A stretch of DNA of 55,680 bases from an uncultured Selenomonadales bacterium (GTDB taxonomy: Bacteria > Bacillota > Negativicutes > Selenomonadales > Selenomonadaceae). Below, piece by piece: positions 1 to 55,680 of this stretch (position 1 is the stretch's first letter; every line of letters begins with the position of its first letter). A model generated the notes under the pieces. The model was given only the letters and a program-made list of their open reading frames with translations, did no database searches and was not told the DNA's origin. The position numbers and the translations under genes are program-made. The stretch lies in contig CAMJRX010000013.1 in NCBI GenBank assembly GCA_946408355.1, positions 1 through 55,680 of the forward strand. Direction: 5' to 3'.

Positions 1-2
1 AT

Positions 3-383
3 CAACCCAACGTTCAAGGTCAGCCGCAGTTCAATCAACCGCAAGCTCAAGGACAAGCGACGCAATTTAATCAACCCAACGTTCAAGGTCAGCCGCAGTT
101 CAATCAACCGCAAGCTCAAGGACAGCCGACGCAATTTAATCAACCCAACGTTCAAGGACAGCCGCAGTTCAATCAACCGAACGCTCAAGGTCAGTCGCAG
201 TTTAATCAACCGAACGTTCAAGGACAGCCGACGCAATTTAATCAACCTAACGCGCAAGGTCAGCCGCAGTTCAATCAACCGCAAGCTCAAGGACAAGCTA
301 CGCAATTTAATCAACCCAACGTTCAAGGACAAGCGACGCAATCCAATCAACCTAACGTTCAAAGTCAGCAACCACAATTTGAC
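3..383 (+). repeat. In-frame tandem repeat, ~33/36 nt units, Q/N/P-rich
   Basis: About 11 imperfect units built on caatttaatcaacccaacgt and gttcaaggacagccg alternate between 33 and 36 nt. All keep the reading frame. Variation lies mostly in Asn-Val, Gln-Ala and Asn-Ala at one position and in an optional Thr. The array runs off the left edge, so its full copy number is unknown. Confidence 0.9.
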
Positions 384-1256
384 CCGACGATACCGCGAAT
401 GCGCAGAAGCCGGATAAAACCTAAGCACGTCAGCGAAGATTTTGTTAATCGGCAAGAGGAACTGCGCATGCAAATGGAAATGGCAAAAAATGCAATGCTT
501 AAACAAAATCTCCAAAACACGCCGCAGACAAACGACACTATGAAGAGCCTCGCTCAATTCCTTTTGCGTAATCCTGCTCAAAATACTACGCCGCGTGATA
601 TGGCATTACTCCAAAATTTCGTTAACAATTCGCAACAAATGATGCCTGAAGACGAAGCGCGCCATTTGCAAAATCTTCTGCGTCTCTGCCAAAATAATAT
701 TCCGCTAACCGTTCGACAAGCCGCCGTTCAACAAAATCTCCCGGATTTGCCGCGACTTTGGGCTTTTATGCAAATGTGCGATATGGCTAATGTTACGTCG
801 AAGATGAACGCCCGCGCCTTTAAGCGTGCCGGAAAAGACGTTGCAGACTTTACAACCTCTATGCGCCACGCCATGAGCGCGGAAAATTCTGTCGTACAGA
901 ATCAACGCTCTTTTCAAATGATGTTGCCGCTGTATATGGGCGATAACGAGGCGAGCTATCCAACTTATCTGAATGTTTACGACGAAAACACTCAAGACGA
1001 AGAGACCGGCGAAAATAAAAAAGAAACGTGGTTCCGAATCTGCGTCCTCACTGATTATATCGGCGCGGCAGAATTGGTTTTCCGCGTTTATGACGAAACT
1101 CATTTGGATATGCGCTTTTATTTTTCGCGAATCGACGTCGCAGAAGAATTTCGTAGCACTTATCTGGATTCGTTGAGAGCTTCTTTAAAGCAAACTGAAC
1201 TTAGCGTCGGCGAAGTTCGCGTGGGCGGCGTCGGCGAAAGAATGTTTAGTTTCTAA
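3..1256 (+). CDS. Q/N/P-rich repeat protein with FliK-like C-terminal region (5' end outside window)
   Basis: The frame is open from the first bases, so the gene begins upstream of the window; an internal ATG at 399 is not the likely start. The visible part begins with about 11 tandem units of 11-12 residues of the type QFNQPNVQGQP(T). A Met/Gln/Asn-rich stretch follows, and then a more ordinary alpha/beta region in the last ~110 residues with the pattern WFRICVLTDYIGAAELVFR and LDMRFYFSR. That pattern resembles the C-terminal domain of flagellar hook-length control proteins (FliK/Flg_hook), which also carry long low-complexity N-terminal regions; this is a weak, memory-based match. The stop overlaps the stop of the convergent U32 gene by four bases. 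It could instead be an unrelated Q/N-rich surface or adhesion protein. The CDS is secure; the function is not. Confidence 0.75.
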   Translation, partial: QPNVQGQPQFNQPQAQGQATQFNQPNVQGQPQFNQPQAQGQPTQFNQPNVQGQPQFNQPNAQGQSQFNQPNVQGQPTQFNQPNAQGQPQFNQPQAQGQATQFNQPNVQGQATQSNQPNVQSQQPQFDPTIPRMRRSRIKPKHVSEDFVNRQEELRMQMEMAKNAMLKQNLQNTPQTNDTMKSLAQFLLRNPAQNTTPRDMALLQNFVNNSQQMMPEDEARHLQNLLRLCQNNIPLTVRQAAVQQNLPDLPRLWAFMQMCDMANVTSKMNARAFKRAGKDVADFTTSMRHAMSAENSVVQNQRSFQMMLPLYMGDNEASYPTYLNVYDENTQDEETGENKKETWFRICVLTDYIGAAELVFRVYDETHLDMRFYFSRIDVAEEFRSTYLDSLRASLKQTELSVGEVRVGGVGERMFSF

Positions 1257-3595
1257 TCTACACCTCTGAAATAATGCCCGCGTGTAAAATTTTCAATCTC
1301 ATTGCCGCCAAATTTATAAGCGTGAACAATCTGCGCGGTCTCTTTTAAAGTCAAAGCTCGACAATCAACGCGAATCCTCGCCACGCCGTCAAAATCTGCG
1401 CGGTGTTCAATCATGGAAAGAGTTTTAGCGTTGAGGATATGCATTCGACAAAATTGGTCAGTCACAACGGGAAAAAGTTCGCCCTTCCTGTCACGTAAGA
1501 AAAAATTTTTCGCCCTGCAAACATGCGGGCAAATTTTTTTGTCTAAACCGCCAAGAAAACTTCCAAGCACGCAATAAGCCGAAATCATCAACTCTTGCCG
1601 CCCGTGAACGATACATTCAACCGGCAAGCAAGATTTTTTCACGAGGCTCTTAACTTGCGTCAAATTTAATTCGGGCGATAACGTCACGCCCTCGACGCCG
1701 AGATTTTTTAAGAAATTAATTGTCGCGCTGTTAAATACATGCAAAGAAAAATCTGTTCTAATCGGCACGTCAAAATTTTTTGCAAGATTGAGCGTCGCGA
1801 GATTGTGAACATAAACGGCGTCAATGTTTTTAGGTAATATAAACGGTTCACCTTCACGGACAAGACGCGGCGTCGCCATAGAAAAAATTTTTCCGCGCTT
1901 GTGAACGAATTCAATCGCCTCTGAAATATTTTTAACGGGCTGATTGGTAAAAGTTTCTCCGCCAAATAAAATTTCATCTGCGCCCGCGTCAAGCGCAACT
2001 TTTAATTTCTCCAACGTGTCAACATGAGCTGTTATTTTAGGGACTAGGAACTGGGAACTAGGAACTAGAGGTTTGGCGGCGGGAACGACATAAATTTTTT
2101 CACGTTCAAACTTTTTAAGTCGCAAAGTTTCCAGTTGCTCGACAACACGGCGACGCACGTCATTAAGTTCACTAATCGGAATCATTAAGTTATCTTCAAT
2201 GTCTGCAGAAATTTTTTCAAGTGCGAAGATTGAATTGCCCAATCGCCCGATTTGATTTTTTAGCGTCTCCAAAGTCAACGGGCGATTTTTAGCTGGCTCT
2301 GCGATAATTTTTGTCTGCGCGGTCGCTGAATTGCCGTCAGTGTCGATAAAAGTTAATGTCAACGGCTCGCCAAGTTTAGCTTTAACTTCCGCCGTGACAG
2401 AAATTTTCCTAACCGGTGCGCCCGTAAAATATTTTCGCGCTTCAGCAGTCAATTCCGCGTCAAAAATCTTAAAAGCTCTGTCGTGAACGCGAACGCCTTT
2501 TGTATTAACATTTTTAATCGTGCAAAGTTCGCCGCGCAGTTCAAAGTCCTCAACTGTAAACGTCACACGCCCGCCAACTTTTATCCAAATTTCTACTTGA
2601 TCGCCCGCAGAAATTTTCCCGATAAGTTTCAAAATAATTTTATCACGTCCAATCTCCGCAACACGTCCGATTAACACGCCGCGATTATTCGGCTTCATGT
2701 CGCTGATTAAATTTTTACCAGGATTTTTTTCAATGTAAGCCGTCGTGAAGTCGCGATTAAAAATTTGCGCAAGTTTGCGTTTATCCTCGTCTGTGGAAAA
2801 TTTTTTATCCAAAGCGTCGCGATAAACTTTAACGACCGTCGCGACATATTCGGGGCGTTTCATGCGCCCTTCGATTTTTAAACTAGTCACGCCCGTTTCA
2901 ATCAGCTTTGGCAAAAGTTCCAATGTGTTTAAATCTTTTGGACTAAGCAAATATTTTCCCGCGCCGCTTAAAAGATTTTTGCCGTGTTCGTCAACAAGTT
3001 CATAAGGTAGGCGGCAAGGTTGAGCACAACGCCCGCGATTACCACTGCGCCCGCCAATTAACGAACTCATCAAGCATTGCCCCGACCAACACACGCACAA
3101 CGCGCCGTGAATAAAAATTTCCGTCTCAATCGGCGATGCGCTACAAACTTTTTTTATCTCGTCCAAAGTTAATTCGCGGCTTAAAACTGCGCGGCTAAAT
3201 CCAAGTTCAGCCAAAACTTTTACGCCCTCCAAATTGTGAATCGTCATTTGCGTCGAGGCGTGCAAGGGAATTTCGGATGCAATACTTTTAATAATTGACG
3301 CCGCGCCAAAATCTTGAACTAAAAGCGCGTCGACATTTGCCCGCCGCAAAAATTTTATGTACATTGCGAATTCGTCAAGCTCCTCGTCAGATATTATCGT
3401 ATTAACCGTGACATGAACCGCCACGCCGCGCAGATGAGCAAACTCGACGGCTTTGATTAATTGCTCACCCGCAAAATTTTCTGCATAGGCTCGCGCTCCA
3501 AATTTTTCTCCGGCAAGATAAACCGCGTCTGCTCCTGCCTCTACTGCCGCTTTTAATGCGTCGAAACTTCCCGCTGGTGCTAATAACTCAACCAA
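1253..3595 (-). CDS. U32 family peptidase / RlhA-like protein with C-terminal DUF3656-type half
   Basis: The 780-residue product begins MVELLAPAGSFDALKAAVEA, the standard opening of U32 proteins. It carries the Cys-rich U32 signature (SGQCLMSSLIGGRSGNRGRC, then AQPCRLPYE) near residues 165-190. A second TIM-barrel-like half follows with further Cys residues (CPHVC), as in the long U32-DUF3656 proteins. E. coli RlhA of this family hydroxylates C2501 of 23S rRNA, so an RNA-modification role is as likely as proteolysis. The start is a TTG at 3595 preceded by AAAGGGGG at good distance; an upstream in-frame ATG at 3682 would add 29 non-conserved residues and lacks such a site. A sigma70-type promoter lies just upstream. 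A 7-nt tandem repeat is embedded in frame at 2042-2069 in a linker. Confidence 0.88.
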   Translation of the reverse strand: MVELLAPAGSFDALKAAVEAGADAVYLAGEKFGARAYAENFAGEQLIKAVEFAHLRGVAVHVTVNTIISDEELDEFAMYIKFLRRANVDALLVQDFGAASIIKSIASEIPLHASTQMTIHNLEGVKVLAELGFSRAVLSRELTLDEIKKVCSASPIETEIFIHGALCVCWSGQCLMSSLIGGRSGNRGRCAQPCRLPYELVDEHGKNLLSGAGKYLLSPKDLNTLELLPKLIETGVTSLKIEGRMKRPEYVATVVKVYRDALDKKFSTDEDKRKLAQIFNRDFTTAYIEKNPGKNLISDMKPNNRGVLIGRVAEIGRDKIILKLIGKISAGDQVEIWIKVGGRVTFTVEDFELRGELCTIKNVNTKGVRVHDRAFKIFDAELTAEARKYFTGAPVRKISVTAEVKAKLGEPLTLTFIDTDGNSATAQTKIIAEPAKNRPLTLETLKNQIGRLGNSIFALEKISADIEDNLMIPISELNDVRRRVVEQLETLRLKKFEREKIYVVPAAKPLVPSSQFLVPKITAHVDTLEKLKVALDAGADEILFGGETFTNQPVKNISEAIEFVHKRGKIFSMATPRLVREGEPFILPKNIDAVYVHNLATLNLAKNFDVPIRTDFSLHVFNSATINFLKNLGVEGVTLSPELNLTQVKSLVKKSCLPVECIVHGRQELMISAYCVLGSFLGGLDKKICPHVCRAKNFFLRDRKGELFPVVTDQFCRMHILNAKTLSMIEHRADFDGVARIRVDCRALTLKETAQIVHAYKFGGNEIENFTRGHYFRGVD
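2042..2069. repeat. Heptanucleotide tandem repeat inside the U32 gene
   Basis: Four consecutive 7-nt units are visible on the plus strand: gactagg, aactggg, aactagg, aactaga. On the coding strand they give the low-complexity peptide PLVPSSQFLVP between the two halves of the U32 protein, so the reading frame survives. Other 7-nt arrays with different units occur at 38357 and 46027. Confidence 0.8.
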
Positions 3596-3617
3596 ATTGA
3601 AAACCCCCTTTGATAAA

Positions 3618-3646
3618 AATATAACACGCGGCAAAAATTTTCTCAA
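3618..3646 (-). promoter_or_regulatory. Promoter for the U32 gene
   Basis: Read on the minus strand: -35 TTGAGA (3646-3641), a 17-nt spacer, and -10 TATATT (3623-3618). It sits about 25 nt upstream of the TTG start at 3595 in the divergent gap before the PTS gene. Confidence 0.65.
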
Positions 3647-3726
3647 CGGCGGCAGGATTAATCGCATGCTTGCAGAATTCAATTAAAATTGTTAGAAGAT
3701 TCATTAGGATTACAGGAGGGCTTTCA

Positions 3727-4236
3727 ATGGCTAAAAAATATTACAGCACGAAAATCGTTGGCATCGGCGGCGAGGTTTCTAAGTTCACCAGCCTCGTTAA
3801 AATGCTCGTTATCTTCGATGATTCAATGGTTCTGCCGGAGTTGCGCGATTTCTCCGTTCTGCACAGCGGCAATAAACTTACCGACATTATCAAACCCGGC
3901 GACACCCTTCAAATTGCCGGCTCCGAATTCAAAATTCTCAGCGTCGGCAACGAAGTCAACAACAATATTAAAAGTCTCGGTCATATCGTCATTAAATTCA
4001 ACGACGACAAAGATGACTTGCTTGAAGGCTCCATTCACGTCGAGGACAAACCCATTCCGAAAATTCGTATCGGCGACGAAATTGCGATTGTCGAAGCAGG
4101 TTCGGAAGCTTTAATCGGCAAAACTTTTGCGGTTTCGGGCGAGGCGGCTCTTTGCGAGGCAGTTACGCAAATTCTCAAGGACAACGGTGCTACGCTCGTT
4201 AACGGCGACGCGGACATTGTCGTTAAAGTTAAGTAA
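3727..4236 (+). CDS. Orphan PTS glucitol/sorbitol-type IIA component with C-terminal extension
   Basis: The first ~120 of 169 residues follow the GutA/SrlB (PTSIIA_gutA) pattern. They have the IIA fold start, then LHSGN with His46 where the family carries its phosphorylated His, then KPGDTLQIAGSEFKILSVG, then LGHIVIKFN, then GSIHVEDKPIPKIRIGDEI. In sorbitol systems IIA passes phosphate from HPr to IIB. No IIB, IIC or sorbitol-phosphate dehydrogenase is nearby, so it may be regulatory or serve a distant transporter. The ~50 residues after the IIA domain are extra compared with usual ~120-residue proteins and end in DIVVKVK. ATG at 3727 was chosen because AGGAGGG lies 7 nt upstream; the longer frame to 3670 has no such site. 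A terminator follows directly. Confidence 0.82.
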   Translation: MAKKYYSTKIVGIGGEVSKFTSLVKMLVIFDDSMVLPELRDFSVLHSGNKLTDIIKPGDTLQIAGSEFKILSVGNEVNNNIKSLGHIVIKFNDDKDDLLEGSIHVEDKPIPKIRIGDEIAIVEAGSEALIGKTFAVSGEAALCEAVTQILKDNGATLVNGDADIVVKVK

Positions 4237-4261
4237 ATTATTCACGGTTATAAATTTTTTC

Positions 4262-4291
4262 GACTGTCGGTCAATAATCGGCAGTCTTTTT
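4262..4291 (+). terminator. Rho-independent terminator after the PTS IIA gene
   Basis: Stem GACTGTCG / CGGCAGTC (8 pairs, one G-T) with a 9-nt loop, followed by TTTTT. It lies between the PTS gene and the isomerase gene, only ~20 nt before the latter's start, so it separates or attenuates the two. Confidence 0.75.
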
Positions 4292-4312
4292 AATGCAAAA
4301 GGGGCGATTGAA

Positions 4313-4969
4313 ATTAAGACGAGCACTATAAAAATAATTAATAACGTGATTGAACGCTATCCTGCGTTGGAAGATTGTCGGAGCGGTTTATTTTCGTCAA
4401 TGGAAATAATTTGTAATGGTTTTCGCAACGGCGGCAAGTTGATAACTTGTGGCAACGGCGGTTCAGCGGCGGACGCAATGCACATTGTTGGCGAACTCAT
4501 GAAGGGTTTTCTCCTGCCGCGCAAGATTGAAAATTTTAATCCTGAATTCGTCAAGCGCGCGCAAGAACTTTTCCCAGTCGACGTTGAATTTTTCAAAGCG
4601 AATCTTCAAAGCGCGTTGCCCGCCATAAGTTTGGTTGGTGAAACTTCATTGATAACCGCATTTGCTAACGACATGTCGCCGAATTTAATTTTCGCGCAAC
4701 AAATTTTCGGACTGGGTAAACGCGGCGATGTTTTGCTTGCAATTTCAACGTCGGGCAATTCGGATAATGTTTTGTTCGCTGTAGAAGTCGCAAAAATTAT
4801 GGGGATAAAAGTTGTAGCGATGACGGGTCGGCGCGGCGGTAGACTTCGCCATTTATCAGACGCGGCAATTTGCGTGCCCGCTGATTCGTCGTATACGATT
4901 CAAGAATTCCACTTGCCGATTTATCATATGATTTGCCTTGCGGCAGAAAATGAATTCTTTGGAGATTGA
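4313..4969 (+). CDS. gmhA: SIS-domain phosphosugar isomerase, GmhA-like (probable ATT start)
   Basis: A 218-residue SIS-fold protein with the sedoheptulose-7-phosphate isomerase signature CGNGGSAADAMHIVGELMKG, the phosphate-binding ISTSGNSDN, and a C-terminal QEFHLPIYHMIC that supplies the last active-site Gln and His. GmhA makes D-glycero-D-manno-heptose-7-phosphate for LPS core or S-layer glycans, which fits a diderm. A ~35-residue stretch rich in charged residues follows the first motif. No ATG, GTG or TTG lies at the conserved N-terminus. An ATT at 4313 sits 8 nt after AAAAGGGG and would give (M)KTSTIKIINNVIERYPALE, the family's usual opening. Starting further upstream would run through the terminator hairpin and into the PTS gene. 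Substrate could be another phosphosugar. Confidence 0.8.
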   Translation: MKTSTIKIINNVIERYPALEDCRSGLFSSMEIICNGFRNGGKLITCGNGGSAADAMHIVGELMKGFLLPRKIENFNPEFVKRAQELFPVDVEFFKANLQSALPAISLVGETSLITAFANDMSPNLIFAQQIFGLGKRGDVLLAISTSGNSDNVLFAVEVAKIMGIKVVAMTGRRGGRLRHLSDAAICVPADSSYTIQEFHLPIYHMICLAAENEFFGD

Positions 4970-4972
4970 TTA

Positions 4973-5311
4973 ATGCACGAGGCAACACTTGCTGAAAATA
5001 TTTTAAACATTGCACTTGACGCGGCTAAACAAAATCACGCGGCAAAAATTTTTAAAGTCGGCTTAACGTTAGGCGAAATGACGGGTGTCGAGGTCGAAGC
5101 TTTGAATTTGTCCTTTGACGTGCTGAAAAAAAATACGCTTGCAGACGGCGCGGAACTTTTAATTAAGCGCGTACCGATTAGTGCGACGTGTAATAAGTGC
5201 GGCAAAAATTTTCGGCTTGAACGATATAATTTTTTCTGTCCAGAGTGCGACGGCATTTTAATTTTGCAGAGCGGGCGCGAACTTTTGATTGACTTCGTAG
5301 ATTGTGAGTGA
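4973..5311 (+). CDS. hypA: Hydrogenase nickel incorporation protein HypA
   Basis: HypA, 112 residues, delivers Ni to [NiFe]-hydrogenase large-subunit precursors together with HypB. It begins MHEATLAENIL with the invariant N-terminal Met-His-Glu nickel site. Two zinc-finger CxxC pairs are present (CNKC and CPEC, residues ~73-93). It starts 3 nt after the isomerase stop and is followed by hypB and a maturation protease, a typical accessory cluster. A hairpin-ended repeat begins at the base after its stop codon. Confidence 0.93.
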   Translation: MHEATLAENILNIALDAAKQNHAAKIFKVGLTLGEMTGVEVEALNLSFDVLKKNTLADGAELLIKRVPISATCNKCGKNFRLERYNFFCPECDGILILQSGRELLIDFVDCE

Positions 5312-5383
5312 GCAACGTGACGTTGCATCCAGTTGACGCGCCAAACATTACGAAAATTTTAAGTTATTCACCGCGATTTAGCT
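5312..5383 (+). repeat. Hairpin-ended interspersed repeat, copy A
   Basis: The element starts with the palindrome GCAACGTGACGTTGC (5312-5326), then CATCCAGTTG, a CGCG block, an AAAATTTTAA block and a TTATTCACCGCG block. The first 25 bases are identical to copy B at 37539, and the middle aligns with copy C (13944-14012, opposite strand). It fills most of the hypA-hypB gap. Confidence 0.75.
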
Positions 5384-5420
5384 TTTATAAATCTTTTACA
5401 ATGTACAGGAGGTTTGGCTT

Positions 5421-6068
5421 TTGGAAATAAAGTTAATGAGAAATATTTTAGGCGCGAATGATGAGATTGCCGCGCAGAATCGGAAAATATTTGCTGAACG
5501 CGGCGTAATCGTGATGAATTTAATGGGTTCGCCTGGTTCCGGCAAAACAACTTTGCTTGAAAAAACTTTAACGCGCCTTGCTGACAAAATTAAAATCGCA
5601 GTAATTGAGGGCGATTTGTTTACCGCTAAAGACGCTGAACGAATCGAACAGGCGGGCGTCGATGTAATTCAGATTAACACGGCGGGCGGCTGTCATCTCG
5701 ATGCATCGATGATTCAAAAGGCTTGCGTTTCTTTAAATCTCGACGCAATAGATTTATTAATCGTTGAGAACGTCGGAAATTTAGTTTGCCCTGCCGAATT
5801 CGACATTGGAGAAAATTTTAAAGCCGTCGTGCTGTCGATAACCGAAGGCGACGATAAGCCGCTAAAATATCCGCTGATTTTTAAAGAGTCGGAAGTTACA
5901 TTGCTCAACAAAATAGATTTGCTACCGTTCACGAATTTTAATTTGCAATCTGCGCGAGAAGATTTGACGACGATTCACCCGACGATAAAAATTTTTGAAA
6001 CGTCTTGCACGAAAGACACGGGGCTTGACGATTGGGAGGCGTGGCTACTCGGAAAGGTGGCGCGTTAA
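5421..6068 (+). CDS. hypB: Hydrogenase/urease accessory GTPase HypB
   Basis: A SIMIBI-class GTPase of 215 residues that drives Ni insertion with HypA. Visible motifs: P-loop GSPGSGKT (residues 36-43), EGDLFTAKD, NTAGGCHLDASM with the Cys/His metal site at the dimer interface, ENVGNLVCP and the guanine-specificity NKID. No His-rich N-terminal stretch is present. The start is TTG at 5421, set by AGGAGG eight bases upstream. The downstream maturation protease begins inside its stop codon (TAATG). Confidence 0.93.
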   Translation: MEIKLMRNILGANDEIAAQNRKIFAERGVIVMNLMGSPGSGKTTLLEKTLTRLADKIKIAVIEGDLFTAKDAERIEQAGVDVIQINTAGGCHLDASMIQKACVSLNLDAIDLLIVENVGNLVCPAEFDIGENFKAVVLSITEGDDKPLKYPLIFKESEVTLLNKIDLLPFTNFNLQSAREDLTTIHPTIKIFETSCTKDTGLDDWEAWLLGKVAR

Positions 6069-6562
6069 TGGACGGACTTTTTACGGCGGAAAATACGGTG
6101 CTAGGCATTGGCAATATAATTTTGAGTGACGAGGGCTTTGGCGTGCATGTCGTCGAATATCTGGAGAAAAATTTTACATTCCCCAAAAATGTTCAGCTGA
6201 TTGACGGCGGAACGCTTGGAGTTGAGTTGACGCATTTTATAACAGGAACGCAACGACTGTTGATTATTGATTCGATTGACGGCGGCGCGGAGGGTGGCAA
6301 AATTTTTCATCTGCGCGGCGACGAGATAAAAAAACATTTCGCACAAAAAATTTCGGCGCACGAAGTCGGAATTCAAGACGTGCTGACAATGCTTGAGCTT
6401 TCAAATAAAAAAATTCCGCACGTCGAATTAATCGGAGCGCAACCGTTCAGCTTAGAGGCGGGCACAGAATTAACGTCGCAAATGTCAAAGTTGGTTCCGA
6501 TGTTCGCCGACAAAGCCGTTGAAATTTTGCGTAGCTGGGGACTAAAAGCAATTTTCAATTAA
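6068..6562 (+). CDS. [NiFe]-hydrogenase maturation protease (HyaD/HycI family)
   Basis: The 164-residue protein shows the family opening TVLGIGNIILSDEGFGVHVV (Glu near residue 20 as a nickel ligand) and IDGGTLGVEL with the second acidic ligand. Later it has HEVGIQDVL with the metal-binding His. These endopeptidases clip the large-subunit C-terminus after nickel is in place. The ATG at 6068 shares one base with the hypB stop and has GGAAAGGTGG upstream; twelve further in-frame residues upstream are inside hypB and unlikely. The hydrogenase structural genes are not in this window. Confidence 0.87.
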   Translation: MDGLFTAENTVLGIGNIILSDEGFGVHVVEYLEKNFTFPKNVQLIDGGTLGVELTHFITGTQRLLIIDSIDGGAEGGKIFHLRGDEIKKHFAQKISAHEVGIQDVLTMLELSNKKIPHVELIGAQPFSLEAGTELTSQMSKLVPMFADKAVEILRSWGLKAIFN

Positions 6563-6589
6563 TGATATAATGGCGGCGAGGTGATTGAA

Positions 6590-6883
6590 ATGCAACCACA
6601 ACTTAAAGAGCAGAAAACCATTCCGCTTACACGCGACGATTTTATCATAATGCAGCTAAGGGAAATTCGCGAAGATATACGCGACCTGCGCGGCGAGATA
6701 AAAGATTTGCGTGGCGAAATAAAAGACGTGCGCGACGAGATAAAAGACGTACGCAAAGAACTTAACGGCCGCATGGACAAGTTGGAAAATGAAGTTCGCG
6801 CAACGTCACGTCATAGCCAAATCATGGCGGGCAGTGTCATAGCAATCGCGTTGGGCGTCCTCTATTTCGTGTTTACTCATTGA
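6590..6883 (+). CDS. Small coiled-coil protein with C-terminal membrane anchor
   Basis: A 97-residue protein of unknown function. Residues ~25-60 are nearly perfect heptads (IRDLRGE, IKDLRGE, IKDVRDE, IKDVRKE), predicting a long parallel coiled coil. One hydrophobic helix near the C-terminus (MAGSVIAIALGVLYFVF) leaves only two residues outside it, so it is likely tail-anchored. ATG 6590 was preferred over GTG 6581, which overlaps the GAGGTG ribosome site. It lies between the hydrogenase protease and hisA; its repetitive DNA (four related 21-nt units) may vary in copy number between strains. Confidence 0.75.
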   Translation: MQPQLKEQKTIPLTRDDFIIMQLREIREDIRDLRGEIKDLRGEIKDVRDEIKDVRKELNGRMDKLENEVRATSRHSQIMAGSVIAIALGVLYFVFTH

Positions 6884-6912
6884 ACTGCCAACTATCTGAA
6901 GGAGGTACCAAA

Positions 6913-7629
6913 ATGATAATTTTTCCTGCGATAGACCTGCGCGGCGGTAAATGCGTTCGGTTAATTCAAGGCGACTTCGACAAGGAAACTGTTTATTCGG
7001 ACGACCCGCAAGCTACTGCGCTTAAGTGGCAATTTTTAGGCGCGAAATTTTTACACGTCGTTGACTTGGATGGAGCAAGGGCAGGTTCGCCGCAAAACCT
7101 TGACGCCATTAAAAAAATCCTCGCCGCAGTTAAAATTCCGATTGAAGTCGGCGGCGGGATTCGGACTTTAGAAGACACAGAAAAACTTTTGTCGCTTGGC
7201 GTTCGGCGCGTGATTCTCGGTAGTGTTGCCGTTGAAAATATTTCGCTTGTCGAGGCGGCTGTTAAAAAATTCGGCGATAAAATTGTTGTCGGGATTGACG
7301 CTCGCGGAGGATTTGTTGCTGTTCACGGCTGGGAAAAATCTAGCGCGGTTAAAGCTGACGAATTAGCTAAAAAAATTGTGGCGGCGGGTGTCAAAACGAT
7401 TATTTACACCGATATATCCAAAGACGGCATGTTGAGCGGCGTCAACACAAAAACTTTTACAGAGCTTGCAAAGTATTCAGGCGCGGAAATTATTGCATCA
7501 GGTGGCGTAAAATCGATTGAAGATATTCGCGCTTTGAAGGCGGCAGGGATTGCGGGCGTGATTGTCGGCAAGGCGATTTACACCGGCGCACTTGATTTAA
7601 AATCGGCGATTGAGGTTGTGGAGGTTTGA
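6913..7629 (+). CDS. hisA: Phosphoribosylformimino-5-aminoimidazole carboxamide ribotide isomerase HisA
   Basis: A (beta/alpha)8 barrel of 238 residues catalysing the fourth step of histidine synthesis (ProFAR to PRFAR). It opens [20 protein letters not shown] with the catalytic Asp of AIDL, and contains VGGGIRT and the second half Asp in [10 protein letters not shown], then ASGGVKS phosphate-binding loops. ATG 6913 follows GGAGG at the correct distance. hisF starts one base after the hisA stop. No hisH, hisI or other his genes lie here, so the pathway is split. Confidence 0.96.
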
Positions 7630-7630
7630 C

Positions 7631-8386
7631 ATGCTTACGAAAAGAATTATTCCTTGCTTAGACGTTAAAGCTGGTCGCGTGGTTAAGGGCACAAATTTTG
7701 TTGGATTGCGCGACGCTGGAGATCCCGTCGAATTTGCAAAACGCTACGACTTAGAGCGAGCAGACGAATTAGTTTTTCTGGATATAACCGCCTCGCACGA
7801 AGGGCGCGGAACTATGGTTGAAGTCGCTAAAAGTTGTGCGGCGCAAGTTTTTATTCCATTCACGGTCGGCGGAGGTATGCGCACGGTTGAGGATATGCGC
7901 GTTATGTTGGCAGCGGGCGCAGATAAAATTTCCGTCAACAGCGCGGCAGTCAAAAATCCTCAACTCATAAGCGACGGCGCAAAAAAATTCGGCAGTCAGT
8001 GCATAGTTCTGGCTGTCGATGCTAAACGTTCGGATAATGGTTGGGAGATTTACGTAAACGGCGGGCGCACTCCTACTGGTCTTGACTGTCTGGAATGGGT
8101 TAAAAAAGGCGTCGCGCTCGGAGCCGGTGAAATTCTTTTAACGAGTATGGACGCCGACGGCACCAAAGACGGCTACGACATTGAACTTACCCGCGCAGTT
8201 AGCGAGGCGGTTAATGTTCCCGTGATTGCGTCGGGCGGCGCGGGCGAGCTTAAACATTTTTACGACGTGTTAGTTGACGGCAAGGCGGACGCGGTTTTAG
8301 CGGCGTCGGTTTTTCATTACGGCAAATATACAATCCGTCAAGTCAAGGAATATCTGCAAGGGCGCGGCGTCGAAGTTCGTTTTTAA
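7631..8386 (+). CDS. hisF: Imidazole glycerol phosphate synthase cyclase subunit HisF
   Basis: The cyclase subunit of IGP synthase, 251 residues. It opens [20 protein letters not shown], with the catalytic Asp in CLDV and the second in [12 protein letters not shown]. Phosphate sites FTVGGGMRT and ASGGAG are intact. It needs the glutaminase HisH, which is not adjacent. GAGG lies 7 nt before the ATG. The stop overlaps the stop of the convergent phosphatase gene by four bases. Confidence 0.96.
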
Positions 8387-8805
8387 GCAATTTTATACAG
8401 CAAAGATTTACAACCGCGCATAATGTCGTTAAAAGTCGTGTTGAATCCGTTTTTATCCCAAGGAATATCTTTATCGAGAAGCATAGAAATTTTCCCGTCG
8501 GGGTCGCCGCCAACAATCCCTTTGACTTGCTCAACATTTCCTGCGTCCATGCAAATAATCAAATCATTTTCCGCGTAATCTTTGGGCGTAATTGTGCGGG
8601 CGATATGCTCTCTGAACGGGATTTTTTCCATGCCGAGTTTGGCGGCAATCCCTTGATGTAAAGTTCCGCCGTCAGTCGGTTTGCTTGCCGCGCTCGAAAC
8701 GGAAATTTTATCGCTCAAGCTCGCGTCTTTAATCAACTTTTGCATAATGAATTCCGCCATCGGCGAACGTCCCGTATTTCCACTGCACACAAACATAATT
8801 TTCAT
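8383..8805 (-). CDS. Low-molecular-weight protein phosphatase, possibly arginine-phosphate type
   Basis: A 140-residue LMW-PTP fold protein with the phosphate loop CSGNTGRS (Cys7, Arg13) at the N-terminus. Residue 11 is Thr, as in Bacillus YwlE, where Thr at this place favours phosphoarginine over phosphotyrosine; most tyrosine phosphatases carry Ile. The usual DP(F/Y) general-acid loop is altered here to KDIPWDKNG, so the acid Asp is shifted or replaced. AGGGAGG precedes ATG 8805, which shares one base with the trpG stop. It is the last gene of the trpE-trpG transcript. Confidence 0.85.
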
Positions 8806-9368
8806 TAAGATAGCCTCCCTAAAAAATTTTGTATCATGAGTTTACCTTGTGGAGTCAAAATTGATTCGGGGTGGAATTGAATTCCTTCTACGTCGAAATT
8901 TTTATGTCGAACGCCCATAATCGTTCCGTCGTCAAGCTCGCTGGTAATTTCCAAACAATCGGGCAAAGTTTCACGTTCGATAATCAGCGAATGATAACGC
9001 CCGACTTCGACACCCTGTTCTAAATTTTTATAAAGTCCCTTGCCGTTGTGTTTAAGCTGTGACGTTTTGCCGTGAACAATTTCTTTAGCGCGAATGATTT
9101 TGCCGCCGAAAACCTCGCCAATCGCCTGATGTCCTAAACAAATTCCCAAAATCGGCAATTCGCCTTTGAGTTCAGAAATAATTTGCTCAGAAATGCCCGC
9201 GTCGCTCGGAACGCCCGGACCAGGTGAAATTATCACGGCAGAAAAATTTTTTACCTCGTCGACGGAAATTTTATCATTGCGTATGACTTCAACCGCCGCG
9301 CCCAATTCCGACAACAGCTGATAAACGTTGTATGTAAAAGAATCGTAGTTATCAAGCAGGAGAATCAT
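8805..9368 (-). CDS. trpG: Anthranilate synthase component II (glutamine amidotransferase) TrpG
   Basis: Class I amidotransferase of 187 residues supplying ammonia to TrpE. It has the start [14 protein letters not shown], oxyanion segment SPGPG, nucleophile Cys in GICLGHQAIG, and His-Glu in QFHPESILTP. The start at 9368 lies 17 nt inside the end of trpE, so the two are translationally coupled. The same proteins can serve folate synthesis (PabA), and no other trp gene follows. Confidence 0.9.
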   Translation of the reverse strand: MILLLDNYDSFTYNVYQLLSELGAAVEVIRNDKISVDEVKNFSAVIISPGPGVPSDAGISEQIISELKGELPILGICLGHQAIGEVFGGKIIRAKEIVHGKTSQLKHNGKGLYKNLEQGVEVGRYHSLIIERETLPDCLEITSELDDGTIMGVRHKNFDVEGIQFHPESILTPQGKLMIQNFLGRLS

Positions 9369-10848
9369 TGTTTTCGACCTCCTCGACGACTTCAAAGAGC
9401 GCTTTAGCCTTTTGCAAAAATTCGCGGTACTCGTTGAGCGAAATAGAATCAGCGACAATGCCCGCACCCGTCTGAATCACTGCGTCAACGTCATTTTCAA
9501 TACGCATTGTACGCAACGTAATGCACATGTCCATATTGCCGCAAAAATCCATGTAGCCGACGGTACCCGCATAAGATTTTCGGCGAACGGGTTCAAGTTC
9601 GTGGATAATTTCCATTGCGCGAAGTTTAGGAGCACCGCTGACAGTTCCAGCGGGGAAAGTCGCCTTCAAAACGTCAATCGGCGTAAAATTTTCTTTAAGA
9701 GTTCCGACGACACTTGAAACCATATGCATAACGTGACTAAAATATTCGACTGCGCGAAGTTTTTCAACTTTAACGGAGCCAGCCGCGCAAATTCTGCCCA
9801 AATCATTTCGCGCAAGATCAACAAGCATTGAGTGTTCGGCATTTTCTTTAACGTCGGCTTTCAAATCGGCGGCAAGAATTTTATCTTCGTCAGAATTTAT
9901 GCCGCGTCGACGAGTACCGGCTATCGGATATGTGAAAACTTTTTTACCGGCAACTTTAACCAACATTTCGGGCGAGGCTCCAACGAGTTTAACGCTACCG
10001 AAATTTAGATAGAACATGTAAGGCGACGGATTGACTTGTCTAAGCTTGCGGTAGAAGAGGAACGCGGGCTTAGAAATTTTCGCTTTGAATTGTTTGCTGG
10101 GCACAACTTGAAAAATATCGCCGGCGAAAATATATTCTTTGGCGCGTTCAATAGCCGATAAAACTTCGGGCGGAGCGTCGCCATATTTTTTTAGGAAATT
10201 AATCGGCTCGTGCGGAATTTTTTCTGGTGGATTAATTTTGAGTGGCGCAGAAATTTTATTTGCCAAATCGTTCATGCGCATAGAAATTTCTTTGTAAAGT
10301 TCGGGCAAATTTTTATCTTTAACGTCGACGATATAAATCAGCCGCGCAGAATTTTTAAGTGCGTCGAGGACAATCATCACGCGGCAAATCATAAACTGCC
10401 CTAAAAGTTCTTCGTCGTCGAGTTCAAGCCCGCGAATTCTATCGAACGTTGCGGCGACTTCAAAATTAAAATAGCCGACCATGCCGCCATTAGCGAGTGG
10501 CAAATTTTTATCCAAAGCGGCGGGCTTATAACGGCTCATAAATTTTTTTATGCTGTCGACAGGTGCGCCGTCAATGCATTTCATTAAATCGCCGTCGCGA
10601 ATCATAAGTTTTGACTTAAAAACTTGCAACTCAACGAACGGTTCCGCGCCGATAAAAGAAAATCGCCCAAAAGCCTGTTGAGTAGTGTCAACCGATTCGA
10701 GGATAAAGCCGCGCCCGTTGTCAACGAGTTTATAAAAAATTGATACGGGCGTATCCAAATCGGTGTTTATCTCGGCAGTTACGGCGATTAAGTTTGAACT
10801 TTGCGCGAAGGTTTGAAACTCTTCGAGCGTCGGAGAAATTTTCAACAT
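9352..10848 (-). CDS. trpE: Anthranilate synthase component I TrpE
   Basis: Chorismate-utilising enzyme of 498 residues. The N-terminal region has GFILESVD, matching the LLES-type tryptophan-feedback site of TrpE. The C-terminal catalytic domain shows [41 protein letters not shown] and [19 protein letters not shown]. The feedback motif supports TrpE over PabB. A promoter with a 17-nt spacer lies 40 nt upstream; the leader is too short for a T-box. Confidence 0.93.
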
Positions 10849-10886
10849 CTAAAATCCCCCAGTAAATCATTTATAACTTTTTTTTA

Positions 10887-10915
10887 ATGATAGCATAGCA
10901 ATTAAACTTTTGCAA
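10887..10915 (-). promoter_or_regulatory. Promoter for trpE-trpG
   Basis: On the minus strand: -35 TTGCAA (10915-10910), 17-nt spacer, -10 TATCAT (10892-10887). Only about 35-40 nt of leader remain before the trpE ATG, with no room for a T-box or leader peptide. Confidence 0.65.
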
Positions 10916-11002
10916 CATAAAACGGCGAGATAAAAAGTTCTTGTGTTAAAGTTGGCTCAATGTGTTACAATTATTGAGAAAATTTTTAGGAGAGTGATTT
11001 GT

Positions 11003-12172
11003 ATGGCATTTACTTGGCATATCCCAACAAAAATTTTATTTGGCGCGGGCAAGCTCGGCGAACTTCATAAAGAGGCACCGCTCGGAAAAAAAGCTCTAAT
11101 CGTCATTTCCAACGGACGCTCGGCGAAAACCAACGGCAGTCTCGACAAACTTCAAGAGGAACTTAAAGCTTGGGACGCGGATTTTGTCGTTTTCAACAAG
11201 ATTGCGGCTAATCCGACGGAACCAACTGTTCAAGAGGGCGTTGACTTTGGACGCGAAAATAATTGCGATTTTGTCGTTGGTTTAGGCGGCGGCTCCGTTC
11301 TCGACGCGGCTAAGGCTATCGCCGCAGTCATTCCGCAAAAAGACGGCGGGCGCGTTTGGGATTATATCCTCTTCGGCACGGGCGGCAAAAAGCCGTTGAC
11401 GGAAAAAGCACTTCCTTATATTGCAGTAACGACAAGCGCGGGCACCGGCTCCGAAGTTGACGCGGGCGCAGTTATAACCAATCCTGCAACCAACGAGAAG
11501 ACCGCGTTTTTCGGCAGTTATCCCGATTTGGCGATTGTCGACCCGCTTTATATGCTGACCGTTCCCAAACACTTTACGGCTTATCAAGGCTTCGACGCAT
11601 TTTTCCACAACGCCGAAGGTTACATTTCCAACGCATGCAACGAGGCGTCGGCTATGATTGAACTAACAGCGATTGCAAAGCTCGCGAAGTATTTGCCGAT
11701 TGCCGTTAATGACGGGAAAAATCTTGAGGCTCGCACGCAAGTTGCTTTTGCCAATACGCTCGGCGGCTTTTCAATGGACGTTTGCGTTTGCACGTCGGAA
11801 CATTCCCTCGAACATGCATTGAGCGCGTATCATTCCGAATTGCCGCACGGCGCAGGCTTGATTATGCTTTCTGTTGCTTATTTCTCGCACTTCGTGGAAA
11901 AACACGCTTGCGACGAAAAATTTATCGACATGGCGCGGGCAATGGGCAAAGTCAATGCTGATAAACCGGAAGACTTTATCGACACGCTAAAGGAAATGCA
12001 AGCGGCTTGTAGCGTCGACAATCTCAAGATGAGCGATTACGGCATAACGCCCGATGAATTCCCAAAAATGGTTCAAAATACTCGTGACGCAATGGGTTTC
12101 CTCTTGAGGTTCGATCCAGTCGCCTTGAGTGATGAGGATATGCTCAACATTTACAAAAAGTCTTATCGCTAA
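11003..12172 (+). CDS. Iron-containing alcohol dehydrogenase (BdhA/YqhD-like)
   Basis: A 389-residue group III alcohol dehydrogenase acting in the cytoplasm on alcohols or aldehydes with NAD(P)H. The nucleotide domain has GLGGGSVLDAAKAIA (residues ~92-106) and TTSAGTGSEVD. Metal ligands are visible in GFDAFFHNAEGYIS (Asp, His), SEHSLEHALSAYH and HGAG (His). The start is ATG 11003 behind AGGAG; the longer frame to 10943 includes leader sequence. No partner gene fixes the substrate; butanol, ethanol or lactaldehyde-type roles are all possible. Confidence 0.9.
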   Translation: MAFTWHIPTKILFGAGKLGELHKEAPLGKKALIVISNGRSAKTNGSLDKLQEELKAWDADFVVFNKIAANPTEPTVQEGVDFGRENNCDFVVGLGGGSVLDAAKAIAAVIPQKDGGRVWDYILFGTGGKKPLTEKALPYIAVTTSAGTGSEVDAGAVITNPATNEKTAFFGSYPDLAIVDPLYMLTVPKHFTAYQGFDAFFHNAEGYISNACNEASAMIELTAIAKLAKYLPIAVNDGKNLEARTQVAFANTLGGFSMDVCVCTSEHSLEHALSAYHSELPHGAGLIMLSVAYFSHFVEKHACDEKFIDMARAMGKVNADKPEDFIDTLKEMQAACSVDNLKMSDYGITPDEFPKMVQNTRDAMGFLLRFDPVALSDEDMLNIYKKSYR

Positions 12173-12194
12173 AACTTTTCGTGCTTGTCAAGTC

Positions 12195-12223
12195 TTGTAA
12201 TAAAAAATTTTTCGTGCTATTAT
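12195..12223 (+). promoter_or_regulatory. Promoter for the 6S RNA gene
   Basis: -35 TTGTAA (12195-12200), exactly 17 nt, -10 TATTAT (12218-12223). Transcription would begin near 12230, at the AAGGAGG that forms the 5' side of the RNA's closing stem. Confidence 0.7.
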
Positions 12224-12230
12224 CTATGTG

Positions 12231-12421
12231 AAGGAGGAAATTCTTGGGTGTTCGAGGAATCAGATAATGTCTAACCTACATAAATTTTAGGGAACCTGAA
12301 TTGAATTCGGAAGATGGAGAATTGTCCTAGTAGATAAGTAACAGACACCGAGCTTAAGGAACCCACCTGCGAGTAAGCAGGTTTAGACATTCAGAGGAGA
12401 CGGCATTTCGGAGCCTTCTTT
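12231..12421 (+). ncRNA. ssrS: 6S RNA (ssrS), regulator of sigma70 RNA polymerase
   Basis: A gene-free 330-nt gap holds a promoter, a ~190-nt transcribed region and a terminator, the size of 6S RNA. The 3' end reads GACGGCATTTCGGAGCCTTC, very close to the 3' end of E. coli 6S RNA (GGCATCTCGGAG). The 5' part, TTCTTGGGTGTTCG, resembles the matching 5' strand. AAGGAGG at the 5' end pairs with CCTTCTT at the 3' end to close the rod. A hairpin ACCTGC-GAGTAA-GCAGGT lies on the 3' side of the expected open bubble. 6S RNA mimics an open promoter and holds RNA polymerase in stationary phase. No protein frame of merit is present. Confidence 0.75.
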
Positions 12422-12454
12422 AGAAGAGATTGTTGATAATCAACAGTCTCTTCT
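12422..12454 (+). terminator. Terminator of the 6S RNA gene
   Basis: A 16-bp near-perfect stem, AGAAGAGATTGTTGAT paired with ATCAACAGTCTCTTCT (one G-T), with a minimal loop. The following T-tract is weak (CTTGCGTTT), so some readthrough into yaaR is possible. Confidence 0.6.
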
Positions 12455-12502
12455 TGCGTTTATGGATAAAAATGTATAAACTAAGCTACGAGGTGAATAA
12501 AA

Positions 12503-12958
12503 ATGCCAGTAAAAATTAGCAATACGGGAATGCCCGCGTCACCGTTTGAATTATTGCGTAGCGGCGGCGAACATATGCGCGACAAAGAATTGAGTTTTGA
12601 AACGGAGCTAATGGATCAACAATCGGAGGGCGTCTCTCATGAAGAAATGGAAGCGATGCTCAAAAAGATTGACGACCAGGCGGCGCGGCTCAGCAAGACA
12701 CCGACTTACGAGGAACTCAAGGAATATCGCACGCTGATAAAAAATTTCGTCGGAGCGGCAGTCAGCAATATGTATGAAGTTCACACGTCGGCAGGTTGGG
12801 ACAGAATGGGACGTCAGCGCGTTTATACGACTGTGCGCAAAATCGACCGCAAGCTTGAGGATATGGCTGAAAAAATTCGGCTCGGACATTCGGATACACT
12901 TGACGTTATCGCGGCTCACGACGCAATTCGCGGTATGCTCGTCGATTTGTATATGTGA
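12503..12958 (+). CDS. yaaR: YaaR family protein (DUF327)
   Basis: A 151-residue helical protein matching Bacillus YaaR, which lies immediately upstream of holB there as here. Features include the helical core with EELKEYRTLIKNFVGAAV and the family C-terminus IAAHDAIRGMLVDLYM. Function is unresolved in the family. GAGGTG precedes the ATG. Its stop overlaps the holB start (TGATG). Confidence 0.88.
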   Translation: MPVKISNTGMPASPFELLRSGGEHMRDKELSFETELMDQQSEGVSHEEMEAMLKKIDDQAARLSKTPTYEELKEYRTLIKNFVGAAVSNMYEVHTSAGWDRMGRQRVYTTVRKIDRKLEDMAEKIRLGHSDTLDVIAAHDAIRGMLVDLYM

Positions 12959-13944
12959 TGAAAAATTTAATCGGACATGAGGCGACGCTTGCTTATTTGC
13001 AAAAAAATATCGCGCAAGGAAAATTTCCACACGCGGTAATATTTTCGGGCGAGGAAGGCGTCGGCAAAAGATTAGCGGCTGAAATCTGCGTAGCGGGTCT
13101 TCTTTGCGAAAATCCTGTTGACGGTTCTCCTTGCGGCGTCTGTGAAAGTTGTCGGCTCGTCGCGGCAAGAAGTCATCCAGATTTTTACGTTGTCGAGGCG
13201 GAGGCAACTAAGACTACACGAAATATAAAAATCGGACAGATACGCGAAATGCAATCCGAAGCGGCATTACGACCGATAAATTCTGCGCGGCGCGTAGTGA
13301 TAATCGACGGCGCGGAACTTATGAATAACGCGGCGGCAAATTGTCTGCTAAAAACTATTGAAGAACCTCCGAGCCAAACGATTTTTATTCTGTTAACGGC
13401 AAGCCGCTCAAGCCTTTTAATGACGATTCGGTCACGGTGTATGACAGTACATTTCGATAAGCTCAAGCCCGCGCAGATTCGGGACGCGCTTATAACTCAA
13501 GGCGTCGACGTACAAGAGGCGGAAAGATTATCGGTAATTGCAGACGGAAGTTTTGGACGTGCATTAAAGTTAAAAGATTCGGGCGGCGCACAACTTCGCG
13601 AGATGGCACTCGACACTTTAGAAAAAATTTGCCGCGCAGAACTTTCAAACGAAGATATTTTCAAAACAGGCGCGGAAATGTCGGATTGGTCGCGTGATAA
13701 GTTTGCAGACTTCTTGACACATGTACAAAAAATTTTGCGCGATATTTGTTTTGCGGAAGTTTTGGAGCCGTATAATTCAGACTTAATGCCGCGCTTAAGC
13801 AAAATAAAAATTCCCGAACGAAAAAATTTTTTGATGATAGAAACGGGTGCGAAATATCACAAGCGTTTAAAATCGAATGCAAACTTGCGCTTACTTGCCG
13901 AATCATATTTTATGCAGATACGAAAGATTTATCATCGAGGCTAG
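12958..13944 (+). CDS. holB: DNA polymerase III subunit delta' (HolB)
   Basis: Clamp-loader subunit of 328 residues. The AAA+ domain has FSGEEGVGKRLAAE as a Walker A-like loop and a zinc module with Cys residues in LLCEN...CGVCESC. NCLLKTIEEPPSQTIFILLT leads to the SRC motif in TIRSRC. A GTG three bases upstream is also possible, but ATG 12958 overlaps the yaaR stop in the usual way. The order yaaR-holB is the Firmicute arrangement; the PSP1 gene yaaT that often follows is missing. Confidence 0.93.
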   Translation: MKNLIGHEATLAYLQKNIAQGKFPHAVIFSGEEGVGKRLAAEICVAGLLCENPVDGSPCGVCESCRLVAARSHPDFYVVEAEATKTTRNIKIGQIREMQSEAALRPINSARRVVIIDGAELMNNAAANCLLKTIEEPPSQTIFILLTASRSSLLMTIRSRCMTVHFDKLKPAQIRDALITQGVDVQEAERLSVIADGSFGRALKLKDSGGAQLREMALDTLEKICRAELSNEDIFKTGAEMSDWSRDKFADFLTHVQKILRDICFAEVLEPYNSDLMPRLSKIKIPERKNFLMIETGAKYHKRLKSNANLRLLAESYFMQIRKIYHRG

Positions 13945-14012
13945 CAATGCGCAGCGTTGCGTACAAACGCGGAGATAACGTTAAAATTGTTGAGATGTAC
14001 GGCGCGCGACTG
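13944..14012 (-). repeat. Hairpin-ended interspersed repeat, copy C
   Basis: Minus-strand copy of the element at 5312 and 37539. Read on the minus strand it runs CAGTCGCGCGCCGTACAT, then AATTTTAACGTTATCTCCG, then CGTTTGTACG, and ends in the hairpin GCAACGC-TGC-GCATTGC. It begins at the last base of holB and fills the gap before smpB. Confidence 0.7.
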
Positions 14013-14048
14013 CTGTTTGCTACTTTTTAAAAGTAGGAGGTGATTTAT

Positions 14049-14513
14049 ATGGCAAAAGACGAAATAAAAATTGCTTGCGAAAATCGGAAGGCACGCCACG
14101 ATTATTTTATCCATGAGACATACGAGGCGGGCATTGAACTCAAGGGCACGGAAGTTAAGAGCTTGCGGGCTGGCAAGGCAAATTTGCGCGACAGCTATGC
14201 TGAAGTCAAGGACGGCGAAGTTTTTATCGAGCACTTGCACATAAGCCCCTACGAGCAGGGAAATATTTTTAATCATGATCCGTTGCGTCGTCGTCGGTTG
14301 CTCTTGCATAAGCGCGAAATTTTAAAACTTTTCGGCAAAACTCGTGAGAAAGGTTTTACGTTGGTTCCGCTGAAAATTTACTTTAAAAAAGGGCGGGCAA
14401 AATTGGAGTTGGCATTGGCGAGCGGCAAACATAATTACGATAAACGCGCCGCCTTGCACGAAAAATCCGCCCAACGCGACATTGAACGAGCATTAAAGGA
14501 GCGGTCGAAATGA
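14049..14513 (+). CDS. smpB: SsrA-binding protein SmpB
   Basis: tmRNA partner for ribosome rescue, 154 residues. It has the OB-fold signature [34 protein letters not shown], the RNA-contact region [17 protein letters not shown] and the basic C-terminal tail ending [15 protein letters not shown] 14049 lies 5 nt after AGGAGGTGA. The next gene overlaps the stop by four bases (ATGA). No ssrA gene is in the window. Confidence 0.96.
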
Positions 14514-15040
14514 TTAAAAAATTTTTCGGCGTAGTGATTTTGCTGATGATTGCTTTAACGCAAAATGCTTTCGCTGAACCGCGTATAAGTTATCAAGTAC
14601 ACGTTCAGGATTATGGTTGGATGCCGCCTGTTAGCGAGGGTCGAGTTGCTGGTACGACCGGTGAAGAAAAACGCATTGAGGCGATTATTATAAATTGCCC
14701 TGAAGGCATTGAATACAACGCGCACATTCAAGATTATGGCTGGGAAGGTTGGATGGATTCGGGCGTCGTGGCGGGCACGGTCGGCGAAGGTCGACGCCTT
14801 GAAGCTATCAGAATTCGTCTTACCGGCAGTATTGCAAACAGCTACGACGTTTATTATCGGGCGCACGTGGAGAATTTTGGTTGGCAAGATTGGGTAAGTA
14901 ACGGAAGGATTGCTGGCACCGAAGGTAGAGGCTTGCGCATGGAAGCTATACAGATAAGGCTCGTTAGAAAGGGCGACGGGCACAATAATTTCAGACACAG
15001 ACGCGGCAGATATGGACACAACTACGACGATTACAGTTGA
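14510..15040 (+). CDS. Exported protein with three ChW (clostridial hydrophobic W) repeats
   Basis: 176 residues: an N-terminal signal peptide ([20 protein letters not shown], cleavage probably after AFA) and three ~45-residue repeats. Each has the pattern Y-x-A/V-H-V/I-x-D-Y/F-G-W, a second Trp or its equivalent, G-x-V/I-AGT-x-G, R-x-EAI-x-I. These are ChW repeats, known from cell-surface proteins of Clostridium. The C-terminus is short, basic and His-rich ([14 protein letters not shown]). It is joined by a four-base overlap to smpB and followed closely by two glycosyltransferases, so it may be a cell-surface protein or glycosylation target; that link is inference. Confidence 0.82.
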
Positions 15041-15051
15041 GAAAATTTGAC

Positions 15052-16623
15052 ATGAACATTTTAAAAAAATATGAACAGGCACTAAAATTATACAGGGCAA
15101 AAAAATTTAATGCGGCGTTAAAGATTGTCAAGGAAGTGGAGAAAGCCGCACCGCATTGGAAGAAAAGTTTTTTATTGGAGATATTTATTCGCCGCGACCA
15201 ATGGGAACACATAAAAGAATTGGCTTTGCTGGAAAAATTTTTGCCGCGTCTTGATTGCAATTCGGCAGACGATAAATATTTGGCAGCGGACGCTTTTAAT
15301 TGTTTTGGTTCGCTTAACAGATCTTTAGGGCGCACGGCGGATTCAGTAAAAGCTTTTTGTTTATCGGCGAGTTTATCTGACGACAATAAAAAAGCTTGTG
15401 AGGAAATCAGCAATGCGCTTTTCGCGGCAAGTAGTGCGGAAAATTATTCTGCCGCTGACTTCCAAAAGCTTTACGACGAATACAAAAAATATTTATCGGA
15501 CATAAAGCCTTACCCGAAGGAATTTTACCGTCATGAAAAAATTCGGGTGGGCTTTTTGTCTAGCTGTTTTCAATGGCATGTGGTTATGTCATGGGGTTGG
15601 CACCTTGTGAGCGGTCTCGATAAAAATTTGTTCAAAGTTTATTGCTACTCTAACGTAAAAACTCCCGATAAAGTTACGAATTATTTTCGGGCAAGTGTCG
15701 ACGTTTGGCGCGATATTTACAGCTTGACGGACGCGGTAACGGCTGAATTGATTCGCGCTGATGAAATTGATATTTTATTTGAATTGGACGGGCACACGGT
15801 AGATAATCGGCTCCGAATTGCGGCATATCGACCTGCTAGCGTTCAAATTTCGGGAATCGGTTACATGAACAGCACGGGGCTTGACTGCTTCGATTATTTT
15901 TTGTCAGATATTTATTGTGCAGGTGACGAATCTTATTTTACCGAAAAACTTATTAAGTTACCGCACAGCCATTTTTGTTACGAGCCGCCAACGAAAATTG
16001 AGCCAGCCGCTTATCCGCCTTGTATAAAAAATAATTTTGTGACGTTCGGAAGTTTTAATCAGTTCGGCAAGATGACGGACTCGGTATTTATTACGTGGCA
16101 AAAAATTCTGGACGCCGTGCCCAATAGTTTATTAATTCTCAAGCATCAAATTTTTAGCAACGACGACGGAAGAAATTTTGTTAGGGAACGGCTGAAAAGT
16201 TTTGGCTTTGACATTAAGCGAGTAGAAATGCGCCCTTACACGGAAAATCACATTGTTGAATATAACGACGTGGACATTGCGCTTGACACGTTCCCTTATA
16301 CAGGCGGAGTAACGACTTGCGAGGCGTTGTATATGGGCGTTCCGGTTATCAGTCTTTACGGCAACAGACACGGGACGCGCTTTGGACTTAGTATTTTAAA
16401 AAATGTCGGACTTGATGAATTGGCGGTTGATTCTCCAGACGAGTATATTAATCGCGCCGTCGCGTTGGCTAGCGATTGGGAGTTGCTTACGATTCTAAGA
16501 AAAAATTTACGTACTATGATGAAAAAATCTTCTCTTATGGACGCTAAAAATTATGTTCGCGAGGTTGGAGAGGCTTTTGTTAAAATCCTAAGCGACGCAA
16601 GGAGGACGGGCAATGAACGTTGA
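15052..16623 (+). CDS. GT41-family O-GlcNAc transferase-like protein, copy 1
   Basis: 523 residues: a helical TPR-like N-terminal region (to ~140) and a two-part GT-B domain of the OGT/SPINDLY family. Recognisable OGT landmarks are IRVGFLSSCFQWH (catalytic-region His), LFELDGHTVDNRL, YRPASVQISGIGYMNS TG, FVTFGSFNQFGKM with the UDP-binding NQ, and DVDIALDTFPYTGGVTTCEA. It would transfer a sugar, probably GlcNAc, to Ser/Thr of proteins in the cytoplasm; flagellin is a plausible target given FliB nearby. ATG 15052 has only a poor ribosome site; TTG 15037 is an alternative. It overlaps copy 2 by 11 nt. Confidence 0.87.
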   Translation: MNILKKYEQALKLYRAKKFNAALKIVKEVEKAAPHWKKSFLLEIFIRRDQWEHIKELALLEKFLPRLDCNSADDKYLAADAFNCFGSLNRSLGRTADSVKAFCLSASLSDDNKKACEEISNALFAASSAENYSAADFQKLYDEYKKYLSDIKPYPKEFYRHEKIRVGFLSSCFQWHVVMSWGWHLVSGLDKNLFKVYCYSNVKTPDKVTNYFRASVDVWRDIYSLTDAVTAELIRADEIDILFELDGHTVDNRLRIAAYRPASVQISGIGYMNSTGLDCFDYFLSDIYCAGDESYFTEKLIKLPHSHFCYEPPTKIEPAAYPPCIKNNFVTFGSFNQFGKMTDSVFITWQKILDAVPNSLLILKHQIFSNDDGRNFVRERLKSFGFDIKRVEMRPYTENHIVEYNDVDIALDTFPYTGGVTTCEALYMGVPVISLYGNRHGTRFGLSILKNVGLDELAVDSPDEYINRAVALASDWELLTILRKNLRTMMKKSSLMDAKNYVREVGEAFVKILSDARRTGNER

Positions 16624-18169
16624 GAAACTTTATTCGCGAGCCGAAAAACAATATGAATACAAAAATTATGACGAAGCATTGAAACTTATAGATAAAATTA
16701 AACGTTACGAGCCGTCTTTCAGAAAGGCTTACTTTCTTGAAGGGGGCATTTGGCTAAAATTAAACAATCCTGTAAAAGAACGCGACGCATTAAAAGAAAC
16801 ACCGTCCATGTTTGATCTTAAAAATCCCAACGAATGGTCTTTAGCAACGACTATTCTATCGACTTTAGCCACTGCTACAGCTAATCTGGGGCTTAATGAG
16901 GAAGCTATGAAAATTTTTCGTATGGTAGCAGAATATTCTGTTAAAGAAAATATAAATTTAAATGCATTGGATTCTGCAATTTATATTGGCAGTTATACAG
17001 AAAATTGTTCAGCCACCGACTTAAAAGCTCTCTACGATAAATACAAAAAATATTTGGTAGATATTAAACCTTATCCGAAAAAATTTTACTCTCATGAAAA
17101 AATTCGCGTAGGGTTCATGTCCGCCGACTTTTACAGACATCCCGCATTGCATTGGTCTTGGGCTTTGTTCACTAATCTTGACAAAAATTCTTTTGAGAAA
17201 TGTTACTATTCCAATGTAGAGACGCCAGACGAGCTTACGGAGTATTTGCGTTCTAATGCCGACATTTGGCAAGACATTAAAGACTTAACAGACGAGGCGG
17301 CGGCAAAACTTATTCGAGACGACGAGATTGATATTCTGTTCGACTTATCAGGACACACGAAAGGCAATCGACTTCCGGTTGCGGCATATCGACCTGCCTC
17401 CGTTCAAATTTCTGGTATCGGCTACATAAACAGCACAGGACTTGATTGCTTCGATTATTTTTTGTCAGATATTTATTGCGCTGGTAACGAGGCGGCTATG
17501 AATGAATATTTCACGGAAAAAATTATTAAGCTTCCTCACAGTCATATTTGCTACGAACTTAGAGCAAACATTGAGCCTGCCGATTATCCGCCGTGTGTTA
17601 GAAATGGTTATGTGACGTTCGGGAGCTTCAATCAATTTAGAAAAATAACGGATTCGATTTTAAGCACGTGGAAGAAAATTTTGGACGCCGTGCCCGATAG
17701 CCGCTTAATTCTCAAGCATAAAATTTTTGATACAGAGGACGGAAAAAAATTTGTCATTGAGCGGCTAAAAAATTTTAACTTTGATTTGGCACGGGTGGAT
17801 ATGCGAGGATTTTCACCGAGCTGGCTTGTAGAATATGGCGACGTGGACATTGCGCTTGATACGTTCCCTTATACGGGCGGCGTCACCACTTGCGAGGCGT
17901 TATATATGGGCGTTCCGGTTATCAGTCTTTACGGCGACCGGCACGGAACGCGCTTTGGACTTAGCATTTTAAGTAACGTTGGACTGGCGGAGTTGGCAGT
18001 TGATTCTTATGACGAGTATATTAATCGAGCAGTCGCATTAGCTAGCGATTGGGAACTTTTAGCAATTTTGCGTAAAAATTTGCGCGGCATGATGGAGAAG
18101 TCGCCGCTAATGGATTCGGCAAATTATACCCGCGAAGTTCAAGACGCCTTTATAAAAATTCTGCGTTAA
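16613..18169 (+). CDS. GT41-family O-GlcNAc transferase-like protein, copy 2
   Basis: 518-residue paralogue of the preceding gene, with the same architecture: TPR-like start and GT41 domain. Motifs are IRVGFMSADFYRHPALH, LFDLSGHTKGNRL, YRPASVQISGIGYINS, VTFGSFNQFRKI and DVDIALDTFPYTGGVTTCEA. It keeps a His-Pro-x-x-His near the catalytic His (OGT: GNHPTSH), which copy 1 has lost. C-terminal halves are nearly identical between copies at DNA level while the N-terminal ~150 residues differ. AGGAGG lies 8 nt before the ATG, inside copy 1, so the genes are translationally coupled. Divergent TPR ends suggest different protein targets. Confidence 0.88.
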   Translation: MNVEKLYSRAEKQYEYKNYDEALKLIDKIKRYEPSFRKAYFLEGGIWLKLNNPVKERDALKETPSMFDLKNPNEWSLATTILSTLATATANLGLNEEAMKIFRMVAEYSVKENINLNALDSAIYIGSYTENCSATDLKALYDKYKKYLVDIKPYPKKFYSHEKIRVGFMSADFYRHPALHWSWALFTNLDKNSFEKCYYSNVETPDELTEYLRSNADIWQDIKDLTDEAAAKLIRDDEIDILFDLSGHTKGNRLPVAAYRPASVQISGIGYINSTGLDCFDYFLSDIYCAGNEAAMNEYFTEKIIKLPHSHICYELRANIEPADYPPCVRNGYVTFGSFNQFRKITDSILSTWKKILDAVPDSRLILKHKIFDTEDGKKFVIERLKNFNFDLARVDMRGFSPSWLVEYGDVDIALDTFPYTGGVTTCEALYMGVPVISLYGDRHGTRFGLSILSNVGLAELAVDSYDEYINRAVALASDWELLAILRKNLRGMMEKSPLMDSANYTREVQDAFIKILR

Positions 18170-18178
18170 ATTTTTTGC

Positions 18179-19048
18179 TTAGAAAAGTTTCCCGCCCATA
18201 AGATTACCAACAGAAACTTTTGGCATGAAGTCTTTATCGCTTTTGCCTTTGATGATAACTTTGTCGACGTATTTGTTCACGCGCTTTGAAATGCGTTTGG
18301 CGGTGTCTTCGACGGATTCCATGTAAGCTTGCGTCCAAACGTCATCATAGCCTTTGCGGGGTTTGTGGTGCTTTACTGCTTGACCTTGAAAGTTATTTTC
18401 CCAGACGATTTCTCCAGTTTCCACGTTGATAAATTGCATGTTGACTACGGTATTGAGTGCGGTGCGTTTTGTAATGTCGAGCATACTGCCGAGTCCGAGT
18501 ACACCAATACCGGAACCAATGCGCCGCAAAGTTTTATCGCGATTGCTTGAGCCTGCACCAGAAAAAGAAAGTCCACTGCCAACGATACTCGTTATAGTTC
18601 CTATTGTTTTATCTTCGACCTTCGAGGCACCGAGCGCGAGCACTTCACAGCGAACGACGTAATCCACGCCGAGATTTTTATAGAACGTTTGATTAAAGTT
18701 TTCGGGCGCGGCAGAAGGTTGCGGCAATTCAATCGCGTCGAATACTAAAATTTCTCCGACATTCTCGACGGAGAAATTTTTTTCAGCGGTAACTTCCTCA
18801 TCAAGAATTAAACCGTCCTCATAAGTATTCGTATCAACGACGGCTACAAGATTTTTCTCAACGAGTTTTTCGCTTAAAAACATTTCCAGATTTTCCGCCG
18901 TGCCGAGTTCGGGGTGTCGCGAGTCGTCTGTTACCTCGATTGCAATTTGTATTCGCTCTTCTTCCGGCAAGCCTTTATCTTTTTTGGCAAATGCTGAAGG
19001 CATTACCAGCAACATTGCCAAGCAAAGCAAGAAAAATTTTTTAATCAT
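18179..19048 (-). CDS. Exported CsgG/TolB-N-like hypothetical protein
   Basis: 289 residues with a signal peptide (MIKKFFLLCLAMLLVMPSAF, cut after AFA). The mature part has EERIQIAIEVTDDS, LSEKLVEKNLVAVVD, LGVDYVVRCEVLALG, then a Gly/Ser-rich segment SIVGSGLSFSGAGSS, and VVNMQFINVETGEIVWENNF. That strand order and the INVETGEIVW motif are typical of CsgG-like periplasmic domains. No lipobox Cys is seen. AGGAGG precedes ATG 19048, with TATAAT-like sequence 25 nt further up. It stands alone downstream of the phzF terminator. Confidence 0.7.
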   Translation of the reverse strand: MIKKFFLLCLAMLLVMPSAFAKKDKGLPEEERIQIAIEVTDDSRHPELGTAENLEMFLSEKLVEKNLVAVVDTNTYEDGLILDEEVTAEKNFSVENVGEILVFDAIELPQPSAAPENFNQTFYKNLGVDYVVRCEVLALGASKVEDKTIGTITSIVGSGLSFSGAGSSNRDKTLRRIGSGIGVLGLGSMLDITKRTALNTVVNMQFINVETGEIVWENNFQGQAVKHHKPRKGYDDVWTQAYMESVEDTAKRISKRVNKYVDKVIIKGKSDKDFMPKVSVGNLMGGKLF

Positions 19049-19094
19049 GACTTCAACCTCCTTTTATTTTTTAAATTATACAACAGGCAACCAT

Positions 19095-19126
19095 AAAAAA
19101 AAATCCCTCGACGCTTTGCGCAGGGA
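19095..19126 (-). terminator. Rho-independent terminator of the hydroxyacid dehydrogenase-to-phzF operon
   Basis: On the minus strand: TCCCT, an inner GCGC-AAA-GCG hairpin, AGGGA, then nine Ts. It lies 16 nt past the phzF-family stop and ends the seven-gene minus-strand operon. Confidence 0.85.
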
Positions 19127-19141
19127 AATTTTTATTACCTT

Positions 19142-19915
19142 TTAAATTTTAAGTTCAGAGACAGCAAATAGTGCCGCACTTCCCGAAATTTTAATTCTAT
19201 TGCCCAAAACTTCACAATGTAAAATTCCGCCGCGAGCCGACGCTTGACGAGCTACAATTTTTTTCTTGCCGAGCTTTTGGCTCCAATACGGCGTGATTAG
19301 ACAATGCGTCGCACCTGTTACGGGGTCTTCTGGAATTTTTATTTTCGGCGCAAATATTCTCGACACGCAATCGAAATTTTTATCGGCGGCAGTCACCGCT
19401 TGAATTAATCCTTCAAGATTTTTAAGCTTATCAAAATTTGGCAAGAGATTTTCAACGGCGGCGGCATTTTCCAAAACCATTAGTAAATCGCGGTCAAGAT
19501 AAGCCTCAAGAACTTTTGAGCCAATGGCGTCGCTCATCTCGTCGGTTACGGGAATTTTTTTCGGCTCATACGCAGGAAAATTCATCTCGAAAAATTTTCC
19601 TTTGCGCTCAACGGTTAATTTGCCGCTCAATGTCTCGAATTCGACGGCTGGCAAATTTTTTTCGTATTGAGTAAGAATTACAAAACCCGTCGCGAGAGTG
19701 GCGTGTCCACAAAGATTTATTTCAGTTGCGGGCGTAAACCATCTAAGCCGATAAGAATTTTTTTCTTTAGCAACAAACGCCGTTTCAGACAAATTGTTTT
19801 CGCGAGCAATATTAAGCATTAAATCTTCGGGCGGAAAATTTTCAACGACGCAAACCGCCGCCGGATTTCCGCTAAAAATTTTGTCCGTAAAAGCATCAAC
19901 GATAAATTGTTTCAT
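19142..19915 (-). CDS. PhzF family isomerase/epimerase-like protein
   Basis: 257 residues of the diaminopimelate-epimerase-like fold. Typical motifs: VDAFTDKIFSGNPAAVC at the start, ENNLSETAFV with the catalytic Glu, LRWFTPATEINLCGHATLAT, and late DPVTGATHC plus KIVARQASARGG. Members isomerise small metabolites in phenazine and other pathways; most, like this one, have no known substrate. ATG 19915 follows GGAG and starts 2 nt after the upstream stop. Confidence 0.88.
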   Translation of the reverse strand: MKQFIVDAFTDKIFSGNPAAVCVVENFPPEDLMLNIARENNLSETAFVAKEKNSYRLRWFTPATEINLCGHATLATGFVILTQYEKNLPAVEFETLSGKLTVERKGKFFEMNFPAYEPKKIPVTDEMSDAIGSKVLEAYLDRDLLMVLENAAAVENLLPNFDKLKNLEGLIQAVTAADKNFDCVSRIFAPKIKIPEDPVTGATHCLITPYWSQKLGKKKIVARQASARGGILHCEVLGNRIKISGSAALFAVSELKI

Positions 19916-19916
19916 G

Positions 19917-20567
19917 TTAATCAACTCCGCTATCAATTTCGACTGGAATAAAAATTTCTCCGCGCTCTTCGTATAAAAAATTTGCGGCAGTCAAGTCGTT
20001 TAAGTCAAGTAAAAAATTTTCAACTTGCGCGGGCAAAAGTAAAATATCAATCGTCACAACGTCAGCATAATCCGTATTTACGACGCGGATTTTTTTGTTG
20101 CGCAGATAATTTTCAACCGTCGCTAAGAAATTATATTCAAGCGTCAAAGAAATTTTTTGGAACGCCGTCATGCGAACGATTTTTGAATTGGCAATGCCTA
20201 AAGCCGCCGTGTGTGAATAAGCCCGAATCAAGCCGCCCGCACCGAGTTTTATCCCGCCAAAATAGCGCGTGACAACTACGGCGCAATTCGTCAAGTCATT
20301 CTTTTTTATCGTCTCAAGAATCGGATTGCCCGCAGTGCCGCCCGGTTCGCCGTCGTCATTCGATTTTTGTTTATCGCCGCGCTCGCCCAAAATCCACGCC
20401 GAACAATTATGCGTTGCGTCGAAATATTTTTTGCGAATCATCAACACGAATTCACGAGCCGCCTCCTCGCTGTCGACGTGCTTAATATGCGCCAAAAATT
20501 TCGACTTGTTGACTTCATACGCCGCACTAAAAATTTCTCCGTCCGCAATCGTTTTAAAATTTATCAT
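19917..20567 (-). CDS. YigZ/IMPACT family protein
   Basis: 216 residues of the UPF0029/IMPACT type. Signature: KSKFLAHIKHVDSEEAA, then AWILG, DDGEPGGTAGNPIL and VVVTRYFGGIKLGAGGLIRA. The C-terminal ferredoxin-like DUF1949 part spans residues ~140-210. The family is linked to translation control and ribosomes, but its bacterial role is unclear. AAGGAG precedes ATG 20567; it sits 9 nt after hemW. Confidence 0.92.
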   Translation of the reverse strand: MINFKTIADGEIFSAAYEVNKSKFLAHIKHVDSEEAAREFVLMIRKKYFDATHNCSAWILGERGDKQKSNDDGEPGGTAGNPILETIKKNDLTNCAVVVTRYFGGIKLGAGGLIRAYSHTAALGIANSKIVRMTAFQKISLTLEYNFLATVENYLRNKKIRVVNTDYADVVTIDILLLPAQVENFLLDLNDLTAANFLYEERGEIFIPVEIDSGVD

Positions 20568-20576
20568 AGCCGCTCC

Positions 20577-21674
20577 TTACAACAAAAAATCCGTGAAGAC
20601 TTCATTGCCTAAACTCATTCCTCGCGCTGTCAAAAAAATTTTATCGCCGTCAACTTTAAGCAAGCCGCGCCGAATATTTTTATCAATAACCGCGCCGAAT
20701 ACGTCAAAGATACTTGCGCCGAATTTATATTTAAAAGTTTTTGCGGAAATGCCAGCCGTCATTCGCAAGCCGAGAAAACAAAATTCTTCCATTGCCGCTT
20801 GATTTGTGACGACCTCCTCAACTATTGGAACGTTATTTTTTATGTAAGTCGCCACGTCGCGAACGTTTGAAGTTCTTAACTTGCCGTCGAAACTGTGCGC
20901 CCCCGCTCCAAAGCCGAAATATTTTTTACCCGTCCAATAGCCGCAATTATGACGGCTCTCGAAATTTTTCTTAGCAAAGTTGCTGATTTCGTAGCGATTA
21001 TATCCGAGCGTCGGCAAAGTTTCCGTTATAAAATCGTACATATCGGCGCAAATATTTTCATCGGGCAAGTTAAGATTATCTGCGCGGGCAAGCTCAAAAA
21101 ATTTCGTGCCCTCTTCGACTTCCAAGCCGTAAATCGACACGTGTTGAATGTCAAGATTTTTAATGTGGTTAACTTCGTGGCGAAGGCTTTGCAAAGTTTG
21201 ATTGGGCAAGCCGTACATTAAATCAACGCTGACATTTGCAAAAAAATTTTTCGCAAGCGTAATCGTTTCAATCGCCGCCCGCGAAGTGTGTATTCTGCCC
21301 AAAATTTTTAAAAGTTCGTCATCAAAACTTTGTACGCCCAAGCTTAATCGATTAAAGCCCAAAACTTTTAAGCCGCGCAGATAATTTTCGTTGACGGTGC
21401 CGGGATTCGCCTCGATTGTAATTTCTGCCTGCTTATCAACGCGAAAATTTTTATTTAAGGCGCAGATAATCTTTTCAAGCTGATTAAGCGTTAAAGTCGT
21501 GGGCGTCCCTCCACCAAAATAAATCGTCTCAACTGTGGATTCGTCGCCGCGCAGATTAATTTCTTTAATCAAAGCGTCAATATAAGAATTTTTTTCCGTC
21601 GCGTCGCTAACTTTGGAATTGAACGCGCAGTAGTTGCATTTACGCTGGCAAAACGGAATGTGTATGTAAATCAT
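20577..21674 (-). CDS. hemW: Radical SAM heme chaperone HemW
   Basis: 365 residues; radical SAM Cys motif CQRKCNYC directly after MIYIHIPF, then [27 protein letters not shown] and the C-terminal HemN-like region. HemW proteins bind heme and insert it into respiratory enzymes; they lack the coproporphyrinogen oxidase signature despite the old name. The start overlaps the prfA stop by four bases (ATGA). Heme handling fits with ccmAB elsewhere in the window. Confidence 0.9.
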
Positions 21675-22738
21675 TTTGTAGCAGATAATTTTTTTGCGCG
21701 GTCGGCGGTTATCAGCGCGGCAATAATTTCGTCGAGGTCGCCGTTCAAAATTTCTTCTAATTTGTAAAGCGTCAATTTAATTCTGTGGTCAGTCACGCGC
21801 CCTTGAGGGAAATTGTACGTGCGAATTTTCTCGCTCCTGTCGCCAGAGCCAACTTGACTTTTTCTATCTGCGGCAATGTTCGCTGTCTGTTCGCGAACGG
21901 CTAAATCTTTGACGCGGGCACGCAAAACGCGCATAGCTTTTTCTTTATTTTTGAGTTGCGATTTTTCGTCTTGGCATTGAACAACAATTCCCGTCGGCAA
22001 ATGCGTAATTCGGATTGCGGTTTCAGTGCGGTTGACGTATTGCCCGCCCGCGCCGCTCGCGCAATAAGTATCAATTCGCAAATCGGCGGGATTAATCACA
22101 ACGTCGACTTCCTCAGCTTCGGGCATAACGGCAACAGTTGCCGCGCTCGTGTGAATTCTGCCGCCGCTCTCCGTGGCGGGAACTCTTTGCACTCTATGCG
22201 CTCCGCTCTCGTATTTGAGCTTGCTGAACGCGCCCGTGCCCTCGACCGTGAAAATAATTTCCTTAAAGCCGCCAATCGTCGTAGCGTTCGCGTAGACAAT
22301 ATCGACGTGCCAACCTTGCCGCTCAGCGTAGCGCGTGTACATTCTAAAAAGTTCGCCTGCAAAAAGAGCCGCCTCTTCGCCGCCGACGCCCCCGCGAATT
22401 TCCATGATTACATTTTTATCGTCGTTGGGGTCTTTAGGCAAAAGCAAAATCGGCAATTCAACTTCAAGCGCGTCTTTGGATTTTTTAAGTTCAGCAAGCT
22501 CCTCTGCCGCCAAAATTTTTAAATCCTCGTCCATCGACGTTTCCAATAAATTTTTATCTTCGTCAATCTGCGCGGCGATTCTTTTATACTCAAGAAATTT
22601 TTTTACAATCGGCTCAAGGTTAGCGTGTTCGCGAGTTAAAGCGGTAAATTTTTCCACGTCTGCGACAACCGACGGGTCACTTAATCGCGCTTCGACTTCC
22701 GCGAAATGTTCCTCGACCTGTTGAAGTTTATCAAGCAT
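21671..22738 (-). CDS. prfA: Peptide chain release factor 1
   Basis: Class I release factor of 355 residues reading UAA/UAG. The PAT anticodon-like tripeptide is in [10 protein letters not shown] and the catalytic GGQ in [17 protein letters not shown] 22738 gives the usual [12 protein letters not shown]; a GTG three codons upstream is also possible. Its start lies 8 nt inside sufU, so translation is coupled. The methyltransferase prmC, often next to prfA, is absent. Confidence 0.96.
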
Positions 22739-23174
22739 TGGCGGCACCGTCCGAATTTTTTAGCGCAGTATCAAGCGTATGCCAAGCAAGAGTAGCACAT
22801 TTGACGCGGGCAGGCATTATTGAAATATTTTTCAAAGCCGCCGCCTCGTCAAGTTTCTCAAGTTCGGCGTCGTCAGTAACTTCTCCCTGAATCATTTTTA
22901 TAAAAAGTTCGGCGAGACGTTGAGCCTCGTCAACATTTTTTCCGCGCATAAGTTCAATCATCATATCAGTTGAGGCTTGTGAAATGGCGCAACCTGCCCC
23001 GCTAAACGCCGCGTCAATAATTTTGTCGTCTGCAACTTCCAACTCCAAAGTTATCTCGTCGCCGCAACTGGGATTATGTCCGCGTTCTTTAATCGTGGCG
23101 TGTTCAAGTTGACGCCGATTTTCAAGCGATTGGCTATGTTCGGCAATTAGTTCCGTGTAAATATTCTCTAGCAA
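22731..23174 (-). CDS. sufU: Iron-sulfur cluster scaffold/sulfur-transfer protein SufU
   Basis: 147 residues of the IscU/SufU family, with the three conserved Cys in [18 protein letters not shown] and [12 protein letters not shown]. The longer middle segment (residues ~75-100, EGEVT-type region) separates SufU from IscU. SufU is the zinc-dependent sulfur acceptor of SufS in Firmicutes; sufCDSB are not here. TTG 23174 is the start, 9 nt behind AGGAGAG. Confidence 0.9.
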
Positions 23175-23192
23175 AAAATTTCTCTCCTTAAA

Positions 23193-24377
23193 TTAGCTTG
23201 CGCGAAATGAGTTCACTAAAATTATTATGCTGAAAATTATCACGCCGGCCAAAGCTATCAGCGGGTGATAAGGTATCGGCGAATTTTCCAGCGCGGACAT
23301 AATCGCCGGCGGCACTAACACTATCCACGACAACAGCGCGATTATCCGATTGGTTTTTAGAACTTTTAAGACTTTTAACGCGGTCTCTCTGATTAATAAA
23401 AATTTTTCAAGCGTCGGAATTTCAAAGTCCGTTTTATTTTCGTTCGACGAATTAAGCGAACCACCCGCCAATAAAAATGATACGTCGGCAATTTTCAGCG
23501 CGGGCAAGTCGTGTTCGTCGTTGCCGATAACCGCTACGATTTTTCCTTTGGCGCGGAAGATTTGCACTTCGCGAGCTTTGCCCTCCGGTGAAAGATTTGT
23601 TCGTATGTGGTCGAGTGCAAAATTTTTCGTAAACCAACTTGCCATCTTTTTAGGTTGAGATGTCAACAAAAGCGTTTCAATTCCGTTGCGCTTTAAGTCG
23701 CCCAAAAATTTTATAGCGGCGTCGTTTATGTCGTCTTTTAGTGCGATAACGCCGCGAGCCGCCCGACCCGTTGCGACAATCAAAACAGATTTACCCTTGA
23801 CGAGCAGTTGGTCAATCTTCGTGAGCAATTTCGCGCTAACCGATACGCCAAAACCTTCAAGCCACGCCAAATTTCCTACGCGAATTGTTGTACCGCTGAC
23901 AGTCGCCTCAACGCCGCGCCCAGGTAATTCTCTAAAATTCGTCGACGGTTGCAATCTTAAAGATCTATGCGTCGCCGTGTCGTAAATCACGCGCCCCAAA
24001 ACATTTTCCGCGTCGGTCTCTGCTCCTGCCGCCATTGCCAATAGTGTTGGTTGATTCAAGCCCTCCGGCACTAAATCTGTTATGTAAAATTCGCCGCCCG
24101 TCAACACCCGATTATACGGCAACGCGACAATGTTCACGTCCTTTAAAAGTTTCAGCGCATCGGGATTGTTTAACTTTATGCCATGCTTAGCGATTTTCCT
24201 TCGTGCTAAAAACAACGTAAACGGCGACGCAAAAATTAAACAGATTGGCGAAAGCGCAACGAAAATTGACAGCCCCGTCATTAATGCCGCGTCGACGCTC
24301 CGCGTAAAATATAGCCACGCCGCCACCGCTCCACTTATCAGCGCGTCGAGTATGAATAAAGAAATTATATGTTTCAT
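23193..24377 (-). CDS. Degenerate P-type (P1B-like) ATPase lacking the catalytic Asp
   Basis: 394 residues that align with the second half of a heavy-metal P1B ATPase: two N-terminal membrane helices, P and N domains, and two C-terminal helices. The alignment is clear around residue 81-95, VNIVALPYNRVLTGG, against the family's V-D-T-V-V-F-DKTGTLT-x-G. The phosphorylated Asp is Pro87 and Lys is Tyr88. The transmembrane CPC site is SPI (43-45), TGD is TSQ (239-241), and GDGxND is GNDEHD (285-290). The actuator domain, TGE loop and metal-binding domains are absent. The frame is intact and has ordinary codon use, so it is a maintained pseudoenzyme rather than a pseudogene. It overlaps the hydroxyacid dehydrogenase stop by four bases and precedes sufU. 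Confidence 0.85.
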   Translation of the reverse strand: MKHIISLFILDALISGAVAAWLYFTRSVDAALMTGLSIFVALSPICLIFASPFTLFLARRKIAKHGIKLNNPDALKLLKDVNIVALPYNRVLTGGEFYITDLVPEGLNQPTLLAMAAGAETDAENVLGRVIYDTATHRSLRLQPSTNFRELPGRGVEATVSGTTIRVGNLAWLEGFGVSVSAKLLTKIDQLLVKGKSVLIVATGRAARGVIALKDDINDAAIKFLGDLKRNGIETLLLTSQPKKMASWFTKNFALDHIRTNLSPEGKAREVQIFRAKGKIVAVIGNDEHDLPALKIADVSFLLAGGSLNSSNENKTDFEIPTLEKFLLIRETALKVLKVLKTNRIIALLSWIVLVPPAIMSALENSPIPYHPLIALAGVIIFSIIILVNSFRAS

Positions 24378-25339
24378 TTGTTGACGACGTTGACGGGCTT
24401 ACCCGCAAGCCACGCTTTAAGATTTTCTGCGGCAATATTCATAAGACGTTCGCGCGATTCTTTTGGTGCCCAGCTGATATGCGGCGTTATAAAACAATTT
24501 TTCGCGCCGAGCAGAGGATTATCGCCCTTAATCGGTTCGGTAGATACAACGTCAAGCCCCGCCGCAAAAACTTTTCCGCTGTCGAGAGCGTCGCGCAAAT
24601 CCTGGTCGACAACTAAACCGCCGCGACTGTTGTTTAGGATTATAACGCCATCTTTCATCTTAGCGATATTTTCTTTGCAAATAATTCCCTGCGTGGACGG
24701 GAACAACGGACAATGCAAAGCGATAACGTCAGAAGTTGCAAATAGTTCGTCGAGTTCGACAAAAGAGCAATCGCCGAGCTTTGTACCGACTTCGCGCATT
24801 GAGTCGAACGCAATAACTTTCATTCCGAACGCCTGCGCCAATTTGCCCGTTGTCTGACCAATTCTTCCGTAGCCGATAATGCCCATAGTTTTTCCTGCCA
24901 ATTCAATCAACGGATAATCCCAAAAACAAAAGTCCTCGCAATTTTCCCAACGTCCCTCGTGAACGGCTTGGCTGTGGTGCGCCACGTGGTGACAAATTTC
25001 TAACAGCAGAGCAAAGGCGAATTGTGCAACTGATTGCGTGCCATAAGTCGGAATGTTTGTGACGGGAATATTTTTTTCCTTAGCCGCCGCAATGTCGACA
25101 ACATCATAACCCGTCGCCAAAACACCGATATATTTTATGTTGCAAACATCGAGAATTTTTTTAGTGAGCGGCGTTTTATTCGTGATAACAATTTCCGCGT
25201 CGCCGATTCGAGAAATAATTTCGGCGTCGTCAGTCAAGCTTGTGCGGTCGTAAATTTTGCACTCGCCCAAAGTTTTAAGCGCGTCCCAACTCAAATCGCC
25301 GGGGTTTAGCGTGTAGCCGTCAAGCACAACAATTTTCAT
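24374..25339 (-). CDS. D-2-hydroxyacid dehydrogenase (glycerate dehydrogenase/hydroxypyruvate reductase-like)
   Basis: 321-residue NAD(H)-dependent enzyme. Rossmann motif MGIIGYGRIGQTTGKLA, catalytic Arg in NNSRGGLVVD, Glu near residue 260, and His in FITPHISWAPKES. The family interconverts 2-hydroxy and 2-oxo acids; sequence is closest in feel to HprA. ATG 25339 lies behind AGGAG; the long upstream frame extension is intergenic sequence. First gene of the minus operon that runs to 19142. Confidence 0.87.
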   Translation of the reverse strand: MKIVVLDGYTLNPGDLSWDALKTLGECKIYDRTSLTDDAEIISRIGDAEIVITNKTPLTKKILDVCNIKYIGVLATGYDVVDIAAAKEKNIPVTNIPTYGTQSVAQFAFALLLEICHHVAHHSQAVHEGRWENCEDFCFWDYPLIELAGKTMGIIGYGRIGQTTGKLAQAFGMKVIAFDSMREVGTKLGDCSFVELDELFATSDVIALHCPLFPSTQGIICKENIAKMKDGVIILNNSRGGLVVDQDLRDALDSGKVFAAGLDVVSTEPIKGDNPLLGAKNCFITPHISWAPKESRERLMNIAAENLKAWLAGKPVNVVNK

Positions 25340-25479
25340 TTCAAAACATCTCCTAAATCTCCGTTTATCGCAAAAGATTTTAAATCTTTTATCACTAAAA
25401 CGCAAATTTTTATTTGGTAACAGGATTTTTGCCCGCCGCGTCAAAATATTCTTTAAGCGTATTGAAAGGAGTGCTCAAC

Positions 25480-26100
25480 ATGAAAGTTTTATTGGTTAAT
25501 GGCTCGCCCAAATCAGAAGGCAACACGGCAGTCGCGCTCAAAGAGATGATTAAAGTTTTCGAGGCGGAGGGCGTCGAGACGAATTATTTCCACATTGGCA
25601 ACAAAGCTATTCGCGGGTGCGTTTCCTGCCTGAATTGTTTCAAAACCGGGCATTGCGTCTTCGATGATGTTGTCAACGAGATTGCGCCGGTTTTCATGGA
25701 GTCGGAAGGTTTTGTTATCGGTGCGCCGGTCTATTTTGCTTCGCCCAACGGCACGGCAATTTCTTTCCTCGACAGACTTTTCTACAGCACGTTCACGCAG
25801 GACAAGTCGGGTAAAGTTGGTGCAGGTGTCGTAGTTGCGCGGCGCGGCGGGTGCAGTGCGGCTTATGACGTGTTCAACAAATATTTTGGTAACACGGGAA
25901 TGACGATTGCGACTAGCCAATATTGGAATATGGTTTACGGTTTGGAGCCTGGAGAAGGTTCACAAGATATTGAGGGCTTGCAAACTATGCGGACGCTCGC
26001 TCGGAATATGACGTTCCTCATGAAGAGTATCGCGCTCGGCAAAGAGAAATTCGGTCTGCCCAAAGTTGAAGAATGGACTCCCACGCATTTTATCAGATGA
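25480..26100 (+). CDS. Iron-sulfur flavoprotein / NADPH-dependent FMN reductase family
   Basis: 206 residues with a flavodoxin-like fold: VLLVNGSPKSEGNTAVAL binds FMN phosphate, and IGAPVYFASPNG the isoalloxazine. A compact cluster C-x2-C-x2-C-x5-C (CVSCLNCFKTGHC, residues ~46-58) matches the [4Fe-4S] motif of archaeal-type iron-sulfur flavoproteins. It probably shuttles electrons between ferredoxin and small acceptors. ATG 25480 follows AAAGGAG. The FliB gene starts within its stop codon. Confidence 0.87.
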   Translation: MKVLLVNGSPKSEGNTAVALKEMIKVFEAEGVETNYFHIGNKAIRGCVSCLNCFKTGHCVFDDVVNEIAPVFMESEGFVIGAPVYFASPNGTAISFLDRLFYSTFTQDKSGKVGAGVVVARRGGCSAAYDVFNKYFGNTGMTIATSQYWNMVYGLEPGEGSQDIEGLQTMRTLARNMTFLMKSIALGKEKFGLPKVEEWTPTHFIR

Positions 26101-27125
26101 AAATTTATCGACCGACTTACGTAAAAAATTTCAAGTGCGACGGCAAAGCTTGTGGTTCGCGGTGTTGTCGTGATTGGCGGATTGTGCTTGACGAAGAGAC
26201 GCGGGAAAAATTCTTGCGCCTCCCCACCGCCGACCGTCAAAAAATTTTCCAACACATTGACGAGTCCGCGCAGGCTTTCAAAATGCGACGTTCGGGCGCG
26301 TGTCCATTTCTCGATGAAAATTTTCTGTGCAAATTGCAACTCAAGCATGGCGAAGAATATTTAACGGCGATTTGTCAAAGTTTCCCGCGAGTAACTTACA
26401 AACTCGACGCAGAAATTTTTTTACAAGCAATGACGCTAACTTGTCCCGCCGCGGCGATTGAAATACTTCTGCGCAAAGAGCCGATAACTTTTGAAGTCGT
26501 CGACGAACTTAAAGCGCGGCAAGTGTTCGATTTCACGGAAAAAATCTCATTGCCCGCCGAAAAATTTTTGAATAGGCAACGCGACGCAATAAAAATTTTG
26601 CAACGTCGAGACTTGTCGATAAATCGGCGGCTGGAAAATCTCTGCGAATTTTTGGGCGAAAAAATTTCCGTGCCCGTTGACTTCGACGAAGAAAATCACG
26701 CGGCGGCTTTGGCTGAAATTTTCGGAGAGACTTACGACGCGAACTTGACAATCAGCAAAAAAAATCAGTTAGCAGAAATTTATCGGGAGCACAGGAAAAA
26801 TATTTTGACGCAACTGCGCGGGAATTTTTCAATCGTGCTGGAAAATTATTTGGTTAATGAATTTATCATGCGGTGTTATCCGAGCGCGTTTGCTGGCGAC
26901 GAGGCTTCTAATTGTCGCGTGTTCGTGACAACTTATCGGGCGTTGGAATTTGCAGCGGTTTTGACGACAATATCAAGGCGGCAGATGTCTTTGGAAGATT
27001 TTTTAGAAATGTTGTGCGCCATAAACGACAAACTTGACCACAGTCGCGGCGGCATGCGGGCGATAAAAAAATTTGCCAAGTTACACGACACCGAAGTTTT
27101 TTATTCGATGATGATTGAGCAATAG
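26097..27125 (+). CDS. fliB: FliB-family flagellin lysine N-methylase
   Basis: 342 residues with the FliB opening MKIYRPTYVKNFKCDGKACG, then SRCCRDWRI, and further Cys in GACPFLDENFLCKL and AICQSFPR; these Cys are conserved in the family and likely bind metal or a cluster. FliB methylates lysines of flagellin in Salmonella. It overlaps the iron-sulfur flavoprotein gene by four bases, which hints that the flavoprotein may supply electrons to it. Together with the GT41 pair it suggests flagellin modification, though no fliC is in the window. Confidence 0.85.
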   Translation: MKIYRPTYVKNFKCDGKACGSRCCRDWRIVLDEETREKFLRLPTADRQKIFQHIDESAQAFKMRRSGACPFLDENFLCKLQLKHGEEYLTAICQSFPRVTYKLDAEIFLQAMTLTCPAAAIEILLRKEPITFEVVDELKARQVFDFTEKISLPAEKFLNRQRDAIKILQRRDLSINRRLENLCEFLGEKISVPVDFDEENHAAALAEIFGETYDANLTISKKNQLAEIYREHRKNILTQLRGNFSIVLENYLVNEFIMRCYPSAFAGDEASNCRVFVTTYRALEFAAVLTTISRRQMSLEDFLEMLCAINDKLDHSRGGMRAIKKFAKLHDTEVFYSMMIEQ

Positions 27126-27153
27126 ACGTAGATTTAAATTTTGGAGGTGCATT

Positions 27154-28095
27154 GTGGATTTAGATTATTTAATTTTTCTGCAGGATTTGAGAAATGATTT
27201 TGGCGGCGAAAGTTTATTTTTAGCGATCTCAAACCTGACAACAGGTGCATTAACAGCGGCGATTCCCGCGATATTATTTTGGTGTATCAATAAATACGCT
27301 GGCATTTTCATTTTATTTAATGCGGAATGCGGTCGCGTAATAAATGATTTATTAAAAGGCACATTTTGCGTATATCGCCCGTGGTTTAGCAGTTCAGAGC
27401 TAATTCCGTCTGCGGAAGCAATGGGAAAAGCGTCCGAATATTCATTTCCGAGCGGACACGCACAATTTACGACGGCGGTTTACGGCGGATTCGCATTTTT
27501 TTACCGAAAAATTGTTCCGTTGCTAATAATTCCATGCGGATTAATAGTCTTATTGGTCGCGTTCAGCCGAAATTTTTTAGGCGTACACACTCCCCAAGAC
27601 GTTTTAGTCGCGATAATTTATTCAATCGGATTATTTTTCTTAGCGGAAAAAATTTTTAAATGGATAGGCAAAGACGACGAGCGTAAATTAATATTTTTCA
27701 TTGTCGGATTAGTAACGCTTGGAATAATTTTTCTTTGGCTGTATTTTAAATCGTATCCAGAAGACATTTTGAACGGAAAAGTAATTGTCGACCCGATGAC
27801 GGTAAGAATAGATGCCTTTGACGCGCTAGGATTTGGATTATCATTTTTTCTCGGTTGGTTTTTGGAGCAAAAATTTATAAATTTCAAAACAAAAGTTTCT
27901 AACAAAGACAAACTGTGGAGAATTATAATCGGATTTGCGGTTTTAGGCATAATATCGACGATAATTTATCCGTTGCTAAAAATCTTTTTAAATATTGAGG
28001 CGTATGTTTTTTTCAAAGCGTTTTTGCCGTTTTTCTCGATACTATTTATAATTCCGTTGATATTTACAAAGGTTGAGAAAAGATTTAAGCGTTAA
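27154..28095 (+). CDS. Membrane PAP2-family phosphatase
   Basis: 313 residues with ~8 hydrophobic helices. The three phosphatase motifs are complete: K-x6-RP (KGTFCVYRP), PSGH (SFPSGHAQ) and SR-x5-H-x3-D (SRNFLGVHTPQD). Such proteins dephosphorylate lipid carriers such as undecaprenyl-PP, phosphatidate or phosphatidylglycerol phosphate. The extra C-terminal helices (residues ~175-310) are longer than in small PAP2 enzymes. GTG 27154, 4 nt after GGAGGTG, gives MDLDYLIFLQDLR. Confidence 0.9.
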   Translation: MDLDYLIFLQDLRNDFGGESLFLAISNLTTGALTAAIPAILFWCINKYAGIFILFNAECGRVINDLLKGTFCVYRPWFSSSELIPSAEAMGKASEYSFPSGHAQFTTAVYGGFAFFYRKIVPLLIIPCGLIVLLVAFSRNFLGVHTPQDVLVAIIYSIGLFFLAEKIFKWIGKDDERKLIFFIVGLVTLGIIFLWLYFKSYPEDILNGKVIVDPMTVRIDAFDALGFGLSFFLGWFLEQKFINFKTKVSNKDKLWRIIIGFAVLGIISTIIYPLLKIFLNIEAYVFFKAFLPFFSILFIIPLIFTKVEKRFKR

Positions 28096-28100
28096 ATTCA

Positions 28101-29192
28101 ATGAAAAAAATAATTATAAGTCACAAACTTTTAGAAACCTGCGCGGTCGTGCTTGAAAACGGCGAAGTCACTGCAATTCATTTTTCGCACGAAGATAATC
28201 CCCGACTTGTTGGAAATACTTACAAAGGTCGCGTTAAAAATGTTTTGCCTGGCATGCGAGCGGCATTTGTAGATATTGGGCGCGATAAAAATGTTTTCTT
28301 GCAATTTAATGCCTCGAAAAAATTTTCAGTAGGTCAAGACGTTTTAATTCAGATTGACAAGGACGAAATTGGCGCAAAATGTGCACGAGCGACGTTAAAT
28401 ATTAGTTTAGCGGGGCGATTGTTGATTTTTTTGCCGACGTTAAATTATATTGGCGTGTCAAATAAAATTCGTGGTGAGGAACGTCAAAGACTTCATGCAT
28501 TGGCGAAAAAAATTCGTCCGACTAATTCGGGATTAATTGTTCGGACGGCAGCGGAAAGTTGCGACGAAAAATTTTTATTAAACGACCTTGCAAATCTTTT
28601 AAAAGTTTGGAATAAAATTTGCGAGAAAAATGTTAAGAAAAAATCGCCCGCGCTCCTTTACAGCGATAATAATTTGATTGAAAATATTTTGCGCGATAAT
28701 TTTACACCGGAAACGGAAATTATCGTCGACAATTTAAAAATTTATCGCCAGCTGATTGCAAATGTCGACAATGTTATTTTTTACGAAGATTCCGAGCCGA
28801 TTTTTGAAAAATTTAGCGTGGCTGAAGAAATTTTTAAAATAAATCAGCGCGAACTTTCCTTGCCGAGCGGCGGGCAAATTGTTATTGATAAAACAGAGGC
28901 TTTGACGGCGATTGACGTAAACACGGGAAAATTTATTGGCGATAAAAATTTTGACGAGACAATTTTAAAAACTAATATGGAGGCGGCAAAATTAATTTTA
29001 AAACAGTTGAAACTGCGCGACATTGGCGGGATAATTATTGTTGACTTCATAGACATGGAAAGCGACGCGCATAAAAAAATTTTAATGAACTTTTTACGTG
29101 AACGAGCCGCCTTTGATAGAAATAAAACGAAAATTATCGACATGACGCCGCTAGGTTTGGTTGAAATAACGCGGCAGTCGTCGAGACATTAA
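28101..29192 (+). CDS. rng: Short ribonuclease E/G family protein
   Basis: 363 residues. The S1 RNA-binding domain (residues ~36-105) and RNase H-like/DNase I-like catalytic region are present, with metal-binding Asp residues in TEALTAIDVNTGKF and GGIIIVDFIDM. It stops at PLGLVEITRQSSRH, exactly where other RNase E/G proteins continue into the Zn-link CPxCxG and the small domain. Typical RNase G is ~490 residues. Dimer or tetramer assembly through zinc is therefore unlikely here. The stop is followed at once by a good ribosome site for the next gene, so no frameshift explains the loss. Ribosome site of this gene is weak. Confidence 0.87.
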   Translation: MKKIIISHKLLETCAVVLENGEVTAIHFSHEDNPRLVGNTYKGRVKNVLPGMRAAFVDIGRDKNVFLQFNASKKFSVGQDVLIQIDKDEIGAKCARATLNISLAGRLLIFLPTLNYIGVSNKIRGEERQRLHALAKKIRPTNSGLIVRTAAESCDEKFLLNDLANLLKVWNKICEKNVKKKSPALLYSDNNLIENILRDNFTPETEIIVDNLKIYRQLIANVDNVIFYEDSEPIFEKFSVAEEIFKINQRELSLPSGGQIVIDKTEALTAIDVNTGKFIGDKNFDETILKTNMEAAKLILKQLKLRDIGGIIIVDFIDMESDAHKKILMNFLRERAAFDRNKTKIIDMTPLGLVEITRQSSRH

Positions 29193-29213
29193 AAAATTTT
29201 AGGAGGAATTTTT

Positions 29214-30092
29214 ATGTTGCACACTCTTCAAAACGACGTTCTTAAAATCACGGTTGCGGATCGTGGCGCGGAGTTGAAATCGATAACCGCACTTGCTGAC
29301 GGCGCGGAATATCTTTTCGATAGCAATCCGACTTGGTGGAAATATTCTTCGCCGGTACTCTTCCCGATTGTCGGTAAACTTGTCGACGATAAATATCGCG
29401 TTGATGGCAAGGAATATACTTTGCATGGTCACGGTTTCGCCCGCACGACCGATTTTTGGCTCGTCGACACCACTGATAACACTTTGACTTTTGCGCTTGA
29501 ATCCAACGCCGTGACGCTCAAGGTATATCCTTACAAGTTCCGCTTGGAAATTTCTTTTGAGCTTATCGGGCACGAAGTCAAAGTTCTTTGGAAGGTTGCA
29601 AATGTCGACGACAAGGAAATTTATTTTTCAATCGGCGCACACCCCGCGATTTGTTGCCCGCTTGCCTACAGAGAAAATTTTGATGATTGCTACTTGAAAT
29701 TTAATCGTGCAGAAAAATCCTCGCGTGTTCCGCTTACGGCTAATGGAACCCTCAGTCACGAACGAATTCCGACGCTTGACGGTACCGAACTTAATTTGAG
29801 TTACGAATTATTCAAAGGTGATGCGTTTGTTTTCGACGATTTAAAATCTGATGAAGTTTCGGTTTGTTCGCGTAAAAGTTCAAAGAAAATTACCGTCCGC
29901 GCTAAAAATTTCCCGTATTGGGGATTCTGGTCGCCTTCGCAAGGTGGTGCGCCGTTTATTTGTATTGAGCCGTGGCACGGGCACGCCGATTACGAAGATT
30001 TTACCGGCGAGCTTAAAGACAAGGAAGGCATTATAAAGCTTGCTGTTGGCGCGACTTTTGAAACGGAAATGTCTTTTATCATTGGTGATTAA
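29214..30092 (+). CDS. Aldose 1-epimerase family protein (LacX-like)
   Basis: 292-residue galactose mutarotase fold. Visible: DRGAELKSI, LFPIVGKL, LHGHGFAR with the first catalytic His, GAHPAICCP with the second, and FICIEPWHG with the catalytic Glu. This subfamily (LacX/YeaD-like) acts on aldoses or hexose-6-phosphates; substrate not fixed by context. AGGAGG lies 8 nt before the ATG. Confidence 0.9.
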   Translation: MLHTLQNDVLKITVADRGAELKSITALADGAEYLFDSNPTWWKYSSPVLFPIVGKLVDDKYRVDGKEYTLHGHGFARTTDFWLVDTTDNTLTFALESNAVTLKVYPYKFRLEISFELIGHEVKVLWKVANVDDKEIYFSIGAHPAICCPLAYRENFDDCYLKFNRAEKSSRVPLTANGTLSHERIPTLDGTELNLSYELFKGDAFVFDDLKSDEVSVCSRKSSKKITVRAKNFPYWGFWSPSQGGAPFICIEPWHGHADYEDFTGELKDKEGIIKLAVGATFETEMSFIIGD

Positions 30093-30093
30093 T

Positions 30094-30894
30094 TTGACAA
30101 CTTTAACGGTGCTGATTGAAAATACCGCGCCAGAAAATTCGCAGCTAATCGCGGAACATGGATTGAGTTTTTTAGTTGAAACGGTGCAGACAAAATTTAT
30201 ATTTGACTGTGGACACACGGGAGCCGCCTTTGACAACGCAAAAATTTTGGGCGTCGATTTGTCCGATATAAAAATTGCCGCGTTGAGCCATTCGCACTAC
30301 GACCACGCGGGCGGCTTTAAGAAACTTTTGGATTTTGCGCCGATTAAAACGATTTTTACTGGCGAAAACTTTTGGGAAGAAAAATTTTCTCGTACGGACG
30401 ACGGGTTTAAATATCGCGGTTGCGGCTTTGACGAAAATTTTCTATCTGCGCGAGGAATTGAGCAGAAAATTTGCCACGACGTTTTAAAAATTGACGAGGA
30501 CATTCGGCTTGTTGGGAATTTTAAGCGACGATATGATTTTGAGACGATACCGAAAAAATTTGTACGCGGCGATAAAAAAATTCCCGACGATTTTAGCGAC
30601 GAGATAATTTTAGTTTTGCGCGAGGGCGACGGGCTTGCACTTGTGACGGCTTGTGCTCATTCGGGCATTTTGAATATCGTTGCCGACGTTCGCGAGCGAT
30701 TTTCCATGCCGATTTACTCTGTGATTGGCGGCATGCACTTGACGGGCGCGACGCAAGAAAGAATTTCCCGCACACTTAACGAACTTAAAAATTTAGGCGT
30801 AAAAAAAATTCTCCCATGTCATTGTTCGGGAGAAGATTTTATAAAAAGTTGCGGCGAAAAAATTTCTACAGGCTCCGTCATAAAAATTCTGTAA
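30094..30894 (+). CDS. MBL-fold metallo-hydrolase (COG1237-type)
   Basis: 266 residues with the metallo-beta-lactamase fold: LIENTAPENSQLIAEHGLSF at the start is typical of COG1237, HSHYDH is the metal site, and CAHSG and GGMHL supply later ligands. Relatives are linked to a methanopterin-type phosphate synthase and to other phosphohydrolases. TTG 30094, one base after the epimerase stop with GGTGAT before it, was chosen because the family N-terminus begins there. Confidence 0.85.
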   Translation: MTTLTVLIENTAPENSQLIAEHGLSFLVETVQTKFIFDCGHTGAAFDNAKILGVDLSDIKIAALSHSHYDHAGGFKKLLDFAPIKTIFTGENFWEEKFSRTDDGFKYRGCGFDENFLSARGIEQKICHDVLKIDEDIRLVGNFKRRYDFETIPKKFVRGDKKIPDDFSDEIILVLREGDGLALVTACAHSGILNIVADVRERFSMPIYSVIGGMHLTGATQERISRTLNELKNLGVKKILPCHCSGEDFIKSCGEKISTGSVIKIL

Positions 30895-31073
30895 CTTACC
30901 CCTTTATAAGTGTAAAAAAAGATTTAATACGATTTGATTGAGCGAGAAACAAAGAAAGATTAAAGGCAATAACCTTTGATAACAATCTAACACAAAGCCT
31001 ATCAAAAGTTTTAGACAAAACGAAAATGACCAAGATTAAATCTTCAAGGAATTGTTGCGCTATACTATTTTAG

Positions 31074-31105
31074 AAACTTCAACATTTTTTGTTTGAAGTT
31101 TTTTT
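31074..31105 (+). terminator. Rho-independent terminator upstream of the MtnA-type gene
   Basis: Stem AAACTTCAA / TTGAAGTTT, ~10-nt loop, then a run of Ts. The gap 30895-31193 holds little else besides a possible -10 (TATACT at 31061) just before the hairpin and a small hairpin at about 30960-30980. The terminator may close the upstream operon or act as an attenuator for the isomerase gene. Confidence 0.65.
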
Positions 31106-31112
31106 GTTCAAG

Positions 31113-31176
31113 ACTCACAACGGGTTAATTACATTGACCAATGAGGTTATTTGCTTTAACACTCATAACGGATCAA
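31113..31176 (+). repeat. Two direct 16-nt repeats before the MtnA-type gene
   Basis: ACTCACAACGGGTTAA (31113-31128) and ACTCATAACGGATCAA (31161-31176) match at 13 of 16 bases and are 48 nt apart. They lie between the terminator and the start codon, so they could be regulator sites or an old duplication. Confidence 0.45.
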
Positions 31177-31193
31177 ATATGGAGGGTAAATAT

Positions 31194-32294
31194 ATGAGTA
31201 AAAAAAATATTATGGCTTATGAAACCGTAGATTTTGATGAGCAGGAAGGTGCTATTGTCATAATAGATCAGACGAAACTACCCGGTGAAGTGAAACTTCT
31301 TCATTTGAAGGAGCAAAAAGAAATGTGGCAAGCGATATATTTGTTGCAAGTTCGCGGCGCACCAGCCATTGGAGTTTTTGCGGCTTTTGCGCTATACTTG
31401 GCGGCGAAGGATATTAACGCTGACACGTGGGACGCTTTCTATGCCCCTTTTCATGAAGCTAAGGAATATTTAAATTCTTCGCGACCTACAGCAGTTAACT
31501 TGTCCAAAGCATTGAACCGAATGGAACAGTTAGCCATTGACAACAAAAACAAGCCCATTACGGAAATTAAATCCCTGATACTTAAGGAAAGTAAAGCAAT
31601 AAAAGCTGAGGACGTGTGGATGTGCCGCCGGATTGGAGAAAACGGTTTGACTTTGCTCAAGGACGGAGACGGTATTTTGACTCATTGCAACGCCGGTCAA
31701 CTGGCAACATCAAAATATGGAACAGCTTTAGCACCAATTCATTTGGGCGTGGAGCGGGGAATGAACTTTCGCGTTTTCTGCGATGAAACTCGTCCGCTGT
31801 TGCAGGGGGCTAGGCTGACCGCTTTTGAGCTGATAGCCGACGGAGTCGACACAACTTTAATTTGCGACAATATGGCATCTCAAGTAATGAAAAATGGCTG
31901 GGTAAACACTGTATTCGTCGGCTGTGACAGAGTGGCGGCTAACGGAGATTCTTGTAATAAAATCGGAACCTCTGGTTTAGCAATTCTGGCAAAATATTAT
32001 AATATTCCTTTTTATGTATTGGGTCCGACTTCTACAATCGATATGACTACCGCTAAAGGGGAAGATATTGTTATCGAACAGCGACCGCAGGAAGAAGTTA
32101 CAGAAATGTGGTACAAACAGCGCATGGCACCTCAAGGAGTTAAGGTTTATAATCCCGCCTTTGATTTTGTGGATAACGAATTAATATCTGGCATTGTGAC
32201 GGAATACGGAATTGCTCGACCACCCTACACTGAAAGTTTGAAAGAAATTTTTCGCAAAAAAGAAGAGGCAACGGCTTTTAAACACTATCTGTAA
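31194..32294 (+). CDS. mtnA: Methylthioribose-1-phosphate isomerase family protein (MtnA/DrdI type)
   Basis: 366 residues. Motifs: LLQVRGAPAIGVFAAF, THCNAGQLATSKYGTALAP with the catalytic Cys, and VFVGCDRVAANGDSCNKIGT with the catalytic Asp. The family isomerises 5-methylthioribose-1-P or 5-deoxyribose-1-P to the ribulose form. No other methionine-salvage gene is near, but a class II aldolase faces it with overlapping 3' ends. That pairing is the one used in the 5-deoxyribose disposal (DrdI-DrdA) or DHAP-shunt pathways. ATG 31194 follows GGAGGG; codon choice seems less skewed to GCG-type codons than in neighbours. Confidence 0.87.
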   Translation: MSKKNIMAYETVDFDEQEGAIVIIDQTKLPGEVKLLHLKEQKEMWQAIYLLQVRGAPAIGVFAAFALYLAAKDINADTWDAFYAPFHEAKEYLNSSRPTAVNLSKALNRMEQLAIDNKNKPITEIKSLILKESKAIKAEDVWMCRRIGENGLTLLKDGDGILTHCNAGQLATSKYGTALAPIHLGVERGMNFRVFCDETRPLLQGARLTAFELIADGVDTTLICDNMASQVMKNGWVNTVFVGCDRVAANGDSCNKIGTSGLAILAKYYNIPFYVLGPTSTIDMTTAKGEDIVIEQRPQEEVTEMWYKQRMAPQGVKVYNPAFDFVDNELISGIVTEYGIARPPYTESLKEIFRKKEEATAFKHYL

Positions 32295-33000
32295 GGTTAC
32301 TGGGATTGACGGCACCAGACGGTACACCGCCAGAAGTTATGCCCATTTTTTCCCTAATTTTAATCAGCTCGTTTACTTGCTTGCAGGAAAGTACATTTGC
32401 CTTGCCGATAATATGACAAGTGTACATAATAATCATAGCGTAATGCTCCAAAGATTCCAATCGATACCAAGCTTCCATTAGAAAATTGCCCCATGTAACC
32501 GCGCCATGATTGGCAAGCAACAGAGCATTATAACCGCGTACATACGGCGCAATAGAATCCGGAAGTTGCTGAGAACCTGGTACTTCATAATGAACGCAGG
32601 GAACAATTCCCAAGTTTACAATCGCTTCTGGATAAATTGCCTGATTCAAACCAATTCCAGCAATGGCAAAAGAAGTGGAAATGGGAGGATGTGCATGACA
32701 CACCGCGCCAACGTCTGTTCTTTCGTTATAAATTCGCAAATGCATTTTTACTTCGCTAGAAGGTTTTCGCGCACCTTGTTTTATAATCGTTCCGTCCAGA
32801 CGCATTTTAACCATATCCTTTTCGGACATAAAGCCTTTAGAAACTCCTGTTGGCGTTGTCCATATCATTTCGTCATCAACTTTGCAAGAAATATTTCCAT
32901 CGTTGGCGGCTACGAAATTTTTCATATACATGCGCCGCCCGATTTCTATGATTATTTTTTTTGCTTCCTCATCAGTAGGATATTGATTGATTTTGCTCAT
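32278..33000 (-). CDS. Class II aldolase (FucA/DrdA-like)
   Basis: 240-residue zinc aldolase of the AraD/FucA superfamily: NFVAANDGNISCKVDDEM, TPTGVSKGFM, KPSSEVKMHL with the acid Glu, CHAHPPIST with two zinc His, and LLANHGAVTWG. It would split a ketose-1-phosphate to DHAP and an aldehyde. With the MtnA-type isomerase opposite, 5-deoxyribulose-1-P or methylthioribulose-1-P are better candidate substrates than fuculose-1-P, as no fucose genes are present. The 3' ends overlap by 17 bases. AAAGGAAG precedes the ATG. Confidence 0.87.
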   Translation of the reverse strand: MSKINQYPTDEEAKKIIIEIGRRMYMKNFVAANDGNISCKVDDEMIWTTPTGVSKGFMSEKDMVKMRLDGTIIKQGARKPSSEVKMHLRIYNERTDVGAVCHAHPPISTSFAIAGIGLNQAIYPEAIVNLGIVPCVHYEVPGSQQLPDSIAPYVRGYNALLLANHGAVTWGNFLMEAWYRLESLEHYAMIIMYTCHIIGKANVLSCKQVNELIKIREKMGITSGGVPSGAVNPSNLTDSV

Positions 33001-33141
33001 AAGTCATTCTTCCTTTCGTTAAACTATTTTCTTTGAAATTTTGCGGAAACCTTCAGAGTTATTTTTAACTGTATTTTTGTCTTTGTCAAGGTGAATATCA
33101 ATATCGTTTTTGGTAAAAGGACTAAAACATTTAATTCGTGA

Positions 33142-33170
33142 TTGACATGATAAGCCATAAAAAGTATATT
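33142..33170 (+). promoter_or_regulatory. Promoter for the aldo/keto reductase gene
   Basis: Consensus -35 TTGACA (33142-33147), 17-nt spacer, -10 TATATT (33165-33170). It lies ~50 nt before the ATG at 33223 in the divergent gap with the aldolase gene. Confidence 0.75.
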
Positions 33171-33222
33171 TACTGTAAGAACTCTTGAGCAAAGCTTTTG
33201 TATGTTTTTATGAGGTTTTAAC

Positions 33223-34347
33223 ATGGCTTATCTCGGTGAAGAAATTAAAAAATTGGGATTCGGACTTATGAGATTGCCGCGCCTTGAGGACGAAACCATT
33301 GACCTTGAGCAAGTCAAAAAAATGGTCGATTTATTCCTGTCGAAGGGCTTCACGTATTTTGATACGGCGCGAGTTTATCCCGGCAGTGAAGACGCAATCC
33401 GGCAAGCGTTGGTTGAGCGTCACCCGCGCGATAAATTTACGTTGGCGACGAAAAACGCCGCGTGGATTAATTGCAAGACGCGCGAAGATGCAATCGCGCA
33501 ATTTGAAACGTCATTGGCTCGGACGGGCGCGGGCTATTTTGATTTTTATCTCCTGCACAATCTTGGAGAGTCGCGCACGGAATTTTTTGAGCGGTTCAAG
33601 ATGTGGGATTTCGTTTTCGAGAAAAAACGCGAAGGTTTGATTAAACACGTCGGATTTTCTTTCCACTCTACGCCCGAAGAACTCGACGAAATTTTGACTA
33701 AGCACCCCGAAGCGGAATTCGTTCAGCTCCAGATAAACTACGCTGACTGGGAAAATCCTGCTATTCAATCGCGCGGCTGTTATGAAGTCGCCCGCAAACA
33801 CAACAAGCCGATTGTTATCATGGAGCCGATTAAAGGCGGCATGTTGGCAAATCCCCCCGAAGTCGTCGCTGACGTTCTTAAAAAAGCAAATCCCGATGCG
33901 TCGTTAGCCTCTTGGGCAATTCGTTTTGCGGCAAGTTTAGACGGCGTTATAGCTGTTTTATCGGGCATGAGCACGCTTTCGCAAATGGAAGATAACGTTG
34001 CTTACATGGAAAATTTCAAGCGGCTTGACGACTCCGAACGGGCAACAGTAGACGAGGCACGCAAAGTTTTGGCGAGCTTGCCGATTATCCCTTGCACCAC
34101 TTGCAATTACTGCGCAAAAGTTTGTCCGCAAAATATCGGTATCAGCGGCGCATTTACCGCGTACAACGTTTTGACGCTTTACAAAGATAAAAAATTTGCC
34201 GCTGGTCAATATAATTGGCTGGTTGCAATGCATGATAAGAAAAACGCGAGCGAGTGCATTAAATGCGGTGCGTGTGAAAAAGTTTGTCCACAGCATATTA
34301 AAATTCGCGGCGAACTCGTTAAAGTCGCAAAAGCATTCGGCAAATAA
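33223..34347 (+). CDS. Aldo/keto reductase with C-terminal ferredoxin domain
   Basis: 374 residues. The TIM-barrel part has LGFGLMRLP, FDTARVYPGSEDAIRQAL with the catalytic Asp/Tyr, TKNAAW (Lys) and FYLLHNLGE (His). The C-terminal ~90 residues carry two [4Fe-4S] motifs, CTTCNYCAKVCP and CIKCGACEKVCP. Such fused enzymes are common in anaerobes and may couple carbonyl reduction to ferredoxin; substrate unknown. GAGG lies 7 nt before the ATG, and a terminator follows. Confidence 0.92.
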   Translation: MAYLGEEIKKLGFGLMRLPRLEDETIDLEQVKKMVDLFLSKGFTYFDTARVYPGSEDAIRQALVERHPRDKFTLATKNAAWINCKTREDAIAQFETSLARTGAGYFDFYLLHNLGESRTEFFERFKMWDFVFEKKREGLIKHVGFSFHSTPEELDEILTKHPEAEFVQLQINYADWENPAIQSRGCYEVARKHNKPIVIMEPIKGGMLANPPEVVADVLKKANPDASLASWAIRFAASLDGVIAVLSGMSTLSQMEDNVAYMENFKRLDDSERATVDEARKVLASLPIIPCTTCNYCAKVCPQNIGISGAFTAYNVLTLYKDKKFAAGQYNWLVAMHDKKNASECIKCGACEKVCPQHIKIRGELVKVAKAFGK

Positions 34348-34383
34348 TTTTATCAATCGTCCTGCAAACCATATACAGATAAT

Positions 34384-34418
34384 AAAAAACCCCTCATAAT
34401 TACTATGGGAGGTTTTTT
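34384..34418 (+). terminator. Rho-independent terminator after the aldo/keto reductase
   Basis: AAAAAACCCCTCATA / TATGGGAGGTTTTTT with a 5-nt loop, one mismatch and one G-T. A-run before and T-run after make it usable on both strands. Confidence 0.8.
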
Positions 34419-34448
34419 CTATGAAGAGATATTTTAACTGAAAGACAG

Positions 34449-34511
34449 TTGGCTTGAGTCGCAGATATAACAAAGATAATTTTGCTCATTATCAATGTTA
34501 TCTCAAGCCAA
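34449..34511 (+). promoter_or_regulatory. Fur-like box within a large nested inverted repeat
   Basis: GATAATtttgctcATTATC (34475-34493) has the outer hexamers and 19-bp length of the Fur consensus. It is concentric with ATAAC/GTTAT (34467-34471, 34497-34501), and is enclosed by a perfect 10-bp inverted repeat TTGGCTTGAG (34449-34458) / CTCAAGCCAA (34502-34511). The site lies ~50 nt before a 32-codon membrane-protein frame. Confidence 0.55.
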
Positions 34512-34561
34512 TCAAAATTAATTAATGATGTTGTCGTTGCTCGAATAAGGAGGCGATTTTT

Positions 34562-34660
34562 TTGAAATGGTTGCGTTGGGGAATTCGTGCAATAATCGCG
34601 GTGGCAGTCGTCCACGTAATATTTTTCTTGTTCATGCTGATTAAAATGTTGTCTGCTTGA
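34562..34660 (+). CDS. 32-residue single-span membrane protein
   Basis: TTG 34562 is preceded by AAGGAGG at exactly 8 nt, one of the strongest ribosome sites in the window. The product MKWLRWGIRAIIAVAVVHVI continues to FFLFMLIKMLSA: a basic, Trp-rich head followed by one hydrophobic helix with a His. An ATG-initiated alternative frame at 34567 gives a non-hydrophobic peptide with poorer spacing. A Fur-like box upstream suggests iron control. Function unknown; small membrane peptides of this kind often tune a transporter or oxidase. Confidence 0.6.
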   Translation: MKWLRWGIRAIIAVAVVHVIFFLFMLIKMLSA

Positions 34661-34675
34661 CTGCTATTACAAAGT

Positions 34676-36709
<2,034 letters not shown>

Positions 36710-36909
36710 TTAGTATTTGAATTTGTTGTTAATTTGTTCGACAATATAATCTTTTTACCTGCTAAAAATATTTCTATAATGATTGAAGCTTAAAAATAAT
36801 TTATGTGACTACCACATTTAAATAAGCAAGGCGCATAAAAAATTCCTTGAAAGAAGTAGCGAAATGAAATAAAATTCTTAAATGAAATTTTAAAGTAGGG
36901 GGAATTTTA

Positions 36910-37572
36910 ATGTTCATAACGCAACCAATGGAAATTGAGGATCGGAGCATGGAAATAATCGCGCCGCATTTGGCAGGGCTTGCGTTAAGCGACGACGAAC
37001 GGAAAATTTATTCGCGAATCATACACGCTTCGGGCGATGTCAACTATACGCCGATAATCCGAATTCACCCTGAAGCTATAGCGGCAGCAAAGGCGGCACT
37101 TGTACGCGGCGCAAATATTTTTACCGATGTAGAAATGGTAAGGCGCGGAATAAGTATTCGGACGTTCACGAAATTTGGCGGTGAAATTTTTTGCAAAGTT
37201 TCTGATGTTGACGTTCGCGAGTTTGCAAAGCGCGAGGAAATTACTCGTTCAATGGCGGCGATGCGGCTTTTTGGTAAACGACTAAACGGAGAAATTATAG
37301 CAATAGGCAACGCGCCAACTGCGCTGTTTGAAGTGTTAAGACTTGTGCGCGAAGAAAATATTAAACCTGCGGTGATAATCGGCGTGCCCGTCGGATTTGT
37401 CGGAGCGGCGGAGGCTAAAGCTCAACTTGCCGCGCAGAATGAAATTCCGTTTATTACGGTAATGGGCAGTAAGGGCGGCTCATCAATCGCGGTTGCCGCC
37501 GTCAATGCAATTCTCTACATGTTGGACAATTCGCGAGGGCAACGTGACGTTGCATCCAGTTGTCGCGATTGA
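36910..37572 (+). CDS. cbiC: Precorrin-8X methylmutase CbiC/CobH
   Basis: 220 residues catalysing methyl migration to cobyrinate in the corrin pathway. Motifs: PMEIEDRSMEII, RIIHASGDVNY with the catalytic His, DVEMVRRGI, AIGNAPTALF, GVPVGFVGAAEAK and GSKGGSSIAVAAVNAIL. The final ~12 residues (RGQRDVASSCRD) are encoded by interspersed repeat copy B and are not part of the normal family end. AGGGGG precedes ATG 36910. The 215-nt upstream gap holds AT-rich sequence with a TATAAT at 36775, but I see no cobalamin riboswitch. Confidence 0.93.
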   Translation: MFITQPMEIEDRSMEIIAPHLAGLALSDDERKIYSRIIHASGDVNYTPIIRIHPEAIAAAKAALVRGANIFTDVEMVRRGISIRTFTKFGGEIFCKVSDVDVREFAKREEITRSMAAMRLFGKRLNGEIIAIGNAPTALFEVLRLVREENIKPAVIIGVPVGFVGAAEAKAQLAAQNEIPFITVMGSKGGSSIAVAAVNAILYMLDNSRGQRDVASSCRD

Positions 37573-37627
37573 ACCATTAATAATTCGGGCATTATCCCCG
37601 CGTTCGTACGAAATGCCTACGCATTTC
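37539..37627 (+). repeat. Hairpin-ended interspersed repeat, copy B (overlaps cbiC 3' end)
   Basis: Starts with GCAACGTGACGTTGC (37539-37553) and CATCCAGTTG, identical to copy A. A middle with ATTATCCCCGCG and TTCGTACG matches copy C on the other strand. It ends in the hairpin GAAATGC-CTAC-GCATTTC (37610-37627). The left 34 bases are translated as the tail of CbiC. Confidence 0.8.
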
Positions 37628-37648
37628 TAGTTTTGTAAAGGATTTGAC

Positions 37649-39010
37649 ATGCAAAAGAATTTTCCAAGATTAATAATCGCGGCGACTCAAAGCGGCTCCG
37701 GCAAGACGACGATAACGACGGGATTATTGGCGGTGTTAAAAAACCGCGGGCTTAACGTTCAAGCTTACAAAGTCGGTCCCGATTATATCGATACAGGCTG
37801 GCACGAATTAGCTAGCGGAAAAATTTCTCACAACTTGGACAGCTGGCTTGTCGGAGCGGATAAGCTTAAAGAAATTTTTATCGAAACTTCAAGCGGCGCG
37901 GATTTGTCGATTATCGAAGGCGTCATGGGGCTTTACGACGGCGGGCGCGGCGGAATTTCTTCGACGGCTGAAATTTCTAAGCTCCTTGACACGCCAGTAG
38001 TTTTGGTTATCGACGCAAAAAGCATGGGAACTTCTGCGGCGGCGATTGCTTTAGGTTTTCGCGAGTTTGACAAGTTTGTTAAACTTGCGGGCGTAATTTT
38101 AAATCGGCTCGGTTCGGATTCGCATAAAAAGATGATTGTCGACGCGCTGAACGAATTGGATATAAAATGTTTTGGCGCGATTAAACGCAACGACGAATTC
38201 CATTTACCCGAACGACATTTGGGGCTTGTTCCGACGACAGAAAATCATTCCGTTAACGTGATAGAAAAAATCTGCGCGGCGGTCGAAACTCAAGTTGACG
38301 TTGACGCGCTGATTGAGCTTGCTAAAAATTCTGCACCACTCGAAAAAATTTCTAACAGCTATCAGCTATCAGCTATCAGCTTAAAAATAGCCGTTGCTCG
38401 TGATGAGGCATTTAATTTTTACTACGGCGCAAGTTTGAACGAATTGGAACGGCTCGGAGCGGAAATTATTTACTTCAGTCCGCTCAACGATAAAAATTTG
38501 CCCGAAGGTATCAGCGGCTTGATAATCGGCGGCGGCTTTCCTGAAATGTTCGCCGCGCAACTTGAGCAAAATAAAAAAATCCGCGCAGAAATTTTCCACG
38601 CGGCGGAGGCGGGCTTGCCGATTTTCGCGGAATGTGGCGGATTTATGTATTTAATGCGCGAACTGATTGATTTCAACGGTAAAAGTTTTGAGATGTGCGG
38701 CGTGCTTGACGGCGTGGCGACTATGACGAATAAACTGCAAACTGTCGGCTACGTTGAGGCGGAAATTTTACGTGATTGCGCAATCGGCAAGGCGGGCGAT
38801 AAAATTCGTGCGCATGAATTCCATTTTTCGACGGCTGAAACTTCTGACGAAAAAATTTTTAAGTGTCGACGCATGCGAACCGGCGCGGAATATTTCGCGG
38901 GCGCGGGCAAAAAAAATCTCGTCGCCTCGTATCTGCACATTCACTTTGCAGGTTGCACGAGCACGACGAGTAATTTTATTCAAGCTTGTAAAAATTTTCA
39001 GCGACAATAA
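37649..39010 (+). CDS. cbiA: Cobyrinate a,c-diamide synthase CbiA
   Basis: 453 residues. N-terminal P-loop domain with ATQSGSGKTTITTGL and GPDYIDTGWH; C-terminal class I-like amidotransferase with FAECGGFMYLM (Cys) and SYLHIHFA (His). It amidates cobyrinate side chains a and c with ATP and glutamine. AAAGGA precedes the ATG. A 7-nt triple repeat (38357-38377) encodes the linker peptide NSYQLSAISL between the two domains. Paired with cbiC only; the rest of the cobalamin genes are elsewhere. Confidence 0.95.
   Translation: MQKNFPRLIIAATQSGSGKTTITTGLLAVLKNRGLNVQAYKVGPDYIDTGWHELASGKISHNLDSWLVGADKLKEIFIETSSGADLSIIEGVMGLYDGGRGGISSTAEISKLLDTPVVLVIDAKSMGTSAAAIALGFREFDKFVKLAGVILNRLGSDSHKKMIVDALNELDIKCFGAIKRNDEFHLPERHLGLVPTTENHSVNVIEKICAAVETQVDVDALIELAKNSAPLEKISNSYQLSAISLKIAVARDEAFNFYYGASLNELERLGAEIIYFSPLNDKNLPEGISGLIIGGGFPEMFAAQLEQNKKIRAEIFHAAEAGLPIFAECGGFMYLMRELIDFNGKSFEMCGVLDGVATMTNKLQTVGYVEAEILRDCAIGKAGDKIRAHEFHFSTAETSDEKIFKCRRMRTGAEYFAGAGKKNLVASYLHIHFAGCTSTTSNFIQACKNFQRQ
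38357..38377. repeat. Heptanucleotide tandem repeat inside cbiA
   Basis: Three exact copies of AGCTATC, followed by a partial AGCT, lie between the two domains of CbiA. Three heptamers equal seven codons, so the frame is kept. Confidence 0.8.
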
Positions 39011-39083
39011 AGAACCATTTCACCACCAGTAGGAGAAAAGCAATTCAATCCAAAATATCTAAGAATCGCGCGCTCCTCATCAT

Positions 39084-40064
39084 TTAACTTAGCTTGTGAT
39101 AGGCACTGACTGCCATTTTCGGCTTGCAACGGGTAATTGTCTTCGCCGCGCCGTGAAGCATTTCAAGTTCCGCGCCTTCGATGTCGAGCTTAATATAATC
39201 GACACGGGGCAAATTTTTTCGCGCAACGTAAGTATCTAGGTCGATAAATTTTGCCGTCAAATTGCCGCTTGAATTTTTACGACTAGCGGTGTTCCACAAA
39301 AAATATTTTTCTTCGCCTTCTTTATTACTCAATCCGAGATTTTCAAGCGTAATATCAAACTTTGAATTGTTGAGGCGAGCTATGCATTTTTTATAATTAA
39401 CGGCGTCCATTTCAAAGGCGAAAACTTTTGCTCCACATTTAGCAAAAGCAATGGCAGTTCCGCCGTCGTAAGCTCCACCGTCAATGGCAATATCGCCCGC
39501 GCTTGGAGTAAATCCTTCTAAAAAATATTGCGTCTCCGGTGCAAAACGATAATCGCTAACTTTAGCTGTAAGCCATCCTTTAATCGCCGCGCAGAAAACT
39601 TTTTTTGATTCATCACTACCGAGCATTTCGTAGACGTTGTAAAGTTCGGGCAAGTGTTTCGTCATAAACAAAAATTGTCTGTCGTCAGAATGAGTAAAAA
39701 CTTCCATGTCTTGACGGATAAAATACGGCGCAAAAGGAAGATCTTGGAAAACTCTTATAAAAATTTCTTGCGGCTTAACGGAAGAATATTCGTCTACAAA
39801 GCGCGGCATGTCTTCAAGAGTTATGACAGGCATGTCAACGAAATTTTTCAGCGCGATAATTTGTTCGTCGGTGCGGACGATAACGAAAGAAAGATTTATT
39901 TTTCTATCACAAAGCCATTTGATATTAGCCACTACATTACTTGGCACTACTTAAAAGCCAAAGAAAATTCCGCACGGAGTTTTTTTATTCGCCAAATCCG
40001 TCATGTGCACGTTAAAACGTTCCGTTTGGAGTTCGGAAATCATTTTGATAAAAGCTTTATTCAT
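39084..40064 (-). pseudogene. FkbM-family methyltransferase gene interrupted by a stop and shortened at the 3' end
   Basis: From ATG 40064 (one base after gatB, with AGGAT upstream) the frame encodes MNKAFIKMISELQTERFNVH and on through TPCGIFFGF, then meets TAA at 39953-39951. The same frame continues with VVPSNVVANIKWLCDRKIN and 287 residues to a stop at 39084. The second part holds the FkbM methyltransferase domain: DIAIDGGAYDGGTAIAFAK (SAM loop), VFAFEMDA and VDYIKLDIEGAELEML. The product ends at AVSAYHKLS, where FkbM domains normally run ~25 residues further. A GTG at 39947 could restart translation, but would drop the N-terminal unit. Family members methylate sugars or other small groups on glycans. 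Sequencing error or readthrough cannot be excluded. Confidence 0.75.
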
Positions 40065-40065
40065 G

Positions 40066-41508
40066 TTATGATCCTAATTTTTTTACGAGTAACTGATTGA
40101 CAAGCTGAGGATTAGCCTTGCCCTTAGTGAGTTTCATGACTTGACCGACGAGCGCACCGAGTGCTTTTTTCTTACCGCCGCGATATTCTTCGACGGCTTT
40201 AGGATTTTTAGCAATAACTTCGTCGACTGCGCCCTCAATCGCGCCCGTGTCCGTAATTTGCACGAGACCTTTATCTTTAACAATTTTTTCTGGCGGGTCG
40301 GGCGATTTCCACATTTCGGTGAAGACGATTTTAGCAATTTTTCCGCTAATAGTTCCCTTAGCGATAAGCTGAATCATTTCGGCAAGGCGTTTTGCATCGA
40401 CGGGCGAATTTTCAATCGTCAAGCCGTCTGCATTGAGATTTTTAGATAAATCGCCCATAATCCAATTCGCGGCGGCTTTAGCGTCGGCACCGAAATTAAC
40501 AACCGCGTCAAAATACTCCGCCATAACCCGCGAACTTGTAATAATTCCCGCGTCGTATTCGCTAAGTCCAAAATCTTTAATCAAGCGAGCGCGGCGTGCG
40601 TCGGGTAATTCGGGCAAAGATTTTCTGAACGTTTCAATCTCTTCATCAGTCGTGACAATCGGCGGCAGGTCGGGTTCGGGCATGTAGCGATAATCGTGCG
40701 CGTCTTCTTTCGAGCGCATTGATTGAGTAATGCCTTTTTCGGGATTCCAAGTGCGCGTCTCTTGAATAATTATTCCGCCGTCGTCGAGAACTTCCGCTTG
40801 CCGTTCAATTTCGTAGTTAATCGCGTCTTCGAGAGCTTTGAACGAATTGATATTTTTCATTTCGGTGCGCGTGCCGAGTTTATCACTTTCGACGGGGCGC
40901 AACGAAACATTTATATCTGCGCGGAGGTTGCCCTCTTCCATACGGCAATTCGACACGTCGATATATTCGAGAATGGATTTAATTTTTTCCATATAAGCGC
41001 GGGCTTCGGCGGCGGAATGCATATCGGGTTCGCTAACAATTTCAATCAACGGGACGCCCGTGCGGTTGTAATCGACATTAGAGCTTGCCGAATCTTTAAT
41101 TGTCGTGCCACTGTGAACAAGCTTGCCGGCGTCCTCTTCCATGTGAATGCGTGTTAGGCGGACGATTTTTTTTACGCCGTCAACGTCAATCTCAACGTAC
41201 CCCGCATAAGCAATCGGCAAATCGTATTGTGAAGTCTGCCAATTTTTAGGCAAGTCGGGATAATAATAATTTTTTCTGTCAAACTTACTGTACTTGTTAA
41301 TTTTGCAGTTAGTAGCAAGCCCAGCTTTTATGGCGAATTCTACGACTTTTTTATTAATCGTCGGCAAAACTCCCGGCAACCCCAAGCACACGGGGCAGAC
41401 GTGAGTATTTTGTTCCGCGCCAAAAGTAGTTGCACAACCGCAAAAAATTTTCGTCGCCGTTTTTAATTCGCTATGAATTTCCAAACCGATAACAGCTTCG
41501 TAATTCAA
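40066..41508 (-). CDS. gatB: Aspartyl/glutamyl-tRNA amidotransferase subunit B
   Basis: 480 residues, part of GatCAB that converts Glu-tRNA(Gln) to Gln-tRNA(Gln). Motifs: [20 protein letters not shown], zinc Cys in CGCAT and [38 protein letters not shown], and the C-terminal YqeY-like tail. TTG 41508 was chosen as GAGGTGA sits 6 nt upstream; the longer frame to 41559 is a Lys/Gln-rich leader. gatC and gatA are not adjacent, which is less usual. Confidence 0.96.
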
Positions 41509-41879
41509 ATTAATCACCTCATATTTTTGAATTTTATTTTTTTGTTTTTGAATTGTCAAGTTAATTGCAATCTAGTGGAAAATTTTGGGTACAGAACTTG
41601 CAGAAGAAGACGTAAACCTTTTTTATAAAATAGATTTTCCTATCGTAATTTTGGACTAGCCTTTGAGAATAAGGAAATCAAACTTCTCATGAATCTCCCG
41701 CTTGGCGGCGAGTTGTTCAACAAATATAAATCAGGCGACGGCAAAGATTTTATTTTTGGCTTTGACGATAAAGATACTTAAAGTCAACAACTACATCTAT
41801 AAAATCAGTGGTTCAAAGCTTTCAAAGCAAAAATAATTAATCTGCGCGGAATATTTTATCGATTCTCCGATGAGGAGGG
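41509..41879. other. 371-nt gap holding a decayed gene end
   Basis: No intact gene. Apart from the surface-protein fragment at 41689-41836, the sequence is AT-rich with no clear promoter or RNA structure that I can see. Confidence 0.6.
41689..41836 (+). pseudogene. Fragment of the C-terminus of a repeat-rich surface protein
   Basis: Frame 1 reads LPLGGELFNKYKSGDGKDFI then FGFDDKDT and a stop. The next frame continues LKVNNYIYKISGSKLSKQK and a stop at 41836. The GDGKDFIFGFDDKDT pattern is like the beta-roll units of large calcium-binding or adhesin-type surface proteins. The final YKISGSKLSK matches ETYKISGNKFVKKF encoded at 46054 on the other strand. One frameshift separates the halves. Confidence 0.5.
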
Positions 41880-43238
41880 TTATTTTTTATTTTGCGAACG
41901 TTCTAACAGCGCAGAAAAAATTGGCTCGCCGCCGCACAAGTCCGAAATTAAAAACGCCGCGCCCGATACGACTATCAAGCCAACGAGATGTTCAAATTGC
42001 CCCGTCAACTCTAAAATTAAAATACTGCCCGTCACTGGAGCTTTGACGACAGCCGCAAAGAACGCCGCCATTCCAAAGATTATAAAAAGCGTTATCCAAT
42101 CCGCCGTGAAAAAATCTAGTGCATTTCCGATTCGTGCAAAAATATTTCCAATCAATGCGCCGATAACTAAAACCGGTAAAAATAATCCGCCTGGCGCATT
42201 CGTGCCAAAACATATCAGCGTATAAAAAATTTTCACTAACAATAAAATTGTCAGCAAACTCAACGCAGTGTGTGTGATTAAAATTTCGTCGACTAAAACA
42301 TTTCCACAGCCGAGAATCTGCGGTAACTTTATTCCGAGTGGAATTGCCAACAATAACGGCACGGCAAATCTTTTCAAGCCGAAAATTTTTAATCGATCGT
42401 AAGCGTCGAGCGCGAAAATTAACGCTTTAGAAAAAAACGCTCCCACTGCGCCGCAAATCATTCCGAGCAAAATAAAAAGCGCAATGAATTTTAACGGCGT
42501 CGCACTCATTGCCGCTATCATTTCTAAATCAAAACCAGTCATAACCGACGGCATATGGAGCGGCGTCGCTGTAATTGTCTCAAAAACAGGTCGCACGCCA
42601 AAAACAATTTTTACGACAAATGACGCACTAACTGCCGCTGTCACTGCCGCGATTAAAATTTCCTGCGAATACCTTTTGCGCAATTCCTCAATGCAAAAAA
42701 TTACGCCCGCCAATGGTGCGCTGAAAACCGCCGCTAAACCTGCGCCTGCTCCCGCCGTTAATAAAAAATTTCCCTCAACTGCCTCGTGATGTTTATTCTT
42801 TGCGTAAATTATCTTGCTGAAAAAATTTCCAACCGCCGCTCCAAATTGCGCACTGATTCCCGCTCGTCCCAATGATAAGCCCGCGCCTATTCCTAAAACC
42901 GTCGCGAAAAATTTTACCGCCAACAATCGGAACGGCTTAAGCATTTGCGCCCGTCCTTGTAAAATTCCTTTTAACTGCGGAACACCACTCCCTCCAACTT
43001 GTGCGTCGAAGTTTACAGCTTTTGATAAAATCGCCGCCAATAAAATCATCACGCCGATTGCTAAAAAAATTCTTCCTAAGCTGTTGACGTGTGCAAAAAT
43101 AATCGGGCGATAAATGTCCGCCTCGTCGAGTAAAAATCTCAACACTGCCACAATCGCGCCCGTAAATATTCCAACGACTGCGCCCTCAAAAAATAATCTT
43201 ATTCGCAGGAGCCGCCTATTACTTAGCAAAACTTTCAC
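41880..43238 (-). CDS. CLC-family chloride channel/transporter lacking the gating glutamate
   Basis: 452 residues, ~10-12 membrane helices. CLC anion-site motifs are present: GSGVPQLKG (residues 83-91), GRAGIS (124-129) and GGLFLPVLVIG. In characterised transporters the second motif is GREGP, where Glu (E148 in E. coli) is the gate; here it is Ala126. The internal proton Glu is kept in FCIEELRKR. The protein may be an uncoupled channel. GTG 43238 is nearly fused to the AAGGAA ribosome site, so TTG 43229 (8 nt from it) may be the true start. It lies 4 nt after the adaptor gene. Confidence 0.88.
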   Translation of the reverse strand: MKVLLSNRRLLRIRLFFEGAVVGIFTGAIVAVLRFLLDEADIYRPIIFAHVNSLGRIFLAIGVMILLAAILSKAVNFDAQVGGSGVPQLKGILQGRAQMLKPFRLLAVKFFATVLGIGAGLSLGRAGISAQFGAAVGNFFSKIIYAKNKHHEAVEGNFLLTAGAGAGLAAVFSAPLAGVIFCIEELRKRYSQEILIAAVTAAVSASFVVKIVFGVRPVFETITATPLHMPSVMTGFDLEMIAAMSATPLKFIALFILLGMICGAVGAFFSKALIFALDAYDRLKIFGLKRFAVPLLLAIPLGIKLPQILGCGNVLVDEILITHTALSLLTILLLVKIFYTLICFGTNAPGGLFLPVLVIGALIGNIFARIGNALDFFTADWITLFIIFGMAAFFAAVVKAPVTGSILILELTGQFEHLVGLIVVSGAAFLISDLCGGEPIFSALLERSQNKK

Positions 43239-43242
43239 TTCC

Positions 43243-44370
43243 TTAGAACGGAGGACGCCTCATGCCGCCCATACCGCCGCCTTGAGTTGAAGTTTTCTTC
43301 GCGACTTCGTAAGTCGTAGAAACGTCGTCGCCAGGATTTAAATTGCCGCCCGTAACTTCGACAAATTCTTCGCCGTAAAGTCCAACCGTGATATAAACTT
43401 TTTCGGCAATGTCCTTGCCTTGCGCGTCTTTGGTTATTCGTTCGACGTAAGAGCCTTTAGCGTCGGTTTTAAGCGCGTCAATCGGCACACAAAGTGCGTT
43501 GTTAACTTGCCCAACGATAATATCCAGCCGCGCAGTCATAGCGGGGAGCAAAAGATTTTCATCATCGGGCGCACTGAACGTCACGTAGTAATAAATGACG
43601 GCGTTACTTGAGCTTGAATTTGAACTCGTCGAAGAGCTTGTGTCCCAAGAATTTGTGGTATCTGTTTGAGAAATTTTTGTAACTTCTGCGCGGAAAGTTT
43701 TATCAGGATAAGCGTCAACTGTAAACGTCGCACGCTCGCCAACTTTAACGCTACCAATATCAGTTTCGTCAACTTTAGCCTTAACAAGTTTTTCGCTCAA
43801 GTCGGCAATGCGCATTATAACAGTTGGATTCGTCGAGCCTTGTACAGCCATAGTGCCGGGCGTTTTAGGTTCACCGACAACGACGCCGTCCATTGGCGCA
43901 GTTATAACAGTTTGATTAACATCATCTTCTGCAAGCTCCACCGCCGATTTTGCGCGGTCGTATTCGTATTGCGCATCTTGAAGTTCTTGTAAAGATTTCG
44001 CGCCAATTTTATAAAGTCTATCTGTACGCTCTAATTTTTGGCGGGCATTTGTCAACGTAAAATTTGCTTGATCGAGCTTTGCTTCAAAATCTTTGCCGTC
44101 GAGAATCGCTACAACTTGCCCTTCCGTCACGTGGTCATTTTCTTCAACTAAAATCTCTTTGATTCGCGCTGTAACTTTTCCGCTAACTTCGACGCTATCA
44201 CGAGGCTGAACGGTGCCTGTTGCCGAAACTGTTTTAGTTAAGTCCATGCGCACAACTTTTTCCGTCTCGTAAGTCTTCGTCGTCTCTTCAACAACTTTAT
44301 CTGTATAAAATTTATAGCCGACCGCCGCGCCAATAATCAAAACCACGACGATTAAAATTTTCCACTTCAT
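43243..44370 (-). CDS. Periplasmic efflux adaptor (MacA/HlyD family)
   Basis: 375-residue membrane-fusion protein: an N-terminal anchor (ILIVVVLIIGAAVGYKFY), barrel-sandwich/lipoyl halves (VSGKVTARIKEILVEENDHV and VITAPMDGVVVGEPKTPGTM), a coiled-coil hairpin at ~105-150 and a Gly/Met-rich tail GGGMGGMRRPPF. A Ser/Thr/Asn-rich insert (TSSSTSSNSSSSN) sits in the beta-barrel domain. It should link an inner-membrane pump to TolC, whose gene is 13 nt upstream. No MacB-type ABC or RND gene is in the window; the next gene is the CLC protein. AGGGAG precedes the ATG. Confidence 0.9.
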   Translation of the reverse strand: MKWKILIVVVLIIGAAVGYKFYTDKVVEETTKTYETEKVVRMDLTKTVSATGTVQPRDSVEVSGKVTARIKEILVEENDHVTEGQVVAILDGKDFEAKLDQANFTLTNARQKLERTDRLYKIGAKSLQELQDAQYEYDRAKSAVELAEDDVNQTVITAPMDGVVVGEPKTPGTMAVQGSTNPTVIMRIADLSEKLVKAKVDETDIGSVKVGERATFTVDAYPDKTFRAEVTKISQTDTTNSWDTSSSTSSNSSSSNAVIYYYVTFSAPDDENLLLPAMTARLDIIVGQVNNALCVPIDALKTDAKGSYVERITKDAQGKDIAEKVYITVGLYGEEFVEVTGGNLNPGDDVSTTYEVAKKTSTQGGGMGGMRRPPF

Positions 44371-44382
44371 AAAAAAAACTCC

Positions 44383-45636
44383 CTACTGTCTAATTGCTTT
44401 TAGGGTATCTCCAACGGCGTGTGCAAGGTCGAAACTGTAGCGCATAACGTCGTAGCGTGCACTGACATTATTTTTTTTAGCCGTCGACAGCGCAACTTCC
44501 GCGTCCAAAACGTCAAGCAAAATCCCTTCGCCGACATTGTAGCGTTCAGTGGCAATAAAGCGTTCTTCTTCTGCAAGCTCAACCGCCCGTTGCGTCGTCG
44601 TCATTCTAAGCAAGGCGATTCTCAAATTTTTATGTGCCGTTACAACATCTTCATGCACGCTATCTAAATCGGCGTCCAGTGCAAGTTTAAGGCGTTCGAC
44701 TTCGACTTTAGCTGACTCAACCGCCGCACGAGTTACACCGCTGTCAAAAATGCTCCACGAGGCAGAAACTTCCGCTGAAGCGTCCGGCGTGAAATGCCAT
44801 CTGCGCGACTGCCCGCTTAAATCTGTGCCGACGCTCGCTGAAACTTCAGGCAACCAACCGGATTTCGCGCTCGTAACATTGAATTCACCCTGCTCAATTC
44901 TAAGGGCGTCTGCTTTCAAGTCAAGCCGATTTTCATCTGCCTCCGACAAATATTTTTCCACGTCCTCAAGTTTAAGATGAGTTTCAAAATCCTCGACGGT
45001 TAAGTTTACGATTGAGTTTATCGACATAAGCGTTGCCAAATTCGTTAGCGCAACTTCGTAGGTAGCATGTGAGCGGGCGGCATCTTGCAAAGCGTTACTC
45101 GTTTCGACCTGCGCACGAAGTAAATCAATTTTAGCTTTTGCGCCGGCGTCGTATTGAGCGGCTATCATTCTTTCATGCTCCGACAAATTTTTTTCCGTCT
45201 CCAAATTTACTCGCGACGTTGCTAAATTTTCCAGCGCGTTAACGTAAGCCGTGACCACTTGATAAATTAAATCGTCTTGCGCCTGCGAAAATTCTAGTTT
45301 GGAAATGTCAATGCCCAGTTCCGCAGATTTTATCGCCATCTCAAGTCGCTTGCCCGTATACAAAGGTACTGACGCACTCAAGCCTGTTGATAAGCTCTCG
45401 GATTCTTCGACGCCCTCTGTCTTTGAAATGTTTGCTCTACCCGACGCACTTATTGAGACGCCCTTTCTGCCCCGCGCAGATTTTAATGACTCTTCGGCGA
45501 CGCGGATTGATTGTTCAGTTCGTTGGAGGTTTGGATTGTTTATCAGTGCCGTTTGAACTGCTTGCTGAACTGGCAACGCTTGCGCCGGCGTCGACAGCAG
45601 GAGCGTTGTTAGGATTGCCGTTAAAAACTTTCTCAT
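44383..45636 (-). CDS. TolC-family outer membrane efflux protein
   Basis: 417 residues with a signal peptide ([20 protein letters not shown]) and the duplicated helical-barrel pattern: [20 protein letters not shown] in the first half and [19 protein letters not shown] and [14 protein letters not shown] in the second. It forms the outer-membrane exit duct, direct evidence of a diderm envelope. ATG 45636 follows AAGGAG. Its first 122 nt overlap the end of tatA in another frame. Confidence 0.92.
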
Positions 45637-45907
45637 TGTGATTCTCCTTGACAATAGGACTTTCTTTAGCCAAGTTTATGACATCATCGACAGTAACTGA
45701 TTTTTTTTCTTCGGTGGGTTGGGGCGGCGATTTTTTTTCTGGCTCCAAAGGTTCATTCAGCGTCTGCGAAAGTGCCGCTTGCGCTTTGCGAAATTCTCTT
45801 AAGCCCTTGCCGATTGCCCGCCCCACTTCCGGCAACTTTGAAGGTCCAAAGACTATCAACCCGACGATTAAAATTATTATGAATTCTCCCGCGCTTATTC
45901 CAAACAT
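45515..45907 (-). CDS. tatA: Twin-arginine translocation protein TatA/TatB
   Basis: 130 residues: N-terminal helix [20 protein letters not shown], then the hallmark [20 protein letters not shown] amphipathic helix and a long disordered tail rich in Pro, Lys, Ser and Asn. Tat exports folded proteins; tatC is not present nearby. ATG 45907 lies 7 nt after GGAGTG, with a good promoter upstream. The last ~40 codons overlap the tolC signal-peptide region, so the tail's composition may be shaped by TolC coding. Confidence 0.87.
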
Positions 45908-45936
45908 AAAAATCACTCCAAAATTTTTTCGCTGCC

Positions 45937-45964
45937 ATTATATCATGTGCAAAGCTTTATTCAA
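45937..45964 (-). promoter_or_regulatory. Promoter for tatA-tolC-adaptor-CLC
   Basis: Minus strand: -35 TTGAAT (45964-45959), 16-nt spacer, -10 TATAAT (45942-45937), ~30 nt before the tatA start. Confidence 0.7.
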
Positions 45965-45997
45965 ATATTTTTCAGAAAAAATTGTTGTGTTCTGCGC

Positions 45998-46027
45998 AAA
46001 AAAAATCCAGCCTTTCGACGGGATTTT
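45998..46027 (-). terminator. Terminator with GAAA tetraloop
   Basis: Minus strand: AAAATCC, GTC-GAAA-GGC, GGATTTT followed by further Ts. It would end transcription of the truncated surface-protein gene before tatA. Confidence 0.7.
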
Positions 46028-46054
46028 AGCTGTTAGCTGTTAGTGATTAGCTGT
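46027..46054. repeat. Heptanucleotide tandem repeat beside the surface-protein fragment
   Basis: Four 7-nt units: TAGCTGT, TAGCTGT, TAGTGAT, TAGCTGT, between the terminator and the stop of the surface-protein fragment. Confidence 0.75.
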
Positions 46055-46205
46055 TAGAATTTTTTTACAAACTTGTTGCCGCTGATTTTATAAGTTTCGT
46101 CGTTGATATGGAAAGTCGTTGCTGTGAATTCTTTTAACGTGACAGAACCGCCGCCGTCAACTTTGCCGTAAATAAATGTGTCCGAGCCGAGCAAATTAGA
46201 GCGTA
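46054..46205 (-). pseudogene. C-terminal remnant of a surface protein, cut by an IS end
   Basis: About 50 codons: RSNLLGSDTFIYGKVDGGGS, then VTLKEFTATTFHINDETYKISGNKF and KKF stop. The end motif resembles the fragment at 41689-41836. The coding sense stops at the IS-like end TTTACCAATA near 46206, so the rest of the gene was lost when the element inserted. Confidence 0.5.
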
Positions 46206-46676
46206 TTGGTAAAGTGCAAAAATAAAACACAAGCAAAATCTTTGGTAAAATGAATTTGAAAAATTCTCCAAAGGAAAGTGCTTATGTCAAACTCATTTTA
46301 CCACGAACGCTACTGCCTTACAAAAGCGCAACGAGAAATAATCGAACCACTGTTACCGGCGCCCAAGTCGACAGGGCCACCAGGATTAAATCCCTTGACG
46401 GTCTTTAACGCAATCTTATGGATATTGTCTTCAGGAGCCGCATGGCGCGACTTGCCACCCCAATTTGGCAATTGGAACAGCATTTATCACAAATTCCGCC
46501 TCTGGTGCACTGACGACGTTTTCGATAACATCTTACGAGTGTTGGTATCCGACACGGAAAGTTGCAAAAAAATTGGGCAGATCGTCCGATTGCCAACTGG
46601 TCGCTCGGAAAGCAATCAGTTGTTCTTGAACGACCGCCTCGCTTCACTCTTCGACAAATTCGACCGCTAGCTTTTT
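46206..46676 (+). mobile_element. IS5-family remnant with internal deletion
   Basis: The left part (TTGGTAAA, later GTAAAATGAATTTGAA and AATTCTCCAAAGGAAAG) parallels the sequences following 53042 and 55611. It is followed by the start of a transposase and then, after a deletion, by what looks like its C-terminus. No matching right terminal repeat was found, so the right boundary is approximate. Confidence 0.65.
46284..46670 (+). pseudogene. Internally deleted IS5-family transposase
   Basis: 128 residues. The first ~90 are the N-terminal DUF4096-type region of IS5 transposases: YCLTKAQREIIEPLLPAP, NAILWILSSGAAWRDLPPQF and GNWNSIYHKFRLWCTDDVFD. The remainder, ending NDRLASLFDKFDR, resembles the RRIATRYDKL segment near the normal C-terminus, and no DDE catalytic core lies between. 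It cannot transpose by itself, but could be moved in trans if the ends are intact. AAAGGAAAG precedes the ATG. Confidence 0.75.
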
Positions 46677-46743
46677 CTTCTTACACAATCTGCTTGACAC
46701 TGCCGAGCTGTCTTTAAAACTTCTATGGGATTCATTTTATAAC

Positions 46744-46758
46744 AGTCCTTTCGGGACT
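46744..46758 (-). terminator. Possible terminator of the opp operon
   Basis: Hairpin AGTCC-TTTCG-GGACT 31 nt past the oppF stop. The following minus-strand sequence TGTTATAAAAT is only modestly T-rich, so strength is uncertain. Confidence 0.35.
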
Positions 46759-46788
46759 ATCATAAAATTTCTTCCACTTTTTGTTAAG

Positions 46789-47676
46789 TTAATGCCATTG
46801 AACAAAATGGGTGTCACTAAGGCGTTGCATTGTACCGTTTTCGTAATTTGCCTTAGCCGCGTCATAGTGTATAAGCTGACGTTGCTTTTCGACAAGGGGA
46901 TTAGGTTGCGGCACGGCAGATAACAAACTTTGCGTGTAGGGGTGTGCAGGATTAGAAAAAATTTCTCGCGTCAAGCCCGTCTCAACCAGATAACCTTTAT
47001 GCAAAACGCCGATTCTATCCGAAATGTATTTAACCATGCTCAAATCGTGCGCAATAAACAGATACGCGCATTTAGTTTCGGCTTGAATATCTTTCATGAG
47101 ATTGACAACTTGCGCTTGGATTGAAACGTCAAGGGCGGAAATACATTCGTCTGCGATGATAAGTTTTGGGTTCATGACGAGCGCACGAGCAATTCCAACA
47201 CGCTGACGTTGACCGCCGGAAAATTGTTGAGGATAACGTTCGGCGTGCGCGGGCGATAATCCAACTTTTTTTAAAATCTCGCCGATAATTTCGTTGCGTT
47301 CCTTTTGGCTTGAATAAAGTTTGTGAATATCAAGCCCTTCGCCGATTATGTCGCCAATTTTTTTACGCGGATTCAAACTGGACATCGGGTCTTGAAAAAT
47401 CATCTGCATATTTTGACGGAGCATTTTATTAGTTTCGTTGTCGAGCTTACCGGATATTTTTTGCCCGTTAAAAAAAATTATGCCGCTGGTCGGGTCGTAA
47501 AGGCGAATGATACTGCGCCCTATAGTTGTTTTACCGCTACCGGATTCGCCGACAAGCCCGTAAGTTTCACCGGGATAAATATCAAACGACACGCCGTTAA
47601 CAGCTTTAACTGTAAAGCTACGTGAAATTTTAAAGTGTTGACGGAGATATTTTACTTGAAGCAGAGGTTCAGCCAT
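46789..47676 (-). CDS. oppF: Oligopeptide ABC transporter ATPase OppF
   Basis: 295 residues: Walker A GESGSGKTT, Q-loop FQDPMSSLNPR, signature FSGGQRQR, Walker B LIIADECISALD (Asp-Glu-Cys), H-loop AHDLS, and the Opp/Dpp C-terminal region with HPYTQSLLSAVP. One of two ATPases powering peptide import. The start overlaps the end of oppD by 8 nt. Confidence 0.93.
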   Translation of the reverse strand: MAEPLLQVKYLRQHFKISRSFTVKAVNGVSFDIYPGETYGLVGESGSGKTTIGRSIIRLYDPTSGIIFFNGQKISGKLDNETNKMLRQNMQMIFQDPMSSLNPRKKIGDIIGEGLDIHKLYSSQKERNEIIGEILKKVGLSPAHAERYPQQFSGGQRQRVGIARALVMNPKLIIADECISALDVSIQAQVVNLMKDIQAETKCAYLFIAHDLSMVKYISDRIGVLHKGYLVETGLTREIFSNPAHPYTQSLLSAVPQPNPLVEKQRQLIHYDAAKANYENGTMQRLSDTHFVQWH

Positions 47677-48715
47677 AATTTGCCGCCTTTCTTGAACGCA
47701 TTAATCGTGACTTCAACTCGGCGGGCAATTCGACTTTTGGCGCGTCGGGGTGCAATAGCCACGTCGCCGCGTAATGTGTTTCAGAAATTTTAAACATAGG
47801 CGGCTCCTCACGCTCGTCGATTTTCATAGCAAATTTATTTCGTGGTGCAAAGGCGTCGCCCTTAGGTTCGTGTAAAAGATTCGGCGGACTACCTGGAATA
47901 GAATAAAGTCTATCGTCGTCGGTTTCCAAATCGGGCATGGCAGAGAGCAATCCCCACGTGTACGGGTGGCGCGGGTCGTAAAAAATTTCCTCAACGGTTC
48001 CGACTTCAATCACCTTGCCAGCGTACATGACGTTAACATAATCGGCAACCTTCGCAACGACGCCCAAATCGTGCGTGATATAAATTACCGACAAATTCAT
48101 TTCGGCTTGAATGTCTTTAATCAAATTCAAAATCCGCGCTTGAACAGTAACATCAAGGGCGGTCGTCGGCTCGTCACAGATTAAAATTTTCGGCTCGCAA
48201 GACAACGCGACGGCAATAACAACACGTTGACGCATACCGCCCGAAAGTTGGTGCGGATAATTTTTCATGCGCTTTTCGGCGTCCATAATCCCAACCAAAT
48301 TTAAAAGCTCAATGGCTCTTTGGCGGGCGTCCGATTTAGAAATTTTTTTGTGTAAGAACATGCCCTCCGTAATTTGGTCGCCGATTGTCATTGTCGGATC
48401 GAGACTCGTCATCGGGTCTTGAAAAACCATTGCAATTTGTTGACCGTTAATCTTTTGGCGCAAATCTTTTTTAGTAAAAGTCAAGATGTCTTCGCCGTTG
48501 TAGAAAATATTTCCGCTGTTGATTATGGCGTTGCTATCCAAAAGTCCGGTGACTGCCTTCATTGTGACGGATTTACCCGAACCGCTTTCGCCGACAAGCG
48601 CAACCGTTTTTCCGCTCGGCAATTCAAAATTTACGCCGCGTATCGCATGAATATTGCCGGCGTTTGTGCGAAAAGTTATATCCAAATTTTTTACTGTAAG
48701 AATATTTTTTTCCAT
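47669..48715 (-). CDS. oppD: Oligopeptide ABC transporter ATPase OppD
   Basis: 348 residues: Walker A GESGSGKS, FQDPMTSLDPT, signature LSGGMRQR, Walker B ILICDEPTTALD, THDLG and the C-terminal HPYTWGLLSAMPDL. The Cys residues of the OppD C-terminal [4Fe-4S]/oligopeptide domain are reduced here. ATG 48715 gives MEKNILTVKNL, close behind the oppC stop, with GAGG inside oppC. Confidence 0.93.
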   Translation of the reverse strand: MEKNILTVKNLDITFRTNAGNIHAIRGVNFELPSGKTVALVGESGSGKSVTMKAVTGLLDSNAIINSGNIFYNGEDILTFTKKDLRQKINGQQIAMVFQDPMTSLDPTMTIGDQITEGMFLHKKISKSDARQRAIELLNLVGIMDAEKRMKNYPHQLSGGMRQRVVIAVALSCEPKILICDEPTTALDVTVQARILNLIKDIQAEMNLSVIYITHDLGVVAKVADYVNVMYAGKVIEVGTVEEIFYDPRHPYTWGLLSAMPDLETDDDRLYSIPGSPPNLLHEPKGDAFAPRNKFAMKIDEREEPPMFKISETHYAATWLLHPDAPKVELPAELKSRLMRSRKAANYG

Positions 48716-48719
48716 AATT

Positions 48720-49691
48720 TTACATATCCTCAAGTTTTGGTGCTAATGCCTCGCGGAATCCGTCGCCTATCAGATTAAATCCTAACATTAAAATCGCCAG
48801 CACACATATAGGCGGCAAAATTTGATACGGCAAAATCGTTATGTTGTTAAAGCCCGCCTCAATCAGCGAACCTATCGAACATTGCGGCAAAACTATTCCG
48901 ACGCCAACGAAACTTAAAAATGCCTCCGTGAATATCGCAACCGGTATCGAAAACATGACTTGAGTAATTATCGGTCCGATTGTGTTCGGTAATATCTGCT
49001 TAAAAATTATGTGAAAACTGCCCGCGCCCAGCGTCCGACTTGCTAGAACGTATTCGCGCTCCTTTAACTTCAAACACTCCGCCCGCGCAATTTTGCTCAT
49101 GCCAATCCATTCCGTTATCAGCAGCGAAACGATAACCAGCCCAATTCCCTTTTCCATAAAAATTGCCAGTATCGAAATTATAACCAGCGTTGGAACGGAA
49201 CCGGCAATTTCTATAAACCTTTGTAAAATATGGTCGACGATGCCGCCAAAAAAGCCCGATATTAATCCGTAGCTCGTGCCAATCAGCATGTCAATAAAAA
49301 TCGCCACGAACGCAATTATTAACGAAACTCGCGCACCTTGCCAAGTCCGTGTCCAAAGGTCGCGCCCCATATCGTCAGTACCAAAGATAAATGTTTTGTC
49401 AGCGAAAAAATTCTGCGCGGAACCGTCGCCAATTTGTGGCGATAAACTTTTGGCAATAACTTCCTTTCCGCCGGCGTCCGTCACTGCAACAATTTGATCG
49501 TAGCTGTAAGTGCTAACAATCGGCGCAAATATCGCGAACAACATTATGACAATAATTAAAATCAAACCCGTGACGGCAAATTTATTGCGGAAGAAATGAA
49601 CAGCGACGCCCTTCCAATAGCCCTGTGAGGCAAAATTTTCGTCAACGCTAATATCGCGGTCGCTAATAAATTCAAAGTCGTCTTTGTTCAT
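48720..49691 (-). CDS. oppC: Oligopeptide ABC transporter permease OppC
   Basis: 323 residues, N-terminal cytoplasmic tail then six helices. It has FGTDDMGRDLWTRTWQGARV, typical of OppC/DppC, and the EAA coupling loop AECLKLKEREYVLASRTLGA. ATG 49691 is 6 nt from AGGAGGGG; GTG 49697 is too close to it. Confidence 0.93.
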   Translation of the reverse strand: MNKDDFEFISDRDISVDENFASQGYWKGVAVHFFRNKFAVTGLILIIVIMLFAIFAPIVSTYSYDQIVAVTDAGGKEVIAKSLSPQIGDGSAQNFFADKTFIFGTDDMGRDLWTRTWQGARVSLIIAFVAIFIDMLIGTSYGLISGFFGGIVDHILQRFIEIAGSVPTLVIISILAIFMEKGIGLVIVSLLITEWIGMSKIARAECLKLKEREYVLASRTLGAGSFHIIFKQILPNTIGPIITQVMFSIPVAIFTEAFLSFVGVGIVLPQCSIGSLIEAGFNNITILPYQILPPICVLAILMLGFNLIGDGFREALAPKLEDM

Positions 49692-49693
49692 GT

Positions 49694-50635
49694 TCACCCC
49701 TCCTTAGACGTCAACCTGATTCGCGGGTCGATTATTCCGTACAAAATATCAAGCACCAACATGACGCCGATATACATTGCGGAAAATACTATGCTTAACG
49801 CCAATACATAATTGTAATCGACGCCCTGCCCAGCTATCGCGTCTACCATGAGTTTGCCCACGCCGTTTATCCCGTAAATTTTTTCGATAACCATTGCGCC
49901 TGTTAATAAACTCACAACCAGCGGCGCGATAACTGTAACGATTGGAATTAGCGCGTTCCGCAAAACATGCTTGCGTATCAGTTCAAAGCCATAAAGCCCT
50001 TTTGCCTCCGCTAATTTTACGTAATCGCTGTTCAAAACTTCTAGCATTTCATTTCGCGTAAAGCGAGCTATCGTCGAAATCGCAAATAAACTAAGCGACA
50101 ACGCCGGCATGATTGACGACGCTAAAAAGTTTGACGGGTCGAAAAAATACGGGAAGAACGGAATTTTATACGAGAAAAAATATTGCAGGAAAATCATAAA
50201 GACATAGGACGGAATGCACACGCCCAAAATTGAAACGATTGTGCATAATCCGTCCAAAAATTTTCCGCGATTGAGTGCCGCAATAATTCCTATTGCCAGT
50301 CCGACCAGCGTCCCGAATAATATCGACAACACGCCAATTTTAAACGAGTTAATTAGGCAAGCCGTCATTATCGGTTTAATCGGTGCGCCGTTGTAGAGGG
50401 AAGTCCCATTGCCAAAACTCCCGCTCAACAACATTGACATATAATTGACGAACTGTTCTAAAATCGGTTTGTTAAGTCCGAGTTCCTCGCGTTTCTGCAA
50501 AATCATTTCCGCGCTCATTCTCTCGACGGGGAACGGGTCGCCAGGCATTATCCGAATCAGCACGAACAGTACGAAAATTATTATGAACAGCGTCAACACC
50601 GACATTAAAATTCTTTTTGTTATGTACTTGCTCAT
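49694..50635 (-). CDS. oppB: Oligopeptide ABC transporter permease OppB
   Basis: 313 residues, six helices: N-terminus MSKYITKRILMSVLTLFIII, FVLIRIMPGDPF, and the EAA loop DYVKLAEAKGLYGFELIRKH. C-terminus IIDPRIRLTSKEG is the usual end. ATG overlaps the oppA stop (ATGA). Confidence 0.93.
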   Translation of the reverse strand: MSKYITKRILMSVLTLFIIIFVLFVLIRIMPGDPFPVERMSAEMILQKREELGLNKPILEQFVNYMSMLLSGSFGNGTSLYNGAPIKPIMTACLINSFKIGVLSILFGTLVGLAIGIIAALNRGKFLDGLCTIVSILGVCIPSYVFMIFLQYFFSYKIPFFPYFFDPSNFLASSIMPALSLSLFAISTIARFTRNEMLEVLNSDYVKLAEAKGLYGFELIRKHVLRNALIPIVTVIAPLVVSLLTGAMVIEKIYGINGVGKLMVDAIAGQGVDYNYVLALSIVFSAMYIGVMLVLDILYGIIDPRIRLTSKEG

Positions 50636-52281
50636 TTGAGTTTAACGTTTTTAAAAACGCGAGTGACGCCGGCGACATGGAAATCAATTCCCTCAACATT
50701 CGGCGAAATTAAAATTGCATTGGCGTCAGTGTAAAGCGGCGCGATAACTGCATTGTCAAGTAAGATTTTTTCCGCGTCGTACATGGCGTTCCAACGTGCG
50801 TCGTAATTGGCGGCAAGGTCGCCTGTCGTGCAGTCGGAAATAATTTTATCGTATTCGGCGTTGCTCCAATGCTCAGCAATTTCACAGCCAGAAGTTGTCC
50901 ACAACGTCAAGAAAGTCATCGGGTCGTTGTAATCGGGCGTCCAGTCAACCAAAGCCAAATCGTAATTATCGGAAGTCACATTGCTCAAATATTCTGCTTT
51001 GGGCATGGGCTGAAGATTAATTTTCACGCCGGGCAAATTCTCTTCGACTTGAGACTTAATCGCTTGAACAATTTTTGTAGAGGCATCGCCGTCATTCGAG
51101 TAGATCAAGTTCAAATCAAAATTATCTTTGCCGAGTTCAGCCTTAGCCTTAGCTAAAAATTCTTGCGACTTTGAAACATTGAAACTTACAACGTCAGAGA
51201 ATTGTTTTTGGTCTTCGGCGAAAAATTTTCCAGTCTTAGCATTGGGGGCGAATTCAACTGGAACTGCGGTATAAGTTGCAACTGCGCCGTTCATGACATA
51301 ATTGTAAACGAGCGATTCGCGGTCAATGGCATTGGAAATTGCAAGGCGCAAGTTGACATTTGAGAGCGCGCCCGCGTGATGATTTTTCGGGTCTTGATTA
51401 AAGGACAAATAATTAAGATAGCCGGAAGGAAAAGTTTTCAAGTTCTTAGAAAGTTCAGCATCCTTTTTAACGTGCTCAACCTGATTACCCGAAATGCTTA
51501 CAAGATTTAGCGTACCATTTTTAAAGGAAGTCAGCGCGTTATCTGAAGAACTCACGACTTGATATTGGAAGCCGTCGAGAGAAATTTTATCGGCGTTCCA
51601 GTACGAATCATTTTTCTTGAGCTGAATATTTGCCGTACCGGGAATGTAATTCGCCAGCATAAACGCGCCATTAGACAGGAAAGTTTCGGGGCTTGTGCCG
51701 TAACTGCCCTCGTCTAAAGAATTATAAAATTTTTCGTTGATAGGATAAAAAGTTGGGAAGCACATCAACGACGGGAAGAAAGAAACAGGCGCGTCAAGCT
51801 CAACGACAAAAGTTTTCGGGTCGGGAGCACTTACGCCTAAAGTTTTTGGATCGCCGCCTTTGATAACCGCGTCGGCATTTTTAACGCAAGCAACCGTATC
51901 GCCCATAATGTAGGCATATTCTTCAGCTTTTTGGCAGTGACGACGCCACGCAAAAACAAAATCTTCTGCAGTTACAGGGTCGCCGTTTGACCATTTAGCG
52001 TCGCGCAAGTGGAAAGTATAAGTCTTGCCGTCCTCTGAAACGTCAAAGCTTTCAGCGAGTGCGGGAATTGCTTTGCCGTCTGAATCAAGTTGCATTAAAC
52101 CATCGATACAATCGGCGATAACTTCAAAAGACGTGCTGTCAGTTGCGTGCCCGCTGTCGAGTGAAACGACATTTGAACCGAGCATGACGCTTAACTTGAC
52201 GTTGCCGTCTGCAGAATCGCCGCCACAACCCGCAAATATCATCGTCACGAGTAGCAACGTAGCCATTAAAATTTTTATCAT
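50632..52281 (-). CDS. oppA: Oligopeptide-binding lipoprotein OppA (SBP_bac_5)
   Basis: 549 residues with a lipoprotein signal, lipobox IFAGC (Cys19). Family motifs are LDSGHATDSTSFEVIADCID, GKTYTFHLRDAKWSNGDPVT, FVFAWRR and LRLAISNAIDRESLV. It captures peptides for OppBCDF. It overlaps the M15 peptidase gene by four bases (ATGA) with GAGGAAGGG upstream. Murein peptides are possible ligands, given that neighbour. Confidence 0.94.
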   Translation of the reverse strand: MIKILMATLLLVTMIFAGCGGDSADGNVKLSVMLGSNVVSLDSGHATDSTSFEVIADCIDGLMQLDSDGKAIPALAESFDVSEDGKTYTFHLRDAKWSNGDPVTAEDFVFAWRRHCQKAEEYAYIMGDTVACVKNADAVIKGGDPKTLGVSAPDPKTFVVELDAPVSFFPSLMCFPTFYPINEKFYNSLDEGSYGTSPETFLSNGAFMLANYIPGTANIQLKKNDSYWNADKISLDGFQYQVVSSSDNALTSFKNGTLNLVSISGNQVEHVKKDAELSKNLKTFPSGYLNYLSFNQDPKNHHAGALSNVNLRLAISNAIDRESLVYNYVMNGAVATYTAVPVEFAPNAKTGKFFAEDQKQFSDVVSFNVSKSQEFLAKAKAELGKDNFDLNLIYSNDGDASTKIVQAIKSQVEENLPGVKINLQPMPKAEYLSNVTSDNYDLALVDWTPDYNDPMTFLTLWTTSGCEIAEHWSNAEYDKIISDCTTGDLAANYDARWNAMYDAEKILLDNAVIAPLYTDANAILISPNVEGIDFHVAGVTRVFKNVKLK

Positions 52282-52886
52282 CTTACAATCCCTTCCTCAA
52301 TAAAAAAATGCTGATAATCTTTTTCGTCGTCCCAACAGTTGCCGCCCCAAATAAAACCGTGCGCCGCGAACAGCTTGCAACATAAATCATTTTCCTCAAT
52401 TTTATATGGAAAAATTTTCGTGCGATCTTCAAAGTCAGCGGAATTGTCCGGCGCGATTATTTTTTTGCCGTCAACAGTTTTGATATACGGATTGTAAAGC
52501 GGATTGATGTCGACAGCCAACCCGTAGCCGTGCAAAGAAATTCTGTTGGTGTAAGAAACGTAGCGAAAATTAAAACACGAAGAATTATTATCGCGCATAG
52601 AAAGTTCGTCGTCGGCGTCGTATTCGTCAATCAACCGAATCTTTTCAATCGGATAATTCTTCGCGTAAAGTTTAGTGAAAATTTCTGTCAGCGGCTCTGC
52701 AATTTTTACGTTGCAAATTAATTCGCCTTCCAAAGTTTTGCCGCTTAAATCTTTGTGCAGGACGTGCAGATAGCGCAATTCGTCCAATGGTAACGGACAA
52801 TTTTTTTTGTAAGATTTGCCGTCTATCCTCGCAAAAATTTTTTCGTCTATCTCCGAAATGTAAAATGCTCTGTCCAAAAAACTCAT
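52278..52886 (-). CDS. M15-family peptidoglycan peptidase (VanY/CwlK-like)
   Basis: 202 residues. The zinc site is clear: SLHGYGLAVDINPLYNP (His and Asp) and DYQHFFIE (last His), with WGGNCW before it as in L-Ala-D-Glu and D,D-peptidases of M15C. No signal peptide or anchor is visible (MSFLDRAFYISEIDEKIF), so it may act on imported peptides in the cytoplasm or leave by another path. As first gene of an opp operon it suggests recycling of wall peptides. AGGAGG precedes the ATG. Confidence 0.85.
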   Translation of the reverse strand: MSFLDRAFYISEIDEKIFARIDGKSYKKNCPLPLDELRYLHVLHKDLSGKTLEGELICNVKIAEPLTEIFTKLYAKNYPIEKIRLIDEYDADDELSMRDNNSSCFNFRYVSYTNRISLHGYGLAVDINPLYNPYIKTVDGKKIIAPDNSADFEDRTKIFPYKIEENDLCCKLFAAHGFIWGGNCWDDEKDYQHFFIEEGIVR

Positions 52887-52902
52887 TCCTCCTGAAAATT
52901 TT

Positions 52903-52937
52903 CTGATATAATATCAGACTTTAAGAATCAATGTCAA
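52903..52937 (-). promoter_or_regulatory. Promoter with palindromic operator for the M15-opp operon
   Basis: Minus strand: -35 TTGACA (52937-52932), 18-nt spacer, -10 TATTAT (52913-52908). The perfect palindrome CTGATAT-A-ATATCAG (52903-52917) covers the -10, an ideal repressor position. Confidence 0.7.
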
Positions 52938-53041
52938 GGACAGAACATTTAATAAATTTTATGATATTTACCTGTCGTTATCTACCCCGTGATTTTTTTT
53001 GGAAAAATGGTATGCAAATACACGATTCAGAAAAGTGTAGC

Positions 53042-53289
53042 TAGGGTTTGTAGGTAAATTTATATAAGAAAAAAACACAATCAATGATAAAATGGGTTTG
53101 AAGAAAAGTCGAAGGTGGAACCCCCGCCGCTTAATCCCCGCATTCAATGCCATTACGCGGAGTGCGTTGGCAAGATTTGCCCTGCGGAAATTGGAATAGC
53201 ATTTATCACAAATTCCGTAAGGGCTGTAGGCTCGCTCTCTTTCAATGGTTGCTCAAATTCGTAAACGCTGAGACGAATAATTCAACATT
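53042..53289 (+). mobile_element. Decayed IS5-family left end and transposase fragment
   Basis: TAGGGTTTGTAGGTAAATT at 53042 is the left end shared with 55611 (18 of 19 bases). Frame-broken transposase sequence follows: GVRWQDLPCGNWNSIYHKFR is encoded around 53158-53218, and nearly the same DNA (GGAAtAGCATTTATCACAAA) occurs at 46473. Multiple frameshifts and lost segments show an old copy. The rest of the gap, 52940-53041 and 53290-53510, shows no gene. Confidence 0.7.
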
Positions 53290-53510
53290 TAAGGCGGAAT
53301 AAAGACTATCCTAAATGTACAAAACCTTAACTTGCAAATTTGGGATAAGTCGCCGTTGCTTGTGAATCACTTGCCGCACGATAAATCAAGCAAATTATAG
53401 AGGCCATTAACCGCATTTAATTTGTAGTGTACGCAAAGAACTTAAAATAGTGTAGTGGCGCGAAGTTTGGCATTATTACATAATTTATTTTTGATTAATT
53501 TTTAACAGTG

Positions 53511-53534
53511 TGATAAAATTATCAGTGATATAAT
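53511..53534 (+). promoter_or_regulatory. Palindrome and -10 element before the Crp/Fnr gene
   Basis: TGATAAAATTATCA (53511-53524) is an imperfect palindrome ending 5 nt before TATAAT (53529-53534). No good -35 stands 16-18 nt upstream, so the site may bind a regulator, possibly the gene's own product. Confidence 0.5.
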
Positions 53535-53565
53535 CGGAAAAATTTTTATCGGGAGGTGAGCGGCG

Positions 53566-54231
53566 TTGACGGGTGAAGATTTGCAAAGCGTGCCGCTCTT
53601 TAAAGAATTATTGCCGGACGAGATTGAGAAATTTGTTAAGTTTACGGGTACGACGGTCAAGCGTTATCCGCGCGGCGAAAGAGTTTTGGAGGCATTTACG
53701 CCTAATGCAAATATCGGGGTGATTGTCAGAGGCGAAGCGCAACTTTTAGCTCTCGACAGGCTCGGCAATGAAACTGTTGGACACTCACTCGAAAGCGGCT
53801 CAATGTTCGGGACGGTCTCGGCAATTCTCGGCGAAGATTTAGTTGCCACGAGTGTTCAGCTTACAACCGACGCCGTTATAATGTGGTTGCCCTATCGTTC
53901 ACTGCTCATCGCTGGACCCAAGCTAGGACGTATGCACGGTATTGTTATGAAAAATTTATTGGAGGCGTTCAGCCGCAAAAATGTTTTGATGATGCAAAAA
54001 GTTGAATTGCTTAGCCAAAAAACACTTCGCGAACGAATGATTCTTTATCTATTACAACGTGAACGCCGTCAAGGCTCGGAGCGTGTACGCGTGCCGGGTC
54101 GTGTTCAATTAGCTAAAGAATTGGAGTGCAACCGCTCGGCATTGACGCGGGAAATTTCGTTAATGCAAGCAGAAGGTTTAGTCGAGTGCGGCGAAAAATG
54201 GATGCGTCTCAACAAGGAAATGCTCCGGTGA
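53566..54231 (+). CDS. Crp/Fnr-family transcription regulator
   Basis: 221 residues: N-terminal cNMP-binding-like beta barrel (GVIVRGEAQLLALDRLGNET, SGSMFGTVSAIL), a long dimer helix, and a C-terminal helix-turn-helix, RVQLAKELECNRSALTREIS. N-terminal Cys residues needed for an FNR [4Fe-4S] cluster are absent, and the cAMP-phosphate Arg is not evident, so the signal is unknown. TTG 53566 follows GGGAGGTGA. It overlaps the ccmA-like gene by four bases, which suggests control of that operon. Confidence 0.88.
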   Translation: MTGEDLQSVPLFKELLPDEIEKFVKFTGTTVKRYPRGERVLEAFTPNANIGVIVRGEAQLLALDRLGNETVGHSLESGSMFGTVSAILGEDLVATSVQLTTDAVIMWLPYRSLLIAGPKLGRMHGIVMKNLLEAFSRKNVLMMQKVELLSQKTLRERMILYLLQRERRQGSERVRVPGRVQLAKELECNRSALTREISLMQAEGLVECGEKWMRLNKEMLR

Positions 54232-54815
54232 TTATTTTCGACGATGTGAGCTTGAGTTTCGGGCGACATGCGCTGTTTGAAAATATTTCGTTGAATCTGC
54301 GCGGCGGAAAAATTATCGGAATCACGGGAGCTAACGGCGCGGGTAAGTCAACTTTTCTAAAACTTGCAGGAAAAATTATTCGTCCAGATGGCGGAGAAGT
54401 CAAATTGCCCGCTGATAAAAAGATTGCCGCAGTCTCGCCTGAAATGAAAATTTACGACAACTTGACGGCAGAGGAGAATTTATTTTTTTTCGATAAGCTT
54501 AGAGGAAAGATTTTATTTAAGGAAAATATTTTGGAGCTTGGTGAGCGCGTCGGTTTGGATTTTAAAACTTTTAGCAACGTTCGCGCAGAAAATTTTTCAA
54601 CGGGCATGCGGCAACGTTTAAAATTTGCAATTCTTTTAAGCGTCGACGCAAATATTTGGCTCCTCGACGAACCGACCGCAAATCTTGACGAGGACGGGCG
54701 CGATAAATTTTTTAACGAAATTCAAGCCGCTAAATCTGAAAAAATTATTTTACTTGCCACGAACGATAAGGCGGAGGAAAAAATTTGCGATGAAATTATT
54801 CGGCTCCCGTTTTGA
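54228..54815 (+). CDS. ccmA: ABC transporter ATPase, CcmA-like
   Basis: 195 residues, about the size of CcmA: Walker A GANGAGKST, signature FSTGMRQRL, Walker B IWLLDEPTANLD and a short C-terminus. GTG 54228 overlaps the regulator stop (GTGA) and has AAGGAA 9 nt upstream; a longer ATG start at 54198 would lie inside the regulator gene. Paired with CcmB as part of heme export or c-type cytochrome assembly. The family assignment rests on the neighbour, since small ABC ATPases look alike. Confidence 0.85.
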   Translation: MIIFDDVSLSFGRHALFENISLNLRGGKIIGITGANGAGKSTFLKLAGKIIRPDGGEVKLPADKKIAAVSPEMKIYDNLTAEENLFFFDKLRGKILFKENILELGERVGLDFKTFSNVRAENFSTGMRQRLKFAILLSVDANIWLLDEPTANLDEDGRDKFFNEIQAAKSEKIILLATNDKAEEKICDEIIRLPF

Positions 54816-55455
54816 ACAAATCGCGGCTATCGTACGAAAAGATTTTCTAATTGGCTTGCGGCGGCGTGCGACGTTCGCGGCTATGATGATGTTCGCGTTG
54901 ACAGCTGTAGCAAGTTTAAGTTTATCAACAGGCGGCGCATTTGTCGAAACAAAATTTTTAGCAGCGTTGTTATGGGTCGTAATATTCTTCGCGGCAAGTG
55001 CAGGAATAGCGGGAACTTTCGATGATGAGGCAACAGCAGGCACTCTTCAAACTTTGAAACTTTATGCCGACGCGCAAGCAATTCTTTTCGGCAAAATGAT
55101 TTACGTTTTCTTATCGCTGAATGCGCTGACAATTTTTATCTTACCAATATTTTTAATTCTGTTTGATGTTGCTGTCGAAAAATTTTTCTTGTTACTCGCG
55201 ACAATTTTTTTTGGATTAATTGGAATTGCGGCGGCGAGCACGTTGACAGCGGCTCTGACGACTTCAGCAACAGTTAAAGGCGGGTTGTTCCCAATTTTAC
55301 TCTTCCCGATAACGCTTCCAATTTTTTTGCCCGTAATATCTTTAACAGAAATTTCATTTTCGGGCGGCGCATTTGAAATGAATTCTCTCGTCGTCATTGC
55401 GACATTTGATTTAATTTTGATAACAGCTTCGTCTATTCTTTACGACTACTTGTGA
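54790..55455 (+). CDS. ccmB: Heme exporter membrane protein CcmB
   Basis: 221 residues with six helices and the CcmB pattern: IVRKDFLIGLRRRATFAAMM at the start, FDDEATAGTLQTLKLYADAQ, FGKMIYVFLSL, and TSATVKGGLFPILLFPITLP. With CcmA it forms the CcmAB transporter of cytochrome c maturation system I. ATG 54790 lies inside ccmA (26-nt overlap); GGAGG is 13 nt upstream, somewhat far. ccmC and the rest of the system do not follow; an IS end begins 155 nt downstream. Confidence 0.88.
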   Translation: MKLFGSRFEQIAAIVRKDFLIGLRRRATFAAMMMFALTAVASLSLSTGGAFVETKFLAALLWVVIFFAASAGIAGTFDDEATAGTLQTLKLYADAQAILFGKMIYVFLSLNALTIFILPIFLILFDVAVEKFFLLLATIFFGLIGIAAASTLTAALTTSATVKGGLFPILLFPITLPIFLPVISLTEISFSGGAFEMNSLVVIATFDLILITASSILYDYL

Positions 55456-55610
55456 GAATGTTCAATGAATAAAAATTTTGCATACCAAAAAGCCTCCGTC
55501 GATTATATTTAATTAATTCAAGTAATTAGGTACACAAATACTTGCACCGTGTCGAGCAAAATGAACGCCCTGTAGATTTTTTTCCTATCAGCTCCATTCC
55601 GGAAAATATT

Positions 55611-55680
55611 TAGGGTTTGTTGGTAAATTAAAAGTGAATAACAGAAGAAGCAAGTAAAACGAAATTCTCAAAGCAAAGAG
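55611..55680 (+). mobile_element. Left end of another IS5-family element, running off the window
   Basis: TAGGGTTTGTTGGTAAATT at 55611 matches the end at 53042 in 18 of 19 bases. The following AAAACGAAATTCTCAAAGCAAAG resembles the leader of the copy at 46206. The transposase would start just beyond the window. The stretch 55456-55610 holds no gene that I can see. Confidence 0.65.

Follow-up and report, generated by a model that had tools for sequence, protein, structure and literature searches.

A copper-type P1B ATPase stripped of its catalytic motifs and possibly reused as a non-catalytic membrane protein in Selenomonadaceae

A 394-residue protein encoded on the window, the 55,680-nucleotide stretch of DNA from an uncultured Selenomonadales bacterium analysed here, is shown by its sequence to descend from a copper-type P1B ATPase and to be unable to run the known pump cycle. 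We regard it as almost certainly an inactive pump, and its gene as very probably functional and under selection. The best explanation, which falls just short of probable, is that an inactivated CopA was retained as a non-catalytic membrane protein that would most likely act as a nucleotide-responsive regulatory or scaffold subunit. The wider reading is more tentative: the family as a whole may represent a P-type pseudo-ATPase, a copper pump that was switched off, dismantled stepwise and reused in a membrane complex as a regulatory subunit that senses nucleotide, with long and short dead forms (one of them with the Asp) and active sister pumps preserving the steps of dismantling. The data suggest a dead pump given a new job, and matches to heavy-metal ATPase profiles can be proteins unable to pump by the known cycle.

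Fold and motifs of the window protein

The reading frame begins with ATG and contains no internal stop. HMMER aligns the protein to positions 184-559 of TIGR01525 (E 2e-44) with a score of 152 bits, below the NCBIfam cut-off of 346 bits, and its score for the HAD-like hydrolase model PF00702 (51.8 bits) passes the gathering cut-off of 26.4 bits. Residues 347-730 of the copper ATPase 3rfu, presumably the Legionella enzyme, align to it with E 6e-32. The AlphaFold2 model (pLDDT 86.4, pTM 0.74) has four membrane helices. Foldseek on this model finds the P-N domain and the M3-M6 fold of P1B ATPases, with a TMq of 0.79 to CopA (7r0g) and a TMt of 0.89-0.91 to the CopA P-N domains 3a1c and 3a1d (0.90 for 3a1d) at an rmsd of 2.2-2.4. 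The protein is thus homologous to CopA-type P1B ATPases (TIGR01525/TIGR01511; 3rfu, 3a1c, 7r0g) over its whole length, from M3 to M6, and shares their P-N fold. In contrast to these pumps, it has no HMA domain, no M1-M2, no actuator domain and none of the motifs DKTGT, CPC, TGD and GDGxND.

A sequence-only reading of the window had described a maintained P-type ATPase pseudoenzyme in which every catalytic site is replaced. Alignment confirms each replacement that it listed: the phosphorylated Asp, which is the HAD motif I nucleophile, is Pro87 and the motif Lys is Tyr88, CPC has become SPI, TGD has become TSQ, and GDGxND has become GNDEHD. Some core residues are retained in the P domain, namely K267 and D290, the last Asp of GDGxND; each of these, like D298, is invariant in 34/34 same-genus sequences.

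The actuator domain was correctly read as missing, PF00122 not being reported for the frame. In the 11 genomes scanned for an orphan N-terminal half none was found; PF00122 scored above its cut-off exclusively in frames of 621-925 aa, and for these genomes a split pump with its N-terminal half encoded elsewhere was rejected on this ground.

The sole Cys of the window protein is residue 46 (24240-24242), directly after SPI. Most sequences of the window's genus have SPxC in M4, and 30 of 35 have its Cys.

Table 1. Location of the pseudo-ATPase gene, its motifs and its neighbours in the window. "Dead" sequences are profile-match relatives without the exact string DKTGT.
Feature	Position	Strand	Remarks
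Pseudo-P1B-ATPase half-protein (M3-M4, P/N domains, M5-M6)	23193..24377	-	394 aa; profile matches, AlphaFold2, Foldseek
SPI (residues 43-45), at the site of the CPC metal motif in M4	24243..24251	-	CPC in 0/87 dead sequences
PYNRV (residues 87-91), replacing the phosphorylation motif DKTGT	24105..24119	-	Asp here in 1/87 dead sequences (L187, DRSGT)
ETDAENV (residues 120-126), N domain; E retained, HP replaced by N125-V126	24000..24020	-	HP in 40/48 dead sequences outside the genus
GRG (residues 153-155), GxG nucleotide-site motif, retained	23913..23921	-	G155 in 87/87 dead sequences
TSQ (residues 239-241), in place of TGD	23655..23663	-	Alignment
K267, HAD motif III lysine, retained	23577..23579	-	In 78/87 dead sequences
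GNDEHD (residues 285-290), in place of GDGxND; last Asp retained	23508..23525	-	Last Asp in 70/87 dead sequences
D-2-hydroxyacid dehydrogenase	24374..25339	-	321 aa from ATG at 25339; stop overlaps pseudo-ATPase start
sufU	22731..23174	-	18 bases downstream of pseudo-ATPase stop
prfA, after sufU	21671..22747	-	This arrangement in the window and L031 alone of 35 loci

Distribution and descent of the dead genes

A relative is present in 34 of 36 same-genus genomes, at 38 to 95% identity and in frames without stops; the one in G014 comprises the first 114 residues only and lies at a contig end. No relative was found in G003 and G006, and as these genomes are 99-100% complete, the gene is dispensable. 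With the family profile, 62 of 66 same-genus genomes (the window's own included) are listed at E<=9e-137; the match of G003 is far weaker (7e-56), and G006, G341 and G014 have none at 1e-55. The matching contigs of the genus are from Quinella sp. and uncultured Selenomonadaceae, many of them from ruminants. Across the family, 158 of 189 genomes match at E<=1e-55, active ATPases among them. At E<=1e-70, 65 of 300 class genomes match, all in the window's family (f1), and a few of these matches are active ATPases.

The relatives we aligned as dead are 87 distinct open frames that lack DKTGT. They come from 21 genera, all in this one family, with Quinella, Selenomonas and Mitsuokella among them; 39 are from the window's genus (two of them, L113 and L114, assigned by similarity) and 48 from 20 other genera. 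The absence of DKTGT from this dead set is therefore definitional, but the results for CPC, for GDGxxD and for the Asp column, as well as the clade, do not depend on how the set was chosen. Left out were a partial repeat (L010b), a cut copy (L063), a truncated one (L126, which shares its contig with the broken copy L208), duplicates (L121, L128, L130, L131, L132, L133 and L188) and one sequence with an aberrant C terminus (L202); L156 was retained though short at its C terminus. Neither CPC nor GDGxxD occurs in any of the 87, the first Cys of CPC is present in ten, and the phosphorylation Asp is absent from 86, so the replaced motifs are common to the relatives, as the sequence-only reading had proposed to check. 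At the Asp site, the same-genus alignment has Pro in 28 and Ser in 11 of 39 rows (Pro 28 and Ser 7 in an earlier alignment of 35 rows). TGD persists in 11/48 dead sequences outside the genus and in 0/39 inside, and a length of 490 aa or less is found in 39/39 inside and 39/48 outside.

Two dead-gene copies, L208 (G368) and L206 (G351), have an internal stop, and some lineages may be losing the gene; an internal stop suggested for G364 by the profile search was absent in the later alignment. L167 (G058), from another family, was considered as a half-length catalytic relative with DKTGT and rejected, being a full-length P1B ATPase interrupted by a same-frame stop.

An IQ-TREE phylogeny was built from 82 of 111 rows, the 29 omitted being mostly near-copies. 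All 60 of its rows that lack DKTGT group in a single clade (100/99) inside the active type-1 CopAs. The ~860-aa CopA of the same genomes forms a separate clade, and forcing the dead group together with it was rejected (p-AU 0.0016). Long branches mark the deep part of the dead clade, where the branching order is resolved in part. The closest active relatives (L129, L150, L151, L152 and L169, of 632-762 aa, L152 being cut by a contig end) carry both DKTGT and CPC. That the dead sequences are one clade derived from CopA is, in our judgement, highly likely.

Gene order agrees with this descent, since dead loci outside the genus and active copA loci of related genera have flanks in common. At the active locus L169, csoR-copA-copZ-cydA runs divergently from ispE, and L188 has csoR-copA divergent from ispE. 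Outside the genus, 47 dead loci were compared: 21 have cydA directly 3' on the same strand and 19 have an ispE-cluster gene at most four genes upstream. Gene names at L136 and L169 come from profile matches and those at other loci from clustering; the csoR-like, copZ-like and cydA matches at L136 and L169 lie below NCBIfam cut-offs, and cydA in both genomes is over the PF01654 cut-off. Neither the csoR nor the copZ cluster was seen up to four genes away from a dead gene outside the genus. A crude search for copper operators upstream found C-run/G-run palindromes at the active L169 and L188, at the ~860-aa CopA L173 and at 3/47 dead loci (L134, L136 and L160), and a single CopY-like box, at L149.

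Nine dead sequences are longer than 490 aa, all from outside the genus. One of them, L159, has no start upstream of the usual one; the other eight are N-terminally extended forms of 532-730 aa. A full A-domain match (116 bits) is confined to L183 (g25). Among the remaining seven, L182, L185, L186 and L187 match only the M3-M4 end of the A-domain model, below its cut-off, and three do not match it. L187 (G183, g35; 647 aa) retains the Asp, as DRSGT, together with TGD, and lacks CPC and the A domain. These long dead forms suggest a stepwise dismantling of the pump. As L187 adjoins the Asp-less L182 in the tree, the Asp was possibly lost more than once, and several losses rather than a single event may have occurred. 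As a single family contains active sister pumps along with dead forms of both long and half length, the order of loss is open to study. In L182, a charged stretch of about 90 residues stands between M2 and M3 instead of the actuator domain.

Selection and possible function

Between the window gene and its same-genus relative L031, dN/dS is 0.083 (dN 0.030, dS 0.358; Nei-Gojobori), well within the range of five nearby genes compared for the same pair (0.077, 0.078, 0.055, 0.123 and 0.164). Two other close pairs give 0.074 (L059/L061) and 0.086 (L035/L036); the 40 closest pairs listed span 0.074-0.637, and distant pairs are near saturation. For the window/L031 pair the cytoplasmic part has a dN/dS of 0.04 and the membrane part 0.17, a difference that is small in several other pairs. 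The purifying selection expected by the sequence-only reading is borne out, and its description of a maintained pseudoenzyme stands, with the Asp replaced in 39/39 same-genus sequences and a single dead clade. It had also named what would speak against it, a full-length ATPase with DKTGT at this locus in related genomes and neutral evolution of the window's copy: full-length active relatives do occur at the corresponding locus in other genera, but evolution of the copy is not neutral.

E157, G209 and D298 are, like G155, present in all 87 dead sequences, W172 in 85, R166 in 83 and the M4 Pro in 86. At position 150, 82/87 have Glu, and the 17 active CopAs used for comparison have Ala or Thr. 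The M5 Tyr-Asn and M6 Met/Ser positions of active relatives are replaced in most dead sequences. The combination of E120, HP and G155 is kept by 40/48 dead sequences outside the genus and by 3/39 inside. By these counts the metal site has been lost everywhere and the Asp nearly everywhere, and the ATP pocket has changed mainly in the window's genus.

On the explanation we favour, a CopA in an ancestor within Selenomonadaceae lost its metal site (CPC) and the GDGxND hinge; the Asp has disappeared from all but one of the aligned descendants, and the actuator domain and N-terminal half from most. Most of the genomes with such descendants encode a separate, ordinary CopA of ~860 aa as well. The leftover M3-M4/P-N/M5-M6 unit, under purifying selection, may serve as a non-catalytic membrane subunit whose cytoplasmic P-N head would be the main selected part, nucleotide-responsive in most lineages. 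This head may bind nucleotide, or may formerly have done so, and could offer a regulatory or scaffold surface to another membrane protein. A nucleotide-responsive regulator or scaffold, the more specific form of this proposal, is a reasonable possibility that we put forward with caution. A P1B pump is one candidate partner of the P-N head, although an unlikely one. In the window's genus, where most sequences no longer have HP in the pocket, a scaffold role would dominate. The metal-binding subunit suggested by the sequence-only reading is disfavoured, because the transmembrane CPC is gone from 87/87.

Several observations count against the favoured explanation. No conserved neighbour points to a partner, HP is present in only 3/39 sequences of the window's genus, L187 still has the Asp, and the gene is dispensable, as its absence from G003 and G006 indicates. 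We take His462 of the structure 3a1e to be the His of HP. According to its title, 3a1e contains the CopA P-N domains with His462 changed to Gln and with nucleotide bound, so that loss of the His need not abolish nucleotide binding.

Somewhat unlikely, in our view, is a purely structural membrane scaffold, in which the P-N head would be a nucleotide-independent docking surface for other proteins and HP elsewhere a slowly decaying relic. The loss of HP in 36/39 sequences of the window's genus favours such a scaffold, as do the fixed E157, G209 and D298 and also E150, a residue of the dead proteins and not of the active CopAs. Unconstrained relics would nevertheless be expected to erode alike, yet HP stays, with E and G155, in 40/48 sequences from 20 other genera, all of which are without CPC and DKTGT.

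More doubtful still is a partner dedicated to the resident ~860-aa CopA, acting on it in a dominant-negative or regulatory way. That CopA carries DKTGT and CPC in ten dead-gene genomes, which were chosen for having it, and four genomes with an active type-1 CopA (G234, G321, G374 and G332) are without an ~860-aa frame among their P1B matches. Replacement of one pump by another accounts for this pattern without any interaction, however, and the two proteins occur apart among the matches listed: the g45 genomes G315, G353 and G354 match the dead profile and have no CopA at 1e-200, whereas other genera (g27, two of the g24 genomes and 13 g29 genomes) show the reverse, a CopA but no family match at 1e-55. 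Nor is the pairing strict across the family: 18 genomes, several of them incomplete, lack a CopA match at E<=1e-200, and at least 14 of these match the dead-family profile.

The frequency of cydA as the next gene on the same strand, in 21/47 loci outside the genus, could point to an accessory of the cytochrome bd oxidase operon that helps CydAB or CydCD, as could the cydA-, cydB- and cydD-like genes at L136, in whose genome (G267) PF01654 is over its cut-off. We consider this very unlikely. The adjacency may be inherited, as the active copA operon at L169 also adjoins cydA; the window genome has its cydA on another contig (C9); and the genomes G319, G228, G294 and G331 have a dead gene but no CydA match, for which reason a bd association was rejected as a general feature.

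PINA, an N-terminally truncated form of human ATP7B, retains DKTGT and CPC. It is described (PMC3750203) as a P1B ATPase without the metal-binding domains and the first four helices that transports copper weakly in yeast. This precedent, the four modelled membrane helices and the M4 Pro in 86/87 could be taken to favour a protein that still transports by another mechanism, as a half-pump dimer. Such a transporter is highly improbable given the loss of CPC from 87/87 and of the M5 YN and M6 M/S positions from most dead sequences; PINA, moreover, is a splice form of a working pump and not a separate gene (PMC3750203). A pseudogene on its way out, open by chance, as the stops in L208 and L206 and the missing relatives in G003 and G006 might suggest, is hardly tenable against a dN/dS like that of nearby genes, open frames in 21 genera and E150 fixed in 82/87.

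Pseudoenzymes are well known among kinases and phosphatases, and the bacterial protein PcrP has a HAD fold and is not a P-type ATPase. PcrP resembles the role proposed here in that a non-catalytic function has been reported for it (PMC12632274). Human TMEM94 is a P-type-ATPase-like protein with no detected ATPase activity in vitro and a micromolar affinity for AMPPCP, and its status as a Mg2+ ATPase is disputed (PMC12134183). It provides a precedent, by its behaviour, for a P-type-like protein that binds nucleotide without measurable pumping (PMC12134183). Unlike the pseudo-ATPase, TMEM94 is a full-length human protein with ten helices, an A-like domain and an Asp (D417) at the proposed phosphorylation site (PMC12134183); TMEM94-like nucleotide binding by the pseudo-ATPase would follow from motif retention only. 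Searches of the open-licence PMC literature that paired P-type ATPase with pseudoenzyme, or P-type with pseudo-ATPase, gave no paper. Within the literature so covered, a pseudoenzyme is new for bacterial P-type ATPases.

Genomic neighbourhood

In the window, the start codon of the pseudo-ATPase and the stop codon of the dehydrogenase gene upstream overlap in the bases ATGA (24374-24377), in agreement with the intact frame, the translational coupling and the sufU gene that follows noted in the sequence-only reading. Its Fe-S/translation operon is true of the window and is not meaningful generally: sufU lies 3' of the pseudo-ATPase in 2/35 same-genus loci, those of the window and L031, which are also the only two where the gene travels with sufU and prfA, and an Fe-S/translation association was rejected as a general feature. 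Among the 35 loci counted, L063 breaks off within the gene itself, and some others reach their contig end a short way beyond it. The commonest neighbour in the genus is a 2-hydroxyacid dehydrogenase, at 15/35 loci by ORF call and at 17/35 when two loci with antisense ORFs called over the dehydrogenase are included. Neighbours differ among subgroups of the genus; those in the window's subgroup (CobT-like, DUF2142, threonine synthase and AdoMet decarboxylase) give no functional clue.

Elsewhere in the window, two adjacent, slightly overlapping plus-strand genes (15037-16623 and 16613-18169) encode proteins of glycosyltransferase family 41, which we take to be O-GlcNAc-transferase-like. Just 3' of the pseudo-ATPase gene at L010 (positions 195-491; G020, contig C271) lies a second copy of its last ~100 residues, 49% identical to those of the window protein, which is a partial duplication or an assembly artefact. 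In one same-genus subgroup (L056, L058, L059 and L061), an insert of ~50 residues rich in Asp, Glu and Lys is found between the P domain and M5.
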